A stretch of DNA of 64,000 bases from a bacterium 1XD8-76 (GTDB lineage Bacteria; Bacillota; Clostridia; Lachnospirales; Lachnospiraceae). Under the pieces are notes generated by a model, which saw nothing but the letters and a program-made list of their open reading frames with translations, did no database searches and was not told where the DNA came from. The DNA lies in assembly GCA_003611955.1 (NCBI GenBank), contig RAZE01000003.1, positions 62,001 to 126,000 of the forward strand, written 5' to 3'. Of the stretch, positions 1 to 64,000 are shown in pieces (position 1 is the stretch's first letter; each line of letters opens with the position of its first letter). The position numbers were made by a program, and so were the translations under genes.

Positions 1-1
1 A

Positions 2-523
<522 letters not shown>

Positions 524-550
524 GAAGCAGCGGAAAGGATATGTGAAAGA

Positions 551-588
551 GGGGCTGTCGGCTGATGCCGATTTCAGCCCCTGATTTT
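551..588 (+). terminator. Intrinsic terminator after the GH1 gene
   Basis: GGGGCTG at 551 pairs with CAGCCCC, and the inner TCGGC pairs with GCCGA, leaving a small bulge. A T-rich stretch (TGATTTTATT) follows. It would end the upstream sugar operon. Confidence 0.75.
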
Positions 589-590
589 AT

Positions 591-797
591 TCATATGTTG
601 CAGTGGCAGTGGGCCACTTTCGGCTGTTCTTCGGGTTGCTTTTCGGGAATGCCCAAAGCAGTCTCTGCGTCTTCATCAGCAATTATAAAAATGACGTCCT
701 GTATCTGAATGGATCGCAGATAGGAGAGGCAATCAGATGTGTTTGAATTTACTTCTAAAAAAGAACCGGGTGTATTGACAATTTTCTCAAAAAACAT
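591..797 (-). CDS. Small hypothetical protein (68 aa), doubtful
   Basis: This is a 68-codon open frame on the minus strand, tail-to-tail with the GH1 terminator. It starts at ATG 797, with only a weak GTGAG as ribosome binding site and an in-frame TGA a few codons upstream. The product has an acidic middle (IIADEDAETALG) and ends with CHCNI. I recognise no family. Composition does not look like an antisense shadow, since no gene lies opposite, but it may be a decayed fragment. The rest of the 513-base gap up to position 1036 holds the structured leader described separately. Confidence 0.3.
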   Translation of the reverse strand: MFFEKIVNTPGSFLEVNSNTSDCLSYLRSIQIQDVIFIIADEDAETALGIPEKQPEEQPKVAHCHCNI

Positions 798-873
798 ATA
801 ATAAACTCACAATACACCAACTCGTAAGTTAGTGATTTTTAAGACAGGGGATTCGAAAAATTGTTTGAATTGG

Positions 874-960
874 AAATTGCAAAACCTCCATGCAGGGTTT
901 GAGGACGATGCATGGAGGGAGACAGCTGATTAAGGCTGAAGTCCTCGAACTTTGCGATTT
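874..960 (+). ncRNA. Structured leader RNA with a predicted pseudoknot upstream of the MFS gene
   Basis: Four pairings can be read directly. Outer stem: 874-883 with 951-960, ten pairs with one G-U. Hairpin: 885-894 with 909-918, ten perfect pairs around a 14-base loop. Loop bases 897-906 pair with 941-950, ten pairs with one G-U, which crosses the hairpin and makes a pseudoknot. A small stem pairs 923-926 with 935-938. Almost every base from 874 to 960 is used, as in metabolite-binding leaders. It sits 77 bases before an efflux-type transporter. I cannot match it to a riboswitch class by eye; it could also be the remnant of a mobile element end. Confidence 0.5.
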
Positions 961-1036
961 GATTTTATAGAAGTGGGGAGCCGAACGGCTTCAAAGCATA
1001 TATCAATATCATAAGATCAAAGGAGCAAAGTAAAAG

Positions 1037-2335
1037 ATGAAAGAAACAATAAAAGAACTGAAGACATTTCTCATTTTATGGAGCACCCAGTCGCTCTCCC
1101 AGCTCGGAAGCACGATGACGAATTTTGCCCTGACGCTTTGGCTTTACCAGAAGACGGGTTCCGCGCTGCAGACGGCGCTTCTGTCGATCTGTTCCTACGC
1201 GCCCTATGTTCTGCTCAGTATTTTTGCGGGGGCACTCAGTGATCGGTGGGATAAGAAAAAGACGATGCTGTCCTGTGATACGTTTGCGGCGTGCTGTTCT
1301 GTGGCGGTTTTCGTGCTGCTGAAAACAGGAACTCTTATGCCGGTGCATCTCTATCTGCTGAATGCGGTGAACGGCCTGATGAACACGGTACAGCAGCCGG
1401 CGGGGGATGTGGCGATGACGTTGATCACACCCAGGGAATACTACCAGAAGACCAGCGGTCTGCGGTCCTTTTCCAATTCTCTGGTGACGATCTTAAACCC
1501 GGTGCTCGCCACGGCGCTGTTTGCCTTTGCGGGACTGGAGGCCGTGATCTATCTGGATCTTCTGACTTTTGCGGCGGCGTTTCTCACGCTGCTTTTTCTG
1601 GTGGAGATTCCTGCCGTCTCCGGGGAGATGCCGGAGAAAGAGCCGTTTTTGGCCACGGTTAAGACAGGTCTTGCGTACCTGGAGAAAAATCGCCTCATCC
1701 TCTGGCTGATTTTATTTTTAGCGGGGGTGAATCTGGTGGCGTCGGCTTTTGACGCGGTGCTTCCGGCGTTTGTGCTGCCCAGGGAGAACGGGGGAGAGAA
1801 GGTTCTGGGCGTTGTGACATCCTGCGCGGGGATAGCGATGCTAGTCGGGAGCCTGATCACCACGCTGCTTCCGGCGCCGAAAAACCGTATCCGTGTGATC
1901 TATATCACTATGCTGATCTCGTTGGGCACGGAAAATTTTTTGTTGGCGTTTACAAAAACACCTCTTCTGTGGTGCCTGGCACAGATCATCGGATGGCTTC
2001 TGGTGCCGGTCATGAGTGCGAATCTGGATGTGATACTGCGGACCTCGATCCCTGTGGATATGCAGGGGCGGGTGTACTCCTGCAGAAATACATTACAGTT
2101 TTTTACCATTCCCGTGGGGTTCTTCCTCGGTGGTTTTCTGGTGGATGAACTGTGCGAGCCGGTGATGGCGTCGGCTCCCGCCGGCGGGATGCTTAAGATG
2201 TGTTTCGGCAGCGGAAAGGGATCCGGGGCGGCGATGATGATGTTTATCCTCGGGATCATGGGGGTTGCGATCTGCCTGTATTTCGGAGGAGTTCTGCGGA
2301 GATACGCGTTTCTTGACAGAGCAGTCAAAATGTAA
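1037..2335 (+). CDS. MFS efflux transporter (MFS_3 / macrolide-efflux-like)
   Basis: This 432-residue integral membrane protein of the major facilitator superfamily probably exports a drug or metabolite by proton exchange. About twelve hydrophobic segments are visible. The loop between TM2 and TM3 has the motif GALSDRWDKKK, the MFS motif A equivalent, followed by a typical N-terminal half. The C-terminal half is linked by a polar stretch near residues 195-215. The start at ATG 1037 has AAGGAGCAAAG at good spacing. The closest familiar relatives are the MefA/EntS-type exporters. The gene lies alone between two hairpins; the structured leader at 874-960 suggests control by transcript structure. 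The substrate is unknown. Confidence 0.88.
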   Translation: MKETIKELKTFLILWSTQSLSQLGSTMTNFALTLWLYQKTGSALQTALLSICSYAPYVLLSIFAGALSDRWDKKKTMLSCDTFAACCSVAVFVLLKTGTLMPVHLYLLNAVNGLMNTVQQPAGDVAMTLITPREYYQKTSGLRSFSNSLVTILNPVLATALFAFAGLEAVIYLDLLTFAAAFLTLLFLVEIPAVSGEMPEKEPFLATVKTGLAYLEKNRLILWLILFLAGVNLVASAFDAVLPAFVLPRENGGEKVLGVVTSCAGIAMLVGSLITTLLPAPKNRIRVIYITMLISLGTENFLLAFTKTPLLWCLAQIIGWLLVPVMSANLDVILRTSIPVDMQGRVYSCRNTLQFFTIPVGFFLGGFLVDELCEPVMASAPAGGMLKMCFGSGKGSGAAMMMFILGIMGVAICLYFGGVLRRYAFLDRAVKM

Positions 2336-2381
2336 TATTGTAATTTTATGAATCAAAGCCGTGGGCGGGTGGAAGAGTAGT

Positions 2382-5225
2382 ATGGTAAATTTTGTCATTG
2401 CATTGGAGTGTTTCGGCATATGTTTGACAGTGGTGGCGCTGCTGCTTCTGCTAAACGGAGAGGGAGCGAAGGAACAGAAGCTGCTGATTATCATTATGTG
2501 CAGTTCCCTTGTACAGAATGTGGGCTATCTGCTGGAGCTGACTGCAACTGCGCTGGAGGCCGCGCTGGCGGCGATCACCGTGGAAAATGTGGGTTCCGCC
2601 TTTGTGCCGATCTGTTATTGCTGGTTTCTCTATCTCTACTGCTATATGAAGCCGCCGAAGATTCTTCTGCGGACGCTTGCGGCGGTCAGTTTCTTTGCCC
2701 TGCCCACGGTCTTTTTCAACTGGCAGGGCCTTTTTTACCGGGAAGTCCGCTGGGTGGCGGAGGCGGACGGGTTTTACCATGTGGATATCACCTACGGTCC
2801 GCTGTATGTGGTCTTTCTGCTCAGCCGCGTTATCATTCCCTACACTCTCTGTATCTATGTGCTGGTGCGGGCTGTCAGTGAACGCTCGGACCGACAGGTC
2901 AACCGTCAGTACTGGACGATTCTGGCGATCTCCACTCTGCCGGTCATCATGCTGGCCGCCTATGTCCTGAAACTGGTGAAGGTGTTTGATTTCACGCCGG
3001 TGACACTGACGATCTCCATGGCTCTGGTGGTCATAGTAATATGGAGCCGCCGCAACTATGATTTTCGTCATCTGGCAGCGGAGAAGATCCTGGAGGGAAT
3101 GGGGGACGGCGTGATCGTTGTGGATGACCATGACAGGCTTGTCAACTACAACAAAGCGGCGGCGAAAATCTTTACCAGCCTGCCCTCCCACAAGCTGGGG
3201 GAGAACATCCGGGTGCTGGAGGAGTTTCAGGAGGAGATCTTTCGCGAGGATGCGGTCAGGAGCCTTGCAATCAACGGGCGGGACTATGAGAGCCACAGCA
3301 AATATATTATAGATGAGAACGGGAAAAGGCTGGGATGCGTCATCCTGTTTCTGGATATGACCGATATCAAGACTTATATCGAGGAGATCAAACGAGTGCG
3401 GCTCCAGGCCGAGAAGGCCAATATTGCGAAAAGCGAGTTTCTTGCCAATATGTCCCATGAGATCCGCACTCCGATGAATGCGATCATCGGCCTGAACGAT
3501 ATTATCATGGAGAGCTGCGGGGATACGGAGATCTACGAGCATGCGAAGGATGTGCAGTCGGCGGCGAAAAATCTGCTGGCGATCATCAATGATATTCTCG
3601 ACCTGTCCAAGGTCGAGGCGGGCAAGATGGAGCTTGTGTATGCGGATTACTATATAAAGACCGTGGTGGACGAGATCATGGGCATGATGGATATGGCGGC
3701 CTCCCAGCGCGGACTGTTTTTGAGATACAGGTACGACGAGGACCTGCCCTGCCGCTACAGCGGTGACGAGGGGCGTATCAAGCAGATTCTGATCAATATC
3801 CTCAGCAACGCCATAAAATTCACAAGGAAGGGCTTTGTCCATGTGGAGATCACCGGGGAGCCCGGAAAGGATGCGGGAGAGGAACTGCTCACCTTCCGAG
3901 TGGAGGACACCGGCTGCGGCATACGGGAGGAGGATCTGGAAAAGATCTTCGAGGATTTCCGGCAGGTGGATTCCACGAAAAACAGGACCGTGGAGGGCAC
4001 GGGTCTGGGGCTTGCCATCGTGAAGCATCTGGTGAAACTGATGGGCGGGGACATCCGTGTGGAAAGCACCTACGGCAGAGGGACTGTTGTCACCATCACG
4101 ATCCCTCAGAAGGTCACGGACGGGCGGCCGATTTCGGAGATGCCGGAGATTTTGCAGGCGGAGCGGGATCGGGTGGACTTTTTCACGGCGCCCGGCGTAA
4201 AAGTGCTGGTTGTCGATGACAATGCGGTCAACCGCAAGGTGGCGAGAGGTTTTCTGAAGAACTACGACTTCGATCTGACCGAGGCCGAGAGCGGTCCGGA
4301 AGCGATCCGGCTTGCAGAGGAGACGGCCTACGATATTATCTTTATGGACCACATGATGCCCGGTATGGACGGCATCGAGGCGGCGGAGATCATCCGCACA
4401 GACTGCGGCCAGAACGGGCTGGCTCCCGCCATGATCGCGCTGACTGCCAACGCGATGGCGGGCATGCGGGAACATTTTTTACAGTGCGGCTTTCAGGATT
4501 TTATCGCCAAACCTCTCGACAGAAGAGAGTTGAACCATCTTTTGCTGCGGTGGGTGCCCGAGGAGTGCAGGAAGAGCAGAGAGGGCGGGGAGGACCAGAA
4601 ACTCATTGATCCGGCGGCCTTTCCGATCGACGGGATCGATATGGACGCGGCGATGCGGTACTATTCCGGCGATGCGGACGGGTTCGCCGATCTGCTGGAG
4701 ATCTATCACGTGGACGGGAAACGCAAGGTGACGCTTCTGCGGGAGCTGGCAGGGACGGACAGGGAGCGGTATCAGATAGAGGTGCATGGGTTAAAGAGCG
4801 CTTCCGCGGGCATCGGGGCGATGGAGGTCTCCGCCATGGCCAGGGAGCAGGAGAATGCTGCAGCGCAGGGCGACGAGGCGTTTATAGCGGAGAAGTTCCC
4901 GCTGCTGTTGGAGGCCTACGAGACGCTTCTGGCAAATATCGGGAGATTTCTGGAGGAGCGGAGACAGAAGGACGCCGTGGGAGAAAGGCTGCCCCGCCTG
5001 TCTTTGGAAGAACTGCGGGAACAGACGGCGAAAGCCCTGGACGAACTGGAGCACTTCCGGTCGGCGGAGTGCGCGGGACGGGTGGAAGATATGCTGGCCC
5101 ATGAACTGCCGGAGGAGGCGGAAAAGCGCCTTTCGCAGATACGGGAACAGCTGAAATTATATGAGGACGACAATGCGGAGGAGCTGCTGCGTCAGCTTCT
5201 GGGCATACTGGAGAAGGAGGAATAG
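2382..5225 (+). CDS. Hybrid sensor histidine kinase with receiver and Hpt domains
   Basis: This 947-residue membrane-bound phosphorelay kinase has, in order: an N-terminal seven-TM sensor region (about residues 1-215, of the 7TM-HisK type); a PAS domain (about 230-345); a HisKA dimerisation domain with phospho-accepting His359 in NMSHEIRTPMNAI; an HATPase domain with N, G1 and G2 boxes (VEDTGCGI and GTGLGLAIV); a receiver with Asp656 in FMDHMMPGMDG; and an Hpt domain with His802 in VHGLKSASAGIG. A charged tail follows. I prefer ATG 2382 to the upstream GTG 2361, because conserved hydrophobic sequence begins there. No DNA-binding output domain is present. The partner is the single-domain receiver encoded six bases downstream. 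The signal sensed is unknown. Confidence 0.93.
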   Translation: MVNFVIALECFGICLTVVALLLLLNGEGAKEQKLLIIIMCSSLVQNVGYLLELTATALEAALAAITVENVGSAFVPICYCWFLYLYCYMKPPKILLRTLAAVSFFALPTVFFNWQGLFYREVRWVAEADGFYHVDITYGPLYVVFLLSRVIIPYTLCIYVLVRAVSERSDRQVNRQYWTILAISTLPVIMLAAYVLKLVKVFDFTPVTLTISMALVVIVIWSRRNYDFRHLAAEKILEGMGDGVIVVDDHDRLVNYNKAAAKIFTSLPSHKLGENIRVLEEFQEEIFREDAVRSLAINGRDYESHSKYIIDENGKRLGCVILFLDMTDIKTYIEEIKRVRLQAEKANIAKSEFLANMSHEIRTPMNAIIGLNDIIMESCGDTEIYEHAKDVQSAAKNLLAIINDILDLSKVEAGKMELVYADYYIKTVVDEIMGMMDMAASQRGLFLRYRYDEDLPCRYSGDEGRIKQILINILSNAIKFTRKGFVHVEITGEPGKDAGEELLTFRVEDTGCGIREEDLEKIFEDFRQVDSTKNRTVEGTGLGLAIVKHLVKLMGGDIRVESTYGRGTVVTITIPQKVTDGRPISEMPEILQAERDRVDFFTAPGVKVLVVDDNAVNRKVARGFLKNYDFDLTEAESGPEAIRLAEETAYDIIFMDHMMPGMDGIEAAEIIRTDCGQNGLAPAMIALTANAMAGMREHFLQCGFQDFIAKPLDRRELNHLLLRWVPEECRKSREGGEDQKLIDPAAFPIDGIDMDAAMRYYSGDADGFADLLEIYHVDGKRKVTLLRELAGTDRERYQIEVHGLKSASAGIGAMEVSAMAREQENAAAQGDEAFIAEKFPLLLEAYETLLANIGRFLEERRQKDAVGERLPRLSLEELREQTAKALDELEHFRSAECAGRVEDMLAHELPEEAEKRLSQIREQLKLYEDDNAEELLRQLLGILEKEE

Positions 5226-5230
5226 GACAA

Positions 5231-5692
5231 ATGGGGCAGATCGAAGACGATATTTTAGAGGGATCGCGGAAACGTATTCTGGCGGTGGACGATACGGCGA
5301 TCGTCCTGACGAGGATAGCGGACACTCTGCGGAATGATTACGAGGTGGTCACGGTCAATTCAGGGGCCAGAGCCCTGAAATACCTGAGTCAGGAAAGGCC
5401 GGACCTTATCCTGCTGGATATTCAGATGCCGACCAAGGACGGCATCGAGACGCTGCGGGAGATGCGCTCCAGAGGATTTCATGATATTCCGGTGATCATG
5501 CTGACGGGCATGGAGAGCAAGAGCTATGTGCTGGAGAGCGCCAAACTGGGAATCTGCGATTACATATTAAAACCCTTTTCCTCCGAGGATCTGCTCAGCA
5601 GGATCAGACGGGTTTTAGAGCCGGATCAGAATAAATTCGGAAAGGACCTGGAGGATTTTGAGAAGCACTGTAAAGAGGACGGTAGAAGATGA
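5231..5692 (+). CDS. Stand-alone response regulator receiver
   Basis: This 153-residue CheY-like protein is made only of a receiver domain. Acidic pocket residues lie in LAVDDT, the phospho-acceptor is Asp63 in LLDIQMPTKDG, the Thr is in MLTG and the Lys in ILKPFS. A short charged tail (about residues 130-153) has no recognisable output domain. Its ribosome binding site GGAGAAGGAGGA lies in the last codons of the kinase gene, so the two are translated together. The pair is a phosphorelay whose final output must be a protein-protein contact or another regulator elsewhere. The next gene has its own strong promoter, so it need not belong to this operon. Confidence 0.92.
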   Translation: MGQIEDDILEGSRKRILAVDDTAIVLTRIADTLRNDYEVVTVNSGARALKYLSQERPDLILLDIQMPTKDGIETLREMRSRGFHDIPVIMLTGMESKSYVLESAKLGICDYILKPFSSEDLLSRIRRVLEPDQNKFGKDLEDFEKHCKEDGRR

Positions 5693-5722
5693 GAAAGTGC
5701 CCGCAATTTTGCCCGGTCTGTC

Positions 5723-5752
5723 TTGACAGTGTCCGGGGGGGCGGGATATAAT
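5723..5752 (+). promoter_or_regulatory. Sigma-A promoter of the surface-protein gene
   Basis: TTGACA at 5723-5728 and TATAAT at 5747-5752 both match consensus exactly, with an 18-base spacer rich in G. An imperfect hairpin (CCCGG/CCGGG, 5712-5738) overlaps the -35 element. Confidence 0.85.
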
Positions 5753-5791
5753 TATTCCATGTAAATTCGATCAGAGGGGGGAATGATCCTG

Positions 5792-8700
5792 ATGAAAAAA
5801 TTTGGAAAAAGAATATTTGGCGTCACTATACTTTTTTTGATGATGGTCCTGGCAATAGGGACAATGGTGACCTCTGCGGAGGAGAGGAGCAATCCGTATT
5901 CTCTGACCATTAAAAAGGTGTTTGCTGTGGATAAAATGACTCCTGAGGCTTTGGTGGAGGCCCAAAAATTGACCTATAACTTCCGTGTGGAGGCGCAGAT
6001 CAAGAAAGGCGGGGAGAATGAATATGAGTCCGTCGTGAAGAATGTGAAGATTCCGGATGCAAATGGGAATTGGGAGGTGGAGGTACCTTTTGAAACTGCA
6101 TTTAAAATCAGTGTGATCGAGCAGACTGACAACGGTGAAGGAAACGACTATGATGTGGTAGAAACGGTCTGCAAGAGTTCCATGCATGTGGGTGCTTCCC
6201 AGGCTTCGGTCAATATCGGCAAAGACGGGGGTGAGATTGAGGTTACGCGCCCGGCGGATGTGCCCGATGTGACTTTTCGGCTTACCAGAAAAACCAGCGA
6301 TGGAGGAAGCGAAATCGTCGGTGCAGATGTTGTTGTTAAGGCCGGAGAGACAATAAAACTTGGTGATGGGCTGCCCAAAGGGGAATATACGATCACCAAG
6401 CTGCACTCCGAGGACGGATTCCATGTTCTTGTAGGAGGCAGAAGTTTTGAAGTGGTTCCGTATACGGATTCGAGCGGCAAGATACGGGCGGAGGGTGAGG
6501 TACACATCAACGGCAGTGACAGCCAGCTGTTGATCACTGCACCGCCTCAGGAGGGAAGTGTCCCGCGAACTCACTACTACCATATTTCGGGACCGGAAAT
6601 CAGAGACCTTGTCCTGAAATCCGGTGAGACCGGCATGGCGGAGCATTTGACGGAGGGCACTTACACCATCAGCGTGTCCGAGACATACAGCGGGGTAAAA
6701 GGGTATACGGCAAAGTTCCCTGAGACAAAGGAAGAAAAAAAGTCAGGAAAATATAATGTAATATATTATACGCCAAACGGAGGCTCTAAGCAGATAATAG
6801 TAGGAGGAGACTATATTGACAATCTGACTTACGGCCCGCTGTATGATGCGAATTTGAAAGTGATGTCCTCAACGGTTACATACAGGTTCCGATACGGGGC
6901 GATTGATCCGACAGTGGATTCATCAAGGCCTCAAATGTGGAGTATGAAGGCGTATGCAAAGGGGAATGAGAGAGACAAACCGGTAAATCTGGCAGGCAAA
7001 GATATTGTAAAGAAGCCGTATAATAAAAGAATATCTGTAGGGACAAGGGAAGTCAGCGATTCCGCGGCAAAGTACCTTGGCGTTTCCTGGACGGAATATA
7101 CGGTAAAAGAGACGGAATTGGAGGTCACAAGTCCCAGCACAAAAGGCGAAAGGGTGGAGATAGATGATCGCGGCTGGATCATGCTCAGTAAAGCGGAAGA
7201 CTCCAATGATCCGGACAAAATGGTGACCTATTATTATACGATCACTGATTCCAACAACAAGAAAATCGAAGGGTTTACCGTCACTGACGAAAATGATAAT
7301 CCAATCAATGTGCCGACGAACGAGGATGGTACCACAGTGACGCTCAAAGCCGGACAGAAAGTGAAGATCAGCGGTCTGCACAAGGGAAATTTTTACATCA
7401 AAGAGACGATTAAGCCGTTAGAACCGAAGGGATTCCGGGTTGAATTGAAAGATACGGAGAAATCTGTGACAAGTACGGGCGGTTATATCGTGATTGAGAT
7501 TCTTGACACTCGATCGGTGAATATCCGCAGACCGGGAGATCCAACGGAAGACGGCGGTCGGGTGTACACTTATAATATCTACAAATTTGGATCGAATGAA
7601 CTTGTCAAAACAATTAAACTCAAATCCGGAGAAAGCACGACTGTGCAGGGGCAGACAGGTTCTATGCTGCCTCCCGGAAAATACGAAATCAGAGCGATGG
7701 ACGATCAGATCGTCGGTTTTGATGTGGCATTCAGTGACAGCAGCAGTCTGACTTCGGATTATATCAAAGAGGCGACTGTGACCTTCACGAACCGCATTGA
7801 CAAGGTGGAGGCATCTTACCATGTGATTCACGAGTATTATCTGAAGGAGAAGAAACCGGATGGCAGTGTTTCATATACATTTGAGGGTTCTTCACCTGTC
7901 TATACAAAGAACTGTGATGGGAAGCATGATGATAAAGCGGGGCATTTCGCGGAGGACGTTCACCTGCAGGATGTGCATGACGGGCACACATATACCCATA
8001 TTGAGACGGACGGCGATGCCTACGGAAAGGTGGTCTCCTGGACAACAGGAGATGCGGAGAAGGAGGTGCCGTTGGAGGCAGGTAAGGATATTGTCTATAA
8101 CGGCCCGTATATGAATGACTGGAGAGGCAAAAATGAGGAAGGCACTTATCATTATGCCTATAAACCTTTGACCAATTTAAATTTCGCCACAGCGCTTCCC
8201 CATTCGGAGGCGGATAAGCAGGGGGCACAGATCATCATCCTGCGTTATGTGAGGGAGGAGACACCGGAAGAACGCGGAAAGTATAATATAATCCATGTGT
8301 ATTACCGGCGAACCAGCGAGGGAGACAAATGGGATGGGACCAGTGCTCTGGAAACAGTTGATGTCGGCCGCCTGACCAATGAGAACCGGTACAAGACCTA
8401 CAATGCGGACGGTGTGGAGAAAGTACTGCGGTTTACGCCTAAAAATGAAAATGTGGAGTACCCTTATGTCTATGACGGCGCCGCTTACGGGCGGATCGTT
8501 GATTCTGATAATGGAGACGCTTACGACGGTGAAGGCGTTGCCGGCGAGGGGAAAGAGTACAGGAAAGATGACACCATGACCAGCGTCAAGGCGACGGGGG
8601 AAGGGGATCAGATCATTATTCTGCGCTACTATCGGGGCGGCGCCTATAATGTGGTTCACGAGTACTACTACCGTGAGGCGGCAAATTCCGGAGAAGATTC

Positions 8701-9853
8701 CGGCGAATCAAGTGAGGGTACCGAGGAAACGCCGGGGGGAGGAGCAGATCCGGGAGACGGCGGTACGACGCGGACAGGGGAAAACAGTGTTTCCGCCAAC
8801 GATCCCGCAGAGAACGTTGAGACCGCTTCCGAGGGGGTGCTGACACCGGAGGGTGACGCCGATGGGAAAGAAGATTCCTCAGGGGAGGTACAGGTTTTGG
8901 CGGCCGGAACGAAGACGAACGCAAGCGGGAGTGATGTTTCCGGCAATGATCCGTCAGATTCCGAGAGCGGTGAAAGAGAAGATGTGATACAGGGAGGAGA
9001 GAACGATATTTCTGGCAATGATCCGCCCGGGGCCGATGAGGACAGCGATATGTCCGCTGAGAATACGGTGGCCGGTTCGGAGAATGTATTAGACGAGGAG
9101 ATGGAGTTTGCTTTCTACAGCGATGACATTCAGACGCTGGAGGGCGGAAATGAAGGCTTCAACGGCACTCTGGAGGACTCCGATGGATATACCTATGAGT
9201 TTGAGGGGAAGAGAGCGATCGTTCCCTATTCAGATAAGCTGGAGTCATGGCATTACGCCGAAAATGTGACGAAGGAGAAGATATTCCAGCCCGCCGGAAG
9301 CGAACAGTATACCTACGTTTACAAAGATGCCGTCTACGGTTATCTGGATGAAACGACGGGCCTCTATGAGGTTGCACCCTATAAGACGGGCGCGGAGGCT
9401 ACCGCACAAAAGGATGAGATCATCATTCTGCGCTACATCCGTGGAGAAGGTGTCAAAGAGCCGGAAATTCCGGAGACTCCGGAACAACCCGATCCTCCCG
9501 GAGGCGGAGGAGGCGGCGGAGGGGGACACGATCCCGATCCGACACCGCCGCCCGTAGAGCCGGAGATACCGGAAGAGCCGGAGCTGCCCACGGAGCTCCC
9601 TGATCCCAACGATCCGGACAGTCCGGACAGGATCACGATACTGGAGGACGGTGTGCCCAGAACCTATGTGAAGGTGTGGGACCCCGATATACTGCAGTGG
9701 ATATACATTCCGGAGGAGGAGGTTCCCCTGTGGGGAAGTGTTCCCGCAACCGGGGATGAGAGCGGACACGGCTTCTGGATGGTGCTGGCAGCCGCAGCGG
9801 TGTGCGGTGCGGTTTCGCTGAAATTAACGCCGCAAAAGAAAAAAGATTTCTGA
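5792..9853 (+). CDS. Sortase-anchored repeat-containing surface protein
   Basis: This 1353-residue secreted cell-wall protein starts at ATG 5792, which sits about ten bases after GAGGGGG; the ATG at 5783 is too close. Residues 1-30 form a signal peptide (KKFGKR, hydrophobic core, TSAEE). The body has SpaA/prealbumin-like beta-rich modules. Three related modules follow, starting at residues 676 (YHVIHEYY), 831 (YNIIHVYY) and 952 (YNVVHEYY), each ending in IIILRYxR. The third carries a low-complexity acidic insert with SGNDP repeats. A Gly-rich and Pro-rich linker (PPGGGGGGGGGHDPDP) precedes the sorting signal VPATG (1317-1321), a hydrophobic segment and a KKK tail. VPATG is a variant of LPxTG. 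A role in adhesion or wall architecture is inferred; no ligand can be named. Confidence 0.9.
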   Translation: MKKFGKRIFGVTILFLMMVLAIGTMVTSAEERSNPYSLTIKKVFAVDKMTPEALVEAQKLTYNFRVEAQIKKGGENEYESVVKNVKIPDANGNWEVEVPFETAFKISVIEQTDNGEGNDYDVVETVCKSSMHVGASQASVNIGKDGGEIEVTRPADVPDVTFRLTRKTSDGGSEIVGADVVVKAGETIKLGDGLPKGEYTITKLHSEDGFHVLVGGRSFEVVPYTDSSGKIRAEGEVHINGSDSQLLITAPPQEGSVPRTHYYHISGPEIRDLVLKSGETGMAEHLTEGTYTISVSETYSGVKGYTAKFPETKEEKKSGKYNVIYYTPNGGSKQIIVGGDYIDNLTYGPLYDANLKVMSSTVTYRFRYGAIDPTVDSSRPQMWSMKAYAKGNERDKPVNLAGKDIVKKPYNKRISVGTREVSDSAAKYLGVSWTEYTVKETELEVTSPSTKGERVEIDDRGWIMLSKAEDSNDPDKMVTYYYTITDSNNKKIEGFTVTDENDNPINVPTNEDGTTVTLKAGQKVKISGLHKGNFYIKETIKPLEPKGFRVELKDTEKSVTSTGGYIVIEILDTRSVNIRRPGDPTEDGGRVYTYNIYKFGSNELVKTIKLKSGESTTVQGQTGSMLPPGKYEIRAMDDQIVGFDVAFSDSSSLTSDYIKEATVTFTNRIDKVEASYHVIHEYYLKEKKPDGSVSYTFEGSSPVYTKNCDGKHDDKAGHFAEDVHLQDVHDGHTYTHIETDGDAYGKVVSWTTGDAEKEVPLEAGKDIVYNGPYMNDWRGKNEEGTYHYAYKPLTNLNFATALPHSEADKQGAQIIILRYVREETPEERGKYNIIHVYYRRTSEGDKWDGTSALETVDVGRLTNENRYKTYNADGVEKVLRFTPKNENVEYPYVYDGAAYGRIVDSDNGDAYDGEGVAGEGKEYRKDDTMTSVKATGEGDQIIILRYYRGGAYNVVHEYYYREAANSGEDSGESSEGTEETPGGGADPGDGGTTRTGENSVSANDPAENVETASEGVLTPEGDADGKEDSSGEVQVLAAGTKTNASGSDVSGNDPSDSESGEREDVIQGGENDISGNDPPGADEDSDMSAENTVAGSENVLDEEMEFAFYSDDIQTLEGGNEGFNGTLEDSDGYTYEFEGKRAIVPYSDKLESWHYAENVTKEKIFQPAGSEQYTYVYKDAVYGYLDETTGLYEVAPYKTGAEATAQKDEIIILRYIRGEGVKEPEIPETPEQPDPPGGGGGGGGGHDPDPTPPPVEPEIPEEPELPTELPDPNDPDSPDRITILEDGVPRTYVKVWDPDILQWIYIPEEEVPLWGSVPATGDESGHGFWMVLAAAAVCGAVSLKLTPQKKKDF

Positions 9854-9867
9854 TAATTTCTGATAAG

Positions 9868-9908
9868 AAAGAATGGCCCGTTTCCCGGATGGAGGCGGGC
9901 CATTCTTT
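9868..9908 (+). terminator. Terminator hairpin after the surface-protein gene
   Basis: Thirteen perfect pairs join 9868-9880 (AAAGAATGGCCCG) to 9896-9908, around a 15-base loop. Only three T follow on the plus strand, but the hairpin is strong and symmetric. Confidence 0.7.
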
Positions 9909-9952
9909 GGAGCTGTAAGAAAAAGGAGCGGGAGTGATGGAGATTTTGGATC

Positions 9953-11311
9953 ATGGCATTACATAACACAGGCGATAAACATGATTTTACGGTGGGCTCC
10001 ATGTCGGAAGGAATCATACGGCTGGCGCTGCCGATGATTCTGGCGCAGCTTGTCAACGTTTTATACAATATCGTGGACAGGATGTATCTGGGGCATATGG
10101 AGGGGGACGGGCGTCTGGCGCTGACCGGCGTGGGCGTGGCGTTCCCGATCATCACGATCATCAACGCTTTCGCCAATCTCTGCGGGAGCGGCGGCGCGCC
10201 TCTGTGCTCCATCGAGAGAGGACGGGGGGATGAGGAGAAGGCGAGGCGGATCATCGGAAATTCTCTGACGCTGCTTCTTCTGTTCGGGATCGCCCTGACG
10301 GTTCTGGGGTATCTTGTGAAGACGCCGCTCCTGTATCTGTTCGGCGCCAGCGATGAGACGATTCCCTACGCCAACGCGTATATGGACGTCTATCTGGCTG
10401 GCAATTTGTTTGTGATGCTGGGGCTGGGGATGAATCCGTTTATCGAGTCCCAGGGGTTTGCGAAGACAGGGATGCTGACGGTGGTGATCGGCGCCATCCT
10501 GAATTTGGTCCTGGATCCGCTGTTTATCTTCGGACTGGAGCTTGGGGTTCAGGGCGCCGCGGCGGCAACGATCCTGTCGCAGTTTGTGTCGGCGGTGTGG
10601 GTGCTGTGTTTTTTGTGCGGGAGGAGAGCTATCCTGCGCCTGAATCTCCCGTCGCTTCGGCTGCGGCGGGAGCTGGTGAAGCGGATTTTGGCGCTGGGGC
10701 TGTCGGGATTTACGATGTCGGTGACCAACTCCCTGGTGCAGATTTTCTGCAATGCGTCCCTGCAGTTCTACGGAGGCGATCTGTATGTGGGGGCGATGAC
10801 GATCATCTACTCCGTACGGGAGGTGGCGCAGATGCCCATACAGGGCTTTACCCAGGGAGCCCAGCCGGTGCTCGGGTACAATTATGGTGCTGAGAAGAAC
10901 GGGCGCGTGAAGGAGGGCATCCGGTTTATCAGGCGGGTGACTGTGCTGTACGCGGTGGGCGTCTGGGCGGTGTTGATGCTGTTCCCGCGCTTTATCGTCG
11001 GATTTTTCAACGGCGAGGAGGCGCTGATGGAGGTGGCTGTGGTCTCCATGCGCTGGCATTTCGCGCTGTTTTTCTTTATGGCGTTCCAGTATGTGGGACA
11101 GACCGTGTTCGTGAGTCTGGGGAAGGCGAAGCAGGCGGTGTTTTTCTCGCTGTTTCGCAAGGCGATCCTGGGCGTACCGCTGATCCTGATCTTGCCGCGA
11201 CTGTGGGATCTGGGTATCACCGGTGTTCTGGCGGCGGAGCCCGTGACCAATGTGGTGGGCGGGCTGGCGTGTTATCTGACGATGAGGGCTGTGGTTTGGA
11301 AGAAGCTGTGA
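9953..11311 (+). CDS. MATE family efflux transporter
   Basis: This 452-residue multidrug and toxin extrusion (MATE) protein is an inner membrane exporter driven by a sodium or proton gradient. The N-terminal half shows the family pattern LPMILAQLVNVLYNIVDRMYLGH, in which an Asn and an Asp lie in TM1. The matching second half begins near residue 240 (LGLSGFTMSVTNSLVQ) and contains GFTQGAQPVLGYNYGA, also typical. About twelve hydrophobic segments are present. The start at ATG 9953 lies inside a nine-codon reading frame that begins at ATG 9937 behind GGAGCGGGAG, so the true start could depend on translational coupling. It stands alone between two hairpin regions. The substrate cannot be told. 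Confidence 0.92.
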   Translation: MALHNTGDKHDFTVGSMSEGIIRLALPMILAQLVNVLYNIVDRMYLGHMEGDGRLALTGVGVAFPIITIINAFANLCGSGGAPLCSIERGRGDEEKARRIIGNSLTLLLLFGIALTVLGYLVKTPLLYLFGASDETIPYANAYMDVYLAGNLFVMLGLGMNPFIESQGFAKTGMLTVVIGAILNLVLDPLFIFGLELGVQGAAAATILSQFVSAVWVLCFLCGRRAILRLNLPSLRLRRELVKRILALGLSGFTMSVTNSLVQIFCNASLQFYGGDLYVGAMTIIYSVREVAQMPIQGFTQGAQPVLGYNYGAEKNGRVKEGIRFIRRVTVLYAVGVWAVLMLFPRFIVGFFNGEEALMEVAVVSMRWHFALFFFMAFQYVGQTVFVSLGKAKQAVFFSLFRKAILGVPLILILPRLWDLGITGVLAAEPVTNVVGGLACYLTMRAVVWKKL

Positions 11312-11424
11312 GACGGCGTTAAAAAAGGATGCGCCGCATCGCAAAAATGTGGTATGATATTATACGATCGGTGGAAAAATAAGAGATACATTCAGAGGAT
11401 CGCCAGATGTTGTCTGCAGAGGAC

Positions 11425-11502
11425 GGGAATGAGCAGTATCGACAAAAACAGGCTCCGATGCAGTGGCAAGTCGCCTTTATTTTGTCGATACTGTTCATTC
11501 CC
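11425..11502. repeat. Long near-perfect inverted repeat (23-bp stem) upstream of bcp
   Basis: The arm at 11425-11447 pairs with 11480-11502 over 23 bases, with a single G-U. The 32-base centre can form a further AGGC/GCCT pairing. There is no T tract, so it is not a classical terminator. It lies 63 bases before the bcp start and downstream of a possible extended -10 element (TGGTATGAT, 11350-11358). No protein-coding frame explains it. It may be a folded 5' leader or a small palindromic repeat element. Confidence 0.6.
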
Positions 11503-11565
11503 TGTGTCTCAGAGAGAAGCTTTGGGATCATCTGAAAATATATGTTAAATGAGGAGGAGATAGAT

Positions 11566-12018
11566 ATGCTGGAAGTTGGAACAAAGGCGCCGGGGTTTTC
11601 GCTGCCGGACCAGAACGGGGACATGCATACGCTGGAGGAGTACAGAGGAAAGAAGGTCATTCTCTACTTTTATCCGAAGGACAATACGCCGGGCTGTACA
11701 AAGCAGGCCTGCAATTTCGGACAGCTCTACCCGCAGTTTACGGAGAAGGGCGCGGTGGTGATCGGGGTCAGCAAAGATTCCGTCGCCTCCCACAAGAAAT
11801 TTGAGGAGAAGTACAATCTGCCGTTTACCATGCTCTCCGATCCGGAGCTTCACTGCATTCAGGCCTACGATGTGTGGCAGGAGAAGGTCAATTACGGGAA
11901 GAAGAGTATGGGGGTTGTGCGGACGACCTATCTGATCGACGAGAACGGTGTGATCGAGAAGGCGTTCGGCAAGGTGAACGCGGAGGAGAATCCGGAGCAG
12001 ATGCTCGGGGAGCTGTGA
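11566..12018 (+). CDS. bcp: Thioredoxin-dependent thiol peroxidase (Bcp/PrxQ type)
   Basis: This 150-residue cytoplasmic peroxiredoxin reduces hydrogen peroxide and organic hydroperoxides with electrons from thioredoxin. The motif NTPGCTKQAC supplies peroxidatic Cys44 and resolving Cys49, the spacing that defines the Bcp/PrxQ class. Length is normal. I choose ATG 11566, which follows GAGGAGGAGATAGAT; the frame opens earlier at 11542, but that start lies in front of this ribosome binding site. The next gene is yaaA, 25 bases on, another peroxide-stress protein, so the two make a functional pair. The region upstream holds a long inverted repeat that may influence expression. Confidence 0.93.
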   Translation: MLEVGTKAPGFSLPDQNGDMHTLEEYRGKKVILYFYPKDNTPGCTKQACNFGQLYPQFTEKGAVVIGVSKDSVASHKKFEEKYNLPFTMLSDPELHCIQAYDVWQEKVNYGKKSMGVVRTTYLIDENGVIEKAFGKVNAEENPEQMLGEL

Positions 12019-12043
12019 TGCATTGGAAAAGGAGAAAACCGGT

Positions 12044-12796
12044 ATGAGAATCATCATTTCGCCGGCAAAGAAAATGAACGTGGACAGGGATTCCCTTGCG
12101 GTGAAGGGGATGCCCTGTTTTCTTGCGGAGACAAAAATCTTGATGCGGGAGATAAAAAAGCTTTCCCTTGAGGAGGCGAAGGCGCTGTGGAAGTGCAATG
12201 ACAGACTGGCTGAGTTGAATTTCCGGCGCTTTGAGGAGATGGATCCGGGGAGGTGTCTGACGCCCGCACTGCTGTCCTACGAGGGATTGCAGTATCAGTA
12301 TATGGCGCCGGGAGTGTTTACGGGGAGTGCGCTGGAGTATGTGGAGGAGCACCTGAGAATATTGTCCGGGTTTTACGGTGTGCTTCGCCCTTTTGACGGC
12401 GTGGTGCCCTACCGGCTGGAGATGCAGGCGCGGCTGTCCGTGGAGGGAAAGAAAGATCTGTATGGGTTCTGGGGCGATAAGCTCTACCGCGGGCTGATGG
12501 AGGGAAACCGGGACGGGATCATCCTGAATCTGGCCTCCAGGGAGTATTCCTGCGCGGTAGAGCCCTATGTGGAGCCCGGGTGTCATTTTATCACGGTCTG
12601 CTTCGAGGAGGATGTGGACGGGAAACTCAGACAGAAGGGCACTCTCGCGAAGATGGCGAGAGGGGAGATGGTGCGGTTCCTCTCGGAGAACGGAGTGGAG
12701 GATGCGGACGGGGTGAAGGAGTTTGACGGCATGGGATATCGTTACAGGGAGGAGCTGTCGGATGAGGGGAAGTTTGTGTTTGTGAAAGGTACATAA
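12044..12796 (+). CDS. yaaA: Peroxide stress protein YaaA (UPF0246)
   Basis: This 250-residue protein of the YaaA/DUF328 family begins with the family hallmark MRIIISPAKKM. In E. coli the homologue lowers free iron during hydrogen peroxide stress and so limits Fenton damage. Other conserved stretches are YEGLQYQYM, VVPYRLEMQ, NLASREYS and FVKGT at the very end. ATG 12044 follows AAAAGGAGAAAACCGGT; an in-frame TTG at 12023 is not needed. The gene is 25 bases after bcp and is probably co-transcribed with it. The next gene is convergent and ends only 11 bases away. Confidence 0.93.
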   Translation: MRIIISPAKKMNVDRDSLAVKGMPCFLAETKILMREIKKLSLEEAKALWKCNDRLAELNFRRFEEMDPGRCLTPALLSYEGLQYQYMAPGVFTGSALEYVEEHLRILSGFYGVLRPFDGVVPYRLEMQARLSVEGKKDLYGFWGDKLYRGLMEGNRDGIILNLASREYSCAVEPYVEPGCHFITVCFEEDVDGKLRQKGTLAKMARGEMVRFLSENGVEDADGVKEFDGMGYRYREELSDEGKFVFVKGT

Positions 12797-12807
12797 CAGG
12801 GAGGTAC

Positions 12808-13287
12808 TCAGATTTTTTCAAAGGCGATCCTGGGGCTGCCGTCGGAGACGTAGATGGTGCCGCACTTTCGGAAGCCGAACTTTACAACAAGATGCTGCAT
12901 AATGAGATTATCCTGGTGGGTATCGATGCGCAGATGAGGGATTTTGCTTTCGCAGTAGGTGACTGCTTCCGCAAGGATCCCTTTTTTCGTGCCGTTTCCG
13001 GCTATCCGGTGTATCGTGCCGTAGGGGGCGTCGGAGAGCCAGGCGCCGTCATCGATGCGGCGGTAGGTGTTGTCCTCCCCGATGATAAAGGCGAATACGC
13101 CGTAGATCGCGCGGGAATCCCGGCAGAGATAGAGATGTCCGTTCTCGATGTCCCTCAGGAGAAGTTCTTCCCGGGGATGGCCGTCCGCCCATTGATGGGG
13201 GTTGCCGGATTTTGTCATGAAGTCTCTGGCGTACTGGTAGATGGTTAAGATGTCAGGCAGGTTGTGTTCTTTGGCGGGGGTTATCAT
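12808..13287 (-). CDS. GNAT family N-acetyltransferase
   Basis: This 159-residue protein has the GNAT acetyl-CoA-binding fold. The N-terminus (ITPAKEHNLPDILTIYQYARDFM) is the usual first strand and helix, and the strand-helix core around IHRIAGNGTKKGILAEAVTYC holds the acetyl-CoA loop. The end, LRIDTHQDNLIMQHLVVKFGFRKCGTIYV, is the typical substrate-side pattern. It resembles the small acetyltransferases whose targets are unknown. It is read on the minus strand, tail-to-tail with yaaA, and its start at 13287 faces the promoter of the three-gene operon that begins at 13506. Confidence 0.88.
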   Translation of the reverse strand: MITPAKEHNLPDILTIYQYARDFMTKSGNPHQWADGHPREELLLRDIENGHLYLCRDSRAIYGVFAFIIGEDNTYRRIDDGAWLSDAPYGTIHRIAGNGTKKGILAEAVTYCESKIPHLRIDTHQDNLIMQHLVVKFGFRKCGTIYVSDGSPRIAFEKI

Positions 13288-13377
13288 GGGCGTCTCGTTT
13301 CTATGGTATTTTTGCAGGATAAATCCTGCTTTATTTTACCACATTTCCCGGTGGGGCACAATTCTGAAAAAGAGGGA

Positions 13378-13406
13378 TTGACACTCTGCCGGCAGTATGG
13401 TACATT
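13378..13406 (+). promoter_or_regulatory. Promoter of the RHH / Cys-rich / metallopeptidase operon
   Basis: TTGACA (13378-13383), a 17-base spacer and TACATT (13401-13406). The 100-base leader that follows, before the start at 13506, shows no obvious hairpin. Confidence 0.75.
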
Positions 13407-13505
13407 ATATACAACGAGATGATCTGCCGGGTACATGGTACAGAAAGAACGAGGTGATGGCAGCGGGTTTCAACAGTGCGGAACGGGCACGGAAAGGCGG
13501 ACAGT

Positions 13506-14231
13506 ATGGGAAGGCAAAATTATATGACGATCACCGTGGCGGACACGGTGCAGGATATGTTTCACGAGTTTGTGACAAAGAAGGGACTGACAAAGACGGC
13601 GGCTTTGAACGACGTTCTGGAGATGTATATGCTGGCGAAGGATGAGAAACTGTACCTGGAACTGAAAAAGAGATATCTGCACGTGGAGAGCGTGAGGAAC
13701 ATGATCGCGGACAGGGATGGAAAAGCAGAGGGCACGGCGGAGGAGTTTATTTTTATGAAGCTCGGGATGTCCGAGACAGCGGACGGCGATCCTCTTGACG
13801 GGGAGGAGACGGTCCGTCTGTATATGGAAGACGAGAGGGAAAGAGGGTATACGTGGTTTTCCACACAGTCGTTGTACTACGGAATGAATGATGCGCGGGT
13901 AAAATACTACAACAAAAAAATAGAGGGCGGAACAAAGGTGCGGATCCTGTTTGCGGTCAACAATGAAAATTATGACAACGATATCGCGTTTTCGGCGGAG
14001 GTGCTGGAAGTTTATTCCAGGAAACTGCCGGTGGGCTGTCCCGAGGACAACGGCTATCCTATGGCGTATGACAACGAGAAGGCGAGGATCTGGATCAAGA
14101 TGAGACATATCGAAGAGGAGAAAGAGATCAATGCAAGTATGCTGCAGATCACCAGCACGGGCAGGGATCTGAAACAGACGATTTCCAATGCGCAGTATCA
14201 TTTCGGATATGTTTCGTTTAAAAGGAATTGA
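13506..14231 (+). CDS. Ribbon-helix-helix protein with unknown C-terminal domain
   Basis: This 241-residue protein is the first gene of a three-gene operon. Residues 1-50 (QNYMTITVADTVQDMFHEFV, then LTKTAALNDVLEMYML) have the strand-helix-helix pattern of ribbon-helix-helix DNA-binding domains, so it may bind its own promoter. Residues from about 100 onward look like a small beta-rich domain with some resemblance to EVE/PUA-like folds (GGTKVRILFAVNN, FSAEVLEVYSR, ARIWIKMRH); this is only an impression. I choose ATG 13506 behind GGAAAGGCGG; a GTG at 13476 is also in frame. The next gene starts 12 bases after the stop. I know no characterised homologue. Confidence 0.6.
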   Translation: MGRQNYMTITVADTVQDMFHEFVTKKGLTKTAALNDVLEMYMLAKDEKLYLELKKRYLHVESVRNMIADRDGKAEGTAEEFIFMKLGMSETADGDPLDGEETVRLYMEDERERGYTWFSTQSLYYGMNDARVKYYNKKIEGGTKVRILFAVNNENYDNDIAFSAEVLEVYSRKLPVGCPEDNGYPMAYDNEKARIWIKMRHIEEEKEINASMLQITSTGRDLKQTISNAQYHFGYVSFKRN

Positions 14232-14243
14232 GGAGGAGAAGGA

Positions 14244-14867
14244 ATGAGCACAAACATGGAAAAGGAACGACTGATAATCAGCGGGAAAAGAGAAGAGGTT
14301 ATCGCTTCACTGCGGGAGCAGGCAGGGATGGACGAGGCCTATGCAGAAAAATGGCTGGATTTTCTGGAAAGTGATCCGTCTGTTTTAGGCGATGATGAAA
14401 AATTTGAACAGAGTCTGTGTATGGAAGAAATCGAGGAGGGAGGAGATGGGGGAGGTTTTTCTCTGGGGCTGATGATGCCGAAATATAATTATTATATCAA
14501 TATAAAAGCGGCGACGGTATTTTTGCTCTCTTTAATTATTGATAATAAAATCTCTTTCCCTGCTGTGTCACTTGGTCTTGCCGTCAGGGGGATGAACAGA
14601 CTGGTTCAGAAAATAGAGGAAGATTCCGGGGGGAAATGCATTCTTCTGGAACTGTGGAGGCAGCCGGAAAAGACGGGAAGGGCGGATCTTCTCGACAGAT
14701 TTAAGGGGGAGTGCTGCAATAATCATCTGTCGTGCCGCTTCCGGAATGAGGGAGAATGCCGATGTACCTGCGAGGATGCGGCGGAGATTCTGGAGAAACT
14801 GGCGGATGAGGGTATTCTGATAAGGGAAGGGGATACTTACCGCTATGATGTGATTGGCAGTTTATGA
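14244..14867 (+). CDS. Uncharacterised Cys-rich protein
   Basis: This 207-residue protein is the second gene of the operon, with a clear ribosome binding site (GAGGAGGAGAAGGA) and ATG 14244. The N-terminal third is helical and charged (MDEAYAEKWLDFLESDPSVLG). A hydrophobic stretch, AATVFLLSLIIDNKISFPAV, spans about residues 90-110 and could be a buried core or one membrane segment. The C-terminal part has a cluster of seven Cys (ECCNNHLSCRFRNEGECRCTC, roughly residues 154-174) that could bind zinc or iron-sulfur, followed by a short winged-helix-like end (AAEILEKLADEGIL). I recognise no family. Its place between a DNA-binding protein and a metallopeptidase suggests a regulatory or target role. 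Confidence 0.55.
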   Translation: MSTNMEKERLIISGKREEVIASLREQAGMDEAYAEKWLDFLESDPSVLGDDEKFEQSLCMEEIEEGGDGGGFSLGLMMPKYNYYINIKAATVFLLSLIIDNKISFPAVSLGLAVRGMNRLVQKIEEDSGGKCILLELWRQPEKTGRADLLDRFKGECCNNHLSCRFRNEGECRCTCEDAAEILEKLADEGILIREGDTYRYDVIGSL

Positions 14868-14877
14868 GGATGACGTT

Positions 14878-16146
14878 ATGAAATTAAATTATGTAGATGG
14901 ACGTTATAGCCCTTCGTTTTTTAATATGACGCTTATGACAGATGAGAGAGTAGAGACCGCTATAGAACGGTATTCCGAAACGTTTATACACGAGTTTATT
15001 CACTATCTTCAGGATCTGATATTGCCGTATAATATCAGGCTGAATATGGGGCTGATGCGCCAGTTCCTGAATGTGAGGCGATGTGCTTTGGAAGGGATAG
15101 AGCGGCCTTTTGATCGCTGGGGAGTGGACGAGAGACTGCTGCGTCTGCAATTTGACTATACGATCGGGAAGAATAAAAGGGAGGAAGACTATGTTCTCCA
15201 TGTGAGGAAGATGGAGGATGCTGTCGCCGTCTATGAGGAGGCGGGCGGATATGATGAGATATTTACCGGACGGGAGAGAAATTTCAGAATTTTTGCCTAT
15301 AATATAAAGGTGAATGATATGCGGACATCCTATAATCTGGGCGCCAGGGATCTGTTGGAATATATCGCCTACAAGATAGGGAAGAGGCATTATCCGCTTG
15401 CAAGAGAACTTCCGCAGCTTCCCTATATGTCCGTAGATCTGCTCTTTGAACATTATGGGCTGTCATCGGTGCCAGAGGATGTCAGAGTGTGTGTCGCGGA
15501 GGCATGTCTCTACAATGACAATCCGATGCGGCTGCTCCTGTTTCAGTTTTTAGAAAAAGAAGAGATGAAACGGATGTTATGCCATATGAGTTATGATGAA
15601 ATATACCGCTTTCTGTTGTCGATGGAATTCAGAACGACGGATGGAGTGGGGGAGGCGGTCAGGCATAAGACATATCGAAAGCTGAAACAATTTGAGACGG
15701 ATCTCAATGTGGGCTATTTTTATTTTGAAGGTATCAGAAATTGGATAACAGAAGTAAGCGATTTTGCAAAGAGTGAACTGACGGACAGATTTATATTTTC
15801 AGATATGTATCGGATGAGCGACGAAGAATTTTCAAGGACTGTCTCCGCTGTCATAAGCAGAATAGGTTTTCCGCTCGTCATGAACAGGAAAAGGGAGTGC
15901 GTCACGATTCTGTCGGGAGGACAGAACAGTGCGTCCGGCTTTGTCCAGTTTTATGTGATGCAGGAATTTATGGGGTATATTACGGGAACAGGAGAGAAGA
16001 GATGTCCCGTCTATGGGTTTTGCAGGGCAAACTGGGGGAGCAGCAGCGACGGCTGCGACTGTGGCGTAAAGCTGAAACGAATAGATAATAAAGATTGTCC
16101 CTACGCTGAATTTTTGAAGGCCTATGGTCTGGAAAACCGGGTTTGA
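14878..16146 (+). CDS. Putative zinc metallopeptidase (HExxH), third gene of the operon
   Basis: This 422-residue soluble protein carries the zinc motif HEFIH (His38, Glu39, His42) in a helix, ETFIHEFIHYLQDL, close to the N-terminus. A good candidate for the third ligand is Glu161 in ARDLLEYIAYKIG, which fits the gluzincin pattern of an ExxA helix after HExxH. The C-terminal 50 residues hold six Cys (RCPVYGFCRANWG, DGCDCG, DCPYAEF) that could form a second metal site. There is no signal peptide, so it acts inside the cell. ATG 14878 follows GAGGATGACGTT and lies ten bases after the previous stop; the earlier TTG is unlikely. The target is unknown; the operon partners are the first candidates. 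Confidence 0.65.
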   Translation: MKLNYVDGRYSPSFFNMTLMTDERVETAIERYSETFIHEFIHYLQDLILPYNIRLNMGLMRQFLNVRRCALEGIERPFDRWGVDERLLRLQFDYTIGKNKREEDYVLHVRKMEDAVAVYEEAGGYDEIFTGRERNFRIFAYNIKVNDMRTSYNLGARDLLEYIAYKIGKRHYPLARELPQLPYMSVDLLFEHYGLSSVPEDVRVCVAEACLYNDNPMRLLLFQFLEKEEMKRMLCHMSYDEIYRFLLSMEFRTTDGVGEAVRHKTYRKLKQFETDLNVGYFYFEGIRNWITEVSDFAKSELTDRFIFSDMYRMSDEEFSRTVSAVISRIGFPLVMNRKRECVTILSGGQNSASGFVQFYVMQEFMGYITGTGEKRCPVYGFCRANWGSSSDGCDCGVKLKRIDNKDCPYAEFLKAYGLENRV

Positions 16147-16161
16147 CAATTTATGGAAAAC

Positions 16162-16190
16162 TTGTACCCAGTCTCTATATGACATATAAT
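16162..16190 (+). promoter_or_regulatory. Promoter of the alpha/beta hydrolase gene
   Basis: TTGTAC (16162-16167), a 17-base spacer and a perfect TATAAT (16185-16190). It restarts transcription after the metallopeptidase gene. Confidence 0.75.
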
Positions 16191-16222
16191 AATATTAAAT
16201 CATTACAGGAGTGGAAAATATT

Positions 16223-17161
16223 ATGGCAAAAAAAGAATATTTTACATTTTTATCCAGCGACAAAAAGACGAACATCCACGGAGTGAAATGGATCCCCGAA
16301 TCAGGAGAGTATACGGCTGTTCTGCAGATCTGCCACGGCATGACGGAGTATGTGGAGCGATATCGGGAGTTTGCGGAGTATATGACGGCGCACGGCTATC
16401 TGGTGGTGGGGCACGACCATCTGGGGCACGGGGATTCCGTTGGGAGCACGGACGACTGGGGCTATATCGCGGATGAACGGGGCGAACAGTATATGATAGC
16501 GGACATCCACAAAGTCAGGAAGATGACGGAGAAGGAAAATCCGGGGCTGCCTTACTTTATACTGGGGCACAGTATGGGCTCCTATCTGTTGAGAAAATAT
16601 ATTACCAGATATGGAGAGGGACTCTCCGGCGCAATCATCGTCGGAACCGGCAGCGTGCCGGATGTTGTTTTGAAGACGGGGATGTGTGTGGCGGGATGCA
16701 TCGCCCTGTTTAAGGGCTGGCGCCATCGGAGCCGGTTTATGGAGAAGCTGTTCTTTTCCGGTTCCTTCAGGAAGTTCAGCATGGGCAGCAGCGACCCGGA
16801 GAACAACTGGCTGACGAAGGATATCGCCAGGATAGAGAAGTATTACGGGGAGCCGAAGTGTTCTTTCCACTTTACGCTGAACGGCTTCTACAATGTGATG
16901 AAGGTGGTCTCCTTTGACAATCAGATGAAGTACACGGAGAGGATCCCGAAGGATCTGCCCATCGTTCTGCTGTCCGGCGCGAATGATCCGGTGGGAGATC
17001 TGGGGAAGGGCGTGAAGAGAGTGGAGAGGCAGCTGCGCAGAGCGGGGATCAGGGACCTGTACTGCAGGCTGTACGCGAACGACCGGCATGAGATCCTGAA
17101 TGAGACGGACCGGGATGTGGTGTATCTGGATATTTTAAGCTGGTGCGAGCGGAGGAAATAA
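16223..17161 (+). CDS. Alpha/beta hydrolase, monoacylglycerol-lipase-like
   Basis: This 312-residue serine hydrolase of the lysophospholipase/monoacylglycerol lipase group cleaves an ester bond in a lipid. The oxyanion strand is LQICHGMTEY, HDHLGHGDS is the conserved loop, the nucleophile Ser is in LGHSMGSY, and the acid and base residues are in LLSGANDPVGD and NDRHEILNE. Length is normal and there is no signal peptide. ATG 16223 follows AGGAGTGGAAAATATT; the upstream GTG at 16211 is less likely. The gene has its own promoter and is followed after 34 bases by the GmrSD-like gene, so the two may share a transcript, though their functions do not obviously connect. Confidence 0.9.
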   Translation: MAKKEYFTFLSSDKKTNIHGVKWIPESGEYTAVLQICHGMTEYVERYREFAEYMTAHGYLVVGHDHLGHGDSVGSTDDWGYIADERGEQYMIADIHKVRKMTEKENPGLPYFILGHSMGSYLLRKYITRYGEGLSGAIIVGTGSVPDVVLKTGMCVAGCIALFKGWRHRSRFMEKLFFSGSFRKFSMGSSDPENNWLTKDIARIEKYYGEPKCSFHFTLNGFYNVMKVVSFDNQMKYTERIPKDLPIVLLSGANDPVGDLGKGVKRVERQLRRAGIRDLYCRLYANDRHEILNETDRDVVYLDILSWCERRK

Positions 17162-17195
17162 AAAAGAGATCAGGACAGAGGGGAGCATACAAAAG

Positions 17196-19751
17196 ATGAA
17201 AGGTTCCGAACAAAAACTGGCCGCCTACATGCAGGGTGCGAATAAACGTTTTGTGATTCCGGTGTACCAGCGCAATTACGACTGGAAAACGGAAAACTGT
17301 AAGCAGTTGTACGATGATCTTGTGAGAGTAGTGCAAAACAGAAGAAAAAGCCATTTTTTCGGCAGCATTGTATCGGTCTACAACCCGGACGGCGCCAACG
17401 ACGAGTTTCTGGTGATAGACGGGCAGCAGCGACTGACGACAGTGTCCCTGCTGTTCCTCGCCATGTACAATCTGCTGGAGCAGAAGATCGTGGTGCCGGC
17501 GAAAGCTATGTTGAGCGAGCGCATCTACGAGGAGTATCTGGTGGATAAATGGCAGGATGAGGACACCCGCATCAAACTGAAACCGGTGAAAAACGACCGG
17601 CTTGCGTTTGAAAAGCTGTTCAATGATGCCTCGGAGTATATCCCGGAGTCCAATCTGACGATCAATTACCATTACTTTTATGACAGGATCCGGAAGGAAG
17701 AGATCACGGTGGATGAACTGTTCGACGCCCTCTGCCGTTTGGAGATCATCAGCATTACGCTGAACCAGGACGACAATCCGCAGCTCATATTCGAGAGCCT
17801 GAACTCCACCGGCGTGGCTCTGAGCGAGGGGGACAAGATCCGCAATTTCATTTTGATGGGACTGCCCGCAAAGAAACAGAACGACTATTATGAAAAGTAC
17901 TGGAATAAGATCGAGCAATGCACCGATTATGACGTGAGCTCTTTTGTGCGGGATTATCTCAGCGTGAAGCAGCAGATGATTCCCGCCCAGAGCAAAGTTT
18001 ATTTTACGTTCAAAGCCTATGTGGAGGATCACGATCTGGAGACGGAGGCGCTTTTGAGCGATCTGCTTCAATACGCGAAGCGTTATAGCCATCTGCTGGG
18101 CGGGGATACGAAGAACAGGGCGCTGGATGCCTGCATTTGCCGTTTGAACCGGCTGGAGACGACGGTGACAAGACCGTTTTTCCTGGAGGTTCTGCGCATG
18201 AACGAGGAAGAAAAACTGTCTGCGGCAGAGACGGCGGAGATCTTTCTGCTGACAGAGAATTACCTGTTCCGCCGGACGATCTGCGACCTGCCGACGAACG
18301 CCCTGAACAAAATATTCCTGATGCTGCACAGGGAAATCATCCGGTATGACGGCACGGAGGATGACTATGCGGAAAAATTCAAGTATGCCATTCTGTCAAA
18401 GCGGGAGCGCGCCAGATTTCCGGATGACACGGAATTTGCGCAGGCTTTTGCGGAAAAGCAGGTCTATCTGATGAACAGCAAAAACAAGATCTATCTGATG
18501 GAGCGCCTGGAAAACGATGGGACGATCGAGGACAAAGACATCTACCGGCACTGCGACGAGGGCGATTACTCCATTGAACATATTATGCCGCAGCATTTGA
18601 CGCCTGTCTGGATGAGGGAACTGGGGAGCGACTATGAACAGATCCATGAGAGCTGGCTGCATCGGATAGCGAACCTGACGCTGACTGCGTACAATGCAAA
18701 GTACAGCAATAATTCTTTCGCGGATAAAAAGACGATGAAGAACGGATTCCTGGAGAGCGGGATCCGTATGAACACTTACATAGCGCAGAAAGAGAAGTGG
18801 ACGCTTAGGGAACTGGAGGAGCGGAGCGATTATCTGGCGGAAAAAGCGCTCCGGATATGGACCGCACCCGCTGCATCCTACAAGCCGGCGGAGAGACAGC
18901 TGGACGCATACAGTCTGGACGATGACGTGACGCTCACCGGGAGAGTGATCCAGAAGTTCAGCTACAGGAATATGGAACAACCGGTGGACAGCTGGATCAG
19001 CATGTATGAGAACGTGCTGAAAATACTGCACGGGGAGGACAAATCGGTATTGTCGAAGCTGGCTCACATGCCATCCGACGGCAACGATATCTCCGTGCAT
19101 GTCAGCAGCAGACCTTCCGACCTGCGGGGACCGTTGGAAATTGACGAGAATATCTATGTGGAGCGAAATACCGGCACAGGGTTGAAAATATCTCTGCTGC
19201 GGCGCTTTTTTAAGATGTACGGGGCGGACCCGGCGGATCTGATCTTCTGGCTGCGGGATGAGAACGAGGAAGAGGAGGCGGACGCGGACGGCGGCAGATA
19301 TGAGGTCCGCAGAAAATACTGGGCTTTTGCGCTGGAGCAGATCCGGAAAGCTTTAGGGGAGAGGGGCCCATTTCAAAATGTAAATCCTTCAAAATATCAG
19401 TGGGTCAGCGGTTTCTTCGGAGTGGGAGGATTCTACCTCTGCTGTGTTGCGCGCTATGATTCCGCGCGGGTGGAACTTGTGATGAGCAAGGCGGATAAAG
19501 AGAAAAACAAGGCTGCTTTCGATGCTTTGGCAAAGAACAAAGAGGAAATAGAAAAGGCGCTTGGGACAGCGCTGTGCTGGAATCGCAATGAGGACAATAA
19601 AGCGTCCAAGGTATACTGCCAGCTGGATAAGGTGAGCATCACGGAGGAGACGGACTGGACTCAGATGGCGAAGTTTCATGCGGAGTGGAGCAGAAAGTTT
19701 TATGATGTGATCGTGCCTTATGTGGTGGAGATCGAGAAGAGCTTGGAGTGA
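17196..19751 (+). CDS. GmrSD-like modification-dependent restriction protein (DUF262-DUF1524-DUF4268)
   Basis: This 851-residue protein carries the two GmrSD halves in one chain. The N-terminal DUF262 domain (about 1-230) has IPVYQRNYDW (21-30), FFGSIV and DGQQR (75-79), the ParB-like nucleotide-binding signatures. The middle DUF1524 domain has an HNH-type nuclease motif, EHIMPQ with His462, and HRIANLTLTAYNAKYSN with His489. The C-terminal 130 residues match the DUF4268 pattern (WVSGFFGVGGFYLCC). GmrSD proteins cut DNA with modified cytosines, such as glucosylated phage DNA, so an antiphage role is likely. No methyltransferase is nearby, as expected for a type IV system. The start ATG 17196 has GAGGGGAGC before it. 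Confidence 0.87.
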   Translation: MKGSEQKLAAYMQGANKRFVIPVYQRNYDWKTENCKQLYDDLVRVVQNRRKSHFFGSIVSVYNPDGANDEFLVIDGQQRLTTVSLLFLAMYNLLEQKIVVPAKAMLSERIYEEYLVDKWQDEDTRIKLKPVKNDRLAFEKLFNDASEYIPESNLTINYHYFYDRIRKEEITVDELFDALCRLEIISITLNQDDNPQLIFESLNSTGVALSEGDKIRNFILMGLPAKKQNDYYEKYWNKIEQCTDYDVSSFVRDYLSVKQQMIPAQSKVYFTFKAYVEDHDLETEALLSDLLQYAKRYSHLLGGDTKNRALDACICRLNRLETTVTRPFFLEVLRMNEEEKLSAAETAEIFLLTENYLFRRTICDLPTNALNKIFLMLHREIIRYDGTEDDYAEKFKYAILSKRERARFPDDTEFAQAFAEKQVYLMNSKNKIYLMERLENDGTIEDKDIYRHCDEGDYSIEHIMPQHLTPVWMRELGSDYEQIHESWLHRIANLTLTAYNAKYSNNSFADKKTMKNGFLESGIRMNTYIAQKEKWTLRELEERSDYLAEKALRIWTAPAASYKPAERQLDAYSLDDDVTLTGRVIQKFSYRNMEQPVDSWISMYENVLKILHGEDKSVLSKLAHMPSDGNDISVHVSSRPSDLRGPLEIDENIYVERNTGTGLKISLLRRFFKMYGADPADLIFWLRDENEEEEADADGGRYEVRRKYWAFALEQIRKALGERGPFQNVNPSKYQWVSGFFGVGGFYLCCVARYDSARVELVMSKADKEKNKAAFDALAKNKEEIEKALGTALCWNRNEDNKASKVYCQLDKVSITEETDWTQMAKFHAEWSRKFYDVIVPYVVEIEKSLE

Positions 19752-19766
19752 GCATGAAGCAGATAT

Positions 19767-19844
19767 ATGATCTCGTTTATCGTGTTTGCCAACGTGTTCA
19801 ACACGATCTCCACTGACATCAGGCTGCGGGATGAGATGACGTGA
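19767..19844 (+). pseudogene. Fragment of an FtsX/MacB-type ABC permease
   Basis: A 25-codon remnant. The translated core NVFNTISTDIRLR is nearly the same as the strongly conserved NVFNTISTNIRLR of FtsX-like ABC permeases, which in intact genes lies in a TM helix and the loop after it. The frame has a stop four codons upstream and TGA at 19842. Nothing else of the permease is visible in the 135-base gap. It marks an old deletion between the restriction gene and cutC. Confidence 0.6.
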
Positions 19845-19886
19845 CCGCGTGGGCGACAGGTTTTATGGATAAGCAAAGGAGAATCT

Positions 19887-20630
19887 ATGAAAAAAATCAT
19901 TGAAGTGTGTGCCGGAAGCTATGAGGACTGCCTGAGCGCTGCTCTGGGCGGAGCAGAGAGAGTGGAGCTGAACTCAGCGCTGAGCGTGGGGGGACTGACG
20001 CCCACTGTTGCGGCTTTGCGGCGGGTAAAACAGGATACGGATTTGCAGGTGGTCTGCATGGTGCGTCCGAGGGCGGCAGGATTTTGTTACACGGAACAGG
20101 AAAAGAGGATGATGTTTGAGGAGGCGGAGCTGCTTCTCGCTGACGGGGCGGACGGACTTGCCTTCGGGTTTTTGAATGCCGACGGCAGCGTCGATGAGGA
20201 GAGCACCGGGCGGATGGTCGATCTGATCCACAGGGAGAGGAGGGAGGCGGTATTTCACCGCGCTTTCGATGTCTGCCGGGATGCGGGCGGTGCGATGGGG
20301 CTTTTGATATCCCTGGGGGTGGACCGGGTGCTGACCTCCGGACAGCAGGCGAAAGCGATGGAGGGGAGAGAACTTTTGAGACAGCTCCATATGGATTACG
20401 GTTCCCGAATTCAGATACTGGCGGGCAGCGGCGTCAATGAGACGAACGCGAAAGACCTGATGGAGTACACGGGGATAAACCAGGTGCACTCCTCCTGCAA
20501 GGATTACAGGGAGGATCCGACGACGGTGGGCGAAAAGGTCTCCTACGCGTACCTTCCAGCGCCCTGTGAGCGGTGTTATGACGTGGTTTCCGCGGAGAAG
20601 GTGAGACGGCTGGTGGAGGCGTGCAGGTGA
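19887..20630 (+). CDS. cutC: CutC family protein (copper homeostasis)
   Basis: This 247-residue TIM-barrel protein of the CutC family starts with IEVCAGSYEDCLSAALGGAERVELNSAL, a signature of the family. Further conserved parts are VVCMVRPRAAGFCYTEQE, DGLAFGFLNADGSVD, VFHRAFDV, VLTSGQQAKA and ILAGSGVNETN. Members were first linked to copper tolerance; the biochemical reaction remains unclear. ATG 19887 follows AAAGGAGAATCT. It stands alone, downstream of the permease fragment, with a new promoter starting right after it. Confidence 0.93.
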   Translation: MKKIIEVCAGSYEDCLSAALGGAERVELNSALSVGGLTPTVAALRRVKQDTDLQVVCMVRPRAAGFCYTEQEKRMMFEEAELLLADGADGLAFGFLNADGSVDEESTGRMVDLIHRERREAVFHRAFDVCRDAGGAMGLLISLGVDRVLTSGQQAKAMEGRELLRQLHMDYGSRIQILAGSGVNETNAKDLMEYTGINQVHSSCKDYREDPTTVGEKVSYAYLPAPCERCYDVVSAEKVRRLVEACR

Positions 20631-20648
20631 CAGCGGTTGGCGGATCGA

Positions 20649-20700
20649 TTGACTTTATATAACGGATGCTGTATAATAAATTTAATTCGGTTGTAACCGA
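20649..20700 (+). promoter_or_regulatory. Promoter and palindromic operator of the ATPase gene
   Basis: TTGACT (20649-20654), a 17-base spacer and TATAAT (20672-20677). A perfect 14-base palindrome, TCGGTTGTAACCGA, sits at 20687-20700, at the expected start of the transcript, which suggests a repressor site. Confidence 0.75.
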
Positions 20701-20718
20701 GTCGGAGGAGATCGAATT

Positions 20719-22110
20719 ATGTTTTATGGGAGAGAGAAACAGAGAAAGCAGATCCACACAATGCTGCATTCGGAGAGCCAGATGGTTTCTCTTGTATACG
20801 GCAGACGAAGGATCGGCAAAAGTGAACTGATCAAACAGTGTCTGAGGGAATCGGATCTTACAGGCATTTATTACGAGTGTAAACAGACTTCTGAATTAAA
20901 CAATGTGGAAAGTCTCGCCGAGATCGTATCAGAAGTATTTGGTTTTCCTAAGCCTGCTTTTTCAGGGATGGAAGAACTGCTGAAATTTTTGTTTGAGAAG
21001 TCAGCGGAGAAGAAGATTATTCTGGTGTTGGATGAATATCCTTACATTCGGGAGAGTGTCAGGGGGCTTGACAGTATTCTACAGAGCCTGATCGATCGCT
21101 ATAGAGACAGAGCCGGAATCAAGCTGATTTTATGCGGCTCCTATGTAGATACGATGCGGGCACTTCTGGGTAAACAGAATCCGCTCTATGGGAGAGTGGA
21201 TGTCACGATAGAGCTGAAACCGATGGATTATTATGAATCGGCACTTTTTTACAGCAGTTTTTCAGACGAAGATAAAGTTCGTCTGTACAGTGTGTTTGGA
21301 GGTGTGCCCTACTACAACAGATTGATCGATGCCTCTGAAACGGTCAGAGAGAACATTATAGGTCTGATCGCATCTCCGGGAGCGAGGCTTGAGAATGAAG
21401 TTTCCATGTATTTGAATTCCGAGATATCAAAGATCACAAATGCCAACGAGGTGTTTGAGACGCTGGCGAAAGGGTATTCAAAATACAAAGATATTCTGGA
21501 TCAGTCGCATGTTTCCAGCGGGCCAACGCTGGTGGATGTTCTGGATAAACTGATCCGGATGGATCTTGTGAAAAAAGAATCACCGATCAATGACGAAAAT
21601 AACAGGAAAAAGGCGGGATACTTTATCAGTGACAATCTGTCACTCTTTTATTATAAGTATATTTTCCGAAATATTTCCCGAATGGGCATCATGAATCCGG
21701 ATGTGTTCTATGACAAATATATTCACGAAGATTTTGAGTCAAGGCATGTGCCCCATGTTTTTGAGGAGATCGGTAAACAGTATCTGATACGGATGAATCT
21801 TGTGGGGAGGATAGAAGAACCTTTTTATAAAATTGGGAAATACTATTATGATGACCCGGTCTGCAGGAAAAACGGCGAGTTTGATATCGTAACCCAGGAT
21901 GACAGAGGTTATATTTTCTATGAGGCAAAATTCCGGAGAGAACCTCTGACACACAGTATGATCGCGGAGGAGATCGAGCAGGTCAGAGCGGCGAAGCTAT
22001 CCTGTTATAAATATGGTTTTATTTCCAGATCCGGTTTCGATGCGGAGATGACAGACGATACGATTTTTATTGATCTGGGTGAGATTTATGGGAGTCAGAT
22101 GACATTTTGA
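20719..22110 (+). CDS. ATPase with C-terminal PD-(D/E)xK-type domain (DUF234 family)
   Basis: This 463-residue protein of the archaeal-type ATPase/DUF234 family joins a P-loop ATPase to a nuclease-like end. Walker A is GRRRIGKS (28-35) and Walker B is IILVLDEYPY near residue 106. A winged-helix section follows (about 265-310). The C-terminal part has the PD-(D/E)xK core: Asp389 in GEFDIV and Glu402, Lys404 in YEAKFRRE. Such proteins are widespread in Clostridia and archaea; their role is not settled, but DNA-linked or defence functions are suspected. The gene has its own promoter and palindrome and ends at a shared terminator with potD. Start ATG 20719 has GGAGGAG before it. Confidence 0.85.
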   Translation: MFYGREKQRKQIHTMLHSESQMVSLVYGRRRIGKSELIKQCLRESDLTGIYYECKQTSELNNVESLAEIVSEVFGFPKPAFSGMEELLKFLFEKSAEKKIILVLDEYPYIRESVRGLDSILQSLIDRYRDRAGIKLILCGSYVDTMRALLGKQNPLYGRVDVTIELKPMDYYESALFYSSFSDEDKVRLYSVFGGVPYYNRLIDASETVRENIIGLIASPGARLENEVSMYLNSEISKITNANEVFETLAKGYSKYKDILDQSHVSSGPTLVDVLDKLIRMDLVKKESPINDENNRKKAGYFISDNLSLFYYKYIFRNISRMGIMNPDVFYDKYIHEDFESRHVPHVFEEIGKQYLIRMNLVGRIEEPFYKIGKYYYDDPVCRKNGEFDIVTQDDRGYIFYEAKFRREPLTHSMIAEEIEQVRAAKLSCYKYGFISRSGFDAEMTDDTIFIDLGEIYGSQMTF

Positions 22111-22114
22111 ACAA

Positions 22115-22169
22115 AAATCCCCGCCGGGATATGCAGGGTGATCTGCCTTGCACGCTCCGGCGGGGATTT
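22115..22169. terminator. Bidirectional terminator between the ATPase gene and potD
   Basis: Thirteen perfect pairs join 22115-22127 (AAATCCCCGCCGG) to 22157-22169. Read on the minus strand it ends in GGGGATTTTTG, a good U-tract for potD; on the plus strand the tract is weaker. Confidence 0.8.
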
Positions 22170-22182
22170 GTATACGGTTTTT

Positions 22183-23286
22183 CTATTTTGCGGATTTCAC
22201 TTCCGTCATGACGGCGACCATCTTGTCGAGCATCTCACCGTCCTTCTCATTGATGATCACAAGATTGTTCTTGATCTCGTCGGACAGCACGCAGACTTCC
22301 ATATCAACGAGATCCTCCGGCAGATATTCCACCGCCGCCTCGTTGAAGCAGACATAGGAAAAATTGGTCAGCAGTTCCGCGGAGATTTCCGGGCGGAGTA
22401 TGAAGTCGATAAAGAGCTGAGCCTCTTTCTTATGCTTTGTCCCTTTTAATATGACAAGGTTGTCAATTGTAAGCGGGAACTGTTCCTGTTTCATCACCAC
22501 TTCCAGATCGCTGTTCTCCCGCATCGCCTGGATCGCGTCGCCGCTGTAGATGTAGGCCAGCGCCACTTCCCCTCTTGTGATGGAGATGCGCTCGTCGGCG
22601 ATCTGAGAGTAGGACTTCAGATTGGAGTTCAGTTTCAGCAGATATTCCTTTGCGGTGTCGAGGGCGGCGAGATCCGTGGTGACGGGATCGATGCCGCTGC
22701 CCTGCAGCGCCAGCGTGATGTTGCTCTCGATATCATCGAAGATCAGGAGATTGTTCTCCAGCGCGGGGTTTAGCAGGTCTTCCGCGGTATTTACCGTGAT
22801 TCCCAGCTCATCCATCATCGGTCTGTTGGCCAGGGCGACGTTGATCGTGCCGAAGTAGGGCACGGTGTACTCGTTCTCCGGATCGTAGACAAGACCGAGG
22901 TAGGCGTCGTCGATATTGCCCAGATTGGTGATAGCGCCCTCGTCGAAGGGTTCGAGCAGATCGTTGTCCTTGAACGCCTGTATGTAAGTATTTGTGGGAA
23001 CCGCTATGTCATATTCGCCTTCTTTTCCGGCGATCAGCTTAGCCAGCAGTTCGTCGTTGGATTCGTAGGTGGTCTCGATCACCTTGATCCCGTATTCCTC
23101 CTCAAACTGATCCAGAATGTCCTGCGTCATATATTCCGACCAGTTGTAAAGATAGATCTCATCAGCGTAGCCGTTGCCGTCTTTATCCTCTGATGAAGCG
23201 TCACCGCTGCTGCCGCAGCCGGAAAGAGCGCAGGCGCATCCCAAAGTCAGAATGCCTGCCGCGAATAGTGCGAAAGTACGTTTCAT
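22183..23286 (-). CDS. potD: Spermidine/putrescine-binding lipoprotein PotD
   Basis: This 367-residue extracytoplasmic solute-binding protein captures polyamines for an ABC importer. A signal peptide ends in lipobox LSGC, so the mature protein is a lipoprotein. Family motifs are LYNWSEYMTQDILDQFEEEYG, DIAVPTNTYIQ and the periplasmic binding fold with SITRGEVALAYIYSGDA. The potABC genes are on the same strand but about 28 kb away (51151-54033), so the transporter is split over two loci, or this protein serves another ABC complex. Expression starts from its own promoter at 23442-23469, with a leader that carries the repeat hairpins at 23304-23434. Confidence 0.93.
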   Translation of the reverse strand: MKRTFALFAAGILTLGCACALSGCGSSGDASSEDKDGNGYADEIYLYNWSEYMTQDILDQFEEEYGIKVIETTYESNDELLAKLIAGKEGEYDIAVPTNTYIQAFKDNDLLEPFDEGAITNLGNIDDAYLGLVYDPENEYTVPYFGTINVALANRPMMDELGITVNTAEDLLNPALENNLLIFDDIESNITLALQGSGIDPVTTDLAALDTAKEYLLKLNSNLKSYSQIADERISITRGEVALAYIYSGDAIQAMRENSDLEVVMKQEQFPLTIDNLVILKGTKHKKEAQLFIDFILRPEISAELLTNFSYVCFNEAAVEYLPEDLVDMEVCVLSDEIKNNLVIINEKDGEMLDKMVAVMTEVKSAK

Positions 23287-23303
23287 TTTTTTCCTCCTAT
23301 TTT

Positions 23304-23434
23304 AGTTCCGCATGTACCCTTCCAGTACACGGAAAAGTAAGGCAATTTCCTGCTGCTTGCGCATCAGTAAATCGTCTTGTGCACTGTGCGGGTACATGCT
23401 GATTTTCAGTTCCGTATGCGCCCTTCCAGCGCAC
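23304..23434 (-). repeat. Three copies of a palindromic repeat in the potD leader
   Basis: Copies lie at 23304-23330 and 23408-23434 (plus orientation) and at 23379-23399 (inverted). The two direct copies are 27 bases long and differ at five places. Four of these are two compensating base-pair changes in a stem: TGTAC/GTACA in one and TGCGC/GCGCA in the other, with the loop CCTTCCA unchanged. The first copy has an extra outer TTCCG/CGGAA pairing. The region forms the 5' leader of potD, between the promoter and the start codon. The rest of this 306-base gap up to 23592 holds only the potD promoter and an AT-rich stretch. Confidence 0.65.
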
Positions 23435-23441
23435 TGATTAT

Positions 23442-23469
23442 ATCATATAGAAAATTGCGAGTTTGTCAA
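23442..23469 (-). promoter_or_regulatory. Promoter of potD
   Basis: On the minus strand, TTGACA (23464-23469), a 16-base spacer and TATGAT (23442-23447), followed by a second TATAAT (23437-23442). The transcript would begin right at the outermost repeat copy. Confidence 0.65.
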
Positions 23470-23592
23470 CTGTTTTTTTATGGACAGAAATATGCGGGAA
23501 TGCTAAGATAAGTATAACAGAAATCCCGGATTGCAGAAGATGATAAAAAATAAAGAAACTGAGGGATATGGGTATAAAGGAAGGATATCAAC

Positions 23593-23805
23593 ATGTCAGA
23601 GAAAAGACTGAATAATACAATATTTCTTATGTATCTGGTTACGGAAAACTATCGTAAAAGATATGGTCTGTCTATAGAAGAATTTCTAAAACTGGATGAA
23701 GAATATGGTATATTAAATTATGTTGCAGAATGCCCGGATGTATTTGACTGTTTGACGGAAAATGAAATGATAGAGGAGATTGAAGAGTATGTGTCGAAAG
23801 ATTGA
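23593..23805 (+). CDS. DUF3791 family protein, probable antitoxin-like partner
   Basis: This 70-residue protein has the DUF3791 pattern: NNTIFLMYLVTENYRKRYGLSIEEFLKLDEEYGILNYV, then a short acidic end. It precedes and overlaps the DUF3990 gene by 17 bases, the usual order for this pair in Clostridia, so the two are translated together. Such tight small-gene-first pairs are typical of toxin-antitoxin modules, the small protein being the likely antitoxin. Its DNA is clearly richer in AT than the flanking potD and oxidoreductase genes, a sign of acquisition. Pair recognition is from family knowledge; activity is inferred. Confidence 0.82.
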   Translation: MSEKRLNNTIFLMYLVTENYRKRYGLSIEEFLKLDEEYGILNYVAECPDVFDCLTENEMIEEIEEYVSKD

Positions 23806-24340
23806 ACGGATATTATACCATGGAACCGCTTCTCAAATAAGTCAGGTCAATGTGAAACTCGGACGAGGAAGAAAAGATTTTGGAAAAGGTTTTTATATGG
23901 CTGTATCAAAAAGACAGGCTATTGGGATGATGCACAAAAAATATAAAGAGGCGGTAAGAAGGAGCAGGGAAAAACGTGAGGACGCTTTTTGTGAAAAACT
24001 GTATGAGATAGTATTAGATGAAAAAGCGGTATCAGAATTGAATATAAAGGTTTTTGAAAGGGCAGATATAGAATGGCTCGATTTTGTGTTGATGTGCAGA
24101 GAAAGAGGTGGGTTGCCGCACAATTATGACATGGTGATCGGACCGACAGCGGATGATGATACAATGTTTTGCTTAAAGGCATATTGGGATGGACTTTATG
24201 GCAGAACAGGGTCTGATACAGCAAAAAGAATGCTGCTTAATAATCTGGAAACAGAAAATTTGGGAATACAATATTTTATAGGTAAACAGAAAGTGGCAGA
24301 TAATATTATTGTGAGTATCAAAGAGTGTGACTGGAGGTAG
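23789..24340 (+). CDS. DUF3990 protein, ADP-ribosyltransferase-like, probable toxin
   Basis: This 183-residue protein starts at ATG 23789 behind GAGGAGATTGAAGAGT. The sequence ILYHGT (His11) and DFGKGFYMAVSKRQA (Tyr36) match the first two parts of the H-Y-E/Q signature of PARP-like ADP-ribosyltransferases, in which His and Tyr bind NAD. The family DUF3990 belongs to that fold group. A transferase that modifies a cell target would be toxic, which fits the position between two DUF3791 genes. The third catalytic residue is not obvious by eye. Low GC, like its neighbours. The alternative is a housekeeping modifier, but the gene order argues for a toxin-antitoxin module. Confidence 0.78.
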   Translation: MCRKIERILYHGTASQISQVNVKLGRGRKDFGKGFYMAVSKRQAIGMMHKKYKEAVRRSREKREDAFCEKLYEIVLDEKAVSELNIKVFERADIEWLDFVLMCRERGGLPHNYDMVIGPTADDDTMFCLKAYWDGLYGRTGSDTAKRMLLNNLETENLGIQYFIGKQKVADNIIVSIKECDWR

Positions 24341-24344
24341 TTCT

Positions 24345-24599
24345 GTGGAAAAATCTAAAATAGAAACTGTTTTGGGGATGTGTGTTGTTACATTGACGAA
24401 ATATATTATGAAAATACAAAACATTGGGTATGAAGCGGCGTATAAGAGATTGTTGACAACAGAACTATATAAGCTCTTGCAGGACTCGAGGACGCAGTTG
24501 CTTTTAGAGACAAACGAATATCTTTGTGAGGCATGCAGGATAGAATTGATGAAGGGAAAAGAGGAGCTGTATGAATATATAAACAGTGACGACTTCTGA
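24345..24599 (+). CDS. Second DUF3791-like protein downstream of the toxin gene
   Basis: This 84-residue protein begins at GTG 24345, seven bases after GGAGG and four bases after the DUF3990 stop. The pattern LTKYIMKIQNIGYEAAYKRLLTTELYKLLQDSRTQLLLETNEYLCEAC recalls the DUF3791 fold (long helix, then a Leu-rich helix) but is diverged from the first copy. A trio of small gene, toxin, small gene is less usual than a pair; the second copy may be an accessory antitoxin or the remnant of a neighbouring module. AT-rich like the rest of the unit. Confidence 0.65.
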   Translation: MEKSKIETVLGMCVVTLTKYIMKIQNIGYEAAYKRLLTTELYKLLQDSRTQLLLETNEYLCEACRIELMKGKEELYEYINSDDF

Positions 24600-24622
24600 A
24601 AGCAGGCAGACAACGGGACCGG

Positions 24623-24703
24623 GTATCGCAATTTGTCAGTTCGTAACAGTTTAGAAAATCCAATAGTTCCATACTTGACAATATGTTGCGATACTACTAT
24701 AAT
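24623..24703 (+). promoter_or_regulatory. Consensus promoter of the oxidoreductase operon, inside an inverted repeat
   Basis: TTGACA (24675-24680), a 17-base spacer and TATAAT (24698-24703) match consensus exactly. The stretch GTATCGCAA...TTTGTCA near 24623-24638 is mirrored at 24677-24694, with a three-base insertion, so the -35 element and spacer lie in one arm of an inverted repeat. It may be an operator or the terminator-like end of the upstream trio. Confidence 0.78.
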
Positions 24704-24727
24704 AAACAAAGTTGAATAAACCTGAAA

Positions 24728-24971
24728 AAACGATGACGGAGACAGTACATCCAATTGGAAAGTCACAGAGAGCCGCGTATGCTGAGAAGCGGTACGAGTA
24801 GAATGGACCGGAATATCACTCCCGAGTTGCTGCACCAAAGCGTGAGCGAGTAGATGCAGACGGGATCCTCCCGTGACAGAGGACGCATATGTTGGTATGT
24901 CGTAAATGGGACGAGAAGAGGAAGAGAGACTTTAGAAGCCGACTATGCGTATGTGCAGGTCGGCTTTTTTG
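24728..24971 (+). promoter_or_regulatory. T-box riboswitch, probably isoleucine-responsive
   Basis: Signs of a T-box leader occur in the right order: CGATGACGGAGACAGTA at the base of stem I, CAGAGAGCCG and GCTGAGAAGCGG in the upper arms, then GAATATCACTCCCGAG, where the triplet ATC (24815-24817) sits in the specifier position, next AAAGCG and GAGTAGATGCAGACGGG with CCCGTGACAG. The usual TGGTACCGCG core is not intact; AAATGGGACGAG is in its place. A clear terminator follows: AGCCGAC (24937-24943) with GTCGGCT (24959-24965), then six T. ACGCATA near 24881 can pair with TATGCGT in the terminator loop, an alternative fold. ATC points to tRNA-Ile. Confidence 0.78.
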
Positions 24972-25021
24972 TTTCCCGAAAAAATGCGTTGAAAATCATT
25001 GGCAGAAGGAGAATGGATATT

Positions 25022-25633
25022 ATGAAAAACACGGTTGAGATCAGATGGCACGGAAGAGGCGGACAGGGGGCGAAGACGGCTGCTCTGCTGTTGGCGGATG
25101 TTGCGTTTAAGACGGGAAAGTATGTGCAGGGATTCCCGGAGTACGGCCCGGAGCGCATGGGCGCGCCGATCACGGCGTACAACAGGATCAGCAGAGATCC
25201 CATCACGATCCATTCCAATATCTATTCGCCGGACTATGTTGTGGTCGTGGATGACGGCCTGCTGGCGGGCATCAATGTGGCGCAGGGGCTTAAGAAAGAG
25301 GGAGCGGTGATCGTCAACACCGAGCGTAGCAGGGAGGAGATCGCATCGCAGCTTCGCAGGCACGGCTGGAAGGGCAGCGTGTACACGGTGGACGCGCGGA
25401 AGATATCCCTCGAGGCGCTGGGCAGATATTATCCCAATTCACCCATGCTGGCGGCTGCCGTGGCAGTGTCGGGGGTTGTGACGCCCGCTGAATTTTTGAA
25501 GGAGATGGAGGATTCCTTCGCCCACAAGTTTGCGAAAAAGCCGGAGGTGATCGAAGGCAATATGAAGGCGCTTGAGATGACCTTTGAGGCGCTCGCGGAG
25601 GACGGGAAGAGACCCGTCAGAAAGAGCGCATAG
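25022..25633 (+). CDS. 2-oxoacid:ferredoxin oxidoreductase, gamma subunit
   Basis: This 203-residue subunit of a pyruvate- or branched-chain-type 2-oxoacid:ferredoxin oxidoreductase belongs to a complex that interconverts a 2-oxoacid plus CoA with an acyl-CoA, CO2 and reduced ferredoxin. The family mark is EIRWHGRGGQGAKTAA near the start, followed by the GPERMGAPITAYNRIS motif. ATG 25022 is about ten bases after AAGGAG. First gene of the four-gene set gamma, delta, alpha, beta, behind the T-box leader, so synthesis should respond to uncharged tRNA-Ile. This suggests a branched-chain substrate (2-oxoisovalerate or 2-oxo-3-methylvalerate) rather than pyruvate; sequence alone does not decide. 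Confidence 0.9.
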   Translation: MKNTVEIRWHGRGGQGAKTAALLLADVAFKTGKYVQGFPEYGPERMGAPITAYNRISRDPITIHSNIYSPDYVVVVDDGLLAGINVAQGLKKEGAVIVNTERSREEIASQLRRHGWKGSVYTVDARKISLEALGRYYPNSPMLAAAVAVSGVVTPAEFLKEMEDSFAHKFAKKPEVIEGNMKALEMTFEALAEDGKRPVRKSA

Positions 25634-25677
25634 TGAGTGCGCGATGCTCGCTGCACAGGAAAGGAAATGACGATCAG

Positions 25678-25974
25678 ATGAAGAGGAATGATATCAATGA
25701 GAGGAGCCCGTGGCAGGAGATCACGGAGGGAAACCAGATCTATGAGCCTGCCACATCCAGGCGTTTTGAGACGGGCGAGTGGAGGGTATCCACGCCCGTA
25801 TATAAAAAGGATAAGTGCAGGCAGTGCCTGCTGTGCGTGCCGGTCTGCCCGGATTCATCCATTCCGGTCTGCGGGGGAAAACGGCAGGAATTCGATTATG
25901 ATCACTGCAAGGGCTGCGGCATCTGCGCGAAGGTGTGCCCTTTTGGAGCGATCGAGATGAAGGAGGGGAAGTAA
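25678..25974 (+). CDS. 2-oxoacid:ferredoxin oxidoreductase, delta (ferredoxin-like) subunit
   Basis: This 98-residue iron-sulfur subunit has two 4Fe-4S motifs, CRQCLLCVPVCP and CKGCGICAKVCP, which pass electrons from the thiamine site to free ferredoxin. The N-terminus SPWQEITEGNQIYEPATSR is typical for the delta subunits of the archaeal-type four-subunit enzymes. ATG 25678 is preceded by AAAGGAAATG at slightly long spacing; the earlier frame opening at 25633 only reflects overlap with the gamma stop. The stop codon TAA touches the start of the alpha gene. Confidence 0.93.
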   Translation: MKRNDINERSPWQEITEGNQIYEPATSRRFETGEWRVSTPVYKKDKCRQCLLCVPVCPDSSIPVCGGKRQEFDYDHCKGCGICAKVCPFGAIEMKEGK

Positions 25975-27162
25975 ATGGCAATCAGAGAACGTCTATCCGG
26001 CAATGAGGCCGTGGCTTATGCCATCAAACAGATTAATCCCGATGTGATGCCAGCATTCCCCATCACACCCTCGACAGAGATCCCGCAGTATGTAGCGAAT
26101 TACATAGCAAACGGAAAGGTGGACACGGAGTTCATCCATGTGGAGAGCGAGCACAGCGCCATGAGCGCGGCGATCGGCGCTTCGGCGGCGGGGGCGAGGG
26201 CGGTGACGGCCACATCCTCCTGCGGGATGGCTCTGATGTGGGAGGAGCTGTATGTGGCGGCGTCCGACCGTCTTCCGGTCGTGCTGGCACTGGTAAACCG
26301 GGCGCTCAGCGGTCCCATCAATATCAACGCGGACCATTCGGACAGCATGGGAGCGCGGGACACAGGCTGGATCCAGATCTACGCAGAGTCCAATCAGGAG
26401 GTGTACGACAACTTCCTGCAGGCGTACCCCATCGCGGAGCACGAGGCGGTGCATCTGCCTGTGATGATCTGCCAGGACGGCTTTATCACAAGCCACGGTG
26501 TGGAGAATATCCTGCTGGTGGAGGATGAGAAGGTGAAGGAGTTCGTGGGTGAATATTGCCCCGCGCACTATCTTTTGAATGAGAAGGAGCCGATGGCAGT
26601 GGGGCCTTACGCAGTTTCCAGCTACTATATGGAGACCAAGAGAGGACAGCGGGAGGCGATGAAAAATGCCAGACAGGTGATCCTGGATACGGCGAAGCGG
26701 TTTGAGGAGATGACCGGGAGAAAGTACGGCTTTTTCGAGGAGTACCGTATGGAGGATGCGGAGTATGTGATCGTCCTCATCGGATCCGCGGCGGGCACCT
26801 GCAAGGCGGCGGTGGATCGCGTCAGGGAGCGGGACGGCAAAAAGGTCGGACTTTTGAAGATCAGAGTATTCCGCCCGTTCCCGGAGGAGGAGCTGGCGCA
26901 GGTGCTGCGGGACAGGAAAGCGGTGGCGGTGTTAGACCGCTCCGAGATGTTTTCCGCCACGGGCGGTCCCCTGGGGACGGAGGTGCGCTCAGCGCTCTAC
27001 GGCGCGAAGCCTCAGGCGGAGGTCGTGAATTATTTCTACGGCCTGGGCGGCAGGGACATCACCGTGGAAGACTTTGAAGAGGTTTACATAAAGCTGGAGA
27101 AGCTGGCAGGAACCCATATGACCGAAGATATGTACACCTATATCGGACTGCGGGAGAGATAA
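25975..27162 (+). CDS. 2-oxoacid:ferredoxin oxidoreductase, alpha subunit
   Basis: This 395-residue catalytic subunit carries the pyrimidine-binding side of the thiamine diphosphate site. Family motifs: LSGNEAVAYAIKQINPDV, AFPITPSTEI, FIHVESEHSAMSAAIGASAAGARAVTATSS and LALVNRALSGPINI. The C-terminal domain (about 250-395) includes VGLLKIRVFRPFPEEEL and AVLDRSEMFSATGGPL. The ATG follows the delta stop codon without a gap, behind GGAGGGGAAG, so the two are coupled. Length is normal. Substrate choice between pyruvate and branched 2-oxoacids cannot be fixed here, but the isoleucine-type leader favours the latter. Confidence 0.93.
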   Translation: MAIRERLSGNEAVAYAIKQINPDVMPAFPITPSTEIPQYVANYIANGKVDTEFIHVESEHSAMSAAIGASAAGARAVTATSSCGMALMWEELYVAASDRLPVVLALVNRALSGPININADHSDSMGARDTGWIQIYAESNQEVYDNFLQAYPIAEHEAVHLPVMICQDGFITSHGVENILLVEDEKVKEFVGEYCPAHYLLNEKEPMAVGPYAVSSYYMETKRGQREAMKNARQVILDTAKRFEEMTGRKYGFFEEYRMEDAEYVIVLIGSAAGTCKAAVDRVRERDGKKVGLLKIRVFRPFPEEELAQVLRDRKAVAVLDRSEMFSATGGPLGTEVRSALYGAKPQAEVVNYFYGLGGRDITVEDFEEVYIKLEKLAGTHMTEDMYTYIGLRER

Positions 27163-27221
27163 TGCCCCCTGACTAAACGGTTAAGCCCGCCGGACAGTTT
27201 GATGAAATGAGAGGAAATGAG

Positions 27222-28160
27222 ATGGAGACAGCATACAATTATAAAGAAGTGATGAGCAGGCCGGAGCGCCTTTCACCCGGGCACAGAATGTGCGCGGGCT
27301 GCGGCGGGACCGTGGCGGTCCGGGCGGTGCTGCGGGCGCTGCGCCCGGAGGACAGGGCGGTGATCGGCAACGCTACGGGGTGTCTGGAGGTATCGACGTT
27401 TATGTACCCCTACACCGCCTATGAAGACAGCTATATCCACAACGCCTTCGAGAACGCAGGGGCGACCATGTCCGGCGTGGAGACGGCTTACCGGGTGCTC
27501 AAAAAGAAGGGAAAGATCGGCGAGAACTATAAATTTATCACTTTCGGCGGCGACGGCGGAACCTACGATATCGGCTTTCAGTCCCTCTCCGGCGCGATGG
27601 AGAGAGGACACGACATGGTTTATGTCTGTTACGACAACGGCGCCTACATGAACACAGGCACCCAGCGTTCCTCGGCGACTCCTCAGTTTGCGGACACGAC
27701 CACCACGCCCGCGGGGACGGTGTCCGACGGCAAGGTGCAGATCAGAAAGGATCTGACGGCGATCATGGCGGAGCATCATATCCCCTATGCGGCACAGACC
27801 ATATTTACGTCGAATTTTAAGGATCTGCACACGAAGGCGGAAAAGGCCATCTACACGAAAGGAGCGGCATTTTTGAACGTGATGTCCCCCTGCCCGAGAG
27901 GATGGGGATATGAGCCCTCCGAGCTGATGGATATCTGCCGTCTGGCGGTGGAGAGCTGCTACTGGCCATTGTATGAGGTGGTGGAAGGAAAGTGGATCCT
28001 GAGCTATGAACCGAAAAACAAGCTGCCCGTGGAGGACTTTTTCCGCACGCAGAAACGCTTTAAACATCTTTTTACGCCGGAGGGCGGAGAACTGATCGCG
28101 TTTTGTCAGGCGGAAGTGGACAGGAGATGGGAAGAATTGAAAAGGAAGTGTGAGGCGTGA
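27222..28160 (+). CDS. 2-oxoacid:ferredoxin oxidoreductase, beta subunit
   Basis: This 312-residue subunit binds the diphosphate of thiamine diphosphate through GDGGTYDIG and, 30 residues on, NGAYMNTGTQRS. The N-terminal CAGCGG and the later Cys in MSPCPRGW are the usual cluster ligands. I prefer ATG 27222 (METAYNYKEV) behind AGAGG; ATG 27207 lacks a site. It completes the gamma-delta-alpha-beta set; a strong terminator follows. In the direction of carboxylation the complex would make 2-oxoacids for valine and isoleucine from branched acyl-CoA, in the other direction it degrades them; both are known in anaerobes. Confidence 0.92.
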   Translation: METAYNYKEVMSRPERLSPGHRMCAGCGGTVAVRAVLRALRPEDRAVIGNATGCLEVSTFMYPYTAYEDSYIHNAFENAGATMSGVETAYRVLKKKGKIGENYKFITFGGDGGTYDIGFQSLSGAMERGHDMVYVCYDNGAYMNTGTQRSSATPQFADTTTTPAGTVSDGKVQIRKDLTAIMAEHHIPYAAQTIFTSNFKDLHTKAEKAIYTKGAAFLNVMSPCPRGWGYEPSELMDICRLAVESCYWPLYEVVEGKWILSYEPKNKLPVEDFFRTQKRFKHLFTPEGGELIAFCQAEVDRRWEELKRKCEA

Positions 28161-28183
28161 GTCGGCTCACTGTGTTTATTTTG

Positions 28184-28228
28184 TATCCGGTTGTCGTTCT
28201 GACAGCCGGATATTTGCATTTTTTTTCG
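28184..28228 (+). terminator. Terminator of the oxidoreductase operon
   Basis: TATCCGG at 28184 pairs with CCGGATA (28206-28212) and the inner TGTC with GACA. TTTGCATTTTTTTTC follows. Confidence 0.88.
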
Positions 28229-28241
28229 GAAATTTGATTTG

Positions 28242-28276
28242 GGATGTCACATCCCGCGAAAAAAGTTGTGTATATA
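28242..28276 (+). promoter_or_regulatory. Possible autoregulated ECF-type promoter
   Basis: A perfect palindrome GGGATGTCACATCCC (28242-28256) contains TGTCACA, and GTGTATATA lies 16 bases further, close to the sigma gene start. No TTGACA/TATAAT pair is present, so a promoter for an alternative sigma is likely. Confidence 0.5.
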
Positions 28277-28296
28277 GGTAGAGGAGGTGAATTTCC

Positions 28297-28857
28297 ATGA
28301 AGGACAGCGACATCATTCAGCTATACTGGGACAGAAACGACCGGGCGATCAGCGAGACATCTGATAAATACGGCCGCTACTGCAAGGCGATTGCGAAGAA
28401 TATACTGGAGAATGAGCAGGATGCGGAGGAATGCGTCAACGATACATACCTGAGCGCGTGGAATGCGATGCCGACGCACTGGCCGGAACAGCTGGCGGCA
28501 TTTCTCGGAAAGCTCACGCGCAATCTGTCCTTTAACAGGTATAAGTATTATCACGCCGGAAAGCGTGGACGCGGCGAATTTGCGCTTGTTCTGGACGAGT
28601 TGGCGGACTGTGTGTCAGGCAGGGACAATGTGGAGCAGGAGATCGACCGCCTGCAACTGATAGAAGCTGTCAATTCCTTTGTGGCGGACCTTCCCGAGAT
28701 AAAGCGGAAAATATTTGTCTGTCGCTACTGGTACGCAGATCCGGTCTCGGAGATCGCCGGAGTTTACGGGATGGGCGCCGGGAATGTGTCAAAGATGTTG
28801 GAGAGGGTGCGGAAGCAGTTGAGGAACTATCTGACGGAAAGGGGGTTTGAGGTGTGA
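28297..28857 (+). CDS. ECF-type RNA polymerase sigma factor
   Basis: This 186-residue sigma-70 family factor has only regions 2 and 4. Region 2 includes AKNILENEQDAEECVNDTYLSAWNAM, and region 4 includes LPEIKRKIFVCRYWYADPVSEIAGVYGMGAGNVSKMLERVRKQL, the helix-turn-helix that reads the -35 element. It would direct RNA polymerase to a small regulon, probably including its own promoter. GAGGAGGTG precedes ATG 28297. The last codons overlap the start of the next gene by four bases (GTGA), typical for a sigma factor and its inhibitor. The inducing signal is unknown. Confidence 0.93.
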   Translation: MKDSDIIQLYWDRNDRAISETSDKYGRYCKAIAKNILENEQDAEECVNDTYLSAWNAMPTHWPEQLAAFLGKLTRNLSFNRYKYYHAGKRGRGEFALVLDELADCVSGRDNVEQEIDRLQLIEAVNSFVADLPEIKRKIFVCRYWYADPVSEIAGVYGMGAGNVSKMLERVRKQLRNYLTERGFEV

Positions 28858-29444
28858 GAAAGGAGGATCTGTTTGAAATTCTCGGGGAGCTGGATGACCG
28901 TATCGTGGAGGAAGCCGGAAGACCTGTGCGAAAGAGAATAAACTGGAAAGCTCTGGGGACCATGGCGGCCTGCCTCACCCTGATGTGCATCGCCTTCGGA
29001 TCGTTCTCGTTCACGGACCGTTTCGGCAGCCGCTCGGAGGAAGCGCCCATGGAGGAGTCGCCTATGGAAGAAGCGAGTGCGGAGGAAGCGCCCATGGAGG
29101 AGTCGCCTATGGAAGAAGCGAGTGCGGAGGAAGCGCCTGCGGAGGAGCCGTCTGAGGAGGCGGCATCCGCCGGTGACATCGCGCCGATGGCGTATGTGAA
29201 CGGCACGCTCTATATTCAGTCTTCGGCTCAGGAAGGCTATGCGGAACGGCGGGAGGAGTTCAGTTACCTGGGCAGGATCGAGAGCGCAGTAACTCAGGAC
29301 AGGGAACCGGATCAGAATTTTCAGGCGAATGATCCGATCATCGGCTGTGAGGTGTATCAGTACGGTGAAGATATTGTCATAGAGATAGGCGGCAGGTACT
29401 GGCGCTATGTGAAAAAGGATGGAGAAGGAGAAAACGATGAATAA
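28854..29444 (+). CDS. Putative membrane anti-sigma factor with acidic repeats
   Basis: This 196-residue protein starts at GTG 28854, overlapping the sigma stop codon. The N-terminal 45 residues (RKEDLFEILGELDDRIVEEAGRP) would bind the sigma factor inside the cell, and a hydrophobic segment MAACLTLMCIAFGSF spans the membrane. The outside part has a low-complexity region of Glu, Ala, Pro, Met and Ser: a perfectly duplicated 45-base unit (29037-29081 and 29082-29126) plus a partial third. A small folded end (PMAYVNGTLYIQSS ... IVIEIGGRYWRYV) follows. The family is not one I can name; the role is inferred from position and topology. Confidence 0.7.
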   Translation: MRKEDLFEILGELDDRIVEEAGRPVRKRINWKALGTMAACLTLMCIAFGSFSFTDRFGSRSEEAPMEESPMEEASAEEAPMEESPMEEASAEEAPAEEPSEEAASAGDIAPMAYVNGTLYIQSSAQEGYAERREEFSYLGRIESAVTQDREPDQNFQANDPIIGCEVYQYGEDIVIEIGGRYWRYVKKDGEGENDE

Positions 29445-29823
29445 AGGCAGGGCAAAGTGTGAGAGGCTAAAAAAGATCAGGAGAGCTGTGGCGGACAGAC
29501 TGCATGTCGATCTGCACCAGACAGAGTGTACCTTTGAGGGAAACTGCAGGGGTACATGCCCCAAATGTAGGCAGGAGGAGGAGATACTGAACAGGGAATT
29601 GCTGAAGAGAGCGGCAGGGCTGGGAGTTGGAACGCTGGCAGGACTGAGCCTGGTTGGATGCGCGCCGCTTGGCAGCGGAGCGCCGATGGAACTGACAGGT
29701 GAAGCGCCCTATGAGGAGATGGAGTGGGAGGGGGCAGTGCCTCCCGAGGAGGAAGATGACGAGGAATATTCGTATCATACAACGGGCGAGGCGCCCTGTG
29801 AGGAGTCGGAAGCAGAAGAATAA
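29437..29823 (+). CDS. Small Cys-motif protein with acidic tail, possible radical SAM partner
   Basis: This 128-residue protein starts at ATG 29437 behind AAGGAGAAAACG, overlapping the previous gene by eight bases. Its N-terminus is basic (KCERLKKIRRAVADRL), followed by CTFEGNCRGTCPKC, a four-Cys motif known from many small Clostridia and Bacteroidetes proteins. Then comes a hydrophobic stretch with LSLVGC, which resembles a lipobox but sits about 80 residues in, so it may be a TM segment. The tail is acidic, with TGEAPYEE and TGEAPCEE repeats. The gene is directly followed by a radical SAM enzyme, so it could be its substrate or electron partner. No function is established. Confidence 0.6.
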   Translation: MNKGRAKCERLKKIRRAVADRLHVDLHQTECTFEGNCRGTCPKCRQEEEILNRELLKRAAGLGVGTLAGLSLVGCAPLGSGAPMELTGEAPYEEMEWEGAVPPEEEDDEEYSYHTTGEAPCEESEAEE

Positions 29824-29834
29824 GGGGAAGCGCT

Positions 29835-30443
29835 ATGGAGATGTTTGATGTTATAACGATCGACAGACACAGATTTCACACGGACGGAAAAGGGGTGACC
29901 ACGCTGGTGATACTGAGCGGCTGCCCCTTGAGGTGCAGATACTGCATCAACGGGAGATTGCTGTCAGGTGCAAAGACGAGAAAAATGACAGTGGAGGAAT
30001 TGTTGCAACGGATCATGCAGGATTACTGCTATTTTATGGCGACGGGCGGAGGCGTCACGTTCGGCGGCGGGGAACCTCTGTTGTATTATGAGGCGATCGC
30101 GGCGTTTATCCGCCAGGTGAACGGCATGTTTGCGACGACGATAGAGACTTCGCTCGCCGTGGAGGCGGACATTGTTGAGCTGCTGAAGGCGGCGGACCAG
30201 TTTATCATAGACGTCAAAAGCACGGACGGCTCGATATACCGTGAATATACCGGGACGGGCAACGAGATACTGCTGTCGAATCTGGAGAAGATAAGCAGGG
30301 CCGGCCTGCAGGGCAAATGTGTCATAAGGATCCCCGATATCAAAGATTTTACGACGGGGAAGGATATAGAGCGTTCCGTCAATTATGTGAGAGATCTGGG
30401 ATTCGGGAATATTGACTGCTTTATCTACAAAGTCGAGGACTGA
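29835..30443 (+). CDS. Radical SAM protein, activating-enzyme-like
   Basis: This 202-residue radical SAM enzyme binds a 4Fe-4S cluster with CPLRCRYC (C-x3-C-x2-C) and S-adenosylmethionine with GGGVTFGGGEP, patterns close to those of pyruvate formate-lyase activating enzymes. The second ferredoxin-like cluster domain found in larger activases is absent. The product lies 11 bases after the Cys-motif gene, behind GGGGAAGCG. No glycyl radical enzyme gene is nearby in the window, so its target may be the small upstream protein or an enzyme elsewhere. The operon with an ECF sigma factor suggests induction by an envelope or metal signal. Class is certain, target unknown. Confidence 0.88.
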   Translation: MEMFDVITIDRHRFHTDGKGVTTLVILSGCPLRCRYCINGRLLSGAKTRKMTVEELLQRIMQDYCYFMATGGGVTFGGGEPLLYYEAIAAFIRQVNGMFATTIETSLAVEADIVELLKAADQFIIDVKSTDGSIYREYTGTGNEILLSNLEKISRAGLQGKCVIRIPDIKDFTTGKDIERSVNYVRDLGFGNIDCFIYKVED

Positions 30444-32066
30444 TCAAACGATCGTTATATGTGCCAGATCAAACAGAATACTCTTTTTTAAACCGTCGGG
30501 AATGCCGGCCTGCGTGTCCATAATCTGGATGATGCGGTCGGCGTGTTTTTTTGTGATCTTTGCGTAGAGGCCTCTGTCCGCCCACAACGCTCGCCGGATC
30601 AGCATCTGCAGCCGTTTCTGTTCCGGACAGGACAGTTCCTGGTCGGGTCTGTACAACAGCAGCAGATACGGGAGGCGTTGCCAGGACGGCTCGTGAATCA
30701 GCAGATAGAGCAGGTACTTTCCCGTGCGGTTGTTTTCACAGCTTTGGTACGACCGGTACAGTCTTTCGGAGCCATAGCGGATGCCGCTTTTGCAGATCGC
30801 GCCGTATGCGGCCCTGGAGATTGTGACATCTGTGTCATGCAGATAATGCCAGTAGTCCTCCTCAAATCCCACGGCCCCCAGACTGCTCAGCGCCCGCATG
30901 GTATATTTCAGGATTTTGGGCGTGCCGGATTTGAGATACTCTGCCAGGAGATCCTGATCTTTCGCCGTGCCGTTCTCGCCGATGCCGAGTATGGCGATCG
31001 CCTCGTCCGGCGTGTGGAGTCTGGCGCGATAGAAGGAAAGAATGTCGAAGGAGGTATGTTTGCACAGGATGTAACAGACATCGCTTCGGATGCCTCCTGA
31101 TCTGTCGAGAAGGTATTGCTCCAGTCCCTCCCATGCCCCTCCTGTGCGCTCATATCTGAGTTCCAGCGCTTTCTTTCGCACAAGGGGATTCTTGTTTTTG
31201 CTATAGAGATCTAATTCCTCCTCACCGCATTCATAATGTTTCAGGATCATGCTCAAAATGAGCGCCTTCTCGTTTCCGTTTTTCTCCCGCTCCAAAAGCC
31301 GGTGTGAGGTGGATCTGGAGAGTATATCGGGATGGAGCAGGATCCGGTATAAAAACCTTCTCGTGATGGGGGGATAGTCTGCGATCCTGTCCGGCGAGAT
31401 ATCATCCCTGTAGGAGAGGATTTTTTCGGTCAGCGCTTCCTCCACTTTTCGAAATTGCTCTTGGTCATAACGCTCCCCCAGTTTTGTCCGGCAAAGATAA
31501 GGAAGCATCTCTATGGCGGTGTCTGTTTTCAGGCGTTTCAGTCTGCCGGAGAGAACGCCGTAGGCGGCCTCTCTGACCGGTTTCACCCAGTCGTTTAAAC
31601 GCAGCACGATATAGGGGAGGGAGGCTTTGTCGTCCGCCGCTGCCCTTATGCAGTTTTCCCTGAAATACCCGTTGGGGTGGAAAGTTCCAAGCCGGAGGAT
31701 GTCGAGAAAAGCCTGCGGACTGTCGATGGATTTTCTGAGTTCAGACAGGGAGATCTCTGACCAGTCTATGAACCACTCCATGGAGGTATAGATGCAAAAC
31801 CTGCGGCTCAGATCAATGATCTTTGGCGCATCCAGATTTTTCATGTGGGCGTGGATGGCTTGAGCCGCCATATTCGCGAGTTTCCTGTCCTTCGACAATA
31901 CCATGGGATACAGGGCGGGCAGGCAGTTATCCTCCCCGGCTTCCAGTCCGGCGATGAAAGAAGATGCTCTCTCATAGAGTTCGGAATTGACCGGCGCGGC
32001 GCCGCGGAGTTGCGGCGTCTTCGTATTTTTTTGTTTTTTGAGATGAAATAATAATCCGTGCGGCAT
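30444..32066 (-). CDS. HEAT-like alpha-solenoid repeat protein
   Basis: This 540-residue helical repeat protein is read on the minus strand, with repeated helix pairs of the HEAT/PBS type: LANMAAQAIHAHMK, GYFRENCIRAAADDKASLPYIVLRL, PVREAAYGVLSG, NPLVRKKALELRYERTG, PKILKYTMRALSSLGAVGFEEDY and ISRAAYGAICKSGIRYG. Such scaffolds bind other proteins; no catalytic motif was seen. The start is uncertain: ATG 32066 follows GGGAGAGCATAG at good spacing, while ATG 32081 also is in frame. An extended -10 (TGTTATAAT) lies about 35 bases upstream. It is convergent with the radical SAM gene, their stops nearly touching, and divergent from the ula operon. No function is known to me. Confidence 0.72.
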   Translation of the reverse strand: MPHGLLFHLKKQKNTKTPQLRGAAPVNSELYERASSFIAGLEAGEDNCLPALYPMVLSKDRKLANMAAQAIHAHMKNLDAPKIIDLSRRFCIYTSMEWFIDWSEISLSELRKSIDSPQAFLDILRLGTFHPNGYFRENCIRAAADDKASLPYIVLRLNDWVKPVREAAYGVLSGRLKRLKTDTAIEMLPYLCRTKLGERYDQEQFRKVEEALTEKILSYRDDISPDRIADYPPITRRFLYRILLHPDILSRSTSHRLLEREKNGNEKALILSMILKHYECGEEELDLYSKNKNPLVRKKALELRYERTGGAWEGLEQYLLDRSGGIRSDVCYILCKHTSFDILSFYRARLHTPDEAIAILGIGENGTAKDQDLLAEYLKSGTPKILKYTMRALSSLGAVGFEEDYWHYLHDTDVTISRAAYGAICKSGIRYGSERLYRSYQSCENNRTGKYLLYLLIHEPSWQRLPYLLLLYRPDQELSCPEQKRLQMLIRRALWADRGLYAKITKKHADRIIQIMDTQAGIPDGLKKSILFDLAHITIV

Positions 32067-32164
32067 TCTATGCTCTCCCATACAGGTCATTTTTATCACT
32101 ATTATAACATGGGAGTGCAAGGAATCTGTCAATTGTTCCAATTTTTTCTTGAGCACTTTTTACC

Positions 32165-32296
32165 GCATAATCATTATGCATCCTGCACAAAATGAGCATA
32201 TACAATTTGTGCAAATCGCGAAAGTTCCAAAAACGATCATAAAAAGTCGAATAGATCATATAACGAGGTTGATTAAACCATATATTATGATATAAT
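32165..32296 (+). promoter_or_regulatory. Palindromes and extended -10 promoter upstream of the ula operon
   Basis: A perfect palindrome GCATAATCATTATGC (32165-32179) and an inverted repeat TGCACAAA...TTTGTGCA (32184-32213) lie between the HEAT-like gene and ulaG. An extended -10, TGATATAAT, ends at 32296. Further on, GAATTATAT is repeated in tandem (32322-32339). The DeoR-type regulator in the operon is the likely binder. This accounts for the 303-base gap 32067-32369. Confidence 0.55.
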
Positions 32297-32369
32297 CAAA
32301 AATAACGAAACATATAATGATGAATTATATGAATTATATGAACGTTTTAAAAAGAAAAAGGAGGGTTTT

Positions 32370-33473
32370 ATGAGCAAAATTGACGAAATCACAAGGGAGA
32401 GTTGGATCATGTCAACTTTCCCGGAATGGGGTACCTGGCTCGTGGAGGACATCGAGAATGAGGTGGTCGAGCCGGGGAATGTGGCCATGTGGTGGCTTGG
32501 CTGTACCGGCGTATGGTTTAAGACGCCCGGCGGCGCGAATGTCACCATCGATCTCTGGTGTGGAAACGGAAAGAGAACACACGGCGATGGAAAGATGAAG
32601 GTGGGACACCAGATGGCGAATATGTGCGGCGGACGCGCGATGCAGCCGAATCTGCGCAATGTACCGTTTGTGATCGATCCGTTTGCATTTAAGCAGGTGG
32701 ACGCAGTGCTCGCCACACACTATCACCAGGATCATATGTCGGCGGAGTGGGCGGCCCATGTGATCCAGAGCGGCATGACCACGACGGACGACAAGGGCAA
32801 TGTGATCCCCGTTCCGTTCATCGGACCGAAGAAGTCTGTGGAGACATGGATGAAATGGGGCGTTCCCGAGGACCGCTGCATCACGGTGAAACCGGGCGAT
32901 ACGGTGAAGATAAAGGACATCGAGATCGTGGCGCTGGATTCCTTCGACAGAACCTGTATCGTGACCACGGACTCCACCGGCCCCGACAGGGAGGAACTGA
33001 CCGGCGTCTGCCCCACCGACATGGATGATAAGGCGGTGAACTATCTGGTGAAGACTCCCGGCGGCAACATCTATCACTCCGGCGATTCCCACTTCTCGAT
33101 CTACTTTGCGAAACATGGTAAGGACTACGATATCGATGTGGCGTTCGGCTCCTTCGGCGAGAACCCGATCGGTATGCAGGACAAGATGACATCCATCGAC
33201 GTGCTGCGCATGGCGGAAAATCTGCAGTGCAAGGTGGTAGTGCCGATCCACTGGGATGTGTGGACGAATTTTCAGGCGGACTGCGAGGAGATCAAACTGC
33301 TCTACGATTTCAAGAAAGACCGCAACGAGTACAAGTTCCATCCGTTCTTCTGGCAGGTGGGCGGAAAGTATGTATATCCGCAGGACAAAGATAAGATATA
33401 CTATCACCACAGAAGAGGATTCGAGGACTGCTTCGAGGCTCCGCAGAACATTCCGTTCCGGTCCTGCTTATAA
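32370..33473 (+). CDS. ulaG: L-ascorbate-6-phosphate lactonase
   Basis: This 367-residue metallo-beta-lactamase-fold enzyme opens the lactone ring of L-ascorbate 6-phosphate to 3-keto-L-gulonate 6-phosphate. The metal motif is [10 protein letters not shown]; further ligands lie in GDSHFSIYF and IHWDVWTNF. The N-terminus [29 protein letters not shown] is a UlaG hallmark. AAGGAGGG precedes ATG 32370. First gene of an eight-gene ula operon. The length matches the E. coli enzyme. Confidence 0.95.
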
Positions 33474-33487
33474 TCGGGGGGTACGAT

Positions 33488-33943
33488 ATGCTGAGAGAAT
33501 TTGTTGAAAAAAATCACTGTAAGTTTGCACAGAGCGCGAAAGACTGGAGGGAAGCGGTCCGCATGAGCTGTGAGGTGCTCGAGGCGGACGGCACAGTGGA
33601 GGAAAACTACAAGGAAGATATCATTCGCTGTGTTGAGGAGTATGGGCCGTACATTGTGATCATGCCGGATGTGGCGATGCCTCATTCCCAGGAGTGTGCG
33701 AAAGGGGTTCACAAGACGGCGATCGCGTTTATGAAACTGGAGGAACCTGTCAGCTTTGACCCCGGGGATCCCGAGAAGGACGCGGTGCTGTTCTTCACGC
33801 TGGCTTCCTGTGACCCGAGCCAGCATCTGGACAACATGTCCAGGCTGGCGGAACTGATGTCGAACGAAGAACTGATGGAGGAGCTGAAAGCGGCGGAGAC
33901 GCCGGAGGATCTTCTGGAACTGGATAAGAAGTATCTGAGCTGA
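33488..33943 (+). CDS. ulaC: PTS ascorbate-specific EIIA component
   Basis: This 151-residue cytoplasmic PTS protein of the mannitol/fructose EIIA fold takes a phosphate from HPr. His66 in DVAMPHS is the phosphorylated residue. The C-terminal helix LLELDKKYLS is typical of the ascorbate class. It lies 14 bases after ulaG and 29 before the EIIC gene; EIIA passes phosphate to EIIB (UlaB), which phosphorylates ascorbate during import. The gene order (lactonase first, EIIA before EIIC and EIIB) differs from the E. coli ulaABCDEF operon. Confidence 0.92.
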   Translation: MLREFVEKNHCKFAQSAKDWREAVRMSCEVLEADGTVEENYKEDIIRCVEEYGPYIVIMPDVAMPHSQECAKGVHKTAIAFMKLEEPVSFDPGDPEKDAVLFFTLASCDPSQHLDNMSRLAELMSNEELMEELKAAETPEDLLELDKKYLS

Positions 33944-33972
33944 AAACAAATATAAAATAAGGAGGAGAATAT

Positions 33973-35448
33973 ATGAACTTTTTAATGAACGCTTGGTCAT
34001 ATTTTGCAACCAATATTTTGCAGCAGCCTGCATTTATGATCGGTCTTATCGTTATGCTGGGGTACATACTGCAGAAAAAGCCCTGGTATGACGTACTCGC
34101 AGGTGTGATTAAGGCAATCGTGGGCTACCTGATCCTGACGGTGGGATCGGGAGGACTCGTTTCAAATTTCCGTCCGGTCCTGGTGGGGTTGAAGGATGTA
34201 TTCCATATTGACGCCATGGTAATTGACCCGTACTTCGGACAGAATGCGGTGACGGCAGGCGTGGAGGAAGTGTTCGGAAAGGGCTTCGGCGACGCGATGA
34301 TCCTGCTGCTGATCGCTTTTATCGTCAACATCCTGCTGGTCCGTTTCAACAAGGTGACAAAGCTCCGCGCGCTGTTTACAACCGGCCATGTGCAGGTGCA
34401 GCAGGCGGCGACGGCTTACTGGCTGATCATGTTCGCGCTGCCGGGTCTTCTGACGCAGCATGTGGCTATGATCATCGTCATGGCGGTCATTCTCGGCGCG
34501 TACTGGGCGGTGGGCACAAACCTTCTGATCAAGCCCTGCCAGGAAGTTACCGACGGCGCGGGCTTCACGCTGGCGCATCAGCAGATGTTCGGCGTAGCCA
34601 TCAACTACTGGCTGGCCGAGAAACTTTTCGGCAAAAAGAAAGACGGCAAGGAAGTGAAGAAGATCGATGATATCGAACTTCCGGGCTTCATGTCCATCTT
34701 CAATGAGAACATGGTTTGTACTTCCATCCTGATGCTGGTGTTCTTCGGCGCGATCCTCTGCATTCTCGGCAGAGACTATCTGGTGGAAGGCGGCTTCCTG
34801 AAAGAAGGCGCGAGCATGGTATTCTATGTGATCCAGACCTGTCTGTACTTCTCGGTGTACCTGGCGATCCTGCAGCTCGGCGTCCGGACATTCGTGACAG
34901 AGCTGACGGCGTCCTTCCAGGGTATTGCGGATAAGCTGCTTCCGGGTTCCGTTCCGGGTGTGGACTGCGCGGTTATTTTCGGTTTCGGTTCCGCGAACGC
35001 GGTGCCTCTGGGCTTCCTGGCAGGTTTCCTCGGTCAGATCATCGCCATCGCAGTGCTGATCGTATTGAAGAGCCCTGTGCTTGTCATCTGCGGATTCGTT
35101 CCGGTATTCTTTGATAACGCTACGATCGCGATCTTCGCGAACGAGAAGGGCGGTATCAAGGCGGCGCTCATCCTGCCGTTTATCTCCGGCCTCTGCCAGG
35201 TGTTCGGTTCCGCGATCATCGCGGGCTGGGTAGGCATGGCGGCTTACGGCGGATACCTCGGCATGTGGGACTGGGCGGTAGTATGGCCGGTCATGACGGC
35301 GGTTATGAAATTCTTAAGCTATGCGGGTGTCGCGATCGTCGCGGTTGCGCTTCTTGCTATTCCGCAGCTTGAGTACCGTGCGGATAGGGAAGGCTACTTC
35401 CTCGTTACGGAAGATTATGAGAAATATAAAGAGATGAAGAATAAATAA
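33973..35448 (+). CDS. ulaA: PTS ascorbate-specific EIIC permease
   Basis: This 491-residue membrane permease of the SgaT/UlaA family moves L-ascorbate across the membrane as it is phosphorylated. About ten or eleven hydrophobic segments are visible. The family pattern includes FIGLIVMLGYILQKKPWYDVLAG and VGSGGLV near the start and FGFGSANAVPLGFLAGFLGQ in the second half. ATG 33973 has GGAGGAG. Codon use is very regular, suggesting strong expression. EIIB follows after 18 bases. Confidence 0.95.
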   Translation: MNFLMNAWSYFATNILQQPAFMIGLIVMLGYILQKKPWYDVLAGVIKAIVGYLILTVGSGGLVSNFRPVLVGLKDVFHIDAMVIDPYFGQNAVTAGVEEVFGKGFGDAMILLLIAFIVNILLVRFNKVTKLRALFTTGHVQVQQAATAYWLIMFALPGLLTQHVAMIIVMAVILGAYWAVGTNLLIKPCQEVTDGAGFTLAHQQMFGVAINYWLAEKLFGKKKDGKEVKKIDDIELPGFMSIFNENMVCTSILMLVFFGAILCILGRDYLVEGGFLKEGASMVFYVIQTCLYFSVYLAILQLGVRTFVTELTASFQGIADKLLPGSVPGVDCAVIFGFGSANAVPLGFLAGFLGQIIAIAVLIVLKSPVLVICGFVPVFFDNATIAIFANEKGGIKAALILPFISGLCQVFGSAIIAGWVGMAAYGGYLGMWDWAVVWPVMTAVMKFLSYAGVAIVAVALLAIPQLEYRADREGYFLVTEDYEKYKEMKNK

Positions 35449-35466
35449 AATAAAGGAGAATGAACA

Positions 35467-35772
35467 ATGGCTAAGGAAAATATGACTTTTTTGGTATGTT
35501 GCGCAAACGGAGCGGGCTCCAGCCTGATGATGAAAATGACGATGCAGAAAGCGCTGGATAAGGTCGGCATTAAGCCGGGCAAGATCCACCACTGCGCGTT
35601 GTCCGAGGGAAAAACAGCGGCGGCGCAGTACGATGTGGTATTCTGTGCGCAGAACTTCACAAACATGTTTAAGGACGCGGAGAAGAAGGGAACCATCGTG
35701 ATCGGACTGCGCAATATTATGTCTGTGCAGGAGATGGAAGATAAGATGAGAGAGAAGGGGATCATAGAATAG
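35467..35772 (+). CDS. ulaB: PTS ascorbate-specific EIIB component
   Basis: This 101-residue EIIB protein of the lactose/ascorbate P-loop type has Cys12 in CCANGAGSS, which receives phosphate from EIIA and passes it to ascorbate. It ends with a short helix, MEDKMREKGIIE. It lies between the EIIC gene and the DeoR-type regulator. The reaction needs HPr, and the window's own ptsH at 44668 could serve it. Family and position agree well. Confidence 0.93.
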   Translation: MAKENMTFLVCCANGAGSSLMMKMTMQKALDKVGIKPGKIHHCALSEGKTAAAQYDVVFCAQNFTNMFKDAEKKGTIVIGLRNIMSVQEMEDKMREKGIIE

Positions 35773-35818
35773 TTCGCTTATACAACTTGCGCTGTGGAGA
35801 CAGCGCGCGGGGGATGAC

Positions 35819-36589
35819 ATGAAACGGGAAAGAGCGTATGTGGAGGGAAGAAGAAACCAGGTGCTGGAGATGCTGCAGAGGAATCCGCAGCTGCGGGTGG
35901 AAGAGCTGGCGAAGAGGCTGGGCGTCTCCGTGGTGACGGTTCGGAGGGATCTCCAGTTCCTGGAAGAAAAAAAGCAGATCACAAGATTTTACGGCGGCGC
36001 CAGGGTATCGAGGGAGGCGGCCGGGTATATGGATGACAAAGCCGTATACAGAGACCTGATCGCAAGATATGCGGCGACGCTGGTGGAGGATGGGGACACC
36101 ATCTTTATCAATACCAGCCGCAATGCGCTGAACATAATAAAATACATCGAGAGCAGGCATGTGACAGTCATCACCAACAACGGCAAGGCGATAAGCCAGG
36201 AGAAGGCGGACGGGGTTGACATCATCCTGACGGGCGGCGAGGTGCGGCATCCAAAGGAGGCGTTGGTAGGTGATTTTGCCACAAGAAACCTGCAGAATAT
36301 TTTTGCAAAAAAGGCTTTTCTGGGATGCGCCGGCATCAGCGCGAAAGCGGGGATGTCCACGGAGATAGCGAATGAGGTGAACGTGAATCGGCTGATGATA
36401 GAGCACGCGACGCAGGAGGTCTATCTGTTGGCGGACCATACGAAGATAGGACACAACAGCAGTTTTACAAGCTGTGGCATCGAGATGGTAAAACAGTTGA
36501 TCACCGATGAGCTGGCCCCGGAGGAAGAGCTGGAGCTGATGCGCGCCCAGGGCGTAAAAGTCTGTCAGGTGAGAAAAAGTAATTTTTAA
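35819..36589 (+). CDS. DeoR-family transcriptional regulator of the ula operon
   Basis: This 256-residue regulator has an N-terminal DeoR helix-turn-helix (VEELAKRLGVSVVTVRRDLQFLEEKKQITRFYGGARV) and a C-terminal sugar-phosphate-binding domain with ITNNGKAIS, ILTGGEVRHPKEALVGDFA and GCAGISAKAG. In E. coli the related UlaR represses the ula genes until L-ascorbate 6-phosphate binds; the same is likely here. Unlike in E. coli the gene lies inside the operon it would control, so regulator and target levels rise together. Candidate binding sites are the palindromes at 32165-32213. Confidence 0.88.
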   Translation: MKRERAYVEGRRNQVLEMLQRNPQLRVEELAKRLGVSVVTVRRDLQFLEEKKQITRFYGGARVSREAAGYMDDKAVYRDLIARYAATLVEDGDTIFINTSRNALNIIKYIESRHVTVITNNGKAISQEKADGVDIILTGGEVRHPKEALVGDFATRNLQNIFAKKAFLGCAGISAKAGMSTEIANEVNVNRLMIEHATQEVYLLADHTKIGHNSSFTSCGIEMVKQLITDELAPEEELELMRAQGVKVCQVRKSNF

Positions 36590-36620
36590 AAACAGGCATA
36601 AGCAGGAGGCTGTACAAAAT

Positions 36621-37466
36621 ATGAAAGCATATGCTTTGGGATTGTATGAAAAAGCGATGCCCTCCACCCTGTCCTGGAGGGAGAAACTGGAGACGGCGAA
36701 GGAAGCCGGGTATGACTACGTGGAACTCAGTATCGATGACTCCGAGGAAAAGATCGGACGTCTGGATATGCCGAAGGAGGAGCGCCTTGAGCTGGTGAAG
36801 ACAATGTATGAGGTCGGCATCCCGATCCGCACCATGTGCGTCAGCGCGCTGACCAAATATTCCATGGGAAACGATAAAACGGAGTACGAGGCGAGGGGAA
36901 TGGAGATCCTGAAAAAGTCCATTCGGTTTGCAGATGACATCGGTGTCAGAGTTGTGATGATTCCCGGATATGATGTGTACTATGAGCCGTCCACGATAGA
37001 GACGAAGAGGCGCTATCTGAAAAATCTGAAGATCGGCGCGGAGATGGCGGCGAAGGCGGGCGTGATACTGGGGCTGGAGACCATGGAGAATGAGTTTATG
37101 AACACGGTGGAGAAAGCCATGAAGTATGTGGTGCTGTGCGGCTCCAATTATCTGAAGATCTATCCGGATCTCGGCAATCTGACCAATGCGGCGGTGCAGT
37201 ATCAGACGGACGTGCTGGAGGATCTGGAACTGGGGAGAGGCAATATCACATCTCTCCACCTGAAGGAGACGCTGCCCGGCAGATACCGCGAGGTTCCCTA
37301 CGGGACCGGACATGTGGACTTTGAGGCGGCGATCGAAAAAGCGTGGGAGATGGGGATCCGCAGATACGTGACGGAATTCTGGTACAAGGGAAGCGAGAAC
37401 TGGAGAGAAGATCTGCGGTTTGCCCACGATATGATGACAGGGCTTTTGGACAGACAATGCAGATAG
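36621..37466 (+). CDS. ulaE: L-xylulose/L-ribulose-5-phosphate 3-epimerase
   Basis: This 281-residue TIM-barrel enzyme converts L-xylulose 5-phosphate to L-ribulose 5-phosphate, the step after decarboxylation of 3-keto-L-gulonate 6-phosphate. The family pattern includes LGLYEKAMPSTLSWREKL, DYVELSIDDSEEKIGRLDM, GLETMENEFMNTVEKAMKYV and YPDLGNLTNA, with metal ligands Glu, Asp, His and Glu. AGGAGG precedes ATG 36621. No keto-gulonate phosphate decarboxylase (ulaD) gene is found in this operon; it may be encoded elsewhere. Confidence 0.93.
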   Translation: MKAYALGLYEKAMPSTLSWREKLETAKEAGYDYVELSIDDSEEKIGRLDMPKEERLELVKTMYEVGIPIRTMCVSALTKYSMGNDKTEYEARGMEILKKSIRFADDIGVRVVMIPGYDVYYEPSTIETKRRYLKNLKIGAEMAAKAGVILGLETMENEFMNTVEKAMKYVVLCGSNYLKIYPDLGNLTNAAVQYQTDVLEDLELGRGNITSLHLKETLPGRYREVPYGTGHVDFEAAIEKAWEMGIRRYVTEFWYKGSENWREDLRFAHDMMTGLLDRQCR

Positions 37467-37484
37467 GAAAGAGGATGTGCAATC

Positions 37485-38534
37485 ATGAAAGTAGAAAAGA
37501 AAGTGATATCAAATTTGACAAAATGTTATTCCATCGCGCCGCTTACTTATCAGGGGAAAGAACATTTTCTTGTGGCGGCGGAAAAGGTGGATAAATGTCT
37601 GCTTTTTGACACGGACGGGAACGAGGAGGATGTCGTCTGGAGCGAGCCGGGCGGCGTGATGACGATGGTGCAGGTGCCTGGCAGCGACGGGCAGTTTCTC
37701 GCGACACATAAATTTTATTCTCCGAACGATTCTAAGGAGGCAAAGATCGTTATCGTGACGCCGATCGAAAAGGGAAACTGGGAAGTGAGGACGTTGGTGG
37801 AGTTGCCTTTTGTCCACAGATTTGATATTCTGGAAAGGAATGGTGTAAAGTATCTGATCGCCTGCGCGTTAAAGTCCGACTATGAGTACAAGGAAGACTG
37901 GAGATTCCCGGGCAAAGTGTTTACGGCCGTGCTGCCCGACGATCTGAGCGGGTATGACGCGGACCATCAGCTGCCGCTCACCGTGCTGAAGGACAACATG
38001 TTGAAAAACCATGGATATTACAGGACGGAGGAGAACGGTGCAGTGAGCAGCATTATCTCCGCGGATAACGGTGTGTTCAAGTTTACGCCCCCCGAGAGAG
38101 AAGGAGGAGAATGGAAGATCGAGGAGCTGATCACCGACGCGGCATCCGATGCGGTGTTAGTAGATTTTGACGGGGATGGGGAAAAGGAACTGGCAGTGCT
38201 CTCTCCGTTCCACGGGGACAGGATCCGTTTCTACAAAAAGACGGACGGCGCCTATCGGATGGTGTATGAGTTTGAGGAGAGCAGAGAGTTTTTGCATTCC
38301 ATCTACGGCGGTATGCTGTGCGGAAAGCCCGCGCTTGTGACCGGGCACCGGAAGGGGGAGAGAGACCTGATGGTCTTCACCTACAACAGGGAAAAAGGAG
38401 CCTATGAGATGGAATATATCGACAGAGACTGCGGTTCGGCGAATGTCTATCACTATGTTAAGGACGGCAAAGATATGCTTGTGTCCACAAACAGGGAGAT
38501 CGACGAGGTGGCGCTTTATACGATTACAGAATGA
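37485..38534 (+). CDS. Unknown beta-propeller-like protein in the ula operon
   Basis: This 349-residue soluble protein with no signal peptide lies between the two epimerase genes, 18 and 24 bases from them, so it is part of the operon. The sequence is rich in short beta strands with repeated aromatic and charged turns, as in FG-GAP/VCBS-type propellers: HFLVAAEKVDKCLLFDTDGNEEDV, VLVDFDGDGEKELAVLSPFHGDRIRFYKK and KDGKDMLVSTNREIDEVALY. DFDGDGEKEL could bind calcium. I know no enzyme with this architecture in ascorbate breakdown. It may bind or process the sugar or an intermediate; function not assigned. Confidence 0.72.
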   Translation: MKVEKKVISNLTKCYSIAPLTYQGKEHFLVAAEKVDKCLLFDTDGNEEDVVWSEPGGVMTMVQVPGSDGQFLATHKFYSPNDSKEAKIVIVTPIEKGNWEVRTLVELPFVHRFDILERNGVKYLIACALKSDYEYKEDWRFPGKVFTAVLPDDLSGYDADHQLPLTVLKDNMLKNHGYYRTEENGAVSSIISADNGVFKFTPPEREGGEWKIEELITDAASDAVLVDFDGDGEKELAVLSPFHGDRIRFYKKTDGAYRMVYEFEESREFLHSIYGGMLCGKPALVTGHRKGERDLMVFTYNREKGAYEMEYIDRDCGSANVYHYVKDGKDMLVSTNREIDEVALYTITE

Positions 38535-38558
38535 TAAACCGGAATAGGAGAGAGAAAA

Positions 38559-39245
38559 ATGCTGGAAGAACTGAAAAAACGCGTGTATGAAGCGAATATG
38601 CTTCTGCCCAGGTACGGGCTGGTAACTTTTACATGGGGCAATGTGAGCGAGATCGACAGGGAGAGCGGACTTTTTGCGATCAAGCCCAGCGGCGTGGATT
38701 ATGACAAGCTGACGCCGGACGACATGGTGATCATGGATCTGGAGGGCAATAAGGTGGAGGGCAGATACAATCCTTCCTCGGACACAGCGACCCATGTGGA
38801 ACTGTACAGGGCGTTCCCGAAGATCGGAGGTGTGGTTCACACGCATTCTTCCTGGGCGACAAGCTGGGCACAGGCGGGCAGAGCGATCCCCTGTTACGGC
38901 ACGACCCATGCGGATTATATCTACGGTGAAGTGCCCTGCGCGAGATGCCTGACAGAGGAGGAGCTGAAAGATTACGAGAGAAACACCGGGCTTCTGATCA
39001 CAGATATGTTTAAGGACAGAGATTACGAGGCGGTTCCGGCCGTTCTGTGCAAAAACCACGGGCCTTTCACGTGGGGAAAAGACGGCCACGAGGCGGTGCA
39101 CAATGCGGTGGTGCTGGAGGAGGTTGCGAAGATGGCTTCCCGCTGTGAGATGATCAACCCCGATGTGAAGCCTGCGCCGCAGGAACTTCAGGATAAACAT
39201 TATTACAGAAAACATGGCGCGAACGCCTACTACGGGCAGCGCTGA
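38559..39245 (+). CDS. ulaF: L-ribulose-5-phosphate 4-epimerase
   Basis: This 228-residue class II aldolase-fold enzyme converts L-ribulose 5-phosphate to D-xylulose 5-phosphate, which enters the pentose phosphate pathway. The zinc ligands are in [12 protein letters not shown] and the later His of NHGPFTWG. The start [33 protein letters not shown] is diagnostic of AraD/SgaE/UlaF enzymes. Last gene of the operon, followed by a strong terminator. The length is normal. The E. coli homologue ends the same pathway. Confidence 0.95.
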
Positions 39246-39254
39246 GCACAAGTT

Positions 39255-39290
39255 TTCCGGGTCTGAGATCTTTCAGACCCGGAAGATTTT
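39255..39290 (+). terminator. Terminator of the ula operon
   Basis: Twelve perfect pairs join 39255-39266 (TTCCGGGTCTGA) to 39273-39284 with a six-base loop. GATTTTA follows. Confidence 0.85.
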
Positions 39291-39313
39291 AGAGGACAGG
39301 AGAGACGGCAAAT

Positions 39314-40036
39314 ATGATAAGGGCGGTCATTTTTGATATTGACAACACGATGTATGATTTTGACGGAACCCATAGGACCGCTATGGCGGCGCTGGGGGTG
39401 TATGCGAAGGAAAATTTCGGTATGGAGCCGGAAAAGACCGCGGAGCTCGTAAAAAAGTGCATGGGCATTGTGACGGAGAGAACGGGCGAAAACTGCGCCG
39501 CCCTGCACAACAGACTGCTTCGTTTCCAGTGCTTTCTGGAGCAGATCGGCAATACCGATTATCAGAAGGCGATGGAGATGTATCATGTGTACTGGGATAC
39601 GCTGTTGGAACATATGAAGCCGGAGTCCGGGCTTTTGTCCCTTCTCGAAAGCCTGAGAGAGAGGGGGATAAAAATCGGGATCGGTTCGGATATGACCGCT
39701 TATATCCAGTATAAGAAACTGACAAAGCTGGGAGTGATGCGGTATCTGGATTTCATCGTGACCAGCGAGGAGGCGGGATCGGAGAAACCGACGCCCCGGT
39801 TTTTCGAGCTGTGTGTGAAGAAAGCGGGATGCAGGCCAGAGGAATGCGTTTTTATCGGCGACAGTCTGAAAAAGGATGTGATCGGGCCTACAGAGTGCGG
39901 TCTCATCGGAACCTGGTATCGCCCGGCGGTGAAGGACGGCGCGAAGCAGGGAGGGAATCCGCCGCAGGCGGAGAGTTATCCCGTGGTGAGAAACTATGAG
40001 GACGATCTCTGGAAAGAAGGACAGGAAAAAGAATAG
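39314..40036 (+). CDS. HAD superfamily hydrolase
   Basis: This 240-residue phosphatase has the haloacid dehalogenase fold. Motif I is FDIDNTMYDF, with the nucleophile and acid Asp; motif II lies in GIGSDMT; motif III is the Lys in GSEKPTP; motif IV is FIGDSLKKDVIG. The cap is a helical subdomain (about residues 20-90). Substrates are probably small sugar phosphates, but it is not part of the ula operon, being separated from it by the terminator. AGGAGAGACGGC precedes ATG 39314. The next gene starts directly at its stop codon. Confidence 0.9.
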   Translation: MIRAVIFDIDNTMYDFDGTHRTAMAALGVYAKENFGMEPEKTAELVKKCMGIVTERTGENCAALHNRLLRFQCFLEQIGNTDYQKAMEMYHVYWDTLLEHMKPESGLLSLLESLRERGIKIGIGSDMTAYIQYKKLTKLGVMRYLDFIVTSEEAGSEKPTPRFFELCVKKAGCRPEECVFIGDSLKKDVIGPTECGLIGTWYRPAVKDGAKQGGNPPQAESYPVVRNYEDDLWKEGQEKE

Positions 40037-40831
40037 ATGAGTATACAAAATATATTTTTGGTGCTGTTGGGGGCGGTAGTCTTTGTCATAGGAACAACCA
40101 ATATCAGAGCTTATCTGAGAAGGAGAAGGCCTGAAAATATGCTGAGAGGGAAGGTGCTCTCCTCAAGACAGACGGTAAAGAGGGATAAGGAAGACCGGCT
40201 GATCCAGCACTATTATGAGCTGATGGTGCAGTGCAGCGGCGGGGGAAAGACCTTCAACGAAAAGGTGAACAGCACGATGGAGTACGGGAAGGGTGACGAG
40301 ATAAAACTGGTGCGGAGTGGCGATAAGATCGTTCCGGCTTCCGGCGGCGGGATGACCTTCGGTACAGCCCTTGCGATCACTCTGGCGGGGATGGGGATCG
40401 CGGTTTTTCCGGTGGTGTACCAGAACAACGGGGAGAAGGAGGGCTCTTTTGTTCTGGTGCTTCTGCTGATTTTGGCAGGAGTGATCTCAGCATCCTCGTT
40501 TCTGAAGGACCGTCGGAAAAAGTTTCGGGAGTTAAGCGGCGAGATCGTGGATATTTTATACTATCGGAGAGGGGACAACAAAAAGTTCTCCAGGCCGGTG
40601 GAATCCTACTATCCCCTGATAAAATGCACAGTCGGTGAAAAAGAAAAGATATTTCTCTCCGCCTACAATTCCAGCACAAAGGGAACTTATAAGACCGGGA
40701 CGAAAATAAAGCTCTTCTACGACGAAGAGCAGGGGAATATCGTGGAGAAAAAGGCGAGTCCCGCGCTGATGGGGCTGGCAGTCCTTTTCTTTTTAGCCGC
40801 GCTGACAGGTATCGTCAGTATTTTCGCGTAG
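40037..40831 (+). CDS. Membrane protein with two DUF3592-like domains
   Basis: This 264-residue protein has three hydrophobic segments: near residues 5-22 (IFLVLLGAVVFVIGTTN), 108-155 (two passes) and 245-263. Two similar beta domains lie between them (RGKVLSSRQTVK ... EYGKGDEIKLV, and SGEIVDILYYRR ... KTGTKIKLFYD), each of the DUF3592 type, so the protein is an internal duplication. The ATG touches the HAD stop codon, so the two genes are translated together. No enzymatic motif was seen. The gene is convergent with the BglG-type regulator. Confidence 0.75.
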   Translation: MSIQNIFLVLLGAVVFVIGTTNIRAYLRRRRPENMLRGKVLSSRQTVKRDKEDRLIQHYYELMVQCSGGGKTFNEKVNSTMEYGKGDEIKLVRSGDKIVPASGGGMTFGTALAITLAGMGIAVFPVVYQNNGEKEGSFVLVLLLILAGVISASSFLKDRRKKFRELSGEIVDILYYRRGDNKKFSRPVESYYPLIKCTVGEKEKIFLSAYNSSTKGTYKTGTKIKLFYDEEQGNIVEKKASPALMGLAVLFFLAALTGIVSIFA

Positions 40832-40846
40832 AAAAAGACAGCACTC

Positions 40847-42763
40847 TTATCTGCCGGAATTTAAGAGTACTTTCAGAAATTCCTCCGGTGTGTGGATCGT
40901 GAGCAGTTCCCGCACCGTGCTGCGGTTCAGGAGCGTGATTGCCAGCGGGTCAAATATCGTGTTGAAAAGCTGTCTGTCAGCGGGGCTGAAGCAGAGCATA
41001 ATGACGAGCTGTATGGGGGTGGAATCCCAGTCCATCGGGGTATCGTTGATCAGGATATACATACAGGAGTTGAGCTCCTGCATTTTGACCGTGTGGGGGA
41101 TGGCAAAGTTCTGGATGGCGGTGGAGGAGAGCGCTTCCCGCTCGAGGATCCGCTTCTCAAAATCTTCCAGACAATAGCCGTTCTCGTACAGCTTGCCGCA
41201 CATATAATGGATCGCCTCCTCCCTGGAGAGCGGTCTGTCTATATGTTCTACGAATTTCGGGTCGAGAAGTTTTTGCAGTTCGTCGTAGAAGGTATTCATC
41301 TTTTTGTGTTCCTTGAGCTGTCCGATGGTGCGCTCGATTATGCCGGCGTCGGCGGAAGTCAAAAAGGGATTGATCGTGATGCTGGGCACCTTGATGGCTC
41401 CCTGGAGCGGGATCGTGGAGAGGATCAGATCCGCGTCAGAGAGAGACTCCGAGAGCTGCAGCTCGTTGGAAGTAATGTTGGTGATCAGGATGTCGTTATG
41501 GAATCTTTCCATAAGTTTTTGCTTTAATGTGGTACTCATGTTATAATAAGCAGGACAGTTGAGGACGATCCGGATATGGGATTTTCCGGCCTGCTGCTCC
41601 TCCAGATAATTGCCGATGTGGAACGCGATATAGGCGATCTCGTCGTCGATAATGGGGGGGTAATCATTCCGGCCGTTTATCACGCTGGTCAGACTGACGG
41701 CAGCGTCATAAATGAGCGGACAGGAGGCCTTGATGGATTCCGTCAGCGGATTATGGTTGTAGTGGTTGGTCTTCTGGCGCAGCAAAAGCCCCCTGATATG
41801 CAGGGCGAACCGGGTACGGAGTTCCTCCTGCTCCAGGGAAACCCCGTAGTCTCCCTGCAGCTTTGTAAACATGGAATCCACCAGAGACATACATTCTTCC
41901 CCCACATATTCCCGGAGGTTGGACTCGTTGATATCATCCAACATCAGGGTGGAGATGGAGGTGTAGAGCAGAAATGCAAAGTCGTCCAGTTCCGCCTGAT
42001 GGAATTGGATCTCAAAGTAATCCTCAAGCTGTTCGCAGAGCTCGCGGGCCAGCTCATAGATAGGATCAGGCACGACGGGCAGCACTTCCCCGTAGTTAAA
42101 GAAAGCGTAGGTTTTCCGGTGTCGGTCCACGGCGATGGTGATGTGCAGAACCACGTTGAACAGAGCGAAATCGTTGATAAAATATTTATGCTCAAACAAT
42201 ATCAAATTTATTGTTTCTGTGATATAATCAATATCAATCTCATCGAAAGCATCCTGCAGCGCCTCCGTATTGAAAAAGGAGAACTGGGATTCGTCGAAGA
42301 TGATCGAGCTGAGCATACGGCGCCTGTTGCGTTCTTCCCCGCGGATATCGACGTTATCGCCGGAAGTGTTGAGGATCAGGTTGTACTGCTCCAGCATTCG
42401 TTTTGTGCGCTTCATAACCGTTCGGAGTGTGGACATACTAATATACAGCTCATCGCACAGGTCAAAGAGCGACAGGGCCTCCGGGGAACGCAGGAGACGG
42501 ATCGCGACGTAGGCAGACCTCTCCTTGTTGGTCTGGGGAATGTGTTGGGAAGCCTCGTTCAAAAGATCGGCTGCCCTTTCCCTGTCGATGCGGTATCCGC
42601 TGCCGGACGATTCGATCAATGAAGTATAAATGCCGTTTAGATCGGATATGTAATTTTTTACGGTTCGGATGGAAACACCCATCTCGTCGGAGAGCAGAGC
42701 GGCTGTCACCCAATCTTTGTGTTCCAACAGAAGCCTTGTTATTTGAGAGTATTTTTGTTCCAT
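40847..42763 (-). CDS. BglG-family transcriptional regulator with PTS domains
   Basis: This 638-residue regulator is read on the minus strand. ATG 42763 gives the usual start (MEQKYSQITRLLLEHKDWVTAALLSDEMGVSIRTVKNYI), an HTH_11 domain, followed by a second Mga-like helix-turn-helix, then two PRD domains (about 185-390), an EIIB-like section with RIVLNCPAYYN, and a C-terminal EIIA domain with IQNFAIPHTV that holds the phosphorylatable His. Such proteins turn on PTS operons when their phosphorylation state shows that sugar is present. It stands divergently next to ptsI, so it may control ptsI, ptsH or the lactose-type PTS downstream. Start spacing is unusual: see the promoter. Confidence 0.9.
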   Translation of the reverse strand: MEQKYSQITRLLLEHKDWVTAALLSDEMGVSIRTVKNYISDLNGIYTSLIESSGSGYRIDRERAADLLNEASQHIPQTNKERSAYVAIRLLRSPEALSLFDLCDELYISMSTLRTVMKRTKRMLEQYNLILNTSGDNVDIRGEERNRRRMLSSIIFDESQFSFFNTEALQDAFDEIDIDYITETINLILFEHKYFINDFALFNVVLHITIAVDRHRKTYAFFNYGEVLPVVPDPIYELARELCEQLEDYFEIQFHQAELDDFAFLLYTSISTLMLDDINESNLREYVGEECMSLVDSMFTKLQGDYGVSLEQEELRTRFALHIRGLLLRQKTNHYNHNPLTESIKASCPLIYDAAVSLTSVINGRNDYPPIIDDEIAYIAFHIGNYLEEQQAGKSHIRIVLNCPAYYNMSTTLKQKLMERFHNDILITNITSNELQLSESLSDADLILSTIPLQGAIKVPSITINPFLTSADAGIIERTIGQLKEHKKMNTFYDELQKLLDPKFVEHIDRPLSREEAIHYMCGKLYENGYCLEDFEKRILEREALSSTAIQNFAIPHTVKMQELNSCMYILINDTPMDWDSTPIQLVIMLCFSPADRQLFNTIFDPLAITLLNRSTVRELLTIHTPEEFLKVLLNSGR

Positions 42764-42770
42764 GTGTCCT

Positions 42771-42799
42771 ATTATACTGGTGAGTTTAAGCGGGAACAA
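42771..42799 (-). promoter_or_regulatory. Promoter of the BglG-type regulator
   Basis: On the minus strand TTGTTC (42794-42799), 17 bases, TATAAT (42771-42776). The start codon at 42763 is only eight bases beyond the -10, so the transcript would begin at or two bases before the ATG. Confidence 0.6.
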
Positions 42800-42834
42800 G
42801 TTATGTTTTGCACCGCTCAAGTGAAAAAGATTGC

Positions 42835-42864
42835 TTGCGGGCTTTTTCATAAATAAAGTATATT
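42835..42864 (+). promoter_or_regulatory. Possible promoter of ptsI
   Basis: TTGCGG (42835-42840), an 18-base spacer and TATATT (42859-42864), about 48 bases before ptsI. Moderate match only. Confidence 0.45.
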
Positions 42865-42911
42865 CTATATCAATAGAGAAATAGAAAGAGGGAAAGGAAA
42901 GGAGTAGAGAG

Positions 42912-44522
42912 ATGAAAGTATTGTCAGGGAAGGCGGCGTTTAAGGGCGTTGCCATCGGAAAGGTCAAGGAGTTCGGCGGAAAGCAGGTGGAAGTGAACAG
43001 GACTTCCGTAACCGATGTGGAAGCCGAAATCTCCCGTTTTGAGGCGGCGAAGGAGACCGCGTCTGACCAGCTCGGCAAACTGTACGAGAAGGCAGTCGCC
43101 GAAGTGGGAGAGGAAAACGCGGCGATTTTTGAAGTGCATCAGATGATGTTGGAAGATGAAGACTATCTGGACGGCATCAAGGGGATGATCCGGGACGAGC
43201 AGGTGAACGCAGAGTATGCTGTCTCCGTGACAGGACAGAACTTTTCGGAAATTTTTGCCTCTATGGACGACGACTATATGAGAGAGCGCGCGGCGGACGT
43301 GAAAGATATCTCCGCGCGGGTAGTTCGCATTCTGGCGGGCGTGGAGGAAGGCGGCGCTGTGATGGAAGAACCGTCCATCCTGGTGGCGGAAGATCTTGCG
43401 CCCAGCGAGACGCTGCAGCTCGACAGAAGCAAGGTTCTCGCTTTCGTGACGAGGAAGGGTTCCACGAACTCCCACACGGCGATCCTCGCCCGCACGATGA
43501 ACATCCCTGCCCTTGTGATGGTATCTGAGGCGGAGAATGTGGACGGCCTGATGGGTATCGTGGACGGAAAAGAGGGCAAGCTGATCATCGAGCCCGATGA
43601 GGAGACGCTGAAGAGCTATCAGGAAAAACTGGAAGCGCAGAGGAAGGAGCAGGAACTGCTCAACGCTTTAAAGGGAAGACCCAGCGTGACGAAGGACGGG
43701 AGAAAGATCAATCTGTACGCCAATATCGGCGGCGTGGAGGACGCGGAGGCGGCGCTTGCCAACGACGCGGAGGGCATCGGTCTGTTCCGGAGCGAATTTT
43801 TGTATCTGCAGAGCAACGACTATCCGACGGAGGAGGAGCAGTTCGAGGCCTACAGGGCGGTGGCGGAAAAGATGGGCGGCAGGCGTGTGATCATCCGCAC
43901 GCTGGACATCGGCGCCGACAAGCAGATCGATTACTTTGAACTGGACAGGGAGGAGAATCCGGCGCTCGGCTACCGCGCGGTGAGGATCTGTCTGAATAAG
44001 AAAGAGGTGTTCCGGACGCAGCTGCGCGCGCTCTGCAGAGCTTCCGCCTACGGCAGGATCGCGATCATGGTGCCGATGATCATCTCCGTCTGGGAGGTGC
44101 TGACCGTGAAGGAGATCCTGGAAAACATAAAGAAAGAACTGCGGGAGGAGGGAAAGGAAGTCGGCGAGATCGAATTCGGTATTATGATCGAGACGCCCGC
44201 GTCCGTCATCATTGCCGACGAGTTGGCGAAGGAAGTGGATTTCTTCAGTATCGGAACCAACGACCTGACGCAGTACACGCTGGCGATCGACCGTCAGAAC
44301 GCGAAACTGGATATGTTCTACAACGCGCATCATCCGGCCATCCTGCGGATGATCAGGATGGTGGTGGACGCTGCGCACGAGGCGGGCATCTGGGCAGGGA
44401 TCTGCGGCGAGCTCGGCGCGGATACGACGCTGACCGAAGAGTTTGTCAACATGGGTGTGGATGAACTTTCCGTATCACCCGCGATGGTGCTTCCGGTGAG
44501 GCATAAAGTCGTAAACATGTAA
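42912..44522 (+). CDS. ptsI: Phosphoenolpyruvate-protein phosphotransferase (Enzyme I)
   Basis: This 536-residue first enzyme of the PTS moves phosphate from phosphoenolpyruvate to its own His188 in GSTNSHTAILART and then to HPr. Domain order: N-terminal HPr-binding helical part (1-140), swivelling His domain (145-230) and a C-terminal PEP-binding barrel with GIGLFRSEFLY, IRTLDIGADKQ and FGIMIETPASV, and the catalytic Cys in GICGELGAD. The size is slightly short of the usual 570, at the C-terminus. GGAAAGGAGTAGAGAG precedes the ATG. HPr is encoded 145 bases downstream. Confidence 0.95.
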   Translation: MKVLSGKAAFKGVAIGKVKEFGGKQVEVNRTSVTDVEAEISRFEAAKETASDQLGKLYEKAVAEVGEENAAIFEVHQMMLEDEDYLDGIKGMIRDEQVNAEYAVSVTGQNFSEIFASMDDDYMRERAADVKDISARVVRILAGVEEGGAVMEEPSILVAEDLAPSETLQLDRSKVLAFVTRKGSTNSHTAILARTMNIPALVMVSEAENVDGLMGIVDGKEGKLIIEPDEETLKSYQEKLEAQRKEQELLNALKGRPSVTKDGRKINLYANIGGVEDAEAALANDAEGIGLFRSEFLYLQSNDYPTEEEQFEAYRAVAEKMGGRRVIIRTLDIGADKQIDYFELDREENPALGYRAVRICLNKKEVFRTQLRALCRASAYGRIAIMVPMIISVWEVLTVKEILENIKKELREEGKEVGEIEFGIMIETPASVIIADELAKEVDFFSIGTNDLTQYTLAIDRQNAKLDMFYNAHHPAILRMIRMVVDAAHEAGIWAGICGELGADTTLTEEFVNMGVDELSVSPAMVLPVRHKVVNM

Positions 44523-44588
44523 CATTTTCGAGATGCGGCGCTGTGAAGGCCGTCCGGGAAGTATCCGGGTATGATTGACAACATGGTC

Positions 44589-44617
44589 TTGACAGGGAAA
44601 TAATAATAAATGATAAT
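44589..44617 (+). promoter_or_regulatory. Promoter of ptsH
   Basis: TTGACA (44589-44594), 17-base spacer, GATAAT (44612-44617). A second TTGACA is at 44575-44580. ptsH can thus be expressed apart from ptsI. Confidence 0.7.
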
Positions 44618-44667
44618 AGGTAACAGGTAGAAAGTGAAAACAATTTTTTATAAGGAGGATTTAAATC

Positions 44668-44925
44668 ATGAAGGAATTTAATTACATCGTTCAGGACGCT
44701 CTGGGGATCCATGCACGTCCGGCAGGACTTCTGGTGAAGGAGGCGGCAAAATTCCCCTGTGACATTACACTGAAATGCGGCGAGAAGAAGGGCAGCGCAA
44801 AGAAGATCATGGCGGTTATGGCTATGGGCGTCAAGAAGGATATGGAAGTTACCGTTGTATGTGAGGGGGATAAGGAAGACGAAGCTGCAGCGGCTCTGGA
44901 AGCGTTCTTCAAGGAGAATCTGTAA
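44668..44925 (+). CDS. ptsH: Phosphocarrier protein HPr, Ser46 replaced by Lys
   Basis: This 85-residue HPr passes phosphate from Enzyme I to EIIA proteins by His15 in GIHARPAG. Aligned without gaps to B. subtilis HPr, position 46 is Lys (SAKKIMAVM) instead of the regulatory Ser that HPr kinase modifies for carbon catabolite repression. So this copy can serve sugar transport but should not be a target of that kinase. The nearby Ser43 is not at the recognised site. Own promoter and TAAGGAGGATT before the ATG. It could be the general HPr or one devoted to the neighbouring PTS; another HPr may exist elsewhere. Confidence 0.93.
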   Translation: MKEFNYIVQDALGIHARPAGLLVKEAAKFPCDITLKCGEKKGSAKKIMAVMAMGVKKDMEVTVVCEGDKEDEAAAALEAFFKENL

Positions 44926-44927
44926 GC

Positions 44928-45746
44928 TTGAACTGTAAAAAACTGGTATTTCTGGATATTGACGGGACTCTTTTATACGAGGGACGTCCGATTTCCGAGA
45001 AGACAGCGCAGGCGCTGCGGCAGGCGAAGGACAACGGTCATTATCTCTGTATCTGTACCGGCAGGGCGTACAGCGAGACGCCGGAGGAGATGAAGGAGTT
45101 TGACGGTGTGATCAGCGCCGCCGGCGCCTGTGTCATGTGGAAAAAAGAGGTGTTGCTGGCGGAATATTTTTCGGAGGAGGAAAAGAAGCTGGCGGCAGGA
45201 CTTCTGGAGGATATCGGAGCTGTCTATATTATGGAAGGCTTTGAGAATCTGTATATGAAAAAGGAGATCCGGGAGAGGTTTTTCAGAGAGATGGAAGGTC
45301 GTGAGGAGCAGGAGAAATTTCTGCTGAGCTTTTTTCTGAAGACGCTTCCGCGTACTTCGATCCGGGAGATGGACAAGGTACATAAGTGTTCCTTTTTTTA
45401 TGCGGAGAAAGACAATAACTGGCTGAAAGAGAACCTGAAAAAATGGGGTATGACCGCGACGACATTCAGTCAGTCGGAGACCAGAGGAAACAGCGGAGAG
45501 ATCACAAAGACCGCCTTCACAAAAGGCACGGCGGTCCGGTATCTCAGCGGGTATCTGGGCGTTCCGATCGAGGATACGATAGCCATCGGCGACAGCGAAA
45601 ACGATCTCGAGATGATCCGGGCCGCCGGCATCGGCATAGCTATGGGCAACTCGTCGGACTATGTGAAGGAGGCGGCTGATGACGTCACAAAGTCCGTCGC
45701 GGAGGACGGCGTCTACCACGCTTTCCGAAAGTACGGATTGATCTAA
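44928..45746 (+). CDS. Cof-type HAD phosphatase
   Basis: This 272-residue HAD hydrolase of the Cof/IIB class starts at TTG 44928; no ATG lies near, and the family motif I (LVFLDIDGTLLYEG) begins right after, so the TTG start is credible. AAGGAG lies in the end of ptsH, three bases before. Motif II is CICTGRAYSETP, motif III the Lys in FTKGTAVRYL, motif IV AIGDSENDLEMI and IAMGNSSDYVKEAADDVT. The large cap domain is in residues 85-190. Substrates are often sugar phosphates, which suits a PTS locus, by removing toxic phosphosugars. Confidence 0.9.
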   Translation: MNCKKLVFLDIDGTLLYEGRPISEKTAQALRQAKDNGHYLCICTGRAYSETPEEMKEFDGVISAAGACVMWKKEVLLAEYFSEEEKKLAAGLLEDIGAVYIMEGFENLYMKKEIRERFFREMEGREEQEKFLLSFFLKTLPRTSIREMDKVHKCSFFYAEKDNNWLKENLKKWGMTATTFSQSETRGNSGEITKTAFTKGTAVRYLSGYLGVPIEDTIAIGDSENDLEMIRAAGIGIAMGNSSDYVKEAADDVTKSVAEDGVYHAFRKYGLI

Positions 45747-45759
45747 ACACAAAAAATCG

Positions 45760-45808
45760 GCAAACTAACATTTTCACCCCGGCGGTGAAAATGTCGGTTT
45801 GCTTTTTT
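45760..45808 (+). terminator. Terminator after the pts-HAD operon
   Basis: A 19-base stem (17 matches) runs from GCAAAC (45760) to GTTTGC (45797-45802), with the centre CCGGCG, followed by TTTTTTG. Confidence 0.88.
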
Positions 45809-45809
45809 G

Positions 45810-45838
45810 TTGCCGGGAAAATACAATAAATCTATCAT
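45810..45838 (+). promoter_or_regulatory. Promoter of the lactose/cellobiose-type PTS operon
   Basis: TTGCCG (45810-45815), a 17-base spacer and TATCAT (45833-45838). It directly follows the terminator and is 22 bases before the EIIB start. Confidence 0.6.
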
Positions 45839-45859
45839 ATAAAACTGGAGGTACGAAAA

Positions 45860-46177
45860 ATGGCTGAACACAATGTATTACTGGTATGCGGCTCCGGGGC
45901 GAGCAGCGGGTTTATGGCGGCGAACATCAGAAAAGCGGCCGCGGCGAGAGGCATCAAGATGAGCGTGACTGCGAGAAGCGAGTCCGAGGTTTTGAACTAC
46001 GTGGAAGATATCGACTGTCTGATGGTGGGGCCTCATCTGGCGACCGTGATCCCTTCTCTCGAGGAGGACTGCGAGGGATACGATATCAAGATCGCGCTGA
46101 TCGACAAGGAAGCTTACGCGAAATTGAACGGCGATATCGCTCTGGATCAGATTCTGGAGCTGTTTGGGGAAAAGTAA
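45860..46177 (+). CDS. PTS lactose/cellobiose-family EIIB
   Basis: This 105-residue EIIB protein of the lactose/chitobiose family has Cys10 in LLVCGSGASSGFMA, which receives phosphate from EIIA and gives it to the sugar. The fold continues with MVGPHLATVIPSLEEDCEGYDIKIALIDKEAY. First gene of an operon EIIB, EIIC, EIIA, GH1. GGAGGTACGAAAA precedes ATG 45860. The sugar is probably a beta-glucoside, since the glycosidase is of the 6-phospho class. Confidence 0.92.
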   Translation: MAEHNVLLVCGSGASSGFMAANIRKAAAARGIKMSVTARSESEVLNYVEDIDCLMVGPHLATVIPSLEEDCEGYDIKIALIDKEAYAKLNGDIALDQILELFGEK

Positions 46178-46218
46178 ATCGCAAAAAATATAATGAGTGA
46201 GAGAGGAGATAAGTACAA

Positions 46219-47478
46219 ATGCAAAAATTGATCAGCTGGCTGGAGAACAGTTTTGCTCCGAAAATGAATAAGATCAGCAACATGATCTGGGTTGTGACAA
46301 TCAAAGATTCCGTACTGCAGATCCTGCCCTTTATCTTCCTGGGTTCGATCTTCTGTTGTCTGGCAATTATTGAGGACTATGTGACGCTGCCGTTTTCTTT
46401 CTGGACACCGTTCGGATGGACCATGGGTAAGGTATCGATCCTTGTAGCGTTCCTGATTCCCTTCAACTACTGCGAGAAAAAGCGGTACAGAAAACAGCGT
46501 CTGATCGCGGGATTATCCGGGCTGTTGCTGTTTTTGATCGTGGTGACGCCTATTGTGGAAGGGGAAGGCGCTGTAGGGTTTGGCAGTTCCGCGCTGGGCG
46601 CCGGCGGTATGTTCTGCGCGATGATAACAGGTGTTATCACAGGTCTTATCATGGGAGCCTTCGCGAAGTTCACATTTTTCAAAGAGGATTCCGCGATTCC
46701 CGATTTTGTGCGTCAGTGGTTTGATGCGCTTCTGCCCATCGGTATCGTTGTAGTTCTCGGATGGGTCGTAGTTCTGATCATGCAGGTGAACCTGTACAAC
46801 ATTATTCTGAGCATCTTTATGCCGCTGCAGAGTTTCCTGCAGACCTGGTACGGATTTACGTTCTTTATGCTTCTGACCTGCTTTATTTACTCCATGGGTA
46901 TTTCCAGCTGGGTGCTGACGCCGGTAAACGAGCCTGTAAAACTGGCAGCTATCGTGGCAAACCTGGAGATGGTTGCGGCGGGAACCGCAACGGCGGCGAG
47001 CATGAACATCTTTACGGAAGGCCTTGTCTACTGTACCTACATGTGGGTCGGCGGTATCGCCTGCACACTGCCTCTGGTGGTATTGTTGATATTGTCTAAG
47101 TCGAAAGAACTGAAAGCACTCGGCAGAGCCTGCCTTGTGCCGGGGATCTTCAACATCAACGAGCCGGTTATCTTCGGTTGTATCGCGTGGAATCCGTACC
47201 TGATGGTTCCGATGTGGCTGCAGGGTCTTGTGCTTCCTCTGCTGACATGGTTCGGCACAAAGGTTATCAAGTTTGCGCCGATCCCGGATGTGCAGTTTGA
47301 ACTCTGGTACTGCCCGTATCCGATCTCCACGTGGATCAACACAAGAAGTTTCAGAGCGATCATTTTCCTGATCATCTCCGTGGCGGTATCCACTCTGATC
47401 TGGTATCCGTTCTTCAAGGCTTACGAGGCAAACGAGCTGAAGAAAGAGAGCGGAGAGAAGAAAGCGGCGAAAGAATAA
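46219..47478 (+). CDS. PTS lactose/cellobiose-family EIIC permease
   Basis: This 419-residue membrane permease of the Lac/Chb family has about ten hydrophobic segments. Family marks are ISNMIWVVTIKDSVLQILPFIFLGSI near the start, GISSWVLTPVNEPVKLAAIVAN and FNINEPVIFGCIAWNPYLMVPMW, the loop with the sugar site. The C-terminal end is charged (KKESGEKKAAKE). GAGAGGAGAT precedes ATG 46219. It works with the EIIB upstream and EIIA downstream to import and 6-phosphorylate a disaccharide or glucoside. Confidence 0.93.
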   Translation: MQKLISWLENSFAPKMNKISNMIWVVTIKDSVLQILPFIFLGSIFCCLAIIEDYVTLPFSFWTPFGWTMGKVSILVAFLIPFNYCEKKRYRKQRLIAGLSGLLLFLIVVTPIVEGEGAVGFGSSALGAGGMFCAMITGVITGLIMGAFAKFTFFKEDSAIPDFVRQWFDALLPIGIVVVLGWVVVLIMQVNLYNIILSIFMPLQSFLQTWYGFTFFMLLTCFIYSMGISSWVLTPVNEPVKLAAIVANLEMVAAGTATAASMNIFTEGLVYCTYMWVGGIACTLPLVVLLILSKSKELKALGRACLVPGIFNINEPVIFGCIAWNPYLMVPMWLQGLVLPLLTWFGTKVIKFAPIPDVQFELWYCPYPISTWINTRSFRAIIFLIISVAVSTLIWYPFFKAYEANELKKESGEKKAAKE

Positions 47479-47493
47479 AGGGAGGATGCTTTT

Positions 47494-47829
47494 ATGAATG
47501 AGACAACCGTAGAAAACGCGATGCAGATCATTATGCATGCGGGAGATGCAAGAAACTGCTGTCAGGCGGCGCTTGGCGCCATCGCAAAAGGCGATATGGC
47601 AGCGGCCGGAGAGCATTTGAAAGAGGCGGATGCCAAAATTGCGGAAGCGCATCATATTCAGACAGACTGCATTCAGGGAGCTATTGCAGGGGAGGACTTC
47701 GAGTACAACGTCCTGTTCGCCCATGCGCAGGATACCCTGATGACGATTTACAGCGAGATTATGATCGCGAAGCAGATGTGCAATATTTTTGCATCGTACG
47801 ATGAAAGACTGAAAAAATTGGAGGAATAA
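47494..47829 (+). CDS. PTS lactose/cellobiose-family EIIA
   Basis: This 111-residue trimeric helical EIIA of the lactose class has the phospho-accepting His77 in LFAHAQDTLMT. Family marks are AGDARNCCQAALGAIAKGDMAAAGEHLKEADAKIAEAHHIQTD. It takes phosphate from HPr and passes it to EIIB. GGGAGGATGC precedes ATG 47494, and it ends four bases before the GH1 gene. Confidence 0.92.
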   Translation: MNETTVENAMQIIMHAGDARNCCQAALGAIAKGDMAAAGEHLKEADAKIAEAHHIQTDCIQGAIAGEDFEYNVLFAHAQDTLMTIYSEIMIAKQMCNIFASYDERLKKLEE

Positions 47830-49272
<1,443 letters not shown>

Positions 49273-49306
49273 CAATCAATGATATATAAAATATAGTATA
49301 CAGGCG

Positions 49307-49331
49307 GCCCGGGTATTTTTATCCGGGCTGT
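49307..49331 (+). terminator. Hairpin after the GH1 gene
   Basis: GCCCGG (49307-49312) pairs with CCGGGC (49323-49328). The T tract after it is short, so termination may be partial. Confidence 0.5.
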
Positions 49332-49463
49332 TTGCTGAAAAATTTGCATGTTTAAAGATAGGTCGTCCATGGGTTGCTATCCTGGAAACAGGATGTTTTT
49401 GCATAAAAACTTGAAAAGCGGGAGCGGAGGACGCTATAATAGAGAAAAAGGGGTGCTGACAGG

Positions 49464-49676
49464 ATGAAAGAGGAAAAAAAGAACGAGAGCAAGGCGAAGG
49501 CAAGAAACTGGAAAGTGGATTTTATCATGGGGATCGTGATCCTGGTGATCGGGCTTCCCTTTTTTGCCGTGGATTACAGGATCGCCGGCATCGTTATGGT
49601 GCTGATCGGAGCGTTCTGTATTGTGAGCGGGCTGTGTCAGAAGGTGGCGAAGGGTGAGGAAAAAAATGAGGGATGA
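49464..49676 (+). CDS. Small membrane protein, two TM segments
   Basis: This 70-residue protein has a basic N-terminus (KEEKKNESKAKARNWK) and two hydrophobic segments, FIMGIVILVIGLPFFAV and IAGIVMVLIGAFCIVSGLC, joined by DYR. The C-terminus is charged. No family known to me. It overlaps the start of the acylphosphatase gene by 11 bases, so they may be translated together. The ribosome binding site is weak. Function unknown. Confidence 0.65.
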   Translation: MKEEKKNESKAKARNWKVDFIMGIVILVIGLPFFAVDYRIAGIVMVLIGAFCIVSGLCQKVAKGEEKNEG

Positions 49677-49947
49677 TATCGTCAGAAAGAAACTGATCTT
49701 CAAGGGGGAAGTACAGTTCGTGGGCTTTCGGTTCCAGTCCAAGTATCTCGCGGATACACTGGGGCTTACGGGGTATGTGGAAAATCTGCCGAACGGGGAT
49801 GTGCTGATGGAAGTGCAGGGACGGATGGAGACCATACAGGATTTGATCCTCTGTCTGCATCAGAAAAAGCCGATTCGGATCGAATCCATCGAGGAGGAGA
49901 CGCTGTCCGTGAAGGCGGGGGAGAAGAAGTTCCGGTATATGTGGTGA
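49666..49947 (+). CDS. acyP: Acylphosphatase
   Basis: This 93-residue enzyme hydrolyses acyl phosphates such as acetyl phosphate. The signature FKGEVQFVGFR carries the catalytic Arg, and GYVENLPNGDVLMEVQG carries the catalytic Asn. ATG 49666 follows GGGTGAGG; a GTG at 49654 is also in frame. It overlaps the previous gene. The length is typical. Frequently a stand-alone housekeeping gene. Confidence 0.92.
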   Translation: MRDDIVRKKLIFKGEVQFVGFRFQSKYLADTLGLTGYVENLPNGDVLMEVQGRMETIQDLILCLHQKKPIRIESIEEETLSVKAGEKKFRYMW

Positions 49948-49977
49948 GAGAACTGTTGCATTTATTAATCAATATAG

Positions 49978-50062
49978 TTGATTTTGATTGTAAAGAGAGA
50001 TATTCTGTGCTATAGTCGAACAAAGCAGATTATTTTCATAAATATAGTCTCTATATTGAGAC
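49978..50062 (+). promoter_or_regulatory. Promoter and overlapping hairpins upstream of the Rpn-like gene
   Basis: TTGATT (49978-49983), 17 bases, TATTCT (50001-50006). AATATAG (50041-50047) pairs with CTATATT (50051-50057), while GTCTC (50047-50051) can pair with GAGAC (50058-50062); the two hairpins exclude one another. Further on, GCGG/CCGC forms a small stem before the gene. The whole gap 49948-50212 is otherwise without a coding frame. Confidence 0.4.
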
Positions 50063-50212
50063 ATTCTAACAGGCGGTGTTCAGCCGCGTCAGGCCGAAAG
50101 GCATCTTTGAAAGTCCTGCTTTAAAACTCACATGAAACGAAATGAGAAGAGCGGGAGAAAAAGAGGAAGGGCACGAAATATATCTTTCTCCTGCGGGAGA
50201 GGAGAGAGATTT

Positions 50213-51085
50213 ATGTCAAATGAAACGAGAAGCCATAAGGATAATGTTTTTTGTCTGCTGTACAGGGATAAGAAGAACCTGCTTTCGCTGTACAATGCGA
50301 TGAATGATACATCTTATGGGGAAGAGGAAGAACTGGAAGTTGTGACCCTGGACGGGGCTATTTGTATGAAGATCAAAAACGATGCCGCGTTTGTCATTGA
50401 TTCGATGTTGAATCTGTATGAACAGCAGGCCAGCGTCAATCCGAATATGCCGCTTCGGGATCTGTATTATGTGGCAAGAGAGCTCAAGAAGATAGCGCCG
50501 CCCCGCAGTCTGTATAGCACGATGAAGGTGGAGATTCCTGTGCCGAAGTTTGTTGTATTTTACAACGGAACGGCGAAGCAGCCGGAGCGGCAGGAATACA
50601 GACTTTCGGATCTGTTTTCCCGGGCGGAGGAGAATCCGGAACTGGAACTGAGGGTCACAGTGATCAATATTAATCCGGGCTACAGCGAAAACTTGTTGAA
50701 GAGATGTGAAAGCCTGAAGGGCTACATGGTATTTGTAGAGAAAGTCAGGGGGAAGAGAAAAGCGGGGATAAAACTGGAGAGCGCGGTATTACAGGCGCTG
50801 GAGGAATGTATTTCGGAAAATATTCTTGCGGAGTTTTTCAGGGAAAACAGGGAGGAAGTGGTTGAAATGAGTATTTGGGAATTTGATCAGGAACTTCACG
50901 ATAAGACGCTTCTGGAGGATGGAGAGGCCATTGGATTGGAAAAGGGCATAGAAAAGGGTATAGAAAAGGGAACGCTGAAAGCGATAAAAAATATAATGTC
51001 CACGCTGAAACTGACGGCGGAGCAGGCGATGACGGCGCTCAGGATTCCGGAGACGGATAAACGGAAATATGCGGACAGACTATGA
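50213..51085 (+). CDS. Rpn family recombination-promoting nuclease / putative transposase-like protein
   Basis: This 290-residue protein of the PD-(D/E)xK superfamily has the Rpn start pattern SHKDNVFCLLYRDKKNLLSLYNAMNDTSYGEEEELEVVTLDGAI. The central part LYSTMKVEIPVPKFVVFYNGTAKQPE holds the usual VVFYNG strand. The C-terminal LEKGIEKGIEKGTLKAI repeats in heptads and is a helix common in the family. Relatives act in DNA recombination and are abundant in gut Firmicutes. ATG 50213 follows GGAGAGGAGAGAGATTT; upstream in-frame codons are unlikely to be translated. No inverted terminal repeats were seen, so it is not a clear insertion sequence. Confidence 0.82.
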   Translation: MSNETRSHKDNVFCLLYRDKKNLLSLYNAMNDTSYGEEEELEVVTLDGAICMKIKNDAAFVIDSMLNLYEQQASVNPNMPLRDLYYVARELKKIAPPRSLYSTMKVEIPVPKFVVFYNGTAKQPERQEYRLSDLFSRAEENPELELRVTVININPGYSENLLKRCESLKGYMVFVEKVRGKRKAGIKLESAVLQALEECISENILAEFFRENREEVVEMSIWEFDQELHDKTLLEDGEAIGLEKGIEKGIEKGTLKAIKNIMSTLKLTAEQAMTALRIPETDKRKYADRL

Positions 51086-51111
51086 GGAATTAAAGAAGAA
51101 TCACTTTAAAA

Positions 51112-51149
51112 TGCGGAAGTGAAATCCGGCAAAATACCCATGCTCCGCA
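51112..51149 (-). terminator. Terminator of the pot operon
   Basis: On the minus strand TGCGGA (51144-51149) pairs with TCCGCA (51112-51117), followed by TTTTAAAG. Confidence 0.45.
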
Positions 51150-51150
51150 C

Positions 51151-51951
51151 TTAGCGCTGCCTCTTTGCGGCAGCGGACCGGACAGCCGCCGACAGCAGGT
51201 AGATCAGTACGGTGACGATAATCATCAGCGTGAACAGGGCATAGACTTCCGTGGAGATCTTGCCCCTGGCCATGCCGTACACCTTGATGGGCAGAGTGGT
51301 ATCGCCTGCGCCGGTCACAAAATAACTGATGATCACATCGTCCAGCGAGAGGGTGATGGACAGCAGAGCGCCGGAAATAATGCCGGGCATCAGCATGGGG
51401 ATGGTGACTCTCCGGAGCGTGCGAAACTGGTTGGCGCCGAGATCCATGGCCGCTTCCTCGATGGATTTGTCAAAACCGGCGATCCTGGCCCGCAGCGTGA
51501 TGATCACAAAGGGGACGCAGAACGTCACATGGGCGATCACTAACGTCCAGAAGCTGAGGGTGATATTCAGAGTCGTGAAAGTGGCGAGGGAGGCGATGCC
51601 TATGACCAGCTCGGGGATGACAATGGGCACATAGAGCATGTTGTCCAGCGTCTTTTTGAGCCTGAAGTCGTAGCGGTGCATGCCGATGGCGGCGAGGGTG
51701 CCTAGCACCACGGAGATGACCGTGCTGACAAGGGCCAGTTCCAGCGTCAAAAGCAGGGAACTCATGAGAGACCTGTCCAGGAACATCGCGCCGTACCAGT
51801 GCAGGGTGAACCCCTTAAAGACAAGGTTGTTGTCGTTTGTGTTGAAGGAATAGCCGACCACCATAAAGATCGGCAGATATAAAAACAGGTAGATCGCGCC
51901 GGCGTAGAGATAGGAAAATGCGCCGAGCTTTTTTTCTTCTTTTCTTTTCAT
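51151..51951 (-). CDS. potC: Spermidine/putrescine ABC transporter permease
   Basis: This 266-residue inner membrane permease of the PotC type has six hydrophobic segments. The loop EEAAMDLGANQFRTLRRVTIPMLMPGIISGALL is the EAA motif that contacts the ATPase, and SLDDVIISYFVTGAGDTTLPI is a PotC hallmark. Third gene of the potABC order on the minus strand, 40 bases after potB. AAGGAGG is before its ATG. Complements PotB, PotA and a binding protein (potD at 22183-23286) for polyamine import. Confidence 0.93.
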   Translation of the reverse strand: MKRKEEKKLGAFSYLYAGAIYLFLYLPIFMVVGYSFNTNDNNLVFKGFTLHWYGAMFLDRSLMSSLLLTLELALVSTVISVVLGTLAAIGMHRYDFRLKKTLDNMLYVPIVIPELVIGIASLATFTTLNITLSFWTLVIAHVTFCVPFVIITLRARIAGFDKSIEEAAMDLGANQFRTLRRVTIPMLMPGIISGALLSITLSLDDVIISYFVTGAGDTTLPIKVYGMARGKISTEVYALFTLMIIVTVLIYLLSAAVRSAAAKRQR

Positions 51952-51991
51952 CTTCTATATCCTCCTTGTTCCCGGGACCTGTTGTTTTGCT

Positions 51992-52876
51992 CTATGCCAG
52001 GTCCTCCAGATTTCCCACTTTCGTGTATAACTTTAATACAAGCAGGGTAAAGAGTATCAGGATCACCGAGAAGGCCGCACCGGAAGGCCAGTTTCTGGCC
52101 GCCATAAACTGGTCTTTGATCAGGTTTCCCAGCAGTGTGGAGTTGCCGCCCCCCATCACGTCCGCGATGTAGAATGCATCCAGACTGGGGATAAAAACCT
52201 GTATCGTGCCGGCAAAGATACCGGGCAGAGTGAGCGGCAGGATGACCCGGAAAAAGGTGCTGATCCGGGAGGCGCCCAGATCGTGAGCCGCTTCGATCAG
52301 AGAATGATCCAGCTTGGAGATGGAGTTGTTCAGGGGCAGCACCATAAAAGGAAAGAGGGCGTACACCATACCGAACAGGGTGGCGCCGTCCGTGTACATC
52401 ATCGTGATCGGCTCGGAGATAACGCCGAGTTTTAACAGAAAGGTATTGATGACACCGGAATCCCGCAGGATATTGCTCCAGCCGTTTAGCCTGATCAGCT
52501 GGTTGATCCAGAAGGGCAGCATGATGAGAAGGACGCAGAATCCCTGGTATTTGCCGCTGAATCTGGACAAAATAAAAGAAAAGGGGTAGGAGATGAGCAG
52601 GCAGATCACGCTGGTCCAGAAGGCCAGAACGATGGAGCGCCAGATCACTTTCCCGTAGGTGGGATTCCAGAGGGCGGTATAATTTTCCAGCGTAAATATG
52701 GCCTGCACGCCGCCATAAACGCCTTTTTCCAGAAAGCTGATCGCGATGACGTAAAGAAGCGGCAGCGCGAGAAAAAGCACCATCCACAGAAAAAGGGGGC
52801 CGACGAGACAGAAAATATCACCTCTGTGTCCTTTGTTGTCAGTTGTTTCTGTTGTATGTTTCCGAGCGATCCTCAT
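51992..52876 (-). CDS. potB: Spermidine/putrescine ABC transporter permease
   Basis: This 294-residue permease has six hydrophobic segments. Family marks are FLALPLLYVIAISFLEKG near the N-terminus and EAAHDLGASRISTFFRVILPLTLPGIFAGTIQVFIPSLDAFYIADVMGGG, which holds the EAA loop. The start ATG overlaps the potA stop codon by four bases (ATGA), so the genes are coupled. PotB and PotC together form the channel. Confidence 0.93.
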   Translation of the reverse strand: MRIARKHTTETTDNKGHRGDIFCLVGPLFLWMVLFLALPLLYVIAISFLEKGVYGGVQAIFTLENYTALWNPTYGKVIWRSIVLAFWTSVICLLISYPFSFILSRFSGKYQGFCVLLIMLPFWINQLIRLNGWSNILRDSGVINTFLLKLGVISEPITMMYTDGATLFGMVYALFPFMVLPLNNSISKLDHSLIEAAHDLGASRISTFFRVILPLTLPGIFAGTIQVFIPSLDAFYIADVMGGGNSTLLGNLIKDQFMAARNWPSGAAFSVILILFTLLVLKLYTKVGNLEDLA

Positions 52877-54033
52877 GTGTTTCCGCGTCCTTTCTGTACC
52901 GCCAGATCCGGGCGGTTTAACAGTGCATCCTCGATCAGGTCATACAGCGTATCCTCCGCGGTATGCATGATCACGGCCTTGTCCATATTCCAGTACACCG
53001 TGACGGCACTGCCGACTTCCGGCAGATCACTGTGGGGATGCTGGTTTAATCTTAGCCTCTGGCCGTTGGGCAGGGCAACGACGGTCTTTACGATGGAACC
53101 GACGTAAACATGCTCCTTTACGATGCCGCGGAGCCGGAAGTGTTCTACCGGTTCGAAGGAGTACATCGTGTTTTCCGGGCGAATGGAGATGTAGATCATC
53201 TCGTCCTGCACGAACCCCGTGCCCTTTGCGTGCACAACGCCGTTCTCCGCAGTCAGTTCGATCAGGTCCCCGTCGATCCCCGTGACGGAGGCTTCTATAA
53301 TATTGGATTCGCCGATAAAGCTGGCGACAAACTTGGTCTTCGGCCGCTCATAGATCTCCCGGGCCGTTCCGATCTGCTCGATGATGCCGTTGTTCATCAC
53401 GGCGATTCGGTCGCTCATGGTCAGAGCTTCCTCCTGATCGTGGGTCACATAGATGAAAGTGATGCCGAGCTGCTTTTGCAGATGCTTTAATTCCATCTGC
53501 ATCTGTTTGCGGAGCTTCAGGTCCAGAGCGCCCAACGGTTCATCCAGAAGCAGAACCTTCGGATTATTGACAAGGGCTCTGGCGATGGCAACCCTCTGGC
53601 GCTGTCCGCCGGACATCTGGTGGGGTTTCCTGCGGCCGAAATTTTTCAGCTGTACCAGTTCCAGCATTTTTTCGACCCTCTCCCGGATCTCAGGCTTCGG
53701 CACTTTCTTTTCCACCAGTCCGAAAGCCACATTGTCGAAAACATTCATATGCGGGAAGAGCGCGTAACTCTGAAATACCGTGTTGACGTTGCGCTTGTAG
53801 GGAGCGAGATCGGTCACATCGGCCTGCTCCAAATAGACACATCCCTGGGATGGCGTCTCAAAACCCGCGATAATGCGGAGCGTGGTGGTCTTGCCGCAGC
53901 CGGAAGGACCGAGCAGGGTCAGAAATTCGCCTTCGTAAACATCCAGATCGATACTTTTCAGGACTTCACTCTTTCCGAAATCTTTTGTCACACCGGACAG
54001 TCTCACGATGGGTTTGCTGTCAGTTTTTATCAT
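52873..54033 (-). CDS. potA: Spermidine/putrescine ABC transporter ATPase
   Basis: This 386-residue ATPase energises polyamine import. Walker A is GPSGCGKTTT, the Q-loop is VFQSYALFPHMNV, the signature is MSGGQRQRVAIARAL, Walker B is VLLLDEPLGALD, the H-loop THDQEEALTMSD. The C-terminal TOBE-type domain (about 285-386) is complete. ATG 54033 (MIKTDSKP) follows AAAAGGA; the upstream TTG at 54054 is unlikely. It is 51 bases after the P-II-like gene on the same strand. Confidence 0.94.
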   Translation of the reverse strand: MIKTDSKPIVRLSGVTKDFGKSEVLKSIDLDVYEGEFLTLLGPSGCGKTTTLRIIAGFETPSQGCVYLEQADVTDLAPYKRNVNTVFQSYALFPHMNVFDNVAFGLVEKKVPKPEIRERVEKMLELVQLKNFGRRKPHQMSGGQRQRVAIARALVNNPKVLLLDEPLGALDLKLRKQMQMELKHLQKQLGITFIYVTHDQEEALTMSDRIAVMNNGIIEQIGTAREIYERPKTKFVASFIGESNIIEASVTGIDGDLIELTAENGVVHAKGTGFVQDEMIYISIRPENTMYSFEPVEHFRLRGIVKEHVYVGSIVKTVVALPNGQRLRLNQHPHSDLPEVGSAVTVYWNMDKAVIMHTAEDTLYDLIEDALLNRPDLAVQKGRGNT

Positions 54034-54084
54034 TCCTTTTGTGAATACCTCCAAATTGAAATGTGAGCGCAGCCCACAGTGTTG

Positions 54085-54426
54085 CTACAGTACCTGCCTG
54101 CCCCTCTCTCCGGTGCGGATGCGCATGACGTCATCGATATCGGAGATGAATACCTTGCCGTCCCCCACATTGCCGGTGGACAGTTTATCGACGATCTCGG
54201 AGAGGATATCCTCGAGATCCTCGTCCCAGACGACGGTCATCACATAGAGCTTCGGCAAAAGATTTACTTCCAGTCCCAGTTTTTCAAATTCCGGATTATC
54301 GAAACCTTCCTGATGACCGCATCCCATGGCGGACAGCACGGTCATGCCGCTGTATTCATTTTTGGTCAGTATTTTCTTTAAATCTTCCAGTTTTTCAGGA
54401 CGGATGATCACTTCTATTTTTTTCAT
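54085..54426 (-). CDS. P-II family nitrogen regulator-like protein
   Basis: This 113-residue protein of the P-II fold begins MKKIEVIIRPEKLEDLKKIL, the usual first strand and helix. The T-loop region (GCGHQEGFDNPEFEKLGLEVNLLPK) lacks the Tyr that is uridylylated in E. coli GlnB, so its control differs. The C-terminal part has GNVGDGKVFISDIDDVMRIRTGERG, the usual nucleotide-binding end. P-II proteins sense ATP, ADP and 2-oxoglutarate and bind transporters. Here the gene is directly upstream of potABC, which hints at control of polyamine uptake. GGAGGTTCTT precedes its ATG. Confidence 0.88.
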   Translation of the reverse strand: MKKIEVIIRPEKLEDLKKILTKNEYSGMTVLSAMGCGHQEGFDNPEFEKLGLEVNLLPKLYVMTVVWDEDLEDILSEIVDKLSTGNVGDGKVFISDIDDVMRIRTGERGRQVL

Positions 54427-54465
54427 AAGAACCTCCAGACATATCTAGTTGCAACAGCACTTTTC

Positions 54466-54494
54466 ATAGTAATGGAAAACGGGAGAAAATGCAA
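54466..54494 (-). promoter_or_regulatory. Promoter of the P-II-potABC operon
   Basis: On the minus strand TTGCAT (54489-54494), a 17-base spacer, TACTAT (54466-54471), 40 bases before the P-II start. Confidence 0.6.
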
Positions 54495-54526
54495 TAGATT
54501 GTCGATAGAAGAATGAAAAAACAAAA

Positions 54527-54551
54527 AAAGCAGTGCGGACAGCACTGCTTT
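54527..54551 (-). terminator. Terminator of the 54571-54957 gene
   Basis: Ten perfect pairs join AAAGCAGTGC (54542-54551 on the minus strand) to GCACTGCTTT (54527-54536), with a five-base loop and a run of T (TTTTTTTG) after it. Confidence 0.88.
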
Positions 54552-54570
54552 GGGCGGACACGGTGAATGA

Positions 54571-54957
54571 TTATACGCTCTCGTTAAACAGAGTGGATAC
54601 CGAATCCGAAAGATTTTTAATTTTATCGGCCATGGCGTTGTAGGTGGTGTCGGTGGAAGATTTTGAGGATTTGCCCTCCAGCGCATCCTGCACCAGCTCG
54701 ACTTTTTTGTTTTTTACCTCTTCCTTCAGCGCCTTCTTTGTGTCGGCCTCCGGCACTTCGCTGTAGTAGGCCTTCAGAAGCTTGCCGTAACTGCCGTTTT
54801 TGATGGCGGTGTAATCGATCAGCGTATTGTCTCCGCCGCCCCCCAGCATGGTCTTTGTCAGGTTGGTCATATCCGTGCCGCCGTTAGAACCCAGTTTCTG
54901 CATGCTTCTTGTGACAACACTGGTATAATCAGGTTTCATTTGAACTGTCAGTGACAT
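54571..54957 (-). CDS. Uncharacterised small soluble protein
   Basis: This 128-residue protein has a polar, Ser/Thr/Gly/Asn-rich first half (SVVTRSMQKLGSNGGTDMTNL, LGGGGDNTLID) and a charged helical second half (TKKALKEEVKNKKVELVQDALEG). There is no signal peptide, TM segment or Cys. AAGGAGCTTAG precedes ATG 54957. It ends at a strong terminator and stands alone between the pot operon and dgt. I recognise no family; the heptad-like pattern suggests a coiled-coil structural protein. Confidence 0.65.
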   Translation of the reverse strand: MSLTVQMKPDYTSVVTRSMQKLGSNGGTDMTNLTKTMLGGGGDNTLIDYTAIKNGSYGKLLKAYYSEVPEADTKKALKEEVKNKKVELVQDALEGKSSKSSTDTTYNAMADKIKNLSDSVSTLFNESV

Positions 54958-55167
54958 AATCTAAGCTCCTTCTATGGATTATATTATCAGCCAGGTTATT
55001 ATAATACTATGGTATTTTTTATTTCGGCAGGAAAAAGAGAAAACTTAAGAGGGAATCGCAGAAAAAAATGAAAAAATTTGTAGGACAAATAAAAAAGGAA
55101 ATGGGAGAAATTCGCAGAATATATAATATAGTGAAAGTGATGTCATGACGATTTCGGGGGATAGATC

Positions 55168-56172
55168 ATGCTGATACGGGAGAGGCTGGAGAAGCGGGAA
55201 GAAGACTATTTGAGCCCCTACGCCTGTCATAGCGCGGATTCGAAGGGCAGGGACAGGGCGGAGGAAGAGTGCGATATCCGACCCGTCTTTCAGAGGGACA
55301 GAGACCGCATTCTACATAGCAAATCGTTCCGCAGACTGAAAGATAAAACGCAGGTTTTTCTGACGCCGGACGGCGACCACTACAGAACCAGGCTGACCCA
55401 CACGCTGGAGGTCTCCCAGAATGCCAGAACCATAGCGAAGGCGCTGCGGCTCAATGAGGAGCTGGCGGAGGCGATCGCGCTGGGACATGATCTGGGGCAT
55501 ACGCCCTTTGGGCACGCCGGGGAGCGGGCGTTAAACAATGTCTGTCCCCTTGGTTTTGCACACAATGTGCAGAGCGTGCGGACCGTAGAGCTTCTGGAAA
55601 AGGGGGGACAGGGACTGAACCTGACCGTGGAGGTGCGGGACGGCATCCTGCACCATCAGACCAGGGGGACGCCCTCCACGCTGGAGGGACAGGTGGTGCG
55701 GTTTTCCGACAAGATCGCCTATATCCATCACGACATGGACGACGCGATACGGGCCGGGATTCTGACGCAAAACGATGTGCCGGGAGAGATCGGCGACGTG
55801 ATCGGCTATGATTCCGCGGAGTGGATCGATCATTTCATCCACGATATCGTGTCGAACAGCAGCGGGAGGAACGCTATCGTCATGTCGGAGCCGGTGGAGG
55901 GCGCGCTGAAACGGCTCAGGCAGTTTATGTTCGAGCGGGTCTATATAAACCCGAAGGCCAAGAGCGAAGAGAGGAAGGCCGTGATGCTGGTGGAGACGCT
56001 GTACGATTACTTCTGCAGACACAGGGATGTCCTCCCGGATGAGATGCGGATGCTGCTCGAAAAAGGAGAGCCCCTGGAGCGCGTGGTGTGCGACCATATC
56101 AGCGCCATGACGGACCGCTATGCCATCGCCAAATTTGAGGAGATCTATGTGCCTGCGTCATGGCACGGCTGA
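55168..56172 (+). CDS. dgt: dGTPase-like HD-domain nucleotide triphosphohydrolase
   Basis: This 334-residue HD-superfamily enzyme of the deoxyguanosine triphosphate triphosphohydrolase-like group splits dNTPs into nucleoside and tripolyphosphate. The metal site is formed by RLTHTLEVSQ (His), GHDLGHTPFGHAGE (His-Asp) and a later Asp in DKIAYIHHDMDDAIRAG. The start LIRERLEKREEDYLSPYACHS is typical. First gene of a housekeeping operon with dnaG and rpoD, a common Firmicute order. GGGGGATAGATC precedes the ATG. The -10-like TATAAT at 55122 may be its promoter. Confidence 0.9.
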   Translation: MLIRERLEKREEDYLSPYACHSADSKGRDRAEEECDIRPVFQRDRDRILHSKSFRRLKDKTQVFLTPDGDHYRTRLTHTLEVSQNARTIAKALRLNEELAEAIALGHDLGHTPFGHAGERALNNVCPLGFAHNVQSVRTVELLEKGGQGLNLTVEVRDGILHHQTRGTPSTLEGQVVRFSDKIAYIHHDMDDAIRAGILTQNDVPGEIGDVIGYDSAEWIDHFIHDIVSNSSGRNAIVMSEPVEGALKRLRQFMFERVYINPKAKSEERKAVMLVETLYDYFCRHRDVLPDEMRMLLEKGEPLERVVCDHISAMTDRYAIAKFEEIYVPASWHG

Positions 56173-56200
56173 TTACGGTACTAAGAATAAGGAGGCGGGT

Positions 56201-57973
56201 ATGTTCTATCCGCAGGAAGTAATAGAAGAAATCAGAGCGAGAAATAACATTGTGGATGTGATTTCCGGCTATGTGCATTTACAGAAAAAGGGAGCAAGCC
56301 ATTTCGGGCTCTGTCCTTTTCACAACGAAAAATCGCCGTCCTTTTCGGTGTCCCAGGCAAAGCAGATGTACTACTGCTTTGGCTGCGGGGCGGGAGGGGA
56401 TGTGATCATGTTTCTGCAGCAGTATGAGAACGCTTCCTTTCAGGAGGCGGTGAAGATGCTGGCGGACAGAGCGGGGATCAAACTGCCGGAGCCGGAGTAC
56501 TCGGAGCAGGCGAAGCGGCAGGAAAGCCGTCGGGCAAAGCTGTTGGCCGTCAACAAGGAGGCGGCGAAATACTTTTATTATCAGCTCCGGGCGCCCCACG
56601 GCGGACAGGGGCTTGCCTATCTGAGAAACCGGAAGCTCAGCGAGGAGACCCTGCATAAATTCGGGCTTGGATTTGCGAACAAGACCAGCGACGATCTGTC
56701 AAAATATTTGATCCGGAAGGGATTTCAGGACGAGCTGATCAAAGAGGCGGGACTGGCATCCTTCGATGAGCGCTCCGGTCTCCACGACAAGTTCTGGAAC
56801 CGGGTCATATTTCCGATACAGGATATGAACCACCGCGTCATCGGCTTCGGCGGCCGGGTGATGGGGGAGGGAACGCCCAAGTATCTGAATTCGCCGGAGA
56901 CGCCGGTGTTCGACAAGAGCAGAAATCTCTACGGGCTGAATTTTGCCAGAAGTTCCAGAAAGAACCAGTTTATCCTGTGCGAGGGCTACATGGACGTGAT
57001 CACGATGCACCAGGCAGGCTTCACACAGGCGGTGGCCTCCCTGGGGACTGCTTTTACGCCGGGACAGGCCTCTCTCCTCAAACGCTATGCGGAGGAAGTG
57101 CTGTTAGCCTACGATTCGGACGGGGCCGGTGTGAAGGCGGCGCTGCGGGCGATCGGAATTTTGCGGGAAGCCGGATTGACCGGTCGGGTTATAAGCTTTG
57201 CCCCCTACAAGGATCCGGATGAATTTATCAAGGCTGAGGGGGCGGAGGCTTTTGAGAGACGGCTTACGGAGGCGGAAAACAGCTTTTTCTTTGAGATCCG
57301 CATCCTGTCCGGGCAGTTTGACCTGAAAGATCCGGCGGGAAAGACAAAATTCCACCGGGAGATAGCCAAAAAGCTCTGCAATTTTTCGGAGGAGGCGGAG
57401 CGGGCCAATTATATGGAAGCGATAGCGGAAAAGTACCATATCGGCCATGAGAATCTGCGGAAGCTGGTAAATTCTGCGGCGTCCCAGATCGGTCTCCTAA
57501 AGCCGGTTGAGAGGCCGAAATCCGGTATCCAGTCGAAGAGGACGCCGGAGGACAGCGCGAAAAAAGCGCAGAGGCTTTTGATCACATGGCTGGCGGACAG
57601 GCCGGATATCTATCCGAAGATCAGGGAATATATCACACCGGAAGATTTCTTCGATGAGCTCTATAAAAAGGTGGCAGAGAGGCTGTTCGCGGAGCTGGAG
57701 GAAGGGAAAGTGGACCCGGCGGGCATGATGGATCTGTTCCCGGAGGAGGAGCAGAAAAAGGAGGTGGCCGGACTCTTTCACACGAGCATCGGAAAGATCG
57801 AGAAAAAGAGCGACGCGGAGCAGGCGCTGCACGATATCGTCTGCAATGTAAAGCGAAACAGCTACGAATACTATTCTCAGAGGTTAGGAACAGACATTTC
57901 TGCGCTAAATCAGGTGATTGCGGGCAAAAAAGCGCTGGAAGAACTTAACAAAATGCATATTTCTCTTGATTAG
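56201..57973 (+). CDS. dnaG: DNA primase
   Basis: This 590-residue primase makes the RNA primers of DNA replication. Domains: zinc ribbon (about 35-65, with [11 protein letters not shown] and YYCFGCG), TOPRIM catalytic core (about 250-345; [10 protein letters not shown] and LAYDSDGAG), and a C-terminal helicase-binding part. ATG 56201 ([11 protein letters not shown]) follows AAGGAGGCGGGT and is 28 bases after dgt. Length is normal. Second gene of the operon; rpoD follows. Confidence 0.95.
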
Positions 57974-58013
57974 GGAGTATATTACTGTTTATAGCAGGAA
58001 GGATGGAAGTTAT

Positions 58014-59243
58014 ATGGATGAAAACACAAAAGTAAAATTTGACGAGAAGATAAAGGAACTTTTGAATCTTGCCAAAAAGAAAAAGAATGTACTGGACTAC
58101 TCCGATGTCAACGACGCCTTTCGCGATCTGCCCATCGAGGAGGAGCAGTTTGACAAGGTGCTGGAAATTCTGGAGAGCAACGGCATTGTCTGCAATGTGG
58201 AGATTCCGGTGGAGGCTGATCTGGACGATGAGGAGATCAATCTGTCGGAGGAAGATGAGGTGGATGTGGAGAATATTGACCTCTCTGTTCCCGACGGCGT
58301 CAGCATTGAAGATCCGGTCAGAATGTATTTGAAGGAGATCGGCAAGGTGCCTCTGCTCTCCGCGGAGGAGGAGATCGAATTCGCCAAAAAGATCGAGGAC
58401 GGCGCGGCCGCGGAAGAAAAGCTGAAGGATATGGATGCCATGCTGGAGACTGCGGAGGGCGAAGAGAGAGAGACCCTGGAGAAGGAGAAGAAGGAACTCG
58501 GGTACGTGATAGCGGACGGGGAGGACGCGAAGCAGAAGCTGGCGGAGGCGAATCTCCGGTTGGTGGTCTCCATCGCGAAGCGCTATGTGGGGAGAGGCAT
58601 GCTGTTCTTAGATCTGATTCAGGAGGGCAATCTGGGGCTGATCAAGGCCGTGGAAAAATTTGACTACAGGAAGGGATATAAATTTTCCACCTATGCGACC
58701 TGGTGGATCCGTCAGGCGATCACGAGGGCGATTGCAGACCAGGCGCGGACGATCCGGATCCCGGTGCACATGGTGGAGACGATCAACAAGCTGATCCGCG
58801 TGAACAGGCAGCTTCTCCAGGAACTGGGGAGAGAGCCGCTGCCGGAGGAGATCGCGGAAAAGATGGATATTCCGGTGGAGAGAGTGCGGGAGATATCCAA
58901 GATATCTCAGGAGCCGGTGTCGCTGGAGACGCCCATCGGCGAGGAGGAGGACAGCCATCTCGGGGACTTCATCCAGGATGACAATGTGCCGGTCCCGGCG
59001 GAGGCGGCCGCCTTTACGCTGTTGAAGGAACAGCTTGTGGAAGTGCTCAGCACTTTGACGGAGAGGGAGCAGAAAGTGCTTCGTCTGCGGTTCGGACTGG
59101 ATGACGGCAGGGCGAGAACGCTGGAGGAAGTGGGCAAAGAGTTCAACGTGACGAGGGAGAGGATCCGTCAGATCGAGGCGAAAGCCCTGAGAAAACTCCG
59201 CCATCCCAGCAGAAGCCGCAAACTGAAAGATTATTTGAACTGA
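58014..59243 (+). CDS. rpoD: Primary RNA polymerase sigma factor (sigma A)
   Basis: This 409-residue vegetative sigma factor has, in order: region 1.1 (about 1-80), region 1.2 ([16 protein letters not shown]), region 2 ([55 protein letters not shown]), region 3 and region 4 with [31 protein letters not shown] 58014 follows AGGAAGGATGGAAGTTAT. dnaG and rpoD are neighbours in many bacteria (the macromolecular synthesis operon). It recognises the TTGACA/TATAAT promoters noted across this window. Confidence 0.96.
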
Positions 59244-59989
59244 TGGACGGACGGAAGATTCATTTATCCAACAGAATGGCGGCGGTGGCAGGTCTGGTGC
59301 CGGGGGGAGTGACCGCCTGTGATATCGGCTGTGACCACGGGTTTGTGGCGATCTATCTGGTACAGGAACATATCTGCCCCAGGGTGATCGCGACGGATAT
59401 CAACGAGGGACCGCTTTCCCGGGCGAGAGAGCACATAGAGGGCGTCGGTCTTTCCGCGTACATAGAGACAAGACTGTCGGACGGGCTGGAAAAACTGGCG
59501 GCCGGAGAAGTAGAGTGTATGATCGCCGCGGGGATGGGCGGCAGGCTGATCGTGAAGATCCTGGAGGACTATCCGGAAAAGCGGCAAAGTCTGCGCTATC
59601 TGATTTTGCAGCCCCAGTCGGAGCTTTCCTGCGTGCGTGGGTATCTGCGAGAGCGGGGCTTTGTCATCCGGAGGGAGGATATGGTCCTGGAGGACGGAAA
59701 GTTTTATCCGATGATGCTGGCGGAGGCTGTAAATGCCGGAGGGGAGCCATCCCCCGATGCGGAGAAGAACGCATACCTGGAAAGTCTGGAGGACGAATTC
59801 GGTCCCTGCCTGATCAGAGAGCGGAATCCGGTTCTTTTCGCTTACCTGGATTGGTGGGAGGAACTGCAGAACAGAATATTAAAAGAAGTTTTAACATATC
59901 CGAACAGGCGGGATCAGGTGGAGGAAGAACTGCGCCGGATACGGGATGTGAGGAGAAGAATGGATACGGACGGAGGAGGTGCGGTATGA
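59243..59989 (+). CDS. trmK: tRNA (adenine22-N1)-methyltransferase
   Basis: This 248-residue SAM-dependent methyltransferase modifies adenine 22 of tRNAs in Firmicutes. The family mark is VTACDIGCDHGFVAIYLVQE (SAM site), followed by CMIAAGMGGRLIVKIL and LILQPQSE. The ATG overlaps the rpoD stop (TGATGG), so the genes are coupled. The tail (LEEVLTYPNRRDQVEEELRRI-type helices) is typical. The gene next to sigma A is common in this phylum. Confidence 0.93.
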   Translation: MDGRKIHLSNRMAAVAGLVPGGVTACDIGCDHGFVAIYLVQEHICPRVIATDINEGPLSRAREHIEGVGLSAYIETRLSDGLEKLAAGEVECMIAAGMGGRLIVKILEDYPEKRQSLRYLILQPQSELSCVRGYLRERGFVIRREDMVLEDGKFYPMMLAEAVNAGGEPSPDAEKNAYLESLEDEFGPCLIRERNPVLFAYLDWWEELQNRILKEVLTYPNRRDQVEEELRRIRDVRRRMDTDGGGAV

Positions 59990-60768
59990 AATGCTGTGAG
60001 ATCATGGAATATCTGGAGGAGGTTTCCCCGAGATCGTTTGCGGAGAGCTGGGATAATGTGGGGCTGTTGTGCGGCAGGGAGGAGAAGGAAATATCCTCCG
60101 TCTATATTGCCTTGGATGCCACGAGGGAAGTGATAGAGGAGGCGGTGAGACTTCATGCCGATCTGCTGCTGACACACCATCCCATAATATTTAAACCGAT
60201 GAAACAGGTTTCGGGGAGGGATTTTATCGGGGATAAGATACTGACGCTGGCGGAACATAAGATCTGCTGTTATGCGATGCATACCAATTTTGATGTGATG
60301 GGGATGGCGGACGCGGTGGCGGAACAGCTCGGGCTGGAGGATCGGAGGGTGTTGTCCGTGACTTACGAGGACGAGATATCGAAGGAGGGGATCGGCAGAG
60401 CGGGAATTCTGCCGACGCCGATGACGCTGGCGGAGTGCGCGGAATATGTGAAGAGCCGCTGCAAAATAGAGCAGGTAAAGGTATACGGAATGCCGGCGGA
60501 GACCATTGTGATGGCGGCGGTCTGCCCGGGATCCGGAAAAGGCTGTATAGAGGATGCAGTGAGGCTGGGCGCCGATGTTTTAATAACGGGTGATATTGAT
60601 CACCATGAGGGGATCGACGCGGTGGAGCAGGGGCTTGCGATCATCGATGCGGGGCATTACGGACTGGAGAAGATATTTGTTCCCTGCATGGAGGAATACT
60701 GCAAGAAGAAGCTGTCCGGTGTGACCATACACACGGCCCCGGAGAAAAATCCGTTCTGGACGGCATAA
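59986..60768 (+). CDS. Nif3-like dinuclear metal center protein (YqfO type)
   Basis: This 260-residue protein has the NIF3 family pattern: SFAESWDNVGLLCGREE, VIEEAVRLHADLLLTHHPIIFKPMKQ with metal ligand His pair, AMHTNFDVMGMADAV and CPGSGKGCIEDAVRLGADVLITGDIDHHEG. It may be a GTP cyclohydrolase-like enzyme or a metal-site hydrolase; the role is unsettled. ATG 59986 overlaps the trmK stop by four bases (ATGA). GGAGGAGG precedes it. The trmK-nif3 pair is conserved in Firmicutes. Confidence 0.9.
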   Translation: MKCCEIMEYLEEVSPRSFAESWDNVGLLCGREEKEISSVYIALDATREVIEEAVRLHADLLLTHHPIIFKPMKQVSGRDFIGDKILTLAEHKICCYAMHTNFDVMGMADAVAEQLGLEDRRVLSVTYEDEISKEGIGRAGILPTPMTLAECAEYVKSRCKIEQVKVYGMPAETIVMAAVCPGSGKGCIEDAVRLGADVLITGDIDHHEGIDAVEQGLAIIDAGHYGLEKIFVPCMEEYCKKKLSGVTIHTAPEKNPFWTA

Positions 60769-60812
60769 ATGAAAACAAGATTTAATATAAAACGAAAGGA
60801 GGCCGGCAGTTT

Positions 60813-62465
60813 ATGAAGGTGACAGTAGACGGAGTAGTTACGGAATATGCGGAGGACGCGGTTTTTGAGGAGGTGGCCTCAAGACATCAGGAGGAGTATG
60901 GCAACCAGATCGCGCTGGTCATCGCGAACGGGAAAATGCGTGAATTGCACAAAAGGATAAAGGAAGACTGCACAGTATCCTTTCTGACGCTGAAGGATCC
61001 CATCGGGCACAGAGCTTATGTGAGGACCGTCAAAATGATGTTTCTGAAGGCAATAACGGATATTGTGGGGCGGGACGATCTGGAGAGGGTCAAAGTGGAA
61101 TTTGCAGTCAGCAACGGATATTACTGCACGGTGACGGGCAATGTCCAGGTCACCGATCAGCTGGCGCAGGATATCGAGCGGAGGATGAGAGAGCTGTCGG
61201 AGCAGAGGCTGCCCATCATGAAGAAGTATTATCCGATGAGGAGATGCATGAAGCTGATCCGGGAGTACGGCATGAAGGACAAGGAGAAGCTGTTCCGCTA
61301 CCGGAGAAGTTCCGGGGTGAATCTGTACTGTCTGGACGGATTTTACGATTACTACTATGGATATATGCTTCCCCATACCGGCTATGCAAAATATTTTCAG
61401 GTGATTACATACGGCGACGGTTTCATGCTTGTGATGCCGGATCGGAAGGAACCCTTAAAGCTGCAGCCTTTCCGGGCGCAGGAGAAACTGTACCGGACAT
61501 TGAAAGAAGCGACAGAGTGGAGTTCTCATGTGGGCATCGAGAACGTGGGAGAGCTGAATGACGCTATCTGCGGCAATCACATGCAGGAGATGATCCTCTG
61601 GCAGGAGGCGGAGCAGGAGCGCCGCATCGGCGAGATCGCCAAGGAGGCGGTGAGCCGCAGCCATGTGAAATTTGTGATGATAGCGGGACCTTCCTCCTCC
61701 GGAAAGACTTCCTTTGCCAACAGACTTTCGATACAGCTGCGTGCGCTGGGCAAAGTGCCGCATCTGATCAGTCTGGACGATTATTTTGTAAACAGGGAAG
61801 ACACGCCAAAAGATGAGAAGGGCGATTACAATTTTGAGTGTCTGGGAGCGATCGATGTGGAACTGTTCAACAGCGATATGCGGAAGATGCTGGACGGGGA
61901 GGAGGTGGAACTGCCCCATTTCAATTTCATGAGCGGCCACCGGGAGTACAATGGCCATATGATGAAACTGGAGGAGGAGGATATCCTTGTGATCGAGGGG
62001 ATCCACGGACTCAACCCGAAGATGTCCTACTCTCTGCCGGAGGACAGCAAGTTTAAAATTTATATCAGCGCATTGACAAGTCTGAACATTGACGACCACA
62101 ACAGAATACCTACCACCGACGGCAGACTGCTGCGGCGCATCGTGCGGGATGCCAGGACAAGAAACGCCTCCGCGAAGCGGACGATCCAGATGTGGCCCTC
62201 CGTGAGACGGGGGGAGGAAGAAAATATTTTCCCGTTCCAGGAGGAGGCCGATATGATGTTCAATTCGGCCCTGGTCTATGAGCTGGCGGTGTTGAAACAG
62301 TACGCAGAGCCGCTTTTGTTCAGCATCCGGGAGGGAGAGCCGGAGTATTATGAGGCGAAACGTCTGCTGCGCTTCCTCAACTACTTTCTCGGTGTGGACA
62401 GCGCGTCCATTCCGAATAATTCTGTCTGCCGGGAGTTCGTCGGCGGGAGCTGTTTCAAAGTTTGA
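60813..62465 (+). CDS. Nucleoside kinase with TGS-like N-terminal domain (uridine-kinase-like)
   Basis: This 550-residue protein has an N-terminal TGS/threonyl-tRNA-synthetase-like part (1-230; HRAYVRTVKMMFLKAITDI, YCLDGFYDYYYGYMLPHTG) and a C-terminal P-loop kinase of the uridine kinase/phosphoribulokinase group: GPSSSGKTSF (P-loop from residue 292), HLISLDDYFVNRED, FNFMSGHREY and LVIEGIHGLNP. The fusion is widespread in Clostridia and Thermotogae; the phosphate acceptor is a nucleoside in studied cases. GAAAGGAGGCCGGCAG precedes the ATG. It lies downstream of the nif3-like gene by 44 bases. Confidence 0.9.
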   Translation: MKVTVDGVVTEYAEDAVFEEVASRHQEEYGNQIALVIANGKMRELHKRIKEDCTVSFLTLKDPIGHRAYVRTVKMMFLKAITDIVGRDDLERVKVEFAVSNGYYCTVTGNVQVTDQLAQDIERRMRELSEQRLPIMKKYYPMRRCMKLIREYGMKDKEKLFRYRRSSGVNLYCLDGFYDYYYGYMLPHTGYAKYFQVITYGDGFMLVMPDRKEPLKLQPFRAQEKLYRTLKEATEWSSHVGIENVGELNDAICGNHMQEMILWQEAEQERRIGEIAKEAVSRSHVKFVMIAGPSSSGKTSFANRLSIQLRALGKVPHLISLDDYFVNREDTPKDEKGDYNFECLGAIDVELFNSDMRKMLDGEEVELPHFNFMSGHREYNGHMMKLEEEDILVIEGIHGLNPKMSYSLPEDSKFKIYISALTSLNIDDHNRIPTTDGRLLRRIVRDARTRNASAKRTIQMWPSVRRGEEENIFPFQEEADMMFNSALVYELAVLKQYAEPLLFSIREGEPEYYEAKRLLRFLNYFLGVDSASIPNNSVCREFVGGSCFKV

Positions 62466-62483
62466 TGAGAAGGGGATGATGGT

Positions 62484-63296
62484 ATGGTAGAACAGGTTTC
62501 GGGGACGGCGATAGCAGGAATTATTTTTTCGATGATCATCTCGATCGGTCTGCCGATATTTCTGCTGTTCTTTGTAAAAATCAGGCTGAAGACGAAGATG
62601 AGCGCGGCGGGGATCGGAGCGCTGATGTTCGTCCTGTCTGCGCTTATCCTGGAGCAGATACTCCACGGCGTCACGCTGAATCTGGCGGGGGATGTGCTGG
62701 AGGAAAACATATGGCTCTACGCCATCTACGGAGGGCTTGCCGCAGGAGTGTTCGAGGAGACCGGCCGGTTCGTGGCGATGAAATCCTGGATGAAGAAAAA
62801 TCTTTCCAGGGAGAGTTCGATCATGTACGGGGTCGGACACGGCGGAGCGGAGGCGATCATCATTGCCGGCGTAGGGTGTATCACAAATCTGATCACGGTG
62901 TTGATGATCAACTCGGGACAGATCGAGAGCGCCTATTCCGCGATAGAGGACGGGCCGGGAAAGGAACTGGCTCTGCAGAGCCTGTCAGTGTTCTGGACAA
63001 CGCCGGGCTATCAGTTTTTCCTGGTGGGGGTGGAGCGGGCCATCGCGATCGGACTGCAGATCTGTCTGTCCTATCTGGTCTACCGGGCGGTGAAGCGGGG
63101 GGAGAAGAAATATTTCGCCGCCGCGGTCGGCATCCATTTCCTGGTGGACGCTCTCACGATCGTGCTGTCGAACTTTGTGCCGATCGTGGCGCTGGAGATC
63201 GTGCTGGCGGTGCTGTTTGGCGCGCTGATCTTTGTGGTGAAGAGGATGTACGGAAAAGAACTTGCAAAAACGGAAGAATCATTTTATAATGCATAG
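62484..63296 (+). CDS. YhfC family intramembrane metalloprotease-like protein
   Basis: This 270-residue polytopic membrane protein has seven or so TM segments. Conserved motifs are Glu91-Glu92 with Arg95 in FEETGRF, His119 with Glu123 in GVGHGGAEA, and His in AVGIHFLVDAL, a layout like that of the CPBP/PrsW intramembrane proteases. B. subtilis YhfC is the nearest name. AGAAGGGGATGATGGT precedes the ATG. The substrate is unknown. The next element, rnpB, starts 17 bases after its stop. Confidence 0.85.
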   Translation: MVEQVSGTAIAGIIFSMIISIGLPIFLLFFVKIRLKTKMSAAGIGALMFVLSALILEQILHGVTLNLAGDVLEENIWLYAIYGGLAAGVFEETGRFVAMKSWMKKNLSRESSIMYGVGHGGAEAIIIAGVGCITNLITVLMINSGQIESAYSAIEDGPGKELALQSLSVFWTTPGYQFFLVGVERAIAIGLQICLSYLVYRAVKRGEKKYFAAAVGIHFLVDALTIVLSNFVPIVALEIVLAVLFGALIFVVKRMYGKELAKTEESFYNA

Positions 63297-63313
63297 TGAT
63301 TTGCAACCATTTT

Positions 63314-63667
63314 ATAAGCAGACCAGATGGCCGCGCCTGCTCGTGCAGGTGAGGAAAGTCCGGGCTTCACAGGGCAGGATGCCGGATAACGTCCGGTGGA
63401 GGTGACTCCAAGGCCAGTGCAACAGAAACAAACCGCCAGCCGGATTCCGGCTGGTAAGGGTGGAAAGGCAGTGTAAGAGACTACCGTCCGTCTGGCAACA
63501 GGCGGGGCTATGTAAACCCCATCCGAAGCAAGACCAAGCAGAGAACGATAAACCGGCCCGGTTTGTTCTCAGGTGGGTCGCTGGAGACTGTTGGCGACAG
63601 CAGTCCAAGATAGATGGCCATCGCCCTGCATCGCAGGGAACAGAACCCGGCTTACCGGTCTGCTTAT
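63314..63667 (+). ncRNA. rnpB: RNase P RNA (bacterial)
   Basis: This 354-base catalytic RNA matures tRNA 5' ends. Universally conserved elements are GAGGAAAGTCCGGGCTTCACAGGGCA near the 5' end, GTAAACCCC in the middle and CAGAACCCGGCTTAC near the 3' end. The ends pair (ATAAGCAGACC, 63314-63324, with GGTCTGCTTAT, 63657-63667), giving P1. It contains no real coding frame. Confidence 0.96.
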
Positions 63668-63681
63668 AAGTTGTGAGAAGA

Positions 63682-63710
63682 AATCCCGACAGTGTTCTGT
63701 CGGGGTTTTT
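63682..63710 (+). terminator. Terminator of rnpB
   Basis: CCCGACAG (63685-63692) pairs with CTGTCGGG (63697-63704), loop TGTT, then GTTTTTAT. Confidence 0.9.
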
Positions 63711-63753
63711 ATATGAGACGCAGGAGTCTCGGTGGGATGCAAGAGGAAAAGAT

Positions 63754-64000
63754 ATGAGAAGAATAATAATATATGTAATTAAATTACTTCTGCCGGTGTG
63801 CGTTCTGGCGGCAGGATGTACAGGCTGTGGAGGCGGGACGCCCGGGGAGGAAGAGAGCTATGGGATAGAGGCTTTGGTCCCGGCTGAGAAGGAATGGTCC
63901 GTTCTGGAACAGGAACTGCGGCCCTGTGTCCTGCAGGTTTTTTGCGGTGACTACAGGGGGAGCGGTCTGGTCTGGGAGATCACGGAGGAGGAGGTGACTG
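63754..64000 (+). CDS. Lipoprotein, start of a probable trypsin-like protease (cut by window end)
   Basis: ATG 63754 follows AAGAGGAAAAG. The first 22 residues are a lipoprotein signal: IIIYVIKLLLPVCVLAAGC, with the lipobox LAAGC. The mature part is acidic and Gly-rich, then reads VLQVFCGDYRGSGLVWEI, which resembles the first strands of S1/HtrA-type serine proteases (Val-rich strand, then GSG). The frame runs past the right edge, so the catalytic His, Asp and Ser are not seen. Family call is tentative; the lipoprotein call is firm. Confidence 0.6.
   Translation, partial: MRRIIIYVIKLLLPVCVLAAGCTGCGGGTPGEEESYGIEALVPAEKEWSVLEQELRPCVLQVFCGDYRGSGLVWEITEEEVT

Follow-up and report, generated by a model that had tools for sequence, protein, structure and literature searches.

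The porCDAB operon and its leader

The window, by which we mean the whole stretch of 64,000 nucleotides that was analysed, carries four genes in the order gamma, delta, alpha and beta (porCDAB), and directly 5' of them lies a class I T-box leader (RF00230). The features of the locus are as follows:

24675..24703 (+), promoter of sigma-70 type, TTGACA-17-TATAAT, matching at 12/12 positions
24724..24970 (+), T-box leader RNA of porCDAB (RF00230 match 24724-24890; own model R1 24724-24910, 202 bits, not an independent score as the window is among the sequences that built R1)
24730..24827 (+), stem I with the AGAGAG distal element and the specifier loop (limits approximate), from the Rfam alignment, kept in 43 leaders
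24815..24817 (+), specifier AUC (isoleucine), from the Rfam alignment, in 45/45 leaders
24881..24885 (+), RRRxG motif (GGACG) 5' of stem III, in 42/45 leaders
24884..24949 (+), antiterminator of the window clade, CGCATA 24884-24889 with TATGCG 24944-24949 and GTCG 24899-24902 with CGAC 24940-24943
24886..24899 (+), stem III hairpin CATA-TGTTGG-TATG, with a candidate acceptor-binding UGGU at 24893-24896
24936..24970 (+), intrinsic terminator AAGCCGAC-loop-GTCGGCTT followed by a T run, read from the sequence
25013..25633 (+), porC, gamma subunit, start at 25013 or 25022 (TIGR02175, 208.8 bits, over the cut-off)
25633..25974 (+), porD, delta subunit with two 4Fe-4S stretches (TIGR02179, 98.6 bits, over the cut-off; PF00037 twice)
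25975..27162 (+), porA, alpha subunit (NF040682, 506.3 bits, cut-off of 550 not reached; PF01855, PF17147)
27207..28160 (+), porB, beta subunit, TPP binding (NF008819, 338 bits, cut-off of 405 not reached; PF02775)
28183..28213 (+), terminator 3' of porB with a 14-pair stem, end of the operon

The domains detected (POR, 4Fe-4S, POR_N plus PFOR_II, and TPP) place the product among the four-subunit 2-oxoacid:ferredoxin oxidoreductases of the pyruvate/ketoisovalerate family. In subunits and domains it resembles the four-subunit pyruvate synthase/POR (NF040682, NF008819, TIGR02175, TIGR02179), but it differs in being T-box-controlled and in the scores of its alpha and beta subunits, which stay under the equivalog cut-offs even though these were the best-scoring models. 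For alpha, the pyruvate-synthase models gave 506 and 414 bits compared to 349 for the ketoisovalerate model (NF006232, cut-off 646), and for beta the pyruvate-type model gave 338 bits compared to 271 for the ketoisovalerate type (NF008818, cut-off 405). PorA, of 395 aa, reached 141 bits with the VorB model NF005507 (cut-off 399) and matched PDB 9bt4, a pyruvate:ferredoxin oxidoreductase, with an E value of 1.8e-91. The porA of Parabacteroides and Bacteroides, by which these bacteria form branched acids out of branched-chain amino acids (PMC11984666), belongs to the same enzyme superfamily and also comes from gut anaerobes; it works in the catabolic direction, is about 360 aa long by the alignment in that paper, compared to 395 aa for the PorA of the window, and is presumably of the VorB type.

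The leader is a class I T-box with an isoleucine specifier

The initial annotation had proposed a leader with T-box stem I elements and an ATC triplet in the specifier position upstream of gamma-delta-alpha-beta genes, and these three points were confirmed. The match to RF00230 spans the whole model, with 63.3 bits and an E value of 1.5e-13 when 461 bases were searched (3.1e-13 in the whole-genome search), and stem I with its specifier loop and distal conserved elements is present in the full-model alignment and across 43 aligned leaders. As a check by covariance model, the full-length match stood, but the score fell short of the gathering score of 93, and at gathering thresholds Rfam leaves this leader unreported; a second leader of this type, L111, scored 62.9 bits, also under 93. 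This cut-off does not discriminate here, as each of the four T-boxes found in the genome of the window scored below 93 bits with RF00230, including the pheS leader (91.9 bits), which carries the canonical motif. The leader of por was the sole isoleucine T-box found in that genome. Free folding of the leader gave no clear gain over shuffles (z -1.32).

The AUC specifier is invariant in 45/45 leaders (44 counted by pattern and L108 by eye), while the base preceding it can be A, C, G or T. The sequence GCATATGNTGGTATG, 3' of stem II, is almost invariant in 43 leaders. The RRRxG motif follows the definition given in the accessible part of PMC7583486.

When 80 relatives were searched with R1, the leader was found 5' of por in 43 of them, complete in 42 and cut in one, the window being extra; a further 29/80 por loci had no leader and 8/80 were truncated upstream. 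R1 was built from 34 of the 42 full copies plus the window, so its matches to those 34 are expected, but they had first been recognised by motif. In a comparison of 51 genomes (that of the window plus those of 50/80 loci, of which 30 carry the leader and 20 lack it), R1 scored 184-219 bits in 31/31 leader-bearing genomes, and in the 20 leaderless ones it did not exceed 117 bits.

Outside the por type, the closest matches of R1 were ileS leaders. The por leader is like the class I isoleucine T-box of ileS in having stem I, AUC, stem II, stem III with RRRxG and a terminator; it is unlike it in controlling an oxidoreductase and in having lost the UGGN bulge and helix A2 while keeping UGG in the stem III loop. 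In another Lachnospiraceae genus, a por operon (L142/L254) with unchanged subunit order and 61-66% identity to the subunits of the window is preceded by a canonical isoleucine T-box of 93.6 bits, above the Rfam cut-off, which carries GGGTGGTATAGCG...CGTCCC. The invariant specifier, the presence of the leader in 43/80 relatives and this canonical T-box on a por operon indicate that the oxidoreductase is very probably controlled by isoleucine tRNA. Isoleucine-specific T-box control, from which induction on isoleucine shortage would be expected, is thus well supported by comparison.

Terminator and antiterminator pairings are mutually exclusive

The terminator at 24936-24970 has a 15-base loop, which exceeds the limit of the terminator scan and explains its absence from the scan list. 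Computed without tRNA for the leader of the window, the terminator amounts to -11.0 kcal/mol compared to -6.18 kcal/mol for the antiterminator pairs. The two structures exclude each other, both by the alignment columns that they share and by the pairings of the window clade. In this clade the antiterminator leaves a bulge containing UUGGUA, and its pairs are kept, with G-U changes, in the window and in leaders L005, L006 and L007.

Pair counts were made on 35 of the 39 T1-type leaders, leaving out L078-L081, which have an insertion in the terminator loop. The terminator helix is paired in 100% of cells, with four pairs changed on both sides, and the T1 antiterminator helix is also paired in 100% of cells, with one pair changed on both sides. 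For the latter helix, the two-sided changes were not above shuffles (83/500 reached the count), whereas the proportion of cells that pair was, as was the covariation score (1/500 each). Separately, a complementary motif for a second terminator-like element 3' of T1 was found in 8/26 leaders compared to 2.2 expected, which is suggestive only of some relatives carrying such an element.

A probable acceptor-binding site in the stem III loop

A review places UGGN beside A1 in all known T-boxes, and the por-type leaders run against that: on the alignments, they lack the canonical UGGN bulge that separates helix A1 from A2, and A2 is lost along with it. The bulge pattern matched in 5/45 por-type leaders, none of them taken as the canonical element; the match lies in stem II in L024, in the stem III loop in L059, L060 and L067, and in L026 it is TGGAACC at the end of CGTAAATGG, taken as chance or a relic. 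The por leader of L142 does have the canonical bulge.

The stem III loop reads UGNUGG in 45/45 por-type leaders (42 by pattern, 3 by reading), its third base being free (T, C, A or G). The same swap was detected in 5/5 non-canonical ileS leaders, and of the canonical ileS leaders with such a hairpin 16/54 also have UGNUGG. The loss of the bulge beside A1 while the UGNUGG loop is conserved argues for relocation of the tRNA acceptor-binding site to the stem III loop, whereas the occurrence of this loop in canonical ileS leaders and the relatedness of the leaders by descent count against it; on balance such a relocation is probable.

The only other candidate for the acceptor site, the AUGG inside CGUARAUGG, was rejected: in L024 and L027 it is replaced by AUGA, the terminator having changed to match, and in the five non-canonical ileS leaders the corresponding position holds no UGG.

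Genome context

The genome of the window encodes ilvA, ilvB, ilvC, ilvD and leuA. Among the 51 genomes, many of them draft assemblies, ilvA was found in 49; it was missing in 2/31 genomes with the leader and 0/20 without, and ilvC in 3/31 and 1/20 respectively, so that no clear link ties the T-box to the loss of either gene. NifJ scored over the cut-off in 8/51 genomes, 8/31 with the por T-box and 0/20 without it, although most of these are draft or metagenome assemblies in which absence is uncertain. NifJ was not found in the genome of the window, where POR was the sole pyruvate-type oxidoreductase found; PFL-like genes are present.

Operon partners were compared as the first plus-strand ORF of at least 100 aa within 2.5 kb 3' of porB, at 36 T-box and 24 leaderless loci. 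No conserved partner appeared, the first downstream gene being common to at most 3/36 T-box loci; of the largest T-box groups, each with three members, one scores as a hybrid histidine kinase and one as citrate synthase. Fifteen leaderless loci share one downstream neighbour, a member of which scores as ClpB. The neighbours give no hint about metabolism.

Discussion

The above results suggest the following mechanism. The anticodon of uncharged tRNA-Ile would pair with AUC in stem I, and its ACCA end, with what is presumably an A at the discriminator position, would pair with UGGU in the stem III loop. In the window clade, with stem III opened, UGGU would instead be displayed in the bulge flanked by CGCAUA:UAUGCG and GUCG:CGAC. 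Contact with the tRNA would hold the antiterminator and block the terminator at 24936-24970, so that por would be expressed under isoleucine shortage. Working most likely in the reductive direction, the enzyme would then feed acetohydroxyacid synthase with unbranched precursors, by carboxylating propionyl-CoA to 2-oxobutyrate and/or acetyl-CoA to pyruvate. As a full explanation, isoleucine T-box antitermination of porCDAB together with the supply of unbranched precursors has in our estimate a probability of roughly 0.6, one point against it being the 29 relatives that keep por without a leader.

Considered separately, the supply of 2-oxobutyrate and pyruvate by POR is put forward tentatively, at less than even odds. 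In its favour are the pyruvate-type scores, the failure to find NifJ in the genome of the window and, in the part of PMC7476758 available, the naming of reductive carboxylation of propionyl-CoA as a route to 2-oxobutyrate, with 2-oxobutyrate:ferredoxin oxidoreductase as an anaerobic source of 2-oxobutyrate for isoleucine, as proposed here for POR. Against it, the same part of that paper allows for 2-oxobutyrate from propionyl-CoA through PFL, and PFL-like genes are present; ilvA in nearly all the genomes makes the propionyl-CoA route dispensable, and POR, with no other pyruvate-type oxidoreductase found, may just serve catabolism.

That last point leads to a reading which we consider rather unlikely, in which POR is an ordinary fermentative enzyme beside pyruvate formate-lyase and the T-box does no more than adjust it to the supply of amino acids, either as acetohydroxyacid synthase competes for pyruvate or as low isoleucine signals a fermentation switch. 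The scarcity of NifJ and the PFL-like proteins are consistent with this. However, T-boxes elsewhere govern amino acid synthesis, uptake and charging (PMC3766115, in the part available), and under starvation the cell would be making more of an enzyme that consumes pyruvate, which isoleucine synthesis needs as its substrate.

Unlikelier still is that, under the same T-box, the enzyme carboxylates 2-methylbutyryl-CoA and isobutyryl-CoA to branched 2-oxoacids, from which isoleucine and valine would be salvaged. The formation of branched 2-oxoacids from 2-methylbutyrate or isobutyrate had been proposed initially and did not find support. An isoleucine T-box on por would suit it, as would the use of branched acids by rumen methanogens for isoleucine and leucine synthesis (available part of PMC10658910), but alpha and beta score as pyruvate-type above ketoisovalerate-type, the canonical isoleucine genes are in the genome, no downstream partner is shared by more than three T-box loci, and a valine route is unexpected under an isoleucine-only specifier.

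Finally, a decayed T-box, with stem I and the specifier remaining, the acceptor contact lost and por constitutively attenuated or otherwise regulated, would account for the missing bulge and A2 but is very improbable given the near invariance of GCATATGNTGGTATG, the full pairing of both helices in the 35 leaders and the exclusive pairings that the window clade keeps despite its changed terminator.

Returning to isoleucine T-box control of por, none of the papers listed by our literature search connects a T-box with a ferredoxin oxidoreductase, although the surveys PMC2271356 and PMC2650889 could contain an earlier report. Judging from the alignments, the missing UGGN bulge with the complement of the CCA end, UGG, in the stem III loop instead is probably new. 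The chances seem even that these leaders form a Lachnospiraceae T-box subclass in which the acceptor UGG moved from the A1/A2 bulge to the stem III loop, 5' of A1, which arose on ileS-like isoleucine leaders and became fixed on a pyruvate-type oxidoreductase, CO2-fixing 2-oxoacid synthesis thereby answering to the charging of isoleucine tRNA.

The discriminator has been regarded as an invariable part of T-box structure, and if UGGN has moved in nature, this would reveal to what extent a charging sensor tolerates rebuilding; searches adjusted to the canonical T-box give leaders of the relocated type low scores. For the gut Lachnospiraceae, the por T-box would connect isoleucine supply with a carboxylating enzyme that depends on ferredoxin, and the use of propionate and branched acids for isoleucine, an old question, would become directly testable.

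An isoleucine T-box leader upstream of porCDAB

The initial annotation had placed a T-box leader with an isoleucine specifier upstream of the gamma, delta, alpha and beta genes of a 2-oxoacid:ferredoxin oxidoreductase, and this was borne out by a full-length alignment to RF00230 and by the specifier AUC. The region is organised as follows:

24675-24703, promoter (12/12 matches), upstream of the leader
24724-24970, T-box leader, with its terminator at 24936-24970
25013-28160, porC, porD, porA and porB, in this order

The full-length alignment of the RF00230 model spans 24724-24890, with an E value of 1.5e-13 in the 461 bases searched (3.1e-13 in the whole-genome search), but its 63.3 bits were below the gathering cut-off of 93. 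All four T-boxes found in the 1XD8-76 genome, this leader included, scored below 93 bits; the other three, upstream of pheS, trpB and thrS, each had the canonical T-box motif, the thrS piece being cut and below its own cut-off.

Three small adjoining genes precede the leader (23593-24599), the middle one with DUF3990. The interval 28297-29444 holds an ECF-like sigma factor gene and, behind it, the gene of a protein with Glu/Ala/Pro-rich repeats that is possibly, as a guess, its anti-sigma partner. The product of 29835-30443 is a short radical SAM protein akin to the activases of glycyl-radical enzymes (TIGR02494, score below cut-off), and a class A RNase P RNA is encoded at 63315-63670 (328.6 bits).

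Conservation of the leader

Among the 80 best of 574 matches to PorA, a covariance model of the leader detected 42 full copies (34 of them used in building the model) and one cut copy, apart from the window. The leader was absent at 29 of the 80 loci, all with sufficient upstream sequence, and the other 8 were truncated upstream. A single clade of the PorA tree (support 98/92) took in 24 of these 29, which fits a loss of the leader. The AUC was unchanged in 45 leaders (43 plus L108 and L111), while all four bases occurred at the position 5' of it. At locus L111, the T-box terminator is separated from porC by a Clostridiales-1 RNA (RF01699, 89.8 bits; L111:1740-1909).

When 250 genomes of the family were searched, the top matches were five leaders of the por type (without the canonical A1/A2 bulge) at 188-207 bits, including that of the window; two of them apparently came from genomes that the set already contained. 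The match ranked sixth reached 139 bits. One of the five (genome G211) was upstream of a gene other than por, an ORF resembling, by our own identification, a nucleoside phosphorylase (L253:1355-2331); it had no NCBIfam match at E 1e-20, and tblastn revealed no por subunits in the 9 kb of L253. Among the matches listed, 85 further ones were examined (L112-L136, L142-L201), of which 84 were upstream of ileS, as judged by a short protein motif, and one, L142, upstream of por. The model also picked up other T-boxes weakly, such as that of trpB in 1XD8-76 (32.8 bits), and a second match counted in this genome is not itemised among the matches listed.

L142 belongs to another genus and serves as an independent control, since it entered the set like any other match of the model. 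Its leader precedes porC, porD, porA and porB, whose products are 61-66% identical to those of the window, and it reached 93.6 bits with Rfam, above the cut-off; its specifier is AUC, and its discriminator has the canonical form (GGGTGGTATAGCG...CGTCCC). Therefore, the link between isoleucine T-box and por is independent of the variant form, as seen in this one case.

A variant discriminator

Downstream of stem III, canonical ileS leaders typically read GUAAnAGG-UGGUnnn-ACG...CGU-CCUnUUAC, that is, A1, bulge and A2. Downstream of stem II, por-type leaders typically read GGACG-CATA-UGNUGG-UAUG-UCGUARAUGG. GGACG matches, in 42 of 45 leaders, the T-box motif RRRxG found 5' of stem III (excerpts of PMC7583486), and the hairpin behind it is stem III. 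Leaders with the first terminator of most relatives (T1) have lost the bulge and A2 and retain an A1 equivalent, CGUARAUGG, with CCGUUURCG in the terminator loop and upper stem. In the 35 of 39 T1-type leaders counted, all nine positions of this helix were paired without exception, and both sides had changed at a single pair (a number matched by 83/500 shuffles); the T1 terminator was fully paired, with four such pairs (a number attained in 9/500 shuffles).

The stem III loop held UGG, preceded by a free base, in 45/45 por-type leaders, in 5/5 ileS leaders without the canonical motif (all followed by genes best matching ileS) and in 16/54 of those canonical ileS leaders whose hairpin has that size, counts that come from sequences related by descent and are not independent trials. 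From the 110 leaders of this comparison, 41 ileS leaders, L142 and L250 were set aside for having no such hairpin; L151 and L184, both with the canonical motif, were dropped because the pattern match fell in coding sequence, and L246 because its gene encodes another tRNA synthetase; this leader has a canonical-like GGTGG.

The CCGUUURCG terminator is absent from the window and the other leaders of its clade (L005, L006 and L007), which have another one instead. The loop and arm of this terminator are complementary to GUYG (GUYG:CGAC) and to the 5' strand of stem III (CGCAUA:UAUGYG), leaving a bulge that contains UGGU; the predicted layout is nearly classical, with a new site. Without tRNA, the terminator of the window was favoured (-11.0 vs. 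-6.18 kcal/mol for the antiterminator pairs alone). A similar motif was found behind the first terminator in 8 of 26 relatives, with 2.2 expected.

A literature search with the two main T-box surveys outside its scope yielded no report of a T-box on a ferredoxin oxidoreductase, nor of one without the A1/A2 bulge (excerpts of PMC2494555, PMC9045289, PMC3766115, PMC2700814, PMC7583486 and PMC7778990); a prior mention in those surveys is possible.

Enzyme type and putative role

The top-scoring models for PorA and PorB were those of pyruvate synthase, yet below the equivalog cut-offs, and scores against ketoisovalerate models were clearly lower. Besides PorA, the proteins of the 1XD8-76 genome (98% complete) in which the POR_N domain was detected were an indolepyruvate enzyme (TIGR03336, above cut-off) and, with a weak match, an acetolactate synthase. 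No NifJ was found in this genome; NifJ was above cut-off in 8 of 51 genomes, every one of which belongs to the 31 that carry the T-box (0 of 20 without). Another POR-like protein, roughly 750-815 aa long, was seen in G009, G010, G014, G016-G020, G023 and other genomes, with and without a T-box on por alike, and not in that of 1XD8-76.

The ileS gene, the archetypal T-box gene (excerpts of PMC2494555), has a short leader in 1XD8-76 (C7:51429-53966, L202), in which neither inspection nor the whole-genome RF00230 search revealed a T-box; por thus carries the only isoleucine T-box found in this genome. In many other genomes of the set, ileS has a T-box too: of the 20 second matches fetched, 18 were ileS.

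The genome encodes ilvA, ilvC and leuA, with ilvD adjoining ilvB (TIGR00118, above cut-off). In the 51 genomes, ilvA was found in 49 and ilvC in 47. The canonical route is thus available, and isoleucine can be made without recourse to branched acids or propionate. Together with the pyruvate-type scores of the alpha and beta subunits, this speaks against the proposal that the enzyme carboxylates branched acids such as 2-methylbutyrate for isoleucine synthesis.

Control by isoleucine shortage speaks for an enzyme working in the biosynthetic direction, and the pyruvate-type kinship, judged from sequence, for one acting on unbranched substrates. One described way to 2-oxobutyrate is the reductive carboxylation of propionyl-CoA, although PFL is argued to achieve the same conversion in some organisms (excerpts of PMC7476758); five PFL-like matches, the fifth weak, were found in 1XD8-76. 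Because of the isoleucine control, the pyruvate-type kinship and the described propionyl-CoA route, we prefer, with low confidence, a putative role of the enzyme in 2-oxobutyrate/pyruvate supply.
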